DNA of 30,257 bases, taken from IMG/VR virus record IMGVR_UViG_3300022752_003029, positions 1-30,257 of that record. One strand, 5' to 3'. The notes beneath the pieces were generated by a model that was not told the origin of the DNA, did not search any database, and saw nothing but the letters and a program-made list of their open reading frames with translations. Below, piece after piece: positions 1 through 30,257 of the stretch (its first letter is position 1; every line of letters begins with the position of its first letter). This DNA comes from a virus. The position numbers were made by a program, and so were the translations under genes.

Positions 1-208
1 GCCCGGAGAAGCACGAATGGTTCACGGTCGAGCTCGCCACCGAAGACGTGACCGCGATGGTTCAAGAGGGCAAGCCATGAGCGCGCCGACCGAACACGAC
101 CCCGTCCTCGTGCTGCTCTGGATCATGGAGCGCATGGACGGCGTGGCGCTGGAGTACATCGCCCGACGTGAGCGGATGCGGACCTCGACCATGCGGGACA
201 TCCTCGCG
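1..208. repeat. Left copy of imperfect terminal overlap (circular map)
   Basis: This segment aligns without gaps to 30050-30257. Bases 82-208 (127 bases) are identical to 30131-30257, while bases 1-81 differ at eight positions (23, 26, 36, 38, 44, 50, 53, 81). An exact 127-base end overlap is what de Bruijn assemblers using k=127 leave when a circular or circularly permuted genome is linearised; that is my inference. The divergent 81 bases look like a second haplotype, because six of the seven codons affected upstream of the next gene's second codon change are synonymous or conservative. A true direct terminal repeat of the virion would be expected to be identical throughout. Confidence 0.85.
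3..80 (+). CDS. NrdR-like zinc-ribbon protein, C-terminal fragment (variant allele)
   Basis: This is the last 25 codons of the gene seen complete at 29902-30129; the 5' part lies off the left edge of the linear contig. The reading frame starts at base 3 with PEKHEWF and stops at TGA 78-80. Compared with the complete copy it has ttc/ttt, acg/acc, gaa/gag, gtg/gtc and acc/acg synonymous changes and one Ala-to-Ser replacement encoded by two base changes (gcc versus tcg). The stop overlaps the start of the next gene as ATGA. It should be counted as the same gene as the right-end copy, not as a second gene. Confidence 0.8.
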   Translation, partial: PEKHEWFTVELATEDVTAMVQEGKP

Positions 209-445
209 GCGTGGGGATGCCCGCCAACCCGGTACCGAATGCGCGACGAGTACCACGAGGCCCTCGCGCTGTGGAACACGGGAGACTTCACGTGGTGCGA
301 GATCGCAGAGGAAACGCGTAGCCCCATGGATGCGAAGACCCTGCGCTGTGCCGTGTTCGCGTGGGCGCAGAACATGGAGCTCGAGTACCGTGTGGGTCGA
401 CAGAGGGGAGCCAGGCCGAAGCGGCGAAGGGTTGACGCTGCGTAG
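77..445 (+). CDS. Putative helix-turn-helix DNA-binding protein
   Basis: A 122-aa basic protein starting at ATG 77, which overlaps the upstream stop (ATGA); an upstream in-frame ATG at base 17 would lie inside the preceding gene and is rejected. Two segments look like winged or simple helix-turn-helix units: roughly residues 18-48 (VALEYIARRERMRTSTMRDI) and 70-100 (FTWCEIAEETRSPMDAKTLR). The C-terminus is strongly basic (KRRR), consistent with nucleic-acid binding. It lies in the early operon directly before the primase-helicase, with about 105 non-coding bases between. I do not recognise the family. It could be a replication or transcription regulator; a small terminase is less likely because it is far from the large terminase. 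The first 44 codons are repeated at the right end of the window with Asn instead of Ser at residue 2. Confidence 0.7.
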   Translation: MSAPTEHDPVLVLLWIMERMDGVALEYIARRERMRTSTMRDILAAWGCPPTRYRMRDEYHEALALWNTGDFTWCEIAEETRSPMDAKTLRCAVFAWAQNMELEYRVGRQRGARPKRRRVDAA

Positions 446-498
446 GGGATGCCGTTAGCATTCTCACGTCCTCCACCGGGACGCGGGCGGCCACCCGC

Positions 499-523
499 AC
501 GCGGGGGCATAAAGCCCCCGCGT
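499..523 (+). other. Strong GC hairpin upstream of the primase gene
   Basis: A perfect 10-bp stem (ACGCGGGGGC / GCCCCCGCGT) closes a five-base loop ATAAA, 27 bases before the primase start. No T-tract follows, so it is not a textbook intrinsic terminator; it could attenuate read-through from the early operon or protect an RNA end. Flanking bases also hold an imperfect direct repeat of GTCCTCC(A/C)CCGG at about 468 and 522. The remainder of the 446-550 gap holds nothing else I can identify. Confidence 0.6.
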
Positions 524-550
524 CCTCCCCCGGTGCGGACAGGTGGAGAC

Positions 551-2872
551 ATGACGGTAAGCATCATGGGCCAGAAGGCCCAAGTCTACGCGCGCAAGAA
601 GGGATGGAAAGTCTTTCCGCTGCGCGAACGTGAGAAGATGCCGGCGACGGCCAACGGCTTCAAGGACGCCACGAGCGACCTTGAGGAGATCGCGCGCCTG
701 TGGGGCGAACGCGAGTACAACGTCGGGCTCGCGACGGGCGAAGGCTCGGGCGTGTGGGTCTTCGACGTGGACGGAGACGCGCCGAAAGGCGGCGGTCTCA
801 CTGGGCCGGAGGCCCTTGCGCTGCTCGAGGAGCACCACGGCGCGCTGCCGCCTACGCTTACCGTCAGGACCGGGAACGGAGCCCACTACTACTACCGCAT
901 GCCGGTCGGGCGAGACCTTCGCAACCGTGCCCGCATCACCATCGATGGTCAGCGTACCGGCCTCGATGTGCGCGCGGATGGTGGGTATGTGGTGCTCCCG
1001 CCGAGCGTGCACCCGAACGGGCAGGCGTATGCGTTCGTCAAGGGCTGCAACGAGGTGAGCGACGCACCCGACTGGCTGCTCGACGCGCTCTATCCGCGCA
1101 AGCCAGAGCCGACGCCGAAGCCTGCGACCGTCGAGGCGAGCGACGACGACCAAGCGACCGGCCGCGATGTATTGCAGGTTGCAGCAGACCGCATCCGCGC
1201 ATGCACGGATGGACGGCGGCATGAGACCATTTACCGAGAGAGCGCGATCATCGGCGAGCTCGTTGCGGGCGGGTGTATCGACCGAGAGGCGGCTACGGTC
1301 GCTCTGGTCGAGGCTGGCCTCGCCATCGGCAAGCCGGAGGCAGAGGTGCGCCGAACGGTGCGCGATGGGCTGGACCGTGGAGCACAGAGCCCGCGACGCT
1401 TCTCCGACGCTCCATCAACCATTCCTCCGACGCCCTACAGGCCGAGCGACGTAGGCAACGCCGCGCGCCTCGTGGACCGTTTCGGTGGCGATGTTCGATG
1501 GTGCGACACGGCCCAGGGCGAAGGATGGCTTGTGTGGGACGGCAAGCGATGGGCGCCAGACAGCATGCGTCGCGTTGATGCTATGTCCCGCGAAGTGGCT
1601 GCGGACGTCGTGGCTTACGCCGCAGACCTACAGCAGCGAGCGCGCGCAGCAGCCGCAGCAGCTGGACAGACCACAACGCCGGCACAGCAGCGCGCCCTCG
1701 CGCAGCTCCGCACCGAAGCCAAGTCATGGATGCTCTGGGCACGCCAGAGCGAAATGGTGTCTCACCTCGGGGCTGTGGCCAAGGTGGCGCGCACTGACGT
1801 AGCCATCTCACACGAGGACCTCGACGCAGACCCGTGGCTGCTGAACACGCAGAACGGGATCGTGGACCTTCGCCTCGACGCGCAACGACCGCACGAGCGA
1901 GAGGCGCGCATGACGAAGCTGACCGGCACAGAGCTCGGCAACCGGTACGGATGCCCCACGTGGATCGCGTTCCTTACGCGCATCATGGGCGGCAGCGAGG
2001 AGATGGTGTCCTTCATCCAGCGAGTGGTGGGGTACTGCCTCAGTGGGAGCACGCGCGAGCAGTGCCTCTTCATCCTTTACGGGAACGGGAGCAACGGCAA
2101 GAGCACCTTCCTGGACACGGTGCGCGCTGTGCTCGGAGACTACGCGATGCACGCACGCGCGGAGACTTTCGTGCGCGATAGCCGCGGAGGCATCCCCAAC
2201 GACATCGCCGCACTGCGAGGCGCACGCCTTGTGACGGCATCGGAGCCTGAGCAGGGCGAGCAGCTGGACGAGGGGCTCGTGAAGGAAATGACGGGCGATG
2301 CCGCGATGACGGCGCGCTTCATGCGCTCGGAGTTCTTCACGTTCACGCCGACGTTCAAGGTCCTTCTCGCCACGAACCACCGACCGATCATCCGAGGAAC
2401 GGATCACGGCATCTGGCGCCGCATTCGCCTCGTGCCGTTCACAGAGACGATCGCCGAGAATGAGAAGGACCGCGACCTCGGGGCGAAACTCGCAGCCGAG
2501 TCGCCAGGCATTCTCGCATGGGCTGTGCAGGGATGCGTCGAGTGGCAGCGCATCGGCCTAGCACCGCCGGCTGTGGTGACCGATGCGACGCAAGACTACC
2601 GCGCCGACATGGACATCCTCTCTGAGTTCATCGAGGAGAAGTGCATGCTCTACGCAACGGTAGGCAACACGGCGCTCTATCAGGCCTTCAGCGCATGGTC
2701 TGCCGCGAACGGAGAGCGCCCTCGGTCGCACCGATGGTTGACCCGTGCGCTCACCGATCGTGGGTACAAACAGGATCCCAACCGTTCCGCAGGTCGCCGC
2801 TGGCTCGGACTGTCCTTGCGTGAGCAGCCGTCGCCTGGAGCAAGCCGCGCCGACCGCTCGACGTTCTACTGA
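551..2872 (+). CDS. Prim-Pol primase fused to P4/D5-type SF3 helicase
   Basis: This 773-aa protein should prime and unwind DNA for phage replication. The N-terminal part resembles a bifunctional primase/polymerase domain: a metal-binding FDVDG at residues 71-75 (Asp72, Asp74), a TGNGAHYYYR segment with His112, and LDVRADGGYVVLPPS around 138-152. The C-terminal half is a P4-type superfamily 3 helicase with Walker A GNGSNGKST at 511-519 and downstream ATNHRP typical of these enzymes (LLATNHRPIIRGTDHGIWRR). The start at 551 is chosen because AGGTGGAG lies just upstream; an earlier in-frame ATG at 449 would translate the GC hairpin region into Pro/Arg-rich sequence. The gene is followed at once by an eight-repeat inverted-repeat region (2873-3096), the arrangement expected for an initiator-helicase and its origin, as known for phage P4 alpha protein. 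Confidence 0.93.
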   Translation: MTVSIMGQKAQVYARKKGWKVFPLREREKMPATANGFKDATSDLEEIARLWGEREYNVGLATGEGSGVWVFDVDGDAPKGGGLTGPEALALLEEHHGALPPTLTVRTGNGAHYYYRMPVGRDLRNRARITIDGQRTGLDVRADGGYVVLPPSVHPNGQAYAFVKGCNEVSDAPDWLLDALYPRKPEPTPKPATVEASDDDQATGRDVLQVAADRIRACTDGRRHETIYRESAIIGELVAGGCIDREAATVALVEAGLAIGKPEAEVRRTVRDGLDRGAQSPRRFSDAPSTIPPTPYRPSDVGNAARLVDRFGGDVRWCDTAQGEGWLVWDGKRWAPDSMRRVDAMSREVAADVVAYAADLQQRARAAAAAAGQTTTPAQQRALAQLRTEAKSWMLWARQSEMVSHLGAVAKVARTDVAISHEDLDADPWLLNTQNGIVDLRLDAQRPHEREARMTKLTGTELGNRYGCPTWIAFLTRIMGGSEEMVSFIQRVVGYCLSGSTREQCLFILYGNGSNGKSTFLDTVRAVLGDYAMHARAETFVRDSRGGIPNDIAALRGARLVTASEPEQGEQLDEGLVKEMTGDAAMTARFMRSEFFTFTPTFKVLLATNHRPIIRGTDHGIWRRIRLVPFTETIAENEKDRDLGAKLAAESPGILAWAVQGCVEWQRIGLAPPAVVTDATQDYRADMDILSEFIEEKCMLYATVGNTALYQAFSAWSAANGERPRSHRWLTRALTDRGYKQDPNRSAGRRWLGLSLREQPSPGASRADRSTFY

Positions 2873-3096
2873 CGGACACTTCTTCGGACACTTCCGCACC
2901 ACCTACGATGCGCCTACCATCGATGTGCGGACACTACGGACACTTCTTTTCAACATCATCCCGCGTATGTGAGAAGGTAACGAAACGACACCCACATACA
3001 TATATACAGATCATGTCGGAAACTTCTGTCCGTAGTGTCCGCATCGCGATGGGAACGGCATCGTAGGCGTCTTCGAAGTGTCCGTCGATCTGTCCG
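2873..3096. repeat. Eight CGGACA repeats in a large inverted repeat; candidate replication origin
   Basis: CGGACA occurs four times on the plus strand (2873, 2885, 2928, 2937) and four times on the minus strand (TGTCCG at 3027, 3036, 3079, 3091). Extended units read CGGACACTTC at four sites, CGGACACTAC at two, CGGACAGAAG and CGGACAGATC. The core is a 41-base inverted repeat, 2902-2942 against 3027-3067, with 7 mismatches; it contains the exact 17-base arm TGCGGACACTACGGACA. The arms are separated by 84 bases that include the AT-rich run ACATACATATATACAG. The region fills the whole gap between the primase-helicase stop and the next gene. Symmetric repeats flanking an AT-rich centre next to a replication gene suggest an origin; an operator array for a repressor is the alternative. 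Confidence 0.75.
2965..3006 (+). promoter_or_regulatory. Candidate operator/promoter in the repeat spacer (shared 14-mer)
   Basis: CGACACCCACATAC at 2986-2999 is identical to 28513-28526, where it fills the spacer of a strong sigma70-like promoter. Here it is preceded by GTAACG (2977-2982, four of six matches to TTGACG in the same relative position) and followed by ATATATA, so a weak promoter GTAACG-18-TATATA reading right is possible. The last seven bases CACATAC also form an inverted repeat with GTATGTG at 2965-2971. I infer an operator for a phage regulator, most simply the XRE protein encoded at 28569. Confidence 0.5.
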
Positions 3097-3112
3097 CACC
3101 ACAGGAGCAACC

Positions 3113-3358
3113 ATGACCGTAGACTTTCGTACCTGGCTCTCGCGGCACAAGAACCGCAACAGCCCTCTCGGCGACCTCGCCACCGATGCACTGAGCAAAG
3201 GCGGCAGATGGACGGGAGACTGTCCTGAAACGCTGCGCGATGCCCTCGACCGTCTGCGCGCATGCTCTGCGGCGTACGACACGCTCGACGCAGCCGTGAA
3301 GCAGTGGCGGCGCTACAACAAGAGCAAGCAGGGTTGCCGAGGCGCGACCCCACGTTAA
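3113..3358 (+). CDS. YozE-like SAM-fold small protein
   Basis: An 81-aa protein. The N-terminal FRTWLSRHKNRNSPLGDLATD resembles the YozE family signature (an aromatic residue, W-L, then P-[LI]-G-D-L-A-x-D), and the later AVKQWRRYN fits the closing helix; family length is about 70 residues. Members are small helical proteins of unknown function, often encoded by Gram-positive bacteria and phages. ATG 3113 is preferred because AGGAG lies at 3103-3107; the frame is open further upstream (to 3035), but that would run through the repeat region. It is the first gene after the candidate origin and stands alone, with a 197-base gap before the next gene. Confidence 0.7.
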   Translation: MTVDFRTWLSRHKNRNSPLGDLATDALSKGGRWTGDCPETLRDALDRLRACSAAYDTLDAAVKQWRRYNKSKQGCRGATPR

Positions 3359-3555
3359 AGAACCGATGCGTGGATCTCCACGTGAACGTAGGGAAAGCCG
3401 TCCCGGTAATGGTGCCGGGCGGCGCTCCCGGCGACTGGACCGGGCCAGAACGCGCGCGAAAGCCGTGTATACTGACCGACACCCCCCCCGACCCCGTATG
3501 GTTCTCGACTTTCTCTCGCTCGACCGGTACCTTGAAGCCAAGAAACGGAGCCCAA
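3359..3555 (+). promoter_or_regulatory. Non-coding gap with hairpin and TGTATACT element
   Basis: The gap has a GC hairpin GCCGGG-CGGCGCT-CCCGGC at about 3414-3432, the octamer TGTATACT at 3466-3473, and an eight-C run at 3482-3489. TATACT would be an acceptable -10 box 83 bases before the next start, but the hexamer 17 bases upstream (CCAGAA) is not a -35 box. TGTATACT recurs at 6147 and 10643, each just before another gene, so it may be a promoter or a phage-factor site for late transcription. No convincing small gene is seen. Confidence 0.4.
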
Positions 3556-3924
3556 ATGGCGATCGAACGCCGCAAGCCACGCGACCGGGCGACCAACTAC
3601 GGCAAGCTGCCCGACACGCAGGAGCGGGTCGAGTACCTGCGTGACGCACTGCGCCACGCGGAGAGCATGGTCACGAAGGCAGAAGAGGCGCGGTCATGGC
3701 AAGCGGCCGTTAGCGCGAAGCGCCTCGCGCTCCAGACGCGCGACGAACTAGACTTGGCGCTTGCCAAGGCCTCGGCCCCTGACGACACTATGAGCGATGA
3801 GCAACTCCTCTCGATCATGGTCCAGGCCATCGCCTCGCTACCGGCTCAGCATCTCGAGCGCCTCGAGGATGCGATCGCGATCCGACGTGGCGCTCCACCT
3901 GTGCGACTGGTTGAGACTGCTTGA
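3556..3924 (+). CDS. Putative terminase small subunit / coiled-coil DNA-packaging protein
   Basis: A 122-aa, highly charged, mainly helical protein. Residues 19-60 form a likely coiled coil (RVEYLRDALRHAESMVTKAE) and a second helical part (SDEQLLSIMVQAIASLPAQH, about 78-97) follows an acidic linker. The shape (basic N-terminus, central coiled coil, C-terminal helices) and the position two genes before the large terminase fit a small terminase, but I see no clear HTH and call this only as a candidate. ATG 3556 is preceded by GGAG at 3547-3550; longer in-frame versions extend into GC-hairpin sequence. Its stop overlaps the TTG start of the next gene (TTGA), so the two are translationally coupled. 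Confidence 0.5.
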   Translation: MAIERRKPRDRATNYGKLPDTQERVEYLRDALRHAESMVTKAEEARSWQAAVSAKRLALQTRDELDLALAKASAPDDTMSDEQLLSIMVQAIASLPAQHLERLEDAIAIRRGAPPVRLVETA

Positions 3925-4808
3925 TCGCCCTCTCCCTCTCTGGCGGCAAAGACTCGGTCGCGGCCTCGCTGCATCTGCGCGAGATGGGTCTCGACCATGT
4001 TCGTATCTTCATGGATACGGGGTGGGAGCATGCGGACCTTTACGCGCACCTCGACTATCTAGAGCGCGAACTCGGACCGGTCATTCGGCTTGCTCCGAAG
4101 ATGCCAGACATCCCGGCCGAGATCCTCGGGCGTGTCGAGGAGATCGAACACGTTGTCGGTCGTTCGCCGTCTGGCTTCGTTCGCTGGGCGGTGCATAAGG
4201 CGATGTTCCCAAGTCGCATGCGTCGGTACTGCACCCAAGAGCTGAAGGTCAAGCCTTTCCTCCGCTGGGTCAATGAACAGGACGACGACATCGTCAACGT
4301 GGTCGGCATTCGTGCCGAGGAGAGCATCGCTCGCTCGAAGCTCACCGAGCGAGAGCCGATGCTCGGAGCCGAACACGTCGAGGTTTGGCGCCCTCTGTTG
4401 AAGTGGACCGAGGCAGACGTGATCGCCATCCACGGAAGGCATGGCGTGCTTCCGTGTCCTCTTTACCTGCGCGGCTCTACCAGGGTCGGATGCTGGCCGT
4501 GCATCCAGGCGAACAAGGGAGAGCTTGCCGCGCTTTCAACGGACGATCGACGCGTTGAAGCCATCCGCATGCTCGAGGCTCTTGTCGCTGACCTCGCTCG
4601 ACTACGAAGGGACAGATCTCCCCCGGCTATGTTTCAGGCACCGATCGCCGAGATGACGGCAGACGGCCCGAAGTACCCATGCTGGCCGATCGATCGTGTT
4701 CTCGAATGGTCTCGTACTGCTCGAGGTGGTCGGCAGATGCAGCTCGGTGGTGGATGGGGACAGGAAGCCGGGTGCGCTCGCTGGGGTCTTTGTGAGGTGG
4801 CGACGTGA
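3921..4808 (+). CDS. PAPS-reductase family PP-loop protein (DndC-like cysteines)
   Basis: A 295-aa protein with an N-terminal ATP-pyrophosphatase PP-loop SGGKDS at residues 7-12. Further family marks are FMDTGWEH (30-37), RRYCTQELKVKP (101-112, Cys104), VVGIRAEES (127-135) and GCWPC (190-194, Cys191 and Cys194); more cysteines are at 179, 254, 285 and 291. The family adenylates a substrate and moves sulfur; members include CysH, and DndC of DNA phosphorothioation, which also has an RxCTxxLK block and a GCWxC block. The cysteines could hold an Fe-S cluster, which is inference. The TTG start overlaps the upstream stop; any ATG start would lose the PP-loop. It sits between the possible small terminase and the large terminase, overlapping the latter by GTGA. 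No other dnd-type gene is in the window, so its substrate is open. Confidence 0.82.
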   Translation: MIALSLSGGKDSVAASLHLREMGLDHVRIFMDTGWEHADLYAHLDYLERELGPVIRLAPKMPDIPAEILGRVEEIEHVVGRSPSGFVRWAVHKAMFPSRMRRYCTQELKVKPFLRWVNEQDDDIVNVVGIRAEESIARSKLTEREPMLGAEHVEVWRPLLKWTEADVIAIHGRHGVLPCPLYLRGSTRVGCWPCIQANKGELAALSTDDRRVEAIRMLEALVADLARLRRDRSPPAMFQAPIAEMTADGPKYPCWPIDRVLEWSRTARGGRQMQLGGGWGQEAGCARWGLCEVAT

Positions 4809-6193
4809 ACCTCGCCTCCCTCGCCACGGCGACGAACACGCTAGCGCGTCGGGCACACGCGGACCCGCTGGCCTACTTCAGGCCGACGCCCCCGCAGCTC
4901 GCGTTCCTCTCGAGCAACCATCCGATCCGCTTGCTCCGCGCCGGTAACCAGCTGGGTAAGACGTGGGCGGGCCTCGCCGACTGCATCTTCCGCTGTTTGG
5001 GCTCGCATCCGTGGACGCTGGTTAAGGCGCCTCCCATCGAGGCGTGGGTCGTGGTCGTGTCGTGGGAGCAGAGCCTGTCCATTCAGGCGAAGCTGTGGAG
5101 CCTTCTGCCGAAGGACGCCATCGAACCCGACTGCGAGTACACGCCGGGTAAGGGCTTCCGCGGGCGCACGCCCATCGTGCGGTTCAAGAACGGCAGTGTG
5201 CTTCGCATCCGCACGGTCAACCAGGGCGCCCTCGCGCTGGCTGGCTCGACCATTGACTACGTGCTCATCGACGAGCCACCGCCCGAAGAGATCTGGTCCG
5301 AGCTCGCGGCGCGCGTGCTGCGCCAGCGAGGGCGCATCGCGATCACGCTTACGCCCATCGGGCTCCCCCTCGGGTGGTTGAGGAAGCTGGTCGAGGAGCA
5401 GGTCGTGCAGGACCTGCACTTCCCGCTCACGGTCGAGAACACCACGCCCATCGGCGGGCGTCCTCTGCTCACGCGCGAGGACATCGAGAAGCTCGAGGGG
5501 CAGGTGCTCCCGCAAGAGCGCGCCCAGCGCATCCATGGCGAGTGGGACAGCGGATGGGTCGAGGGCCGCGTCTTTAAGATGTTCGACCCGGCGCAGCACG
5601 TCCGCGCCGACGTTCCGGCTGGCGAGGCGCTTATCGGTGTGGGCATCGACCACGGCACCGAGGCCGGCGCGCAGGTCGCCGTCCTGACGGCGCTTGTTCG
5701 CGACGGCGGCGAGGGGCACCCGAAGATCTGGGTGCTCGACCAGATCGTTTCGGACGGCATGACCACGCCGGACCAGGACGCCGCGGCGCTCCTCGCGATG
5801 CTCAAGCGATGCGGTCTGCGCTGGGAGAACGTCGACCGATGGGTGGGAGACCGCAAGGTGTACGGCAGGCGCAACGGGAGCCTCAAGTCGAACGCGATGC
5901 TTATGTCCTCGATGGAGCGCGCGCTGAAGCTCCCCACCGGGAGCCTCCCCTTCCGCATCCACACGGCGTACAAGCCTCGCGGATCGGTCTTCGAAGGCTA
6001 CCGGGTGCTGTCCGCGGCGATGCTCCGAAACGACTTCAGCATCAACCCACGATGCCGCGGGCTCATCGACGACCTACAGAAGTTCGATGGGCGAGAGGCC
6101 AGCGAGCACAAGCACAGCATCGACGCGCTGCGCTACACGCTCGAACTGTATACTAGGCGCCTATACCAGCCGACCGCGATAAGGCTCGGGTAA
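4805..6193 (+). CDS. terL: Terminase large subunit (ATPase-nuclease)
   Basis: A 462-aa motor that cuts concatemers and pumps DNA into the prohead through the portal. Walker A is GNQLGKT at residues 47-53, Walker B YVLIDE at 152-157 and the coupling motif TLTPIG at 181-186. The C-terminal RNase H-like nuclease begins around GVGIDHG (278-284, Asp282) and ends with the usual HSIDALRYT block near 440. The length is normal for the family. It starts with GTG 4805, overlapping the upstream stop by four bases; the first ATG codons lie far inside the ATPase. The 3' end contains the octamer TGTATACT (6147-6154) followed by a perfect palindrome TAGGCGCCTA (6154-6163). I cannot tell from sequence whether packaging is headful or cos-type, though the circular map suits headful. 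Confidence 0.95.
   Translation: MNLASLATATNTLARRAHADPLAYFRPTPPQLAFLSSNHPIRLLRAGNQLGKTWAGLADCIFRCLGSHPWTLVKAPPIEAWVVVVSWEQSLSIQAKLWSLLPKDAIEPDCEYTPGKGFRGRTPIVRFKNGSVLRIRTVNQGALALAGSTIDYVLIDEPPPEEIWSELAARVLRQRGRIAITLTPIGLPLGWLRKLVEEQVVQDLHFPLTVENTTPIGGRPLLTREDIEKLEGQVLPQERAQRIHGEWDSGWVEGRVFKMFDPAQHVRADVPAGEALIGVGIDHGTEAGAQVAVLTALVRDGGEGHPKIWVLDQIVSDGMTTPDQDAAALLAMLKRCGLRWENVDRWVGDRKVYGRRNGSLKSNAMLMSSMERALKLPTGSLPFRIHTAYKPRGSVFEGYRVLSAAMLRNDFSINPRCRGLIDDLQKFDGREASEHKHSIDALRYTLELYTRRLYQPTAIRLG
6147..6163 (+). promoter_or_regulatory. TGTATACT element and TAGGCGCCTA palindrome before the portal gene
   Basis: TGTATACT (6147-6154) abuts the 10-bp perfect palindrome TAGGCGCCTA (6154-6163), 50 bases upstream of the portal start and inside the end of the terminase gene. 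TATACT resembles a -10 box but no -35 is found at the right distance. The same octamer lies upstream of the genes at 3556 and 10677. Confidence 0.35.
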
Positions 6194-6203
6194 CGGGGGG
6201 TCC

Positions 6204-7928
6204 ATGTACGCTTACACGAAGATGCCGCAGCCGCCGGCGCCGAGTAACCCCGACGAGGCCGCGCGCTGGGAGCACACCCGGCATCGTCGCGCTCTCATGG
6301 AGGGACGCTGGCAGCGGCTCTTAGAGGACCGTCTCCAGATGCAGCTGGGCAGCACGCGCCGTCAGGCGTGGGGCATCCCCGACATCAGCAGCAACCCCTT
6401 CAAGGTCTGCGCTACCGAGCTGGCGACGCTCTACGATGCCCCCCCGGACGTTTCCCACAACACGGCGGGTGGAGCGGTCGACGCGCTGTGCGGGTCTAAC
6501 GGGCTCATCGCGCGTGCCGGCCTCTGGCCGCAGATGGCACGGTTTCAGAGCATGGTCATCGCGCTGCGCGAAATGTGGATGCGCATCGACGTCGAGGACA
6601 ACCGGCTGACGTATCGGCCTGTCTCGCCCGATATGACCATCGCCGAGGCCGACCCTAGCCGTCCTACGGTCCCCCTGGCGTACGCCGAGATCCGTCTGCG
6701 TCACTTCCGCGGGGAAGCCGTGTGGCTCTGGGACGTGCTGGACATTCGCGACCCGGCGAACCCTTCGTACACGGTGCGTGTGGCGAAGGACGGCGGCATG
6801 GGCGAGGACGTGACCCTCGAGGTGCTCGGCGCCACCTACTCGGGCGAGGCCTACCCCTACCGTCGCGCGGATGGCACGCCGATTCTTCCGGTCGTGCTCT
6901 ACCACGCGAGCCTCTACGGGGACCGACTGTTCGACGCCTTCAACGGCATTGAGCTTTACGAAGGCTCACTCAACCTCGCGGTCTACTACAGCTTCCTCGC
7001 GCACACACTTCGTGATGCCTCGTTCCCGCAGCGGTGGGCCATCGGCGTGCGTGTGGCGGGCTCCGATATGGTCGACGGCGGCACACGCGGGCAGCGCGTC
7101 GAGGTCGTGACCGACCCGACGACGATCCTTATGCTCGACGCGGCGATGGAACAGCAGCCACAGGTCGGACAGTTCGACGCGTCGGCAGACGTGGAGAAGC
7201 TGGAGGCGACCATCGCGGCTATCGCCCATCGCCTCGCCACCGACGCGGGCCTCTCGCCTAGCGAGCTCCAGCGCACGAGCGGGAGCGCCAAGAGCGGCTA
7301 CGCCATCAGTCTGTCCTCCGAGGGTAAGCGGACGGCGCAGAGGAAGTACATTCTCCAGCAGCGCGACGCGGACGAGCGCCTCGTCGCTATCTCTGCGGCA
7401 CTCTTCAACCGTGCGACCGGTTCGCAGTTCCCCGAGGGCGGGTACTCGGTCATGTACCGGGAGATCCCGCTCTCGCCTGAGGAGATGCAGGCTCGCCGCA
7501 CGCACGCGATGGAGATGATGGAGGCCGGCCTCATGGACAAGGTCGAGGCGCTCCGGCTGTTCGGGTCTATGACCCACGAGGACGCCGTCGCGCGCCTCGA
7601 GCAAATCGCTCTCGCGAAGGCTGCGGAGGCCCGCATGATGGAGAGCACGCCGCCGGCCGTTGAAGAAGGAGAAACAGGAGGACGGCCGGCGACGGCCGCA
7701 CCCGATGTATCCCCTGCGCACGCAGAGGCGATGTCCGAAGTCGGCGAGGAGCTCGACGCGGCAGAGGAGGCCCTCGCCGCTCTCGACCTGGACGAGGCGA
7801 ACGCGGCCGTCGTGGCGGCGGTCATCGAGAGCCTCCGCGAGGCGCGCGGCTACCTCGGACTCGGCCCGAAGGTCGAGGCAGAGGTCGAGATCCACGAAGA
7901 CGTGGAAGAAGACGAGGCGACGACCTGA
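6204..7928 (+). CDS. Portal protein
   Basis: A 574-aa protein placed directly after the large terminase and before the scaffold, the standard slot for the dodecameric head vertex through which DNA passes. The body resembles SPP1/P22-like portals: an N-terminal helical part with ISSNPFKVCATELATLYDAP, a central region with FNGIELYEGSLNLAVYYSFL (stem/clip side), then AHRLATDAGLSPSELQRTSG, and SEGKRTAQRKYILQQRDADE as the long crown-side helix. The last 70 residues are acidic and Ala/Glu-rich (ending EVEIHEDVEEDEATT), as is common in portals. The start ATG 6204 follows a G6 run; ATG 6222 is an alternative that loses six residues. Its stop shares bases with the next start (TGATG). Confidence 0.88.
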   Translation: MYAYTKMPQPPAPSNPDEAARWEHTRHRRALMEGRWQRLLEDRLQMQLGSTRRQAWGIPDISSNPFKVCATELATLYDAPPDVSHNTAGGAVDALCGSNGLIARAGLWPQMARFQSMVIALREMWMRIDVEDNRLTYRPVSPDMTIAEADPSRPTVPLAYAEIRLRHFRGEAVWLWDVLDIRDPANPSYTVRVAKDGGMGEDVTLEVLGATYSGEAYPYRRADGTPILPVVLYHASLYGDRLFDAFNGIELYEGSLNLAVYYSFLAHTLRDASFPQRWAIGVRVAGSDMVDGGTRGQRVEVVTDPTTILMLDAAMEQQPQVGQFDASADVEKLEATIAAIAHRLATDAGLSPSELQRTSGSAKSGYAISLSSEGKRTAQRKYILQQRDADERLVAISAALFNRATGSQFPEGGYSVMYREIPLSPEEMQARRTHAMEMMEAGLMDKVEALRLFGSMTHEDAVARLEQIALAKAAEARMMESTPPAVEEGETGGRPATAAPDVSPAHAEAMSEVGEELDAAEEALAALDLDEANAAVVAAVIESLREARGYLGLGPKVEAEVEIHEDVEEDEATT

Positions 7929-8362
7929 TGCCGTTCATCTCGGAACGTCAGCGCGACTATCTGAAGCGTGAACACCCCGAGGTGTACCGGCGCTTCCTGC
8001 GTGACGAGCGCGCGATGGGCTTTGAGCTCCGCGCCCCCGTCGAGGTCGCCGCCGTTGCGAAGCGTGGACTCGAGAACCGGCGCAAGTACGGCCGAGGCGG
8101 GACGCTGGTCGGTGCGCGTCGCGCGTCGCAGCTGGCGAACCGCGACGTGGTGAGCATCGAGACCATTAAGCGCATGGTCGCGTACTTCCAGCGCCACGAG
8201 GTGGACCTCGAGGCGCCGGCCGCTCGCCCAGGGCATCCGCAGTATCCGAGTGCCGGGCGCATCGCGTGGGACCTCTGGGGCGGCGCCCCCGGTCGTGCGT
8301 GGGCGCGTCGGCAACTAGCAGTCTGGGAGCGCGTGCAAGCCGCACGCGAGGAGGAAGAATGA
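7928..8362 (+). CDS. Conserved phage head-region protein
   Basis: A 144-aa basic protein beginning MPFISERQRDYLKREHPEVYRRF, a type of N-terminus common in small phage virion-region proteins. The C-terminal two thirds contains ANRDVVSIETIKRMVAYFQR then HEVDLEA and PSAGRIAWDLWGGAPGRAWARR, a block I recall from phage head-gene clusters, sometimes joined to head proteins. The function is unknown to me; a role in head assembly or internal virion contents is inferred from position only. It is coupled on both sides, by TGATG with the portal and by ATGA with the scaffold. Confidence 0.6.
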   Translation: MPFISERQRDYLKREHPEVYRRFLRDERAMGFELRAPVEVAAVAKRGLENRRKYGRGGTLVGARRASQLANRDVVSIETIKRMVAYFQRHEVDLEAPAARPGHPQYPSAGRIAWDLWGGAPGRAWARRQLAVWERVQAAREEEE

Positions 8363-8922
8363 CAGAGGAAGGAACGACGACCACGACCACGACCACGGCA
8401 GAAGCCAGCGACAACGGAGCGGGCGCCCGCATCCGGCAGCTCGTTGCGCGAGTCAAGGAACTCGAGGGGCGCGTCAGCGAACTGACGCCGCTCGCCGAGA
8501 GCGCAGAGAAGTACCGGGCGCAGATCGAGGAGGTCAAGGCTGCGAGCAAGGCCGAGCGCGAGGCGCTCCGCACCGAGCGCGAGATCGCCGCGGCTGGCAT
8601 CACTGATGCCGAGGGCATCGACTACGTGCAGCATGCATACAACCGGCTCCCCAGCGAGGGCCGTCCCCCGCTCGCGGAATGGCTCGGAAACAAGGACGCC
8701 CTCCCGAAGGCAGTGCGTGCCTACCTGCCCGAGGCCGCGCCCGCAGCCCCAGCAGCTGCTCCGGCACCCGTGACCACGGCGATGCCGAAGACGAACGCAG
8801 GCACGGTCACGCAGACGCCTCCGGCCACCACGGCGTGGACGCCCGAGAGCATCATGCGCCTATCGCCCGCAGAGTTCCGAGCGAACGCCGCAGCCATCAA
8901 GGCCGCGCTCTCCACGCCTTGA
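8359..8922 (+). CDS. Head scaffolding protein
   Basis: A 187-aa acidic, low-complexity protein between portal and major capsid. Residues 6-13 are eight threonines, encoded by an ACG/ACC microsatellite (8374-8397). Residues 22-80 form a long coiled coil (IRQLVARVKELEGRVSELTP), then comes an Ala/Pro linker (APAAPAAAPAP), and the C-terminus ends in a basic-amphipathic helix (SPAEFRANAAAIKAALSTP) of the type that contacts the capsid protein. This plan is typical of scaffolds that are expelled or cleaved during capsid maturation. ATG 8359 has AGGAGG at 8349-8354 and overlaps the upstream stop. No separate head protease is visible, so the scaffold is probably expelled intact, which is inference. 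Confidence 0.8.
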   Translation: MTEEGTTTTTTTTAEASDNGAGARIRQLVARVKELEGRVSELTPLAESAEKYRAQIEEVKAASKAEREALRTEREIAAAGITDAEGIDYVQHAYNRLPSEGRPPLAEWLGNKDALPKAVRAYLPEAAPAAPAAAPAPVTTAMPKTNAGTVTQTPPATTAWTPESIMRLSPAEFRANAAAIKAALSTP

Positions 8923-8972
8923 CATTCTGTCACTGGTAGGCTTACCGTAGGCGTGGGGGACCTCCCCCACGC
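8919..8972 (+). promoter_or_regulatory. Promoter-like element and GC hairpin before the capsid gene
   Basis: TTGACA (8919-8924) is a perfect -35 hexamer; TACCGT 18 bases later is a poor -10 match. A short dyad GGTAGGCTTACC (8936-8947) follows. The hairpin GCGTGGGGG-ACCT-CCCCCACGC (8951-8972) has a 9-bp stem and no T-tract. It could be a partial terminator, an RNA 5' stabiliser for the capsid message, or both. The capsid start is 65 bases downstream. Confidence 0.45.
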
Positions 8973-9037
8973 GCTCGGGGCAAGCTCCCGTAAAAAGCGA
9001 CAGGCGCGGCAAACTCGAACCTATCTAGGAGGCCACT

Positions 9038-9964
9038 ATGGCCAACATCGACTTCGCCGCTCTTGACGGCAACGCCCGCGCCGCTGCGGTCCTCTACCAG
9101 TCCATCGTGCTGAAGCTCGCCGACACCGGCAGCCTTCGCAACGCGCCGTGCTTCCTCAACGTGGGCAGCGTGAACGGCAGCGGCAGCGACAGCATCCAGG
9201 TGCCCGTCGTCGGCCTCAACGGCACCGACATCATGAGCGCCCCCGGCGACGGTGTGAGTGTCTCCAACACCTCGATCACGTCCGCTGCGGCGACGGTGGT
9301 CGTGGCTCGTCAGGCGCTGCGCTACGACCTCACGGACCTCGCCCGCGCGACCAACTCGGTCCCTGGTGGCGTGGACCTCGATGGTCTGTCGAACGCGATG
9401 GTCGCGGCCTTTAACGGCCGATTCAACCAGTTGGCGTGCAACCTGTCCTCGGGCTTCGCGACGCAGGTCGGCAGCACGGGTGTGGACCTCACCACGGACA
9501 CGTTCTACTCCGCGATCTTCGCGCTCCAGCTCCAGAGCGTGATGGGGGAGTATGACTGCATCTTGCACCCCCAGCAGTACAACGACCTCATGTCCAGCCT
9601 CCGCGCGGAGACGGGCCCGGGTCAGTACATCGCGGCGAACCAGGAGCAGACCAGCGCGCTGGGCACGTCCTACAAGGGCAAGCTGTTCGGCGTCAACGTG
9701 CACGTCAGCAGCTACGTCCCGACCGCGAACGCGGGCGCGGACTATCGCGGCATGATGCTCGGCAACGGCGCCATCGCCTACGCCCTCGGGACCCCTGCGC
9801 CCATCGCGGCGGCGGGCGGCGTCATCATCCCGGCCGGCGCCCCCGTGGCGGTCGAGTGGGAGCGTGACGCGGCCTCGGGCCTCACCAAGGTTGTGGGCAG
9901 CGCCTTCCTCGGCGTTGCGGAGCTCCAGGACCTCAAGGGCGTCGGCATCGTCAGCGACCTGTGA
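9038..9964 (+). CDS. Major capsid protein
   Basis: A 308-aa protein in the slot directly after the scaffold, with a strong AGGAGG at 9027-9032 and ATG 9038. The sequence has the texture of an HK97-fold shell protein without a cleaved delta domain: an N-terminal helix (AAAVLYQSIVLKLADTGSLR), strands around GSDSIQVPVVGLNG, an alpha-rich centre (FNQLACNLSSGF), the spine-to-A-domain segment EYDCILHPQQYNDL and a Gly/Ala-rich A-domain loop (AYALGTPAPIAAAGG). The codons are the most GC-rich and biased of the window, as expected of the most abundant protein. It is isolated by hairpins on both sides (8951-8972 and 9991-10025), suggesting its own message level. Confidence 0.85.
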   Translation: MANIDFAALDGNARAAAVLYQSIVLKLADTGSLRNAPCFLNVGSVNGSGSDSIQVPVVGLNGTDIMSAPGDGVSVSNTSITSAAATVVVARQALRYDLTDLARATNSVPGGVDLDGLSNAMVAAFNGRFNQLACNLSSGFATQVGSTGVDLTTDTFYSAIFALQLQSVMGEYDCILHPQQYNDLMSSLRAETGPGQYIAANQEQTSALGTSYKGKLFGVNVHVSSYVPTANAGADYRGMMLGNGAIAYALGTPAPIAAAGGVIIPAGAPVAVEWERDAASGLTKVVGSAFLGVAELQDLKGVGIVSDL

Positions 9965-9971
9965 TGGTCTG

Positions 9972-10025
9972 CTAGGCTCTGCCTAGCGCCAAGGCGTGTC
10001 CGTGCTTATGGTACGGGCACGCCTT
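9972..10025 (+). terminator. Tandem hairpins after the capsid gene
   Basis: A small hairpin CTAGGC-TCT-GCCTAG (9972-9986) is followed by a 13-bp stem, 9991-10003 with 10013-10025 (AAGGCGTGTCCGT and its complement with one G-U pair). The centre CCGTGCTTATGGTACGG is closely related to the centre of the hairpin after the major tail gene. Only a short TT follows, so it may be a partial terminator or a 3' end protector. Confidence 0.6.
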
Positions 10026-10047
10026 CGTGCGTAAGGAGAAACAACAG

Positions 10048-10680
10048 ATGGCAGCGAACTTCGGAACGGCTGACGGCGGCAACTTTGCAGCGCAGCCGGC
10101 GTCTCGCCCGGCTGGAATGGCGACCCTGCTCAACCTGCCGAGCAACGCGGCATGGTGGTACACCCATCACCCGGGACACTGGCAGTGCGTGGACGGCGAG
10201 TGGCTCCCCGACCTCGGGCAGATGGTAGCGATCCCCGGCCTCAACCGCGTGGACAAGCACGGCGACACGGCGCTTGCCGAGGTACACCTCGCAAAGAAGG
10301 GCATGACCGTCATTCCTTGGGAGGTCGAGCCGGGTGGCTACTGCATTCAGTACGCTGGTGCGAACGGTCCCGTGTTCTTGAGCAAGTGGGAGAAGCCGAA
10401 GCTCGTGGCGGGTCAGACACGCATGAGCGTGGACCACGAGGGCTACCGGGCCTTCTGCCGTCGCCTCGTCGCTGACGGCATCATCAAGATCCCCGACCCC
10501 GACTTCATCAACGTCATCATCGAGCGCCAGGAGCGCGTGGTGAGCGAGCACCAGACTCGCGCGCCGACGCATCCCGGCAGCGCGCTCGCGCTCCCCGTCG
10601 AGAGCAAGCGCCTCGATGACATGCGCGCCGCACGTGAGCGCATGTATACTCCCGTCAAGGGACCGAAGGCGAAGGCATGA
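10048..10680 (+). CDS. Virion-region protein of unknown function
   Basis: A 210-aa soluble protein. ATG 10048 has AAGGAG ten bases upstream, so the in-frame ATG at 10027 is not used. The middle is aromatic-rich (NAAWWYTHHPGHWQCVDGEW) and likely a compact domain; the C-terminal 60 residues are basic and helical (IIERQERVVSEHQTR and DDMRAARERMYTPVKGP). It follows the capsid gene after the tandem hairpins and precedes the connector genes, so a minor head or head-completion role is likely. I do not recognise the family. The octamer TGTATACT (10643-10650) lies within its last codons. Its stop overlaps the next start (ATGA). Confidence 0.7.
   Translation: MAANFGTADGGNFAAQPASRPAGMATLLNLPSNAAWWYTHHPGHWQCVDGEWLPDLGQMVAIPGLNRVDKHGDTALAEVHLAKKGMTVIPWEVEPGGYCIQYAGANGPVFLSKWEKPKLVAGQTRMSVDHEGYRAFCRRLVADGIIKIPDPDFINVIIERQERVVSEHQTRAPTHPGSALALPVESKRLDDMRAARERMYTPVKGPKAKA
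10643..10650 (+). promoter_or_regulatory. TGTATACT element (third copy)
   Basis: This is the same octamer as at 3466 and 6147, here 34 bases before the small gene at 10677. It resembles a -10 box (TATACT) with TG directly in front, but the expected -35 position (10622-10627) reads TGCGCG. Confidence 0.3.
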
Positions 10681-10820
10681 GCGGGGAGCGAAAGGACATC
10701 GCAGCAGCCAAGGAAGCCATGACGCGCCGTCTTGTCGAGGGCGGCATGCCGGCGCAGCGCGCCGAGCAGGTGGCACGCGAGCAAGCGCGTAAGGCAGACC
10801 GGCGCGAACGCGATAAGTAA
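10677..10820 (+). CDS. Small basic helical protein (47 aa)
   Basis: A 47-residue gene starting at ATG 10677 inside the upstream stop (ATGA) and ending TAA 10818-10820. The product is very polar and Ala/Arg/Glu-rich (AAAKEAMTRRLVEGGMPAQR and EQVAREQARKADRRERDK), likely two helices with a turn at GGMP. The coupling to the upstream gene and the ribosome binding site of the next gene just after its stop (GGAAGGGGG) support it being real. Function unknown; similar tiny helical proteins in head-tail regions can be connector accessory proteins. Confidence 0.65.
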   Translation: MSGERKDIAAAKEAMTRRLVEGGMPAQRAEQVAREQARKADRRERDK

Positions 10821-10835
10821 CGGAAGGGGGACACG

Positions 10836-11597
10836 ATGAGCATCAGCGAGACGCTCTACACGGCACGGTTTCGCTCTGGCGAGACCATCGAGCGTGGGCG
10901 TAATCAGGATCTCACGTGTCCCGTCTACCGTGCGGGCGCGCTCGTCGCGCCGCTCTCGGGCACGCTCACGGTCTACCGTGCGGATGGTACGGTCGTGGTC
11001 AACGCCGCGGCCGTGACCATCACGGGCAGCGTGGCGACCTACGCGCTGCTCGGCACGGTGACCAGCTCGCTCGCGCTGGAAGAGGGCTGGCTTCTGGAGT
11101 GGACGCTCCAGATGACCGCGACGATGCAGAATGTGTTTAGGAACGACGGCGCGCTTTGCCGCAGAACCCTCTATCCAGTCGTTTCGGACGCAGACCTGTT
11201 CCAGCGCCACAGCGACCTCCCGGCGCTGCTCGCGACGGGCGTTACCTCGTACCAGTCATATTTGGACGAGGCATGGATCACGCTCACGAACCGCATCACG
11301 GCGCAGGGACGCCGGCCGTACCTCATCATTCAGCCGAGCGCGCTGCGTGACGCGCACCTCGCGCTGACGCTCCAGCTCATCTTCCTCGACTTCCAGACAT
11401 CGGCCGGGGAGGGCGCTAGGTGGCAAGCCCTCAGTGAACACTACGGCCGCGCCTACACCGAGGCATGGGGCCAGCTCCGTTTCAGTTACGACGAGAGCGA
11501 CGAGAACAAGGTTAATCCGAACACGAAGAAGAGCGGCACCTCGACGGTGTGGCTCAATGGCCGCGGCGGCTATCCGACCTTCGGTGGCTGGTACTGA
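10836..11597 (+). CDS. Putative head-tail connector / adaptor protein
   Basis: A 253-aa protein. The N-terminal 100 residues look like a beta domain (CPVYRAGALVAPLSGTLTVY, then ADGTVVVNAAAVTITGSVAT), and the C-terminal part is helical (LIIQPSALRDAHLALTLQLI, AYTEAWGQLRFSYDE), ending in a Gly-rich tail (GRGGYPTFGGWY). Position between the capsid cluster and the tail terminator fits a gp6/adaptor-type connector, although it is longer than usual, perhaps due to the extra beta domain. ATG 10836 follows GGAAGGGGG. The stop overlaps the next start as TGATG. Confidence 0.6.
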   Translation: MSISETLYTARFRSGETIERGRNQDLTCPVYRAGALVAPLSGTLTVYRADGTVVVNAAAVTITGSVATYALLGTVTSSLALEEGWLLEWTLQMTATMQNVFRNDGALCRRTLYPVVSDADLFQRHSDLPALLATGVTSYQSYLDEAWITLTNRITAQGRRPYLIIQPSALRDAHLALTLQLIFLDFQTSAGEGARWQALSEHYGRAYTEAWGQLRFSYDESDENKVNPNTKKSGTSTVWLNGRGGYPTFGGWY

Positions 11598-12040
11598 TGG
11601 CGAGCAAGACGGTACGGCAGCTGCGCGAGGACGTGACCGCACGGATCCTCACGCTCACCGGGTGGAAGGAGTCGCGCGTGGCTCCCGACAACTTCGGGCG
11701 TGACGCTGACAGCATCGCACACAAGGCGTTCGCCGTGCATCCGACCTCGACAGACGACCTGCGCGCTTATCGCGGGCGCCCGGCCGAGGGCCTCCTCGTG
11801 GAGACGACGCTCGAGGTGCGCTACTCCTGGCGCCTCGCGCCGAAGGGCATGAGCGACAGCTACGACGATGCCCTCGACGGCGAGCAGAGCGTGGTGAACA
11901 AGCTGATGGTCTACGACGCGACGTGGCCCTCGTCCTACAAGGTGCAGCTCATCAGCACCACACGCGAAACATCGGTACTCGGCGAATGGGTCGTCGGTGT
12001 GATAACGTTCCGCATCGTTCACACGCTTCCGCTTCAGTAG
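11597..12040 (+). CDS. Putative tail terminator / tail completion protein
   Basis: A 147-aa protein placed directly before the major tail protein, where siphophages encode the tail terminator that caps the tail tube and joins it to the head. It has an N-terminal helix (TVRQLREDVTARILTLTGWK), a central region with LLVETTLEVRYSWRLAPKG, and C-terminal strands ending VVGVITFRIVHTLPLQ, all consistent with the alpha/beta terminator fold. The TGATG overlap with the upstream gene fixes the start at 11597; the open frame further upstream is ignored. Confidence 0.65.
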   Translation: MASKTVRQLREDVTARILTLTGWKESRVAPDNFGRDADSIAHKAFAVHPTSTDDLRAYRGRPAEGLLVETTLEVRYSWRLAPKGMSDSYDDALDGEQSVVNKLMVYDATWPSSYKVQLISTTRETSVLGEWVVGVITFRIVHTLPLQ

Positions 12041-12049
12041 GGGGACATC

Positions 12050-12544
12050 ATGGCTGTTTCGTCTGTCGTCAAGAACTTCCGCGACGGCACCATTCTCATC
12101 GAGGACGGAACCGGCACTCCGCTCGCCGTTACCGTCCAGTACGAGGCCGGCGACTTCTCGATCTCGGGGCTCAACCAGAGCAACACCGAGGCGACGACGT
12201 ACCTCGACCGCGGAGAGCTGGGCAGCGTGCGTAAGACCTCGCGCACGTTCCCGACGTTCTCCTTCTCGGCGCACATGACGGACCTCTCCGACAACACCGA
12301 CAAGCTCCTCTACGATGCCGTGAACAAGACCGGCGCGTTCGCGTCTGCGGTGTCCACGGGCGGTACTGCCTCCGACGTGTACCTGCTCAAGGTCACCTTC
12401 ACCGTCGAGGGTACGAACTTCGGCGACAGCGCAGACCACGTGATGGTTCTCAATAACTGCCACCTGTCGCTTGACCTGTCGGAAGGAGACCCGAACTCCT
12501 TCTCCATTTCGGGAACCGTGTACGGTGCCATCACGGCGACCTGA
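12050..12544 (+). CDS. Major tail (tube) protein
   Basis: A 164-aa, beta-rich, nearly helix-free protein with a short start VSSVVKNFRDGTILIEDGTG and regular strands such as VYLLKVTFTVEGTNFGDSA and NSFSISGTVYGAITAT at the end. Size, composition and position between tail terminator and tail chaperones are those of a siphophage tube subunit that stacks as hexamers around the tape measure. The start has GGGGGA eight bases upstream. The gene is followed by a pair of hairpins (12553-12606) related to those behind the capsid gene, so the two most abundant virion proteins share a 3' signal. Confidence 0.82.
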   Translation: MAVSSVVKNFRDGTILIEDGTGTPLAVTVQYEAGDFSISGLNQSNTEATTYLDRGELGSVRKTSRTFPTFSFSAHMTDLSDNTDKLLYDAVNKTGAFASAVSTGGTASDVYLLKVTFTVEGTNFGDSADHVMVLNNCHLSLDLSEGDPNSFSISGTVYGAITAT

Positions 12545-12552
12545 CCGAACTC

Positions 12553-12609
12553 GTAAGCATCGCTTACAGGTTGACGCGCCCCCCGTGCTACATGGTGCGG
12601 GGGGCGTTT
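12553..12609 (+). terminator. Tandem hairpins after the major tail gene (intrinsic terminator-like)
   Basis: GTAAGC-ATC-GCTTAC (12553-12567) is followed by a stem CGCCCCCCG (12577-12585) with CGGGGGGCG (12598-12606), extended inward by wobble pairs around CCGTGCTACATGGTGCGG, and then by TTT. A GC-rich stem followed by Ts is terminator-like, though the T-run is only three long. It is likely partial, since tail genes downstream must be expressed. Confidence 0.65.
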
Positions 12610-12628
12610 CACGTCTGAAGGAGGAAGG

Positions 12629-12985
12629 ATGGAAGTCACTCTCGGGAAGCACAAGGTCACGCTCAAGAAGCCGTCGTCGTTCATGTCGGCGCGCGAGGTC
12701 ACCATCGCCGTGGGCGTTAGCGCCCTGCGCGGGCTCGGTGCGGCGCTCGGCGTGTGCTGGGCGAGCAAGCCTCTGAAGGCCACGCTCGCCGGATGCAAGT
12801 ACGATACCCTCGCCTACGGCGGCGCTGTCGTTGACGAGCTGGTAGCCCTGGGCGTGACCGAGGCCGAGATCTACACGGCCGGGAAGGAAGCCCTCGACCT
12901 CGTCCTCGAGGCCATCCCGCGCGAGCCCGAGGTCGCGACCGTTGAGGGTTTTACCGATCCGGAGCCGGAGCCCTCGACGCCGTAG
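12629..12985 (+). CDS. Tail assembly chaperone, short form (gpG-like)
   Basis: A 118-aa protein between tube and tape measure genes, the position of lambda gpG. It starts at ATG 12629 with GAAGGAGGAAGG upstream. The N-terminal strand (MEVTLGKHKVTLKKPSSF) and the helical middle (VDELVALGVTEAEIYTAGKE) precede an acidic, Pro-rich end (EPEPEPSTP-like). The in-frame stop TAG is at 12983-12985. Ten codons earlier lies the heptamer GGGTTTT (12946-12952) in the correct phase for a -1 slip, and the -1 frame continues for 75 codons, so this is the short product of a frameshift pair. Confidence 0.85.
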   Translation: MEVTLGKHKVTLKKPSSFMSAREVTIAVGVSALRGLGAALGVCWASKPLKATLAGCKYDTLAYGGAVVDELVALGVTEAEIYTAGKEALDLVLEAIPREPEVATVEGFTDPEPEPSTP

Positions 12986-13179
12986 CCATCGAGATCGGGC
13001 TCACGTTCTGCGGCGATCCCGACGCGTTCTATGCGTGGACACGCGACCAGCAGGAGCGCGTCCTCGCGTGGTGGCGGGTCAAGCACACGGCGCCTCCGAA
13101 GCCTCAACGCGGGAAGCCGCGCGAAGGTGATAGTATGTCCCCCGAGGCGCGAGCCTTCTGGGGGATAGGTGGCGGGTAA
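12629..13179 (+). CDS. Tail assembly chaperone, frameshifted long form (gpG-T-like)
   Basis: A -1 slip at 12946-12952 would join 108 residues of the short form to 75 residues read from 12952 to the TAA at 13177-13179, making 183 aa. The -1 frame has no plausible start of its own, but encodes a typical T-domain: GALDAVAIEIGLTFCGDPDA, then FYAWTRDQQERVLAWWRVKH and a basic tail (PPKPQRGKPREGD). In lambda and many siphophages the long form links tape measure to tube subunits through the T-domain, and the ratio is set by slip efficiency. The end overlaps the next gene by 11 bases. Confidence 0.82.
12946..12952 (+). promoter_or_regulatory. Programmed -1 ribosomal frameshift site GGGTTTT
   Basis: The zero-frame codons are gaG GGT TTT, so the heptamer fits X_XXY_YYZ exactly (G_GGT_TTT). 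A weak downstream helix CCGATC (12954-12959) with GATCGG (12993-12998) could help pausing. It resembles the lambda G-T slippery site in place and logic. Confidence 0.8.
13131..13165 (+). promoter_or_regulatory. TAGTAT box and hairpin covering the Shine-Dalgarno of the next gene
   Basis: TAGTAT (13131-13136) is followed by TCCCCC-GAGGC-GCGA-GCCTT-CT-GGGGGA (13138-13165), an almost continuous stem. The 3' strand GGGGGA is the only ribosome-binding-like sequence for the GTG start at 13169. Because the T-frame is translated through this hairpin, frameshifted ribosomes would melt it and expose the site, which would couple translation. This is inference from sequence alone. Confidence 0.45.
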
Positions 13180-13744
13180 GCGGATCACGGTAGGTCGAGC
13201 ATCCACGTCCATCGGGCCCGAGCTCGAGGCGGCGCTCGACCGCATGATCTCTACGACCTACGCCGAAATCAAGCGCGAGGTCGAGAGCATCGCGTCGGAC
13301 GTGACCGACTACGCTCGCGGCGAGTGGTACCAGAACGTCACGCGCCGCACGGGCAAGACGGGCGAGGGCATCGACTACGAGATGCGGATCACGCCTACGC
13401 ACCTCAAGGGCGTGGTCTTCTCGCACACGAAGGCGACGTACTACGTGCATCGCCCTGGTCCGTTCTCTCGCCTCGGTCGTCGCGTCGATGGCGAGGAGTT
13501 CGCCACCATCATGCAGCAGTACCGCAACACGGGGACCATTCCCGAGGGCTACACGGTCGAGCGGTACACGCGCACCCGGCGTCCTGTCGGCGTGTTCCGC
13601 ATCAACACCGAGAGCGCACGCCCACGCGACGGGAAGAACGTCTGGAAGATCGTCGTGCTCGACTACGGCAAGCGCCTCGTGAAGCAGCGCCTCCCAGAGA
13701 TCGACAAGGCACTACAGGCCGCAGCGCGTCGCGTTGCAGCGTAG
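13169..13744 (+). CDS. gp10-like tail/neck protein
   Basis: A 191-aa basic protein. Residues 20-60 are helical (AEIKREVESIASDVTDYARG), followed by NVTRRTGKTGEGIDYEMRI and GVVFSHTKATYYVHRPGPFS, a pattern like HK97 gp10 family neck/tail-completion proteins (a helix, R-[KT]-TGxLx, strand, then a Y-V near-motif). The rest carries strands and a basic C-terminal helix (RLPEIDKALQAAARRVAA). GTG 13169 overlaps the end of the T-frame. In most siphophages gp10-like genes precede the tube gene, whereas this one lies between chaperones and tape measure, so it could instead be a different tail protein. Confidence 0.5.
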   Translation: MAGKRITVGRASTSIGPELEAALDRMISTTYAEIKREVESIASDVTDYARGEWYQNVTRRTGKTGEGIDYEMRITPTHLKGVVFSHTKATYYVHRPGPFSRLGRRVDGEEFATIMQQYRNTGTIPEGYTVERYTRTRRPVGVFRINTESARPRDGKNVWKIVVLDYGKRLVKQRLPEIDKALQAAARRVAA

Positions 13745-13753
13745 GGGGAACCG

Positions 13754-15835
13754 ATGGCTAGCGTAGAACTGAGCGTAGACGCCAACCTCTCGGGGCTGCG
13801 TCAGCAGCTGGAGAGCATCCCCGGGCTGACCGCAGAGCAGGCGAGGCTCATGACCGCGGAACTCAACAAGAGCATCCGTGCGAGCGAGCGAGCGGCGAAG
13901 GCTGCGGCCGATGCCAGCAAGCGGGCGATGGCTAGCGCCTCTGAGAGCGCGCGTGAGGCGGCTGCGGACGTGGGCAAGGTGGGAGACCGGTTCGGGACTG
14001 TAGGCTCGTCTGCGGGCAAGCTGGCGGGCGCCCTGTCGATGCTGGGGCCGGCGCTCGGCGACAGTGCGCGCAACGTGGCCGACCTCGCGGACGTGGGCGA
14101 GGTGGGCGCTCTGGCGTTCGAGGGCTTCGGGGCGGTCCTGCTCCCCTTGACGGCTACGCTTGCGCTCTTCGCTGCGGGACTCGCCCCCATCGGGGAGCTC
14201 ATCCTCGAGGAGCAGCGACGCGCAGAGCAGACGGCCGTCGCTCTGGAGAAGTACGAGGCGGCGACGAAGGCAGCGGACGAGGCAAACGCGAAGTTTTCGT
14301 CTAGCCTCTCCGGCGTCAACGACTACATCCGGATCTCCACCGGCCTCGAAACGATGGCGGCGCAGACCGCTAGGAAGCGAGGCGAGGCACTACGCGAGGA
14401 AGCCGCGGCGACGACGGCCGCGACGCAGGAGCAGATCGCACGCGCTGACGCCATCCTCGCGCTGCGTCAGGCAGAGCAGACGGCTATTGCGAACCACATC
14501 CTTCTCGGAAAGGCGACCGACGAGGAGCGCGCGAAGCTGGCGCAGCTGGGGCCCGAGATCGAAGCCATCACGGCCGCGCAGGCACAGCGCCGTGCGCGTC
14601 TGGTCGAGGTCAACGCAACGACCGAGGACAGCATCGAGTTCATGCGCCTCGAGGCCGAGGCTATCGACCAGGTAGCCCGCAATGACAAGCGCCGTGCAGC
14701 GGCGAAGGATGCGTCAGCAGCAGCCGCGCGCGCGCACGCTGAGGCTCTGGCCGTCGAGGCAGCACAGCAGCGCGAGCTCGACGTGGTGCTCTCGAAGGCG
14801 CGCAGCATCATCGACTCGCAGCTCGACCAGACCGGGCGCATCTTCCAGCAGCAGCGTGAGCTACGCGCCGAGCTCGAGAAGCACCCAGAGGCCTTCGGCA
14901 CGGTGACGGCGGCTATCGCTGTGCTCGACAAGCAGCTCGAGGCGCTGGACGACCAGGAGATCGACGCCTACCTCAAGCGGCAGGCAGAGGCGGCGAAGGA
15001 GCTTCAGAGCGCGTTTGAGGTGCTCATCCCGCCCGAGGTCCCCACGCGCCAAGAGCAGTTCGCCACGCTGACCGAACAGGTCACGCAGGCGATGCGCGAC
15101 GGGACGATCACCTTCGACGAGTACCGGGCGAAGCTCGAGCAGATCAAGGAGGCGCAGGAGGAGACGTTCAACGTCGAGGACGTGGCGTCCTTCTTCTCGG
15201 GTGTGCAGAGCTACGCCAACGACCTGTACGGCAACCTCCAGCAGGTGAGCGACTTCTTCACCGAGCAGGCAAACAGCAAGGTCGAGGAAGCCATCGCAGC
15301 CCGTAAGCGCCTCGGGAAGGACGCGACCGAGGAAGAGCGCCGGCAGGCTAAGGAGCGAGTCGAGGACGCGAAGGAAGCAGCGCGTAAGGCGTTCGAGGTA
15401 AACAAGGCGCTCCAGATCGCACAGGTCGTCGTCAACACGGCGGCAGCTGTCGCGCAGGCTCTGGCATCCGCGCCTCCTCCGTTCAACGCGCTAGCCGCAG
15501 CGGGTGCAGCGGCAGCCGGCGCCGTCCAGCTGGCGACGGTGCAGAGCACCGAGCCCAAGTTCCACAAAGGCGGGCTCATCGGCCAGCCTGACGAGCAAAC
15601 GGCTATCGTTCGACGCGGTGAGGCCGTGCTCAACCCGATGGGGCGCAGCCTCCTCGGCGACGACACCATCCGCGCAGCGAACGCCGGTATGGGCAGCGGG
15701 AGCGGCGGGCACGCGGTGCAGGTCGTGTACAAGCACAAGAGCTTCGACTACTTCGTGCGCGACCACTTGCGAACGAACGCTACCCTCCCGCGTGCGTTAA
15801 ACGCTGGGCGTAGGCTCGGGCAGAGGGGGGGCTAA
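13754..15835 (+). CDS. Tape measure protein
   Basis: A 693-aa, Ala/Glu-rich, coiled-coil protein that sets tail length and is ejected with DNA. It has long helices at both sides of a hydrophobic stretch (about residues 115-150, GFGAVLLPLTATLALFAAGL), typical of membrane-inserting tape measures. Near the C-terminus are a second apolar region (VVVNTAAAVAQALASAPPPF) and KFHKGGLIGQPDEQTAIVRR with GEAVLNPMG, a common tape-measure end. With the usual 0.15 nm per residue rule the tail would be roughly 100 nm. There are many heptad segments rich in Glu, Arg and Gln. ATG 13754 has GTAGGGGGA upstream. Its stop is three bases before the next start. Confidence 0.9.
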   Translation: MASVELSVDANLSGLRQQLESIPGLTAEQARLMTAELNKSIRASERAAKAAADASKRAMASASESAREAAADVGKVGDRFGTVGSSAGKLAGALSMLGPALGDSARNVADLADVGEVGALAFEGFGAVLLPLTATLALFAAGLAPIGELILEEQRRAEQTAVALEKYEAATKAADEANAKFSSSLSGVNDYIRISTGLETMAAQTARKRGEALREEAAATTAATQEQIARADAILALRQAEQTAIANHILLGKATDEERAKLAQLGPEIEAITAAQAQRRARLVEVNATTEDSIEFMRLEAEAIDQVARNDKRRAAAKDASAAAARAHAEALAVEAAQQRELDVVLSKARSIIDSQLDQTGRIFQQQRELRAELEKHPEAFGTVTAAIAVLDKQLEALDDQEIDAYLKRQAEAAKELQSAFEVLIPPEVPTRQEQFATLTEQVTQAMRDGTITFDEYRAKLEQIKEAQEETFNVEDVASFFSGVQSYANDLYGNLQQVSDFFTEQANSKVEEAIAARKRLGKDATEEERRQAKERVEDAKEAARKAFEVNKALQIAQVVVNTAAAVAQALASAPPPFNALAAAGAAAAGAVQLATVQSTEPKFHKGGLIGQPDEQTAIVRRGEAVLNPMGRSLLGDDTIRAANAGMGSGSGGHAVQVVYKHKSFDYFVRDHLRTNATLPRALNAGRRLGQRGG

Positions 15836-15838
15836 AGC

Positions 15839-18800
15839 ATGGCGAACGCCGTTACCGTCAACGCTCTGCGGGGCATCCTCGTACACGACGAGCGGATCAA
15901 CGCCGCGACGTTCAGCGAGGCGCTGTCCAGTGTCTCACAGGCTGGCCCACGTCCAGGCGTTCCGGTCCCCTCGCGGGACACCGATATGGTCCTCGAAACG
16001 AGCGGCGACTCTGTCGAGCAGACCACGATCACCGTACGGACGGTGCGAGCTGGCGGCGTGTCGGCGTCCCCCGATGGAGAGGTCGAACCCGGCGCCTTCG
16101 CGATGCGGACGAACGGTATCAACTGGCTCGGGTGGAATGGCCCGCTCGTGTTCTCGGGCTGGAGCCCGCTGCACACGTTCGCTTCGGGCGGTGCTGCGAA
16201 CCAGTACGGCAACATGCACGCCGTGCACACCGACGACGGAACGATGCTCACGGCGGCGCAACGGTTCACGTCTGCCGGGTCCATCCGCAACCTCGTGATC
16301 CTGCGGACGGTCGGTGCGAGCACCACGACCATCGTTGTAGACACGCAGGCGGCGGCACTTGCGGTCTACTGCCCGACGCTGGTCAAGCTCCCCGAGGGGC
16401 GTCTTCTGCTCCTCTCCACGAAGAGCGTGACGGGCGGGCAGTACACGATCCGCGCGTGGACCTCGACCGACGACGGCGCAACGTGGACGCGCAGCGCGGA
16501 TAGCGTCATTCGTGACGAGCTGGACGGCGCAGTGCTGGTGCCTCGCCGGCTGCGTGCGGCCTACAGCAACGGTCAGATCCTCATGCTGCTCGCCTTCCGT
16601 GACACGACCGCGACGGTTGCGGACTCGTTCAAGCAGTACGCGAGCGCCGACATGGGCGCGTCCTTCGCCCTGGTCCAGACCGTGGACAACACGACCGCGG
16701 CGAACGACTACACTGGCGGCGTCCACGACATCGTCGCTACCCCATCCGGAACGTTCCTAGCGACGTTCTGCGCCTCGTCGCGCACGTCCTATGGCGCTAA
16801 CTCCGCGGTGCTGTATAAGGTGCTCCCCTCGGCGTGGGTCGCGTGGCAGACCGTGGTCACGCAGACCATCACGGGGCTGGGCTCCCCCAGCGCGAACCTG
16901 ACAGCGGGCGGATCGCTCTCGACGAGCACGGAGCTCTGCGCCACGCGCGACGAGGACGGTACGGTTTACGTCTACGCCCTCGACTTCTCGACGAGCCAGC
17001 AGACGCAGATCGTGCGGAGCACCTCGGACGTGTTCACCGACTGGGTCGAGGTGGGGCTCCCCAACGCGAGCACGCCAAACGTCGCGTGGAGCTCTGGCGG
17101 CTTCGAGTGGGTCAGCGGCACCGTCACGGCGTACAACGGGACCATCCGCCTCGTGTCGTCGTGGGACTCGGCGACGTGGCCGGGTCAGATCGGTATCACC
17201 ACATTCGCCGGGTACGCGACGGCGTGCGTGCCCTGGTATCCGGCGACCGAAGCCGCCTCGGATAAGCTGCTCGGGTCGCGTCTCACGTGGAGCCCGCATT
17301 GGCTCCCCGATGCGGCTGGATGGACGCTCGCGACGGCCGGCGTGCCCACGGTGGCGCTCAACGCCGCGGGGTATCTGTCCATCGTGTCGCCCGCTGCGGC
17401 CGTCAACACGTACACGCAGGCAGGCCCTGCGCTGACGGCGAACCACACGGTCGCGGCATTCGCAGAGTGGATCGCGACGACGGATCGCAGCGAGATCCGA
17501 CTCGCGTCGAGCAATGGCACCCAGACCTACGGCATCCGCGTGCGCTGCTCTGGCACGACGGTCGATGTCCTCGACAGCAACGGCGGGGCCTCGCTCGGGT
17601 CGGCTAGCATCACGGCCGGTTCGCGCATCCAGATCCGCGCCTTCCTTGAGAACAACGGCGCGACTGCGAACGCTGTGGTCTACCTCGGGACCGGCGCTGG
17701 CGGGTTCGTCACGCTCCGACCGTTTCAGCGCATCGTGAACGTGAACACGGTGAGCAACGCGGGTGTCACTGCCGCGGCTACCTCGGTCACGTGGGGACAG
17801 TTCTCGCTCGTCAATCCCGCCGAATCTCGCTGGTACGGCGTGGGCTGGATGGCGGCTGCGGGTGTGTCCTCGGTCTACAACCTCACGCTCCCCACCGACC
17901 TCCCGGGTCGCCCCTTCTCGGCGTATCCGCAGACGCTGGACTATGGCACGCTGGTCCGCGCTGTGGCTGGTCCGACGCTCGCAGGCGATGAGTGGACGAT
18001 CACGCCGCGCTACGACTACGACATTGACAACGTCCTCGTGAGCGAGGCGCCCTCGCCGCGTCAGTCGTGGCGCTCCGTCGATGCGACCCAGCACCAGCTC
18101 ACGTGGGTCATCGAGAGCGGAGCGGGAGCGGTTACCCCTCTGCGTGGGCCTCTCGGTGCGCTCTACCTGGGCGGCGTCAACTTCAGGACGGCTACCCTCG
18201 AGGGGCGCAACGGAGCCGGCGCGTGGGTGAGCCTCGGCGTGATCGACATGGCGGCGCAGAGCCGGCCGCTCAAGTGGGTGCGTAACGGTACGATCATCGA
18301 GCCCGACACCAGCAGCGCGACGAGCGCCGGCTACTTCTGGCCGCATGGTGTGTTGCGGGGAGCGCGCTTCGTGCCCGACGTGACCGCGGCCTCGGGCCTG
18401 ACGGCGAAGGCGATCAGCAACTCCAGCGAAGGCAACTGGACGAACCAGAGCGGGCGCCGGCTGCGCCTCGAGGTGTCGGACACCTCTGGCCTCGGGTCGA
18501 GCGGCACGAACGGCGCTATCGTCCACAGGTCGGGCCTTCTCGTGTGGAACAATGACCCGCGGTACAACGCGTACAGGCTCACCATTCCGGCGCAGCACAC
18601 CGTGGAGGACTACTTCGAGATCGGGACGATGGTTCTCGGTCACATCCTCGCGTTCGGGCGCCGGTACAGCTGGGGGCGCACGGTGCAGACCTCGCCGAAC
18701 ACGGCGCTAACGACGGGACGCTCTGGCGCACGTCGGGCGCAGAACTTCGGCCCATCGCGCCGGTCTGTAGAGTTTGGGTGGACGGATGGCACCGACCTAT

Positions 18801-19135
18801 CCGCAGTTCGGCAGGGGGGACCTGCGGACTACGTGAACGCCGCGGCCTCGGGAGGTGGCGAGGCCGCGGCTACCTGGTTCGACGCGCCGCTCTCGATGGA
18901 GGGCCTCGTGCGCGAGCTCTACGGGAGCCAGACGCCGGTCGTTTACCTTCCGTGGATCGAGCGTCAGGCGCTGGGCACGGTCTACACGGCGAGCCATCCC
19001 GACCTCATGATGTACGGCCGCATCGTCTCCGACGTGAGCATCGAGACCGTACAAGGCGAGGAGTGGATCGCGAGCGGCGCGGCTAACGGCGAAGTCGTCC
19101 GCACCTCGGTCATTCGCCTCGAGGAGGAACTGTGA
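15839..19135 (+). CDS. Large tail protein with sialidase-type Asp-box propeller
   Basis: A 1098-aa protein, the largest of the phage, right after the tape measure. Residues about 100-460 look like a beta-propeller of the sialidase/BNR type: Asp-box STDDGATW at 209-216, a second SADMGASF at 269-276 and a degenerate STSDVFTDW at 394-402, with strand texture between. Residues about 490-660 resemble a lectin/LamG-like jelly roll (HTVAAFAEWIATTDRSEIRL, SSNGTQTYGIRVRCSG). The last 250 residues look like tail-tip sequence with an Arg-rich patch (GRSGARRAQNFGPSRRSVEF). I infer a tail-tip protein that binds or trims surface glycans. The catalytic residues of true sialidases (Arg triad, Tyr) are not obvious, so it may only bind. 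It starts at ATG 15839 after a GGGGGG run and ends coupled to the next gene (GTGA). Confidence 0.65.
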   Translation: MANAVTVNALRGILVHDERINAATFSEALSSVSQAGPRPGVPVPSRDTDMVLETSGDSVEQTTITVRTVRAGGVSASPDGEVEPGAFAMRTNGINWLGWNGPLVFSGWSPLHTFASGGAANQYGNMHAVHTDDGTMLTAAQRFTSAGSIRNLVILRTVGASTTTIVVDTQAAALAVYCPTLVKLPEGRLLLLSTKSVTGGQYTIRAWTSTDDGATWTRSADSVIRDELDGAVLVPRRLRAAYSNGQILMLLAFRDTTATVADSFKQYASADMGASFALVQTVDNTTAANDYTGGVHDIVATPSGTFLATFCASSRTSYGANSAVLYKVLPSAWVAWQTVVTQTITGLGSPSANLTAGGSLSTSTELCATRDEDGTVYVYALDFSTSQQTQIVRSTSDVFTDWVEVGLPNASTPNVAWSSGGFEWVSGTVTAYNGTIRLVSSWDSATWPGQIGITTFAGYATACVPWYPATEAASDKLLGSRLTWSPHWLPDAAGWTLATAGVPTVALNAAGYLSIVSPAAAVNTYTQAGPALTANHTVAAFAEWIATTDRSEIRLASSNGTQTYGIRVRCSGTTVDVLDSNGGASLGSASITAGSRIQIRAFLENNGATANAVVYLGTGAGGFVTLRPFQRIVNVNTVSNAGVTAAATSVTWGQFSLVNPAESRWYGVGWMAAAGVSSVYNLTLPTDLPGRPFSAYPQTLDYGTLVRAVAGPTLAGDEWTITPRYDYDIDNVLVSEAPSPRQSWRSVDATQHQLTWVIESGAGAVTPLRGPLGALYLGGVNFRTATLEGRNGAGAWVSLGVIDMAAQSRPLKWVRNGTIIEPDTSSATSAGYFWPHGVLRGARFVPDVTAASGLTAKAISNSSEGNWTNQSGRRLRLEVSDTSGLGSSGTNGAIVHRSGLLVWNNDPRYNAYRLTIPAQHTVEDYFEIGTMVLGHILAFGRRYSWGRTVQTSPNTALTTGRSGARRAQNFGPSRRSVEFGWTDGTDLSAVRQGGPADYVNAAASGGGEAAATWFDAPLSMEGLVRELYGSQTPVVYLPWIERQALGTVYTASHPDLMMYGRIVSDVSIETVQGEEWIASGAANGEVVRTSVIRLEEEL

Positions 19136-20724
19136 CCGACAGGTGGACCGAGGCGCAGCTGCGCGAGGAAATCTACTGGGTCCTCGCGCTTGAGTGGGCG
19201 GGCGGGACGTTCTACGTGTCCACCGACTCGCTGTACATCGTGGACGGTGACGACACCATCACGACGACGCCCGATCTCGTGGACTATCCAGCGGTCGAGG
19301 AGGCCCTAGAAATCTGGAGCGTCGAGACGCCGCGCCTTTCGGTCCCACTCTCGTTCATCCTGCCCGTCGACGTGCCGGGGCTCATCGCAGAGGGCCACGC
19401 CCTCGACGGGGCTGTGGGCGAGCTCTCCCAGTGGGCACGCGGCACGGAGTGGAGCGCGCGCCGTGTGGTCGTGCGGGGCAAGCTGGTAGACCCAGAATAC
19501 GGCGCCGAATGGGAGCCCGTTACGTGCTCGCTCGAGGAGATGGTCGCCGATGACCAGACGACCATCCCTGTGCAGCCCATCACCATCGCCTCGTGGCTTG
19601 CTCGCGCCGTGAGCACGGTTTCGTCGGCAGACGTGGGGGATGCTGGCGTCGTGGTCCCGATGGTCTGGGGGACGCCGGGAGCAACGACCGCAGCCGGGAG
19701 CCCGGCGCCCATCATCGGGACGAGCGGCTCGCTGGTATACCTTGGCATCGCGTGCCACTACGTGGAGGCGTTCTCGGTGGACATCATCGACAGCGCCGGC
19801 ACGACGGAGACGTTCGTCGTGTACTACACGGACATTCGTCAATACTGGGGCTTCACGCGAGGCATTCCACTTGTCGCGTGGGTCGTGGTCGACACGAGCA
19901 CCACGTCCCTCGTGCTGACCGACTCGCTCTTCGCCATCTGGAACAACGGCGCGGCGCTCGTGGACGAGAGCAGGCAGGCTATCCGCGGAGTGGGTGACCT
20001 GCTCGCGCACGTCCTTCGCACCTCTGCGCTGCGTGTGGACTACGGCCGCGTCGATGCCGTGCGTCCCCTGCTCAACCAGTACCAGACGAGCGGGTACATC
20101 GATGAGGTCGTGGCGCTCGGGGAGTACATCACCGAGGTCCTCGCCGCCGTGTTCCCGTTCGCGATGGCTGGCGGGCAGGGCGGCGTGTACCCGTTCATCT
20201 GGCCGGTCTACCCGCAGGCATCCTCTGCCGTCGCGGTGCTCTCCACGGACCTCGACCCGAACCTCGAGCGCGTGGGGCGCATCGCCTACGAGGGCTCCGA
20301 CGAGGTCGCCACCGACATCGAGCTCCGGTACACGTGGAACCCGCAGACCGAGGGCTACATGGTCGCCCGCTCGGTGGGCGGCGAGGTGTCCGTCGCGGAC
20401 CCCGACCGAATGACCATCGCGCAGCTCATCGGCCCGAGGTCGCGCTACGGGCTTCGGCGCAAGGTGCTCGAGACGACGGTCGTGCATGACGCGACGACGG
20501 CTAGCAAGGTGCTCCTCGCCCAGGCGGCACGCTACGGTCAGCCCGCGCGCATGGTGCAGTACATCGCGCCACGCCGGTACGGATGGCTTCGGCGTGGGGA
20601 CCTCATCGCGCTTACGGATGTCGAGGTCGCAGCCGCGTCGCAGCTCTGCCTCATTGAAGGCTTGCAGTGGACCGAGGACGGCGCGCTGACGCTCACGCTG
20701 CGATACATCGAGGCGGGAGCCTAA
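19132..20724 (+). CDS. Putative tail hub / baseplate protein
   Basis: A 530-aa protein beginning with GTG 19132 (GAGGAGG upstream) overlapping the previous stop. The N-terminal 150 residues alternate strands (FYVSTDSLYIVDGDDTITTT, RLSVPLSFILPVDVPGLI) and contain VVVRGKLVDPEYGAEWEPVT, of a kind seen in hub proteins of siphophages. The centre has IRGVGDLLAHVLRTSALRVD and YITEVLAAVFPFAMAGGQGG; the C-terminal third resembles the gp27-type hub pattern RRGDLIALTDVEVAAASQLC with a closing LTLTLRYIEAGA. A hub role beneath the tape measure is inferred from fold texture and order. I see no lysozyme domain. Confidence 0.55.
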   Translation: MTDRWTEAQLREEIYWVLALEWAGGTFYVSTDSLYIVDGDDTITTTPDLVDYPAVEEALEIWSVETPRLSVPLSFILPVDVPGLIAEGHALDGAVGELSQWARGTEWSARRVVVRGKLVDPEYGAEWEPVTCSLEEMVADDQTTIPVQPITIASWLARAVSTVSSADVGDAGVVVPMVWGTPGATTAAGSPAPIIGTSGSLVYLGIACHYVEAFSVDIIDSAGTTETFVVYYTDIRQYWGFTRGIPLVAWVVVDTSTTSLVLTDSLFAIWNNGAALVDESRQAIRGVGDLLAHVLRTSALRVDYGRVDAVRPLLNQYQTSGYIDEVVALGEYITEVLAAVFPFAMAGGQGGVYPFIWPVYPQASSAVAVLSTDLDPNLERVGRIAYEGSDEVATDIELRYTWNPQTEGYMVARSVGGEVSVADPDRMTIAQLIGPRSRYGLRRKVLETTVVHDATTASKVLLAQAARYGQPARMVQYIAPRRYGWLRRGDLIALTDVEVAAASQLCLIEGLQWTEDGALTLTLRYIEAGA

Positions 20725-20726
20725 CC

Positions 20727-21260
20727 ATGGCACGCGTACCGCTCACACGGAACAGCACCGGACAGTTCGCCCGCGTGGCGCAGCTGGTAGCCGGGACGAA
20801 TGTCACGATCTCCGAGAGTCTCGCGGGCGAGGTGCTTACGGTCACGGTCGCCGCATCTGGCGGTGGCGGTGGCGGTGGGACGCCCGCAACGACGGTCGTG
20901 AGCGAGACCTCTTTCGGGCAGAGCCCGGCCGTGGGAACCTCGACGGACTACGCCCGCGGGGACCACACCCACGGCACGCCGGCCGTTCCTACTCACTCTG
21001 CCCTCTCCTCGCTCGCGTGGACCTCGAGCGGGCATACGGGCAGCACGACGAGCGTGGCGGCGTTCGACGGTGGGGGCGCCGCACAGGCAGTGCAGGCTAC
21101 CGCAGATGAGACGATGCTCGTGCGTCGTGGTGGCATCCTTCAGTGGGTGGCCATCGCCGCGGCGGTCAGTCTCCTCGCCAACGCTTACGATGAAGAGGAC
21201 CTCTCCGGTCAGGCCCTCACGCTCGACACTGCCGGCGTGTTCCCCGGTACCATCTCCTAG
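20727..21260 (+). CDS. Tail fibre protein with DHTHG collar motif
   Basis: A 177-aa protein starting at ATG 20727, two bases after the previous stop, with GGGAG upstream. The N-terminal 45 residues are a beta segment (VAQLVAGTNVTISESLAGEV), followed by a seven-glycine hinge, then VVSETSFGQSPAVGTSTDYA-RGDHTHG. The DHTHG element is common in phage fibres, where HxH pairs in trimers coordinate iron (known for T4 gp37 and related spikes). A second histidine-containing SSGHTGSTTS follows. The rest may form the shaft and a short head (VFPGTIS end). I infer a trimeric fibre or fibre adaptor that carries the receptor-binding partner encoded next. Confidence 0.7.
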   Translation: MARVPLTRNSTGQFARVAQLVAGTNVTISESLAGEVLTVTVAASGGGGGGGTPATTVVSETSFGQSPAVGTSTDYARGDHTHGTPAVPTHSALSSLAWTSSGHTGSTTSVAAFDGGGAAQAVQATADETMLVRRGGILQWVAIAAAVSLLANAYDEEDLSGQALTLDTAGVFPGTIS

Positions 21261-21268
21261 GAGGACGC

Positions 21269-22243
21269 GTGGCTCTCTCGCCGCTCAACTGGAAGTATGT
21301 AGGAGCCGCCAACTTCACGGGCGGGAGCATCTCGGCGTGCCTCGACGCCATCTATACGCTCGGACAGGCGACGACGTACGCGAATGGTACGACGCGCACG
21401 CCCGGGACAGGTAGCGCCTGGACGTGGGCGCGCGAGCAAATCAGCAGCGTAACGGAGGCCGCATACGGCAACCCGCCCACGAACGCCCTAGGGATGCGGT
21501 ACATCGTCGCGAACACGACGAGAGTGCAGTCCTACACACTGCTTACTCCCGACAACGTGACGACCAACAACTGTCTAATCTATGGGATGAACCGAGGGAG
21601 TGGCGCCTATACGTCGTGGGTCAACGCGCAGCCGTTCACCTCGGGGTTCAGTGGGTACTGGAAGTGGAGCCGCACCTTCTCCACGGTCTCCTATGACCGC
21701 GTGTTCATGTGGGAGTCGCAAGAGGGATGCGTCATGCAGGTCTGTCAAGCGGCGACGTTCGGCACGACTTCCGCGGTGGCCTTCGGCGCGCTCCTCGACC
21801 CGCTCTCCAGCGCCGCAGGTACGGCCGAGAGCGACGGGCGCGTGTACATGATGACGGGGCAAGGCTCCACGAGCAACATCTCCCAGCAGTGGAGCTCGCT
21901 CGGTGCTTCGGACGGTGGTTGGTTCTCGCACACGACGACGGCGCAGACGTGCCACAGCGGCGCGTTCAACAACGCCAGCACGACCGTCACGGGCATCGGG
22001 CGGTACTTCGGGTCGCTGGGCAACGTCATTCCTGCCGCATGGGCGAACCGCGGAGGCGAAATCCCGCGCATCCCTGTGCAGGTAGGCGTCCTCGCGGGTG
22101 CCTTCTACGGACAACTGCGCGAGATCTACTACACGTCCGACAGCCAGACCGGCCTCACGTGGCGCTACCTGGGCGTCGAGCAGGGCTACATTGCCGGGTA
22201 CCATCCGACGACCGCAGGCGACAGCCTCCTCCTGAAGGTATGA
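21269..22243 (+). CDS. Putative receptor-binding / fibre tip protein
   Basis: A 324-aa protein with a GTG start at 21269 behind TAGGAGG. It is rich in Thr, Ser, Gly, Trp and Tyr with few charged residues (VQSYTLLTPDNVTTNNCLIY, TSGFSGYWKWSRTFSTVSYD), the composition of a compact beta tip. It has many aromatic residues suited to sugar or protein contacts and ends GYHPTTAGDSLLLKV. It follows the DHTHG fibre directly. I do not recognise a family; the receptor-binding role is inferred from composition and order. It is not an obvious enzyme. Confidence 0.6.
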   Translation: MALSPLNWKYVGAANFTGGSISACLDAIYTLGQATTYANGTTRTPGTGSAWTWAREQISSVTEAAYGNPPTNALGMRYIVANTTRVQSYTLLTPDNVTTNNCLIYGMNRGSGAYTSWVNAQPFTSGFSGYWKWSRTFSTVSYDRVFMWESQEGCVMQVCQAATFGTTSAVAFGALLDPLSSAAGTAESDGRVYMMTGQGSTSNISQQWSSLGASDGGWFSHTTTAQTCHSGAFNNASTTVTGIGRYFGSLGNVIPAAWANRGGEIPRIPVQVGVLAGAFYGQLREIYYTSDSQTGLTWRYLGVEQGYIAGYHPTTAGDSLLLKV

Positions 22244-22244
22244 A

Positions 22245-22433
22245 ATGGACGCGACCGACTACATCCTCTCCATCCTCTCGGCGAACCCTAGCGTGGTGAC
22301 CATCGACCTTCAGGCGGGCGCTACGGTCGACGCCGCGCGCCTTCCGGCTGGCGTGGTCGTTGAGCCATGGGGCGAGGACTGGAGCGAGGGCTACGACGAG
22401 TCGGGTAACCTCGTGGTGCGTTTCCGCGCGTAG
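22245..22433 (+). CDS. Small acidic protein (62 aa), unknown
   Basis: Starts at ATG 22245, one base after the previous stop. The product has an N-terminal helix (ATDYILSILSANPSVVTIDL), then short strands and an acidic, aromatic loop (VVEPWGEDWSEGYDESGNLV). It might cap the fibre or act as a fibre chaperone because small genes after receptor-binding genes often do; there is no motif to prove it. It has no transmembrane segment. Confidence 0.6.
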   Translation: MDATDYILSILSANPSVVTIDLQAGATVDAARLPAGVVVEPWGEDWSEGYDESGNLVVRFRA

Positions 22434-22438
22434 TGCGC

Positions 22439-22462
22439 TAGTATCGGCCCATCGGATGGGGG
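22439..22462 (+). promoter_or_regulatory. TAGTAT box and hairpin overlapping Shine-Dalgarno
   Basis: TAGTAT (22439-22444) is followed by CCCAT-CGG-ATGGG (22448-22460); the G-run 22458-22462 is the probable ribosome binding site for ATG 22467. The order (TAGTAT, hairpin, G5, start) is the same as at 13131-13165. No -35 box is obvious. Confidence 0.4.
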
Positions 22463-22466
22463 TCTG

Positions 22467-22742
22467 ATGGGCGCTGAAACACCGACGACATGGACGCAGA
22501 AGCTGGTCCCTGTCCCCGTGTGGGCGCTCCTTATGCTCGGCGCGGCGATGGCCGGCGGCGGTGGCATGCTCGGGATGTCCCAGGCCGAAGCCTCGAGTGC
22601 TCCCGACCCGGCACAGATGGAGCAGATGCTCTCCTCGCAGCGCCGGATCGAGGGTCGTCTCGATGCTATCGAGCGCCAGCTGGCGACCGTCGCCGCGATG
22701 GCCCACACGCACACTGGAGTGACAAATGCCCCTGTCCCCTGA
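22467..22742 (+). CDS. Single-TM protein, holin candidate
   Basis: A 91-aa protein with one apolar segment at about residues 15-36 (VPVPVWALLMLGAAMAGGGG) after a short polar N-terminus, then a coiled coil (QMLSSQRRIEGRLDAIERQL) to the end. The position at the start of the lysis block and the size suit a class III-like holin or a pinholin, but a tail-associated membrane protein is also possible. The stop overlaps the next gene by 17 bases. Confidence 0.55.
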   Translation: MGAETPTTWTQKLVPVPVWALLMLGAAMAGGGGMLGMSQAEASSAPDPAQMEQMLSSQRRIEGRLDAIERQLATVAAMAHTHTGVTNAPVP

Positions 22743-22911
22743 CGAAATCATGAAGCTCCCGGCCGAGGTGCTCGTGCTCCTCGACGCCATCAAGGATGCC
22801 CGCGCGGTCGACGGCGACGGCGGAACGAAGATCACCCGTGCCGAGCGCCGCAAGCTGCTCGCGCTCGCGGGCAAGCTCGTGTACCTGCTCACCGTCGACG
22901 CCCTCGACTAG
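22726..22911 (+). CDS. Small helical protein (61 aa), lysis-region
   Basis: ATG 22726 has GGAG at 22716-22719 inside the previous gene. The product is helix - Asp/Gly loop - helix: EVLVLLDAIKDARAVDGDGG then KITRAERRKLLALAGKLVYL. The DGDGG loop and following IT-xAE pattern look like an EF-hand-like or TerB-like turn, and such proteins are common near phage holins. Function unknown. Confidence 0.6.
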   Translation: MPLSPDEIMKLPAEVLVLLDAIKDARAVDGDGGTKITRAERRKLLALAGKLVYLLTVDALD

Positions 22912-22919
22912 GAGGCCAC

Positions 22920-23270
22920 ATGCCCGCTCTCGACCTCTCCGGCATCAAGCAGTATCCGTATGTCTCCAGCACCACGACCCCGGGCACCTCGGGGCTCTGC
23001 CGCATCATCCTGCTGCCCACGAACGTGAGCCTCCAGATCACGCTCCACAACCGCGACAAGGCGACGAAGGGGCTGGCCTTCTCGTATGACCAGACCCTGA
23101 CGGACGGCGGCGCGATGCCTGCGACCTACTTCTCGGTGAGCGACCCGATCCACATCAAGTGCAGCAAGAACCGTATCAGCGGGTTCGCGAACGTCACGCA
23201 GGTCGCGATCTTCTCTCCGTCGCACACGGCGGTGAACTGCGAGATCCTCATCGAAGAGGACGGCATCTGA
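22920..23270 (+). CDS. Small beta-rich protein (116 aa), unknown
   Basis: The start ATG 22920 has a perfect AGGAGG upstream, so high expression is expected. The product is beta-rich with even strands (LCRIILLPTNVSLQITLHNR, NVTQVAIFSPSHTAVNCEIL) and two or three cysteines, no transmembrane part. It could be a capsid decoration protein or a structural accessory encoded late; composition alone does not decide. Its stop and the next start share bases (TGATG). Confidence 0.65.
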   Translation: MPALDLSGIKQYPYVSSTTTPGTSGLCRIILLPTNVSLQITLHNRDKATKGLAFSYDQTLTDGGAMPATYFSVSDPIHIKCSKNRISGFANVTQVAIFSPSHTAVNCEILIEEDGI

Positions 23271-23809
23271 TGGAGCCGATCCACGTCGAGGAACCTGCGC
23301 CCGCGGTGACTGCTCACGAGCAGACGCCCGAGAAGGACGCCATCGTGGCGAGCGTGACGGATGATGCCGCGCTGATCGCCCACGAGGCGCAGGCCGCGAC
23401 CCCGTCACCCGAGGAGATCGTCAAGATCGCCCAGGGCGCCGAGGAAGGTGGGATGCTCGGCGTGGTCCTCGCCGTCGTGGCGGTCCTCGGGGGCGGCGCG
23501 GCGTGGAAGTTCTACTCGCAGTCCAGCAAGCAGAAGGCCGAGCTCGCCAACAAGCAGGCCGAGCAGGCGCACGAACTGGCGATGGCAGAGCTCCACGCGA
23601 AGATGCAGGGGCCTACTACGAGCCCGCCGCAGTGCATCGCAGCGCACACCTCGCTCGAGGCCCGTATCGCAGCGGTCGAGGCCAAAGCCTCGCGCATGAC
23701 CTTGCCAGACTTTCCCGACGACTTCGACGCCGAGCTGCTGATCGCGCGCGTCGAGAAGATCGAGAAGGCCGTGAAGAAGAAGCCCGCGCCCGCAGGGAGG
23801 AAGCCGTGA
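23270..23809 (+). CDS. Single-TM coiled-coil protein, spanin or holin candidate
   Basis: A 179-aa protein with an acidic 55-residue N-terminal part, one transmembrane segment at about 61-79 (GMLGVVLAVVAVLGGGAAW), then a helical region rich in Lys/Gln/Glu (KQKAELANKQAEQAHELAMA) and a second coiled coil before a basic Pro-containing end (KKKPAPAGRKP). ATG 23270 is set by overlap with the upstream stop. It lies directly before the endolysin. An inner-membrane spanin would normally have its TM at the very N-terminus, so a holin-like role is equally possible. Confidence 0.6.
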   Translation: MEPIHVEEPAPAVTAHEQTPEKDAIVASVTDDAALIAHEAQAATPSPEEIVKIAQGAEEGGMLGVVLAVVAVLGGGAAWKFYSQSSKQKAELANKQAEQAHELAMAELHAKMQGPTTSPPQCIAAHTSLEARIAAVEAKASRMTLPDFPDDFDAELLIARVEKIEKAVKKKPAPAGRKP

Positions 23810-24261
23810 ACCTGTCTCCGCACTTCTCGTTCGATGAGCTCACGCGTACCGGGCAGACGGCGCTCCAGGCGGTCAATCGTCAGGAGGCGCAGGCATGCAT
23901 GGGCGCGCTCACGGCGCTCGCCACCACCATCCTCGAGCCTATCCGCGCGAAGTTTGGGCCCATCCGAATCAACAGCGCGTTTCGTGGTCCTGCCGTGAAC
24001 ACGGCGGTCGGTGGGAGCAAGACCTCGCAGCACATGAGCGGACAGGCCGCGGACATTGTCGTGCCGGGGCATCGCCTCGAGGACGTGTTCGCATGGATCG
24101 TGAAGGAGAGCGGCATCCCTTACGGGCAGGCCATCCTCGAGGGCCCGGGCGGGAAGGTGTCGTGGATTCACGTCTCGCTGGGCGAGCCCTACCGTGCCCG
24201 CGACAAGAGCCGCCAGGCGCTCACGTGGGACGGCAAGACTTACGCGTCGTGGAAGGGCTAG
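23806..24261 (+). CDS. Endolysin, M15-family peptidase
   Basis: A 151-aa zinc peptidase expected to cut cell-wall peptides (D-Ala-D-Ala or L-Ala-D-Glu type) for lysis. Motifs: SAFRGPAVNTAVGGSKTSQH with His76 in SQHMSGQAADIVV (His76, Asp83) and WIHVS with His122, matching the H-x6-D ... H zinc set of M15. Its N-terminal HFSFDELTRT is also usual for M15 phage lysins. GTG 23806 overlaps the upstream stop and follows AGGGAGG. There is no signal peptide, so it depends on a holin. Confidence 0.88.
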   Translation: MNLSPHFSFDELTRTGQTALQAVNRQEAQACMGALTALATTILEPIRAKFGPIRINSAFRGPAVNTAVGGSKTSQHMSGQAADIVVPGHRLEDVFAWIVKESGIPYGQAILEGPGGKVSWIHVSLGEPYRARDKSRQALTWDGKTYASWKG

Positions 24262-24578
24262 ACGTTTCGTGTGCGGTTGAGGTCGGCGAGGTGCTCTCCA
24301 TCGCCGACCCTCGACTACACGACTGCGCGTGGCCCGAAGGGCTCACGCTGACGGCTCACGTCATCGAGGTTGACCCTGTCGTGGTGCGCGTGCGTGTGAC
24401 CACGCATCGGCTTTGCATCGAGGCCGAGGACGAGGCCGCACAGGTACGTCGCGTCTGGCGCCGTGCCGTCGCGCAGGCGCGTCAGGCGTGGGGACCAGAG
24501 TTCACGGTCGAGACAGTCCGCGGTGACTGCTCCGACGCCGTGCGCTCTGCCGACGTAGACGTGCTCGAGACACGATAG
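24249..24578 (+). CDS. Hypothetical protein (109 aa) at the end of the late operon
   Basis: Probable GTG start at 24249, overlapping the endolysin by 13 bases; no strong ribosome binding site. The product is alpha/beta: strands LTLTAHVIEVDPVVVRVRVT, then a helix (DEAAQVRRVWRRAVAQARQA) and three cysteines. The region has no other gene on this strand and codon texture fits its neighbours, so it is likely real. Its last 77 bases lie opposite the putative small membrane gene on the other strand (24502-24669), so the two operons would converge and overlap here. Confidence 0.5.
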   Translation: MEGLDVSCAVEVGEVLSIADPRLHDCAWPEGLTLTAHVIEVDPVVVRVRVTTHRLCIEAEDEAAQVRRVWRRAVAQARQAWGPEFTVETVRGDCSDAVRSADVDVLETR

Positions 24579-24669
24579 CGCGCAGCACGCACACGGCGAC
24601 CCGTGCGAGCAGCTGCACCATCGCGCCAACGAGCAGCACGATGGTCGCCACGGTTAGCCACGCGACCAC
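24502..24669 (-). CDS. Putative small membrane protein (55 aa)
   Basis: GTG at 24669 shares its G with the stop of the methyltransferase (TAGTG). The product starts MVAWLTVATIVLLVGAMVQL with a continuous apolar segment to about residue 30, then a basic tail (SRARLRRQSARRR). One membrane-spanning helix with a basic inner end fits a small inner-membrane peptide. It lies in the otherwise uncoded strand stretch 24579-24668 and overlaps the converging gene by 77 bases. It could be a holin-like or superinfection-related peptide; the evidence is limited to hydrophobicity and coupling. Confidence 0.4.
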   Translation of the reverse strand: MVAWLTVATIVLLVGAMVQLLARVAVCVLRAIVSRARLRRQSARRRSSHRGLSRP

Positions 24670-25748
24670 TACTCGACCAGATGCGCGAAGAGCGGCCCGA
24701 GCGTGAACCGGATGCGCGCCCGCGCGATCTCGGCGTACTCGGGCGAGAGCTCGCACCCGACGAAGCGCATCCCCTCAAGCATCGCCGCGCGCCCCGTGGA
24801 ACCGGACCCGGTGAATGGGTCCAGGACAAGCCCACCGGGCGGCGTGACCATCCGCACGAGGTAGCGCATGAGGTCGGTGGGCTTCACGGTCGGATGCACG
24901 TTCTTCGGCACGTCTCCGATCATCTCGTCGCGGTCCTCTCCGCTCGCCTTCGCCGTGTAGAAGTACCGTGCCGCGTCGCGTAGCCCCTCGGTCGCCTCGT
25001 CGCTGCCGTCGTGGAGGACGTTGGCGGGCCAGCGGCCCAATATGCCGTCGGGGTAAAGGTCAAATGTGTTGATAGGCTTCTGCTCGCCGCCTACGTACTC
25101 GGTCTGCCATCCACCAACTGCACGGCGCAGTTCCTCGTCTGTTTGAACCCTACACCCATCCACATTGATCGCACCCGTACCGTACCGCAGCACATTCGCC
25201 GCGACGGTCCCGGTCAGCGGCTTCCGCGCCATGCAGATCGGTTCATGCGCTGGCTTTAGGGCCGTGCCCCAGCCGGACCAGCGGCGGGCGTCGTCGGTGC
25301 TTTCTCCCGTTCTTGACAGCTGGTTCTTCGTGACGTTGTATCCACCGGGACCGTCTGGACCCATGAAGCCTACGCCAGAGGCCGGCCGACTTTCGAAGGC
25401 TACACCCGCCGCTTTATCGATTGCCTTGGACACGTCATGCGATTTCGGGAACCCGCTCCCGTAGAGCCACATGATCTGGTCGCGCACGTCGAAGCCTGCG
25501 TCCTCGATGGCGCACGCCATGCGGTGGTAGGTCCGTGACCCCGAGAAGGCCAGAAGATGCCCGCCGGGCTTCAGCACCCGCAGGGCCTGCCGCCATACCT
25601 CAAGGTCATAGGCGATCCCGCTGGCGTCCCACTTCCGGCCCATGAATCCGAGTTCGTAGGGCGGGTCGCACACGACTGCGTCCACGCTCTCGGCGTCGAG
25701 CGTAGCCATGCTCTCGCGGCAGTCGCCGACGAGGATGCGCGCCCTCAT
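24669..25748 (-). CDS. DNA adenine/cytosine-N4 methyltransferase (beta class)
   Basis: A 359-aa site-specific amino-methyltransferase. The catalytic DPPY is at residues 28-31 and the AdoMet motif DPFTGSGSTG at 310-319, an order (IV before I) that defines the beta class. HPTVKPTDLM at 285-294 is another family block. The stretch between, about 100-270, is the target recognition part and has no recognisable specificity. No matching restriction enzyme is in the window, so it most likely protects phage DNA from host cleavage or marks it for regulation. It overlaps the upstream gene by ATGA and is the largest gene of the leftward operon. Confidence 0.9.
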   Translation of the reverse strand: MRARILVGDCRESMATLDAESVDAVVCDPPYELGFMGRKWDASGIAYDLEVWRQALRVLKPGGHLLAFSGSRTYHRMACAIEDAGFDVRDQIMWLYGSGFPKSHDVSKAIDKAAGVAFESRPASGVGFMGPDGPGGYNVTKNQLSRTGESTDDARRWSGWGTALKPAHEPICMARKPLTGTVAANVLRYGTGAINVDGCRVQTDEELRRAVGGWQTEYVGGEQKPINTFDLYPDGILGRWPANVLHDGSDEATEGLRDAARYFYTAKASGEDRDEMIGDVPKNVHPTVKPTDLMRYLVRMVTPPGGLVLDPFTGSGSTGRAAMLEGMRFVGCELSPEYAEIARARIRFTLGPLFAHLVE

Positions 25749-25945
25749 GGGTTGACCTTCGCGTAGTACGCCGCGCGCATCTGCCGGTTCTCCTCGCGTA
25801 CCTGCTCCAGCGCCGCGAGGCCCTCGGCCAGCACCTCACCGGGCGTGACGCCCGGATGGTATGGGTTCGCGCAACGCCACGCGAGACGACGGAGAGCGGA
25901 CTGTGCCCGGTCGATAGCCGGGCAGGTATGGCCGGGGGGCTTCAT
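25745..25945 (-). CDS. Small protein with coiled coil (66 aa), unknown
   Basis: Overlaps both neighbours (ATGA at each side), which supports it. The N-terminal half has two cysteines and basic residues (AIDRAQSALRRLAWRCANPY); the C-terminal half is a coiled coil (VLAEGLAALEQVREENRQMR). No family recognised; it may be a partner of the methyltransferase encoded next, inferred only from coupling. Confidence 0.6.
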   Translation of the reverse strand: MKPPGHTCPAIDRAQSALRRLAWRCANPYHPGVTPGEVLAEGLAALEQVREENRQMRAAYYAKVNP

Positions 25946-26307
25946 GGCGCAGCCTCCAGAGCGGCGACGAGGGCGTCGGCTTCGGTGTGAGCATCAACAG
26001 TCCATTGTCCTAGGCCGTTCCTCCCCCAGCGTGCGACCCAAAACCGAGACACTGTCGCGTAGTAAACGTGAGCCTCCGAGCAGCGATGCGCCTCCCGCAC
26101 CAGCGCGAGCAGGCACCCGAGCGTGGCGGGGTCGGTGAGGTCGGGGAGCGCCGTCATGTCTGCGTCCCACTCTCCGCAATACGCCTTGCCTTGGATCAAG
26201 TCGACGCAGTCGATAGTCTGTCCTCGGTCGTTGCTCATGCCTCGCATCCATCGCCAGCCCTTGCACGCGACGGCGCGCTTCGCGAGCGCGATCTGTTCCT
26301 CGGTCAT
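25942..26307 (-). CDS. Conserved phage hypothetical protein (121 aa)
   Basis: A soluble alpha/beta protein with DLTDPATLGCLLALVREAHR in the middle and a final VDAHTEADALVAALEAAP. I recognise the general type from many phage early regions, where it is of unknown function. The first 30 residues contain a Trp/Arg segment (KGWRWMRGMSNDRGQ). It is coupled to both neighbours by four-base overlaps, suggesting a polycistronic message. No catalytic motif is seen. Confidence 0.65.
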   Translation of the reverse strand: MTEEQIALAKRAVACKGWRWMRGMSNDRGQTIDCVDLIQGKAYCGEWDADMTALPDLTDPATLGCLLALVREAHRCSEAHVYYATVSRFWVARWGRNGLGQWTVDAHTEADALVAALEAAP

Positions 26308-26633
26308 CGCTCACTCCGAAGCGCCACGTCGATCAGGCTCGCGACCTGGGCGCGGTCCATGTTCTCCATGGTCTCGCCCCTAGTGTATGCACTAGCCACG
26401 TCCACGAGGCCCATCGCGACGGCTGCGCCCTCGGCCTGACGCTGTGCGTCCTCGAGCGAAGAGGCCCGGCCGCGCTGATCCGTGATGGGGTCGCGCGTCA
26501 TGAGCTCCCACGTGTAGTGTCCTGCGGCGCTCTGGTTCACGATGAGGTGCGCCCCGTCCCGAAGGGAGTGCGTCCAGGCGATGTGCGTCGTGGGCTTCGA
26601 GATGGCGATCACGGTCCAGTCAAGAATCGGCAT
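26304..26633 (-). CDS. Hypothetical protein (109 aa)
   Basis: ATG 26633 is chosen because the open frame further upstream (to 26789) runs antisense inside the exonuclease and is Pro/Ser-rich. The start overlaps the end of the exonuclease by 14 bases. The product has N-terminal strands (MPILDWTVIAISKPTTHIAW), a middle YTWELMTRDPITDQ, and a helical C-terminus (DRAQVASLIDVALRSER). Unknown function; it follows the exonuclease and shares its message. Confidence 0.6.
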   Translation of the reverse strand: MPILDWTVIAISKPTTHIAWTHSLRDGAHLIVNQSAAGHYTWELMTRDPITDQRGRASSLEDAQRQAEGAAVAMGLVDVASAYTRGETMENMDRAQVASLIDVALRSER

Positions 26634-27306
26634 GGGGGTACACTCCGTTGAGGGCGAGGTAGACCTTGCGGGTGATGGATACGTCGTTGAGGCAGTAGTC
26701 GGTAATGTCCGACTGCCGGCCTTCCAGCCAGAGCGGAAGGACCTCGGACCCATGCCCTGACTTCTCGCCCACGCCCAAGGCACCGGCAAGGTCGGCCAAG
26801 CTCACGCGCTCACGCGACGGGAACGCGAGGTGCATCGTGTCCGTTACTCGCTTGCGATGGTCCTCGGTCACCTCGTGGAACCATCCAGCCAGCACATGCC
26901 CGAGGCGCGCGGACGTGATGTGCAGGCGAGGAATGTCGAACCCAAGCACGTTGTGCCCGACGACGTGTGCCGCCCACGCCTTGTGCTCGCGGAGGAAGTC
27001 GGCGAACTGCGTGAACATGCGGAGTTCCTGCTCGTCGGTGGGACCGCCCACGAAGCACGCAGAGCGCAGGGTATCGCTGTCATCAGGCTCCCACACAACG
27101 CCAATGCAGGCGATGCGCGAGATCCGCCAGTCGAGGGCGGCGCGCGACCAGGTCTCCTCATAGTTCTCCTGGCACCACGCCGCGATGCTCTCGGGCTTCT
27201 TAAACTGCCCGGGGACCTTCGAGGCGACGTACGCCGTGCGCTCGTGCTCTGGCCACAGCAGCGGAGGGAGTGTCTCGATGTCGATGTAGAGCTTTCCGGA
27301 CTTCAT
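26620..27306 (-). CDS. 3'-5' exonuclease, DEDDy type (PolB-exo-like)
   Basis: A 228-aa protein with the DEDDy set: YIDIET at 7-12 (Asp9, Glu11), HNVLGFDIPRL at 118-128 (Asp124) and YCLND at 204-208 (Tyr204, Asp208). It resembles the predicted 3'-5' exonuclease family related to the exonuclease domain of PolB. It lies in the recombination operon with an ERF annealing protein two genes before, and could trim 3' ends at annealed joints or proofread. It would leave 5' overhangs, unlike the 5'-3' exonuclease usual with annealing proteins. ATG 27306 overlaps the small upstream gene (ATGA). Confidence 0.8.
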   Translation of the reverse strand: MKSGKLYIDIETLPPLLWPEHERTAYVASKVPGQFKKPESIAAWCQENYEETWSRAALDWRISRIACIGVVWEPDDSDTLRSACFVGGPTDEQELRMFTQFADFLREHKAWAAHVVGHNVLGFDIPRLHITSARLGHVLAGWFHEVTEDHRKRVTDTMHLAFPSRERVSLADLAGALGVGEKSGHGSEVLPLWLEGRQSDITDYCLNDVSITRKVYLALNGVYPHADS

Positions 27307-27455
27307 CGCGCGTCCTCGAGGTAGGGAGCTGCGAACATGCCCGCGGGACCGAGCAGCAGGCACCACAGAGCGAGTTGGTAGTCGCCGCACCACGCGAACA
27401 GCGCGCAGAACGTGGCGGCGAGAATGGGAGAGAGACAGGTGACGATAGCGGCCAT
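27303..27455 (-). CDS. Small two-segment membrane protein (50 aa)
   Basis: A 50-residue gene with a perfect AGGAGG six bases before ATG 27455, ending in an ATGA overlap with the exonuclease. The product has two apolar parts: AAIVTCLSPILAATFCALFA at residues 2-21 and YQLALWCLLLGPAGMFAAPY at 26-45, joined by WCGDY, so a hairpin in the membrane is likely. Four cysteines are present. The strong ribosome site and tight coupling make it very probably real. Its function is unknown; membrane peptides in early phage operons sometimes block superinfection, which is only a possibility here. Confidence 0.75.
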   Translation of the reverse strand: MAAIVTCLSPILAATFCALFAWCGDYQLALWCLLLGPAGMFAAPYLEDAR

Positions 27456-27480
27456 GTGGACCTCCTAGTGATGCGTAGGG

Positions 27481-28260
27481 CTAGAACGGGATGTCGTCGT
27501 CAGACGGCGGAGGAGCGCCTCGAAGCTCGGCCTCGAGCGGTCCTCCCGGGATGGGCTGATGCGCAGGCGGGGCCTTGTAGCGCCAGATCACACCCGTGCA
27601 GGACTTGTCGCGGCACTTGAAGTCGGGCGCCTTCGGGTTCGTCTTCTTCTCGCGGTTGTCCCACATGGCGCCGCCGCACTCGGGGCAGAGCGTGGAGCGA
27701 GTGTAGGATTCGACGGTGGCGCCGGGCGCCACGCGGTCAGCCACGCGCTGTGCGGTAGCGTCGAGGCGCGCCTTCACGTCAGGCGGCGGCATCACCGGCT
27801 CCTCGCGCGTGTACTCGGTGCGCGCCGTCTGGGGGCGCTGAGCGACGCTTGCAGTGCGCACGGGATGGCTAGCAGCCTCGCCGTCGTCGTCGTCGCTCAC
27901 CACGCCCACGACCGATGCGAGCGTGTAGCGCCGCAGGTACGTGAGGATGGAGCCAACGACCTGCGGGTTCTCCTGGGCAGGACGCACGCCGATGGTCGAG
28001 CCGATGTACTGCCCGCTCGAGTGCATGAGCGTCGTGGTCAGCGTGACCTGTCCGGCCTCGTCGCGGCCGGGCAGCTGGGTCACGGAGAGGCCGTGCTTCG
28101 CGAGGGGGCCGCGGCACGCGTCCATGATGGAGGCGAGGTCGGCGTAGCGCGTGCGGAAGTGCGGGTTCGTGGCGTCCTTGCTGGCGGCGGTCATCTCGCC
28201 CTGTGCGGCGGCGAGGGCCTTTGCCAGCTCGCCGAGGTTGTCGCTTTGGTACATGGTCAT
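27481..28260 (-). CDS. erf: ERF-family single-strand annealing protein with zinc finger and SSB-like tip
   Basis: A 259-aa recombinase (start ATG 28260 with AAGGAG upstream; GTG 28266 and ATG 28254 are alternatives). The ERF core is residues 1-130, with the signature GSILTYLRRYTLASVVGV at 103-120 followed by DDDD at 123-126. A Pro-rich linker leads to a zinc finger Cys192-x2-Cys195 ... Cys216-x4-Cys221. The chain ends in DDDIPF, identical to the last six residues of E. coli SSB, the docking tip for RecQ, PriA, exonuclease I and others. No phage SSB gene is seen. It is likely to anneal strands at replication ends and recruit host enzymes. It heads the recombination part of the leftward operon. 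Confidence 0.88.
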   Translation of the reverse strand: MTMYQSDNLGELAKALAAAQGEMTAASKDATNPHFRTRYADLASIMDACRGPLAKHGLSVTQLPGRDEAGQVTLTTTLMHSSGQYIGSTIGVRPAQENPQVVGSILTYLRRYTLASVVGVVSDDDDGEAASHPVRTASVAQRPQTARTEYTREEPVMPPPDVKARLDATAQRVADRVAPGATVESYTRSTLCPECGGAMWDNREKKTNPKAPDFKCRDKSCTGVIWRYKAPPAHQPIPGGPLEAELRGAPPPSDDDIPF

Positions 28261-28269
28261 GATCACTCC

Positions 28270-28479
28270 TTACGCGAGGCCGAGGTTGATGAGCGCGCTG
28301 CTGTCGAGCGTCGTGTAGTCGCCGGTGCTGGAGACGAGACGGTAGGTTCCGTCCTCGACCGTGACCACGATGCTCTGCTCATTAAGCGCCTCACGCTCAG
28401 CGATCGCGTCGGCTTCGTATGCGCTTGCCTCGATCTCGCGGTGGCCTCCGGTGACGGTCATGATGATGATCAGGGTCAT
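28270..28479 (-). CDS. Small first gene of the leftward operon (69 aa)
   Basis: ATG 28479 has AAGGAG five bases upstream. It is the first gene behind the leftward promoter (predicted start near 28516), so it should be the earliest product. The product is alpha/beta (MTLIIIMTVTGGHREIEASA, then AIAEREALNEQSIVVTVEDG), acidic, and without a motif I know. The ribosome site of the annealing gene lies in the gap after its stop. The open frame extending to 28578 crosses both promoters and is rejected. Confidence 0.65.
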   Translation of the reverse strand: MTLIIIMTVTGGHREIEASAYEADAIAEREALNEQSIVVTVEDGTYRLVSSTGDYTTLDSSALINLGLA

Positions 28480-28503
28480 TCGATCTCCTTCTGCCGGGTG
28501 GGG

Positions 28504-28551
28504 TTGACGACCCGACACCCACATACTATGAATGGGTTCACGGAACGTCAA
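28504..28551. promoter_or_regulatory. Overlapping divergent early promoters with operator-like 14-mer
   Basis: Rightward: TTGACG (28504-28509), 17-base spacer, TATGAA (28527-28532), start near 28539, leading to the XRE gene. Leftward: TTGACG (complement of 28546-28551), 17-base spacer, TAGTAT (complement of 28523-28528), start near 28516. The two -35 boxes form an inverted repeat GGGTTGACG ... CGTCAACCC, and the -10 boxes overlap by two bases, so polymerase can use only one at a time. The rightward spacer contains CGACACCCACATAC (28513-28526), also present at 2986-2999. Both promoters have optimal spacing; the regulatory reading is inference. Confidence 0.75.
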
Positions 28552-28568
28552 CCCGTGGAGAAAGAAAA

Positions 28569-28778
28569 ATGGGATCACTCGCAGACAGACGTAAAGCCGC
28601 AGGGCTCACTCAGGCGCAGCTTGCCGACCTCGTCGGTGTGGGAATCAGCGCCATCAAGGCGTACGAGAACGGTCGCCGCCGGCCGGCCGCTCGCGTGATC
28701 ATGGAGCTCTACAAGGCTCTGGGCCTCACGGCCTCGGACATCGCCGAGCTCTACATGAAGGACGGAGGTGCAGAATGA
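28569..28778 (+). CDS. XRE-family (Cro-like) regulator
   Basis: A 69-aa DNA-binding protein consisting almost wholly of one HTH: LADRRKAAGLTQAQLADLVG at 4-23, then the recognition helix region GISAIKAYENGRRRPAARVI. It has no C-terminal cleavage or dimer domain, so it is Cro-like in size. GGAG at 28556-28559 precedes ATG 28569. It sits about 30 bases after the predicted rightward start and would be expected to bind the promoter region and the same 14-mer at 2986. As the first gene of the right operon it probably sets the balance between the two early operons. Confidence 0.88.
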   Translation: MGSLADRRKAAGLTQAQLADLVGVGISAIKAYENGRRRPAARVIMELYKALGLTASDIAELYMKDGGAE

Positions 28779-28981
28779 ACGAAGCGATGCAGCTGCGCAC
28801 GCTCATCGACAGCCTCCTCACGCGTCTGGAGACTGCCGAGCGTGCACTCGAGGACGAGAAGGCCCGGCACGCGGAGTGTGAGCGCAAGATGATCGACTAC
28901 GCTACGCGCTGGGCGGTGGCAGAGGCGCGCCTTGATGGCGTAGTGCGCTTCGGTGCTGACGTGCTCGAGGTGAAGCCATGA
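28775..28981 (+). CDS. Coiled-coil protein (68 aa)
   Basis: Coupled to the XRE gene and the next gene by ATGA overlaps. The product is a nearly continuous heptad-type helix from residue 6 to 50 (LRTLIDSLLTRLETAERALE, EKARHAECERKMIDYATRWA). A dimer or trimer is likely. Its tight link to the regulator hints at an accessory role, but it has no known domain. Confidence 0.65.
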   Translation: MNEAMQLRTLIDSLLTRLETAERALEDEKARHAECERKMIDYATRWAVAEARLDGVVRFGADVLEVKP

Positions 28982-29424
28982 TCGAGCGCAACTACACCAT
29001 CCTGCTCGAGCCGCGAGGCAAGGGGCGTCCCGTGTTCACGCGCGCGACCGGGAGCGCCCGCACGCCGGAGACGACCAGAGCGTGGGAGCACGAGGCGGCG
29101 CATCAGCTGCGCGAGCAGCACGAGGACGTGCCGTGCGACGAGACCAGCCCGCTGTGGGAGGTCGACATTCGGGCCTACCATCCGCGCCCAAAGACGCGCC
29201 CGTCCTACATTGAGCGCGCGCTCTGGGGCCTGCCCGAGTACCGCCTTCCGGCGACCTCGCGGCACGACCTCGACAACGTCGTGAAGATCACCCTCGACGC
29301 GATGCAGATCGCCCGCGTGGTCCAGAACGACCGGTGCATCGTCAGCATCGCCGCGTCCTCGTGGTTCGCCTGGGGAACCGAACAGCCACGGGTCGAGGTC
29401 ACCATGCGCGAGGTGAAGCCATGA
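28978..29424 (+). CDS. rusA: RusA-family Holliday junction resolvase
   Basis: A 148-aa endonuclease that resolves branched DNA before packaging. The N-terminal LLEPRGKGRPVF (9-20) and RTPETTRAWE are typical. The catalytic set aligns by spacing with E. coli RusA: DLDN gives Asp97 and Asp99, Lys103 follows four residues later and Asp118 nineteen residues later (NDRC), the same distances as Asp70, Asp72, Lys76 and Asp91. Start ATG 28978 overlaps the upstream stop. It works with the annealing protein and the exonuclease of the divergent operon in recombination-driven replication, by inference. Confidence 0.9.
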   Translation: MIERNYTILLEPRGKGRPVFTRATGSARTPETTRAWEHEAAHQLREQHEDVPCDETSPLWEVDIRAYHPRPKTRPSYIERALWGLPEYRLPATSRHDLDNVVKITLDAMQIARVVQNDRCIVSIAASSWFAWGTEQPRVEVTMREVKP

Positions 29425-29579
29425 CGCACGAAGAACAGAAGGAGCGCGCCGCCGTCCTCGCGCTGCTCGACCGCGAGCTCGAGGTCGCCGAGGCGCACGA
29501 CCTGCTGATGGGGACGCTTCGCGTTCGGCAGCTGCGAGACATCATCGCGCGCGGCGAGCATCGTAAGGAGGAGTCATGA
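29421..29579 (+). CDS. Small protein (52 aa), paralogue of the next gene
   Basis: ATG 29421 overlaps the resolvase stop (ATGA); the product is a short helical protein with EQKERAAVLALLDRELEVAE and ends RQLRDIIARGEHRKEES. The ERAAVxAxL start and the final RGEHR-KEE match the next gene, so the two probably arose by duplication. No function is known. The next gene's ribosome site AAGGAGG is encoded within its KEE codons. Confidence 0.7.
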   Translation: MTHEEQKERAAVLALLDRELEVAEAHDLLMGTLRVRQLRDIIARGEHRKEES

Positions 29580-29905
29580 CCGACCTAGACGACCTCGAGG
29601 CGCGCATCGCCGAGAACGAGAAGCATGGGCTCTACACGTCACCGGCGGTAAAGGAGCTCATATCAGAGTTGCGCGAGCTTCGATCAATGCGTAGAGCTGA
29701 CAACGAGGACATCGCGCGAGCCTATGACTTCGCACGCGACAAAGGCCAAGCTCTGGAGCGCGCCGCCGTGGTGGCGTACCTGCATCACCGCGCGAATCTG
29801 TGGCTGAACGCAGAAAAGATCCAGAGGACAGAGGCAAGCATGGGCGTATGGCTTGTCTGCCAAGCCATCGAACGCGGCGAGCACCGCCGTAAGGAGGAGC
29901 CATGA
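29576..29905 (+). CDS. Helical protein (109 aa), paralogue of the previous gene
   Basis: The C-terminal half repeats the plan of the previous gene: ALERAAVVAYLHHRANLWLN, then VWLVCQAIERGEHRRKEEP. The N-terminal half (DLEARIAENEKHGLYTSPAV, ELISELRELRSMRRADNEDI) is an extra coiled-coil part. ATGA overlaps on both sides and AAGGAGG before the start make it firmly part of the early operon. Function unknown; codon choice is slightly less GC-rich than the neighbours in the middle of the gene. Confidence 0.7.
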   Translation: MTDLDDLEARIAENEKHGLYTSPAVKELISELRELRSMRRADNEDIARAYDFARDKGQALERAAVVAYLHHRANLWLNAEKIQRTEASMGVWLVCQAIERGEHRRKEEP

Positions 29906-30129
29906 ACTGCACCCGATGCGGTAAACCGTCGCGCGTCGTGGACACACGCCAACCCGACGACAGCGGAGGCGTCTACAGCGGGCGCATCCGCAAGGCCGGC
30001 GAGGTGGCCAGCTGGTACACGTCCGACGTGGTCGTGCGTCGTCGTGTGTGCCCGGAGAAGCACGAATGGTTTACCGTCGAGCTCTCGACCGAGGACGTCA
30101 CGGCGATGGTTCAAGAGGGCAAGCCATGA
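29902..30129 (+). CDS. NrdR-like zinc-ribbon protein (complete copy)
   Basis: A 75-aa protein with CTRCGKPSRVVDTRQPDDSG at the start and VVRRRVCPEKHEWFTVEL near the end. Cys3, Cys6, Cys50 and His54 could bind zinc. The order C-x2-C, VVDTR, RRR-x-C and WFT-E is that of the zinc ribbon of NrdR, the repressor of ribonucleotide reductase genes, but the ATP-cone of NrdR (about 100 further residues) is absent. It may bind DNA at NrdR-type sites or be a general zinc-ribbon adaptor. It starts inside the upstream stop and ends in the start of the HTH gene. The last 25 codons appear in a second allele at 3-80. Confidence 0.75.
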   Translation: MNCTRCGKPSRVVDTRQPDDSGGVYSGRIRKAGEVASWYTSDVVVRRRVCPEKHEWFTVELSTEDVTAMVQEGKP

Positions 30130-30257
30130 ACGCGCCGACCGAACACGACCCCGTCCTCGTGCTGCTCTGGATCATGGAGCGCATGGACGGCGTGGCGCTG
30201 GAGTACATCGCCCGACGTGAGCGGATGCGGACCTCGACCATGCGGGACATCCTCGCG
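30050..30257. repeat. Right copy of imperfect terminal overlap
   Basis: Partner of 1-208. The stretch 30131-30257 is identical to 82-208; 30050-30130 differs from 1-81 at eight bases. See the left copy for interpretation. Confidence 0.85.
30126..30257 (+). CDS. Putative HTH protein, 5' part (repeat of the gene at 77-445)
   Basis: The first 44 codons of the gene described at 77-445, cut by the right edge. It is identical to 77-208 except base 30130 (A, giving Asn instead of Ser at residue 2). It is the overlap of the circular map and should not be counted as an extra gene. Confidence 0.85.
   Translation, partial: MNAPTEHDPVLVLLWIMERMDGVALEYIARRERMRTSTMRDILA

Follow-up and report, generated by a model that had tools for sequence, protein, structure and literature searches.

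The window analysed here, the whole 30,257-nt stretch of IMG/VR virus record IMGVR_UViG_3300022752_003029, contains a gap (2873-3112) directly behind a primase-helicase gene in which one short word is repeated in mirror arrangement. The question raised by this locus is what the repeats are for and which protein, if any, reads them. Judging from comparative sequence analysis, we hold with considerable confidence that the gap is the phage replication origin and that the upstream primase-helicase is its initiator. The record is classed as linear, and its ends (1-208 and 30050-30257) match at 96%, which makes it likely that the record is a circularly permuted and essentially complete genome, about 30,049 bp long. 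The features of the locus are as follows.

551-2872, plus strand: primase-helicase with Prim-Pol (aa 11-175), D5_N (aa 304-479) and DUF5906/SF3 helicase (aa 509-624) domains
2642-2818, plus strand: predicted winged helix of the primase-helicase (about aa 698-756; AlphaFold pLDDT 85.7)
2873-2890, plus strand: left outer pair of words, CGGACACTTC at 2873 and 2885, spacing 12 (kept in relatives)
2902-3067, no strand: 41-nt inverted repeat, arms 2902-2942 and 3027-3067
2903-2910, plus strand: second mirrored element, left copy, CTACGATG
2928-2946, plus strand: left inner pair of words, CGGACACTAC at 2928 and CGGACACTTC at 2937, spacing 9
2947-3022, no strand: AT-rich array centre with the innermost inverted repeat ACATCAT (2953-2959) / ATCATGT (3010-3016)
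3023-3041, minus strand: right inner pair of words, at 3027-3032 and 3036-3041, spacing 9
3059-3066, minus strand: second mirrored element, right copy, reading CATCGTAG on the plus strand
3075-3096, minus strand: right outer pair of words, at 3079-3084 and 3091-3096, spacing 12
3113-3358: small ORF bounding the gap (phrog_8600)

A preliminary description of this DNA had reported eight CGGACA copies in mirror layout, and all eight are present, on the plus strand at 2873, 2885, 2928 and 2937 and on the minus strand at 3027, 3036, 3079 and 3091. The mirror is exact, as every plus-strand site has its partner about a single axis (2984.5) with spacings of 12/43/9 and 9/43/12. The longer unit proposed there, CGGACACT(T/A)C, is the usual form, except that the outermost and innermost right-hand sites read CGGACAGA instead. 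A pairing diagram likewise reproduced the 41-nt inverted repeat with 7 mismatches, and the whole array forms 88-nt arms with 73% complementarity. The centre is AT-rich as described (G+C of 0.40 at 2975-3024 vs about 0.66 genome-wide) and is presumed to be the unwinding region. Thus, short sites in both orientations surround an AT-rich region in a noncoding gap adjoining a helicase gene.

CGGACA is not enriched in the window as a whole (26 copies vs 26.6 expected), and the signal resides in its clustering and symmetry. Eight copies within 224 nt are exceptional: across 1000 dinucleotide-shuffled versions of 2873-3112, no 6-mer whatsoever occurred more than 5 times (mean of 2.7 for the most frequent one), and the mirror complementarity of the gap exceeded that of every shuffle. 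In the left arm, each of the 24 word bases has a pairing partner in the right arm, compared to 43 of the 88 positions between and around the words. The second mirrored element (CTACGATG/CATCGTAG), which sits between the outer and inner word pairs, is 88% mirror-paired over seven loci and retains its sequence even as the words vary; searching for it with a loose gapped pattern was uninformative. Promoter and terminator scans of the gap found neither, and an Rfam search gave no match. Another CGGACA, at 536, was rejected as a ninth site because it lies in the primase leader and stays CGGACA where the array word of the relatives has changed.

The array was compared among 13 contigs whose primases are about 59-93% identical to that of the window. 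It lies directly behind the primase stop codon in all 12 contigs with an intact gap, so that no close relative among them has the primase without the repeats, the combination that the preliminary description had named as the case against an origin. The thirteenth contig, L007, breaks off within the gap, beyond the fourth word of the left arm. Four sites per arm are usual, with five per arm in L009 and L021, and the core GGAC(A/G) is kept across the relatives while the flanks vary, giving the following words by locus.

CGGACACTTC: window, L003 and L005
AGGACAC or GGGACAC: L004, L008, L016, L019 and L020
GGACAG: L017 and L018
GGGACGGG: L009

Two of the relatives have unusual structures. In L006 (10386-10520), about 10 extra bases are present within the inner pair of each arm, and the two insertions are mutually complementary, which would fit copying of one arm onto the other. 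In L021 (3800-6270), the Prim-Pol and D5 helicase are separate reading frames, the first of which ends in a zinc-ribbon-like CPSC/CHHRNSC stretch, and the array is still located behind the helicase.

The words change in concert within a locus. Across the eight loci tested, in which shared ancestry of the sites of a locus contributes to some degree, agreement at variable word positions was 0.69 among non-partner sites of one locus vs 0.51 for the same site in different loci. This value was never reached in 2000 trials when either single sites or whole mirror pairs were permuted among loci (p=0.0005 each). Concerted change beyond what arm pairing accounts for suggests that a single trans-acting reader recognises all sites.

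This result bears on the alternative that a DNA hairpin or cruciform does the work, of the sort put forward for plasmid pRN1, and that the words merely make up its stem. The array strand does fold far better than shuffled sequences (z of -9.1 as DNA and -11.6 as RNA), the spacers outside the words are 43-47% mirror-paired vs 25% by chance (on an axis chosen to maximise pairing), and the insertions in L006 are complementary between its arms. There is also a precedent, as a 100-bp stem-loop downstream of the replication gene of pRN1 is needed for replication (PMC4234260), and the window likewise has a long stem-loop downstream of such a gene. However, a stem requires only that the arms pair with each other, whereas the four words of one arm also agree mutually, and they change in concert even after allowing for mirror pairs. 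The window locus and its relatives therefore do not show the pattern of a stem that is kept while its sequence is free to change. Moreover, L008 keeps all eight words despite an outer pair that is out of register with the inner axis. We consider a hairpin unlikely as the functional element; the concerted change within arms favours a reader of the words, with the hairpin possibly an additional feature, and arm-to-arm copying may also have contributed to the pairing of the spacers.

The candidate for that reader is encoded immediately upstream, where an initiator-type D5_N/SF3 helicase gene adjoins the array, as in iteron origins. The preliminary description had called this protein a P4-type helicase. 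Its assignment as a helicase is upheld, and the protein is better described as a Prim-Pol fused to D5_N/SF3, akin to SaPI5 Rep and the D5-type primases of poxviruses and ASFV, than as specifically P4-type. Structurally characterised D5-type primases to which its sequence is related include ASFV C962R and PDB 7ola (E 1e-5), the latter of which we take to be SaPI5 Rep. The structural model predicts a winged helix near the C-terminus, and this would supply the C-terminal DNA-binding domain found in initiators of iteron origins. The best PDB fold matches of the winged helix (AsfvPrimPol, the RFX DNA-binding domain 1dp7, and Cdc6/Orc1) are weak, all with E>0.001, and the Pox_D5 domain (PF03288) was detected in 22 of 36 homologous C-termini. 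The C-terminal winged helix is likely to be the reader of the words.

Comparison of two relatives links this domain with the array. The DNA of L004 is about 87-98% identical to that of L003 over most of the primase. Identity drops to 43-77% over a stretch that takes in the C-terminal domain, the gap and the small ORF that follows, and recovers to 92-99% beyond it, while the C-terminal domain of L004 is 90-92% identical to those of L007 and L008. The drop in identity across both domain and gap indicates that the domain and the origin were exchanged together, although the exchanged segment is contiguous and plain linkage would give the same pattern. Among 13 loci, with the L021 row misframed upstream of the helicase, the distance between C-terminal domains correlated weakly with the distance between words (partial r 0.32, permutation p 0.04), and in the same set the winged-helix tip alone showed no correlation with the word. 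L016 and L017 have identical last 90 residues, yet position 7 differs in several of their words, which implies that some word positions are not read.

Inverted sites in several copies are a common feature of operators as well, and the window encodes an XRE protein (28569-28778), so the array could instead be the operator of a regulator such as this XRE repressor, controlling the genes behind the array. The preliminary description had regarded reading by the XRE protein rather than the primase as decisive against its proposal. However, the XRE sequence does not track the word: L006 and L004, which have other words, encode XRE proteins 99% and 91% identical to that of the window, and in L005, which has the same word, the identity is only 56%. 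No XRE gene was detected in the array-bearing genomes G006, G007, and G009; two of these (G007 and G009) have overlapping ends, and the third, G006, stops at an inferred cos site. In addition, the gap has no sigma-70-like promoter, and the gene behind the array varies between relatives. Given this dissociation across the relatives compared, XRE was rejected as the word reader, and we regard an operator function of this kind as very improbable.

The array also resembles annotated origins of cultured phages. In Lactobacillus phage A2, the rep_origin given in the record annotation (NC_004112, behind the primase gene ORF35) has ACGGGAGGAT words at positions 3853, 3865, and 3929 of our locus L090 and inverted copies at 4004, 4012, 4068, and 4080. 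As in the window, the A2 origin lies directly behind a homologous primase and consists of mirrored words around an AT-rich centre, with outer/inner spacings of 12/8 in A2 and 12/9 in the window. On the other hand, the word is ACGGGAGGAT rather than CGGACACTTC, and the mirror is incomplete as one inner left site is missing among the listed repeats. The unequal word numbers on the two sides of the centre also argue against a simple hairpin. The 302-bp origin of Streptococcus phage Sfi21 (PER element) likewise occupies a noncoding gap behind the primase and has mirrored GTTAC words around an AT-rich centre; the annotated origin holds GTTACTTAGTTAC and its mirror. It differs from the window in its word and in the less regular placement of its outer words. 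This region of Sfi21 has been reported to act as an independent origin that is activated by infection (PMC6356513).

Other elements with D5-type helicases have iterons directly downstream of the gene as well. In SCCmec Cch2, which is of the D5_N type, the isolated C-terminal domain binds short repeats downstream of the gene, and in SaPI Rep the C-terminal domain acts on iterons located directly downstream (PMC7581432). Unlike in these systems, the window has a Prim-Pol fused to the helicase and eight words in exact mirror, in contrast to the three direct-repeat iterons of the putative Cch2 origin. The locus thus joins the known SaPI/Cch2-like iteron origins behind self-loading helicases as a new member, and of greater interest is how widely the mirror geometry occurs. 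ORF904 of pRN1 shares with the window a protein with Prim-Pol, SF3, and winged-helix domains and a replication element directly downstream (PMC4234260). The pRN1 element is a stem-loop without identified words, whereas the word in the window is explicit.

The SF3 helicases SV40 large T and papillomavirus E1 load as two rings on mirrored short sites. Their DNA-binding domain, unlike that of the primase-helicase in the window, is N-terminal (PMC7581432) and unrelated.

A further possibility is that the primase-helicase does read the array, but that the array serves mainly in copy-number control or incompatibility and not in initiation. The alpha system of phage P4 is defined by two separate repeat-bearing sites, ori and crr, and the second of these is bound by the initiator as well. 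Extra copies of the Sfi21 origin block an incoming phage and confer resistance in dairy streptococci (PMC6356513). The window differs from the ori1-crr arrangement in having a single exact-hexamer array, as no second one was found although the window covers nearly the whole genome; consequently, any separate origin would be without words of this kind. We consider it highly unlikely that copy-number control is the main role of the array.

The preliminary description had put forward the gap as a candidate origin. The array geometry, its conservation behind homologous helicase genes, the concerted word change, the agreement with annotated phage origins, and the predicted winged helix together support that proposal, and it is very likely that the region starts replication. 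The GC-skew analysis suggested in the same description gave no support for an origin, as there was no origin-like minimum at the array. In the proposed mechanism, the C-terminal winged helix of the primase would bind the GGACA-core words, and the mirrored pairs would assemble a helicase ring on either side of the AT-rich centre, with the two rings face to face. Once the centre had melted, each SF3 ring would load on a different strand and unwind away from the centre, with priming by the Prim-Pol domain. By analogy, such bidirectional loading of two rings is plausible.

Mirrored arrays behind the helicase gene are common in distant homologues and are not universal. In a redundant survey of 81 homologous loci, 38 had a quadruple of hexamers in exact mirror layout no more than 250 nt behind the stop codon, compared to one locus elsewhere in 605 kb; with 5-mers, the numbers were 62 behind the stop and 16 elsewhere. 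A second set consisted of 53 non-redundant loci, mostly chosen by homology of the C-terminal domain and supplemented by six cultured phages. In this set, hexamers formed an exact mirror array behind the helicase gene in 18 of the 53 vs 2 elsewhere in 248 kb, most of these non-redundant distant homologues being without an array by the exact 6-mer test, and 5-mers gave 28 behind the gene vs 5 elsewhere. The words in distant homologues include GGTGAC, GTGACGG, CCGATA, GATATG, and GTTACT. Among cultured phages, mirrored arrays were present in phi105, AcaML1, and JNU_P9, and none was detected under the exact test in TG1, Kurnik, and MR14. A relative search with a single protein returned two loci, both already known, and a scan of genome contigs returned one distant match without an array.

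These surveys raise the broader hypothesis that many tailed phages with a D5/SF3 primase-helicase share an origin grammar, in which pairs of short words 8-12 bp apart are mirrored behind the helicase gene, and the winged helix and its word form an exchangeable cassette that defines replication-specificity (incompatibility) groups. We give this generalization an even chance of being correct. If true, sequence alone could suffice to locate the origins of many uncultured phages, via the mirrored words behind the helicase gene, and the pairs of winged helix and word would provide a natural series for studying how self-loading helicases choose their origin. Knowledge of the word of a phage would also offer a testable handle on its replication in laboratory hosts, because extra origin copies already confer phage resistance in dairy streptococci (PMC6356513).

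Several other elements were observed in the surrounding genome. A candidate cos site (CCCGTATGGTT, 3493-3503) lies between the array and terL, about 400 nt from the array. The records of the relatives G001, G004, and G006 begin and end at this candidate site with 11-nt terminal repeats, which are exact in G004 and G006 (CCCGTTAGGCT and CGCGCCAGCCC) and imperfect in G001, and this suggests 11-nt cohesive ends at 3493-3503. A strong GC-rich stem-loop (CGCGGGGGC...GCCCCCGCG, 492-518) lies just ahead of the primase and is conserved in L003-L008. The window also encodes an N6/N4 DNA methyltransferase on the minus strand (24669-25748).
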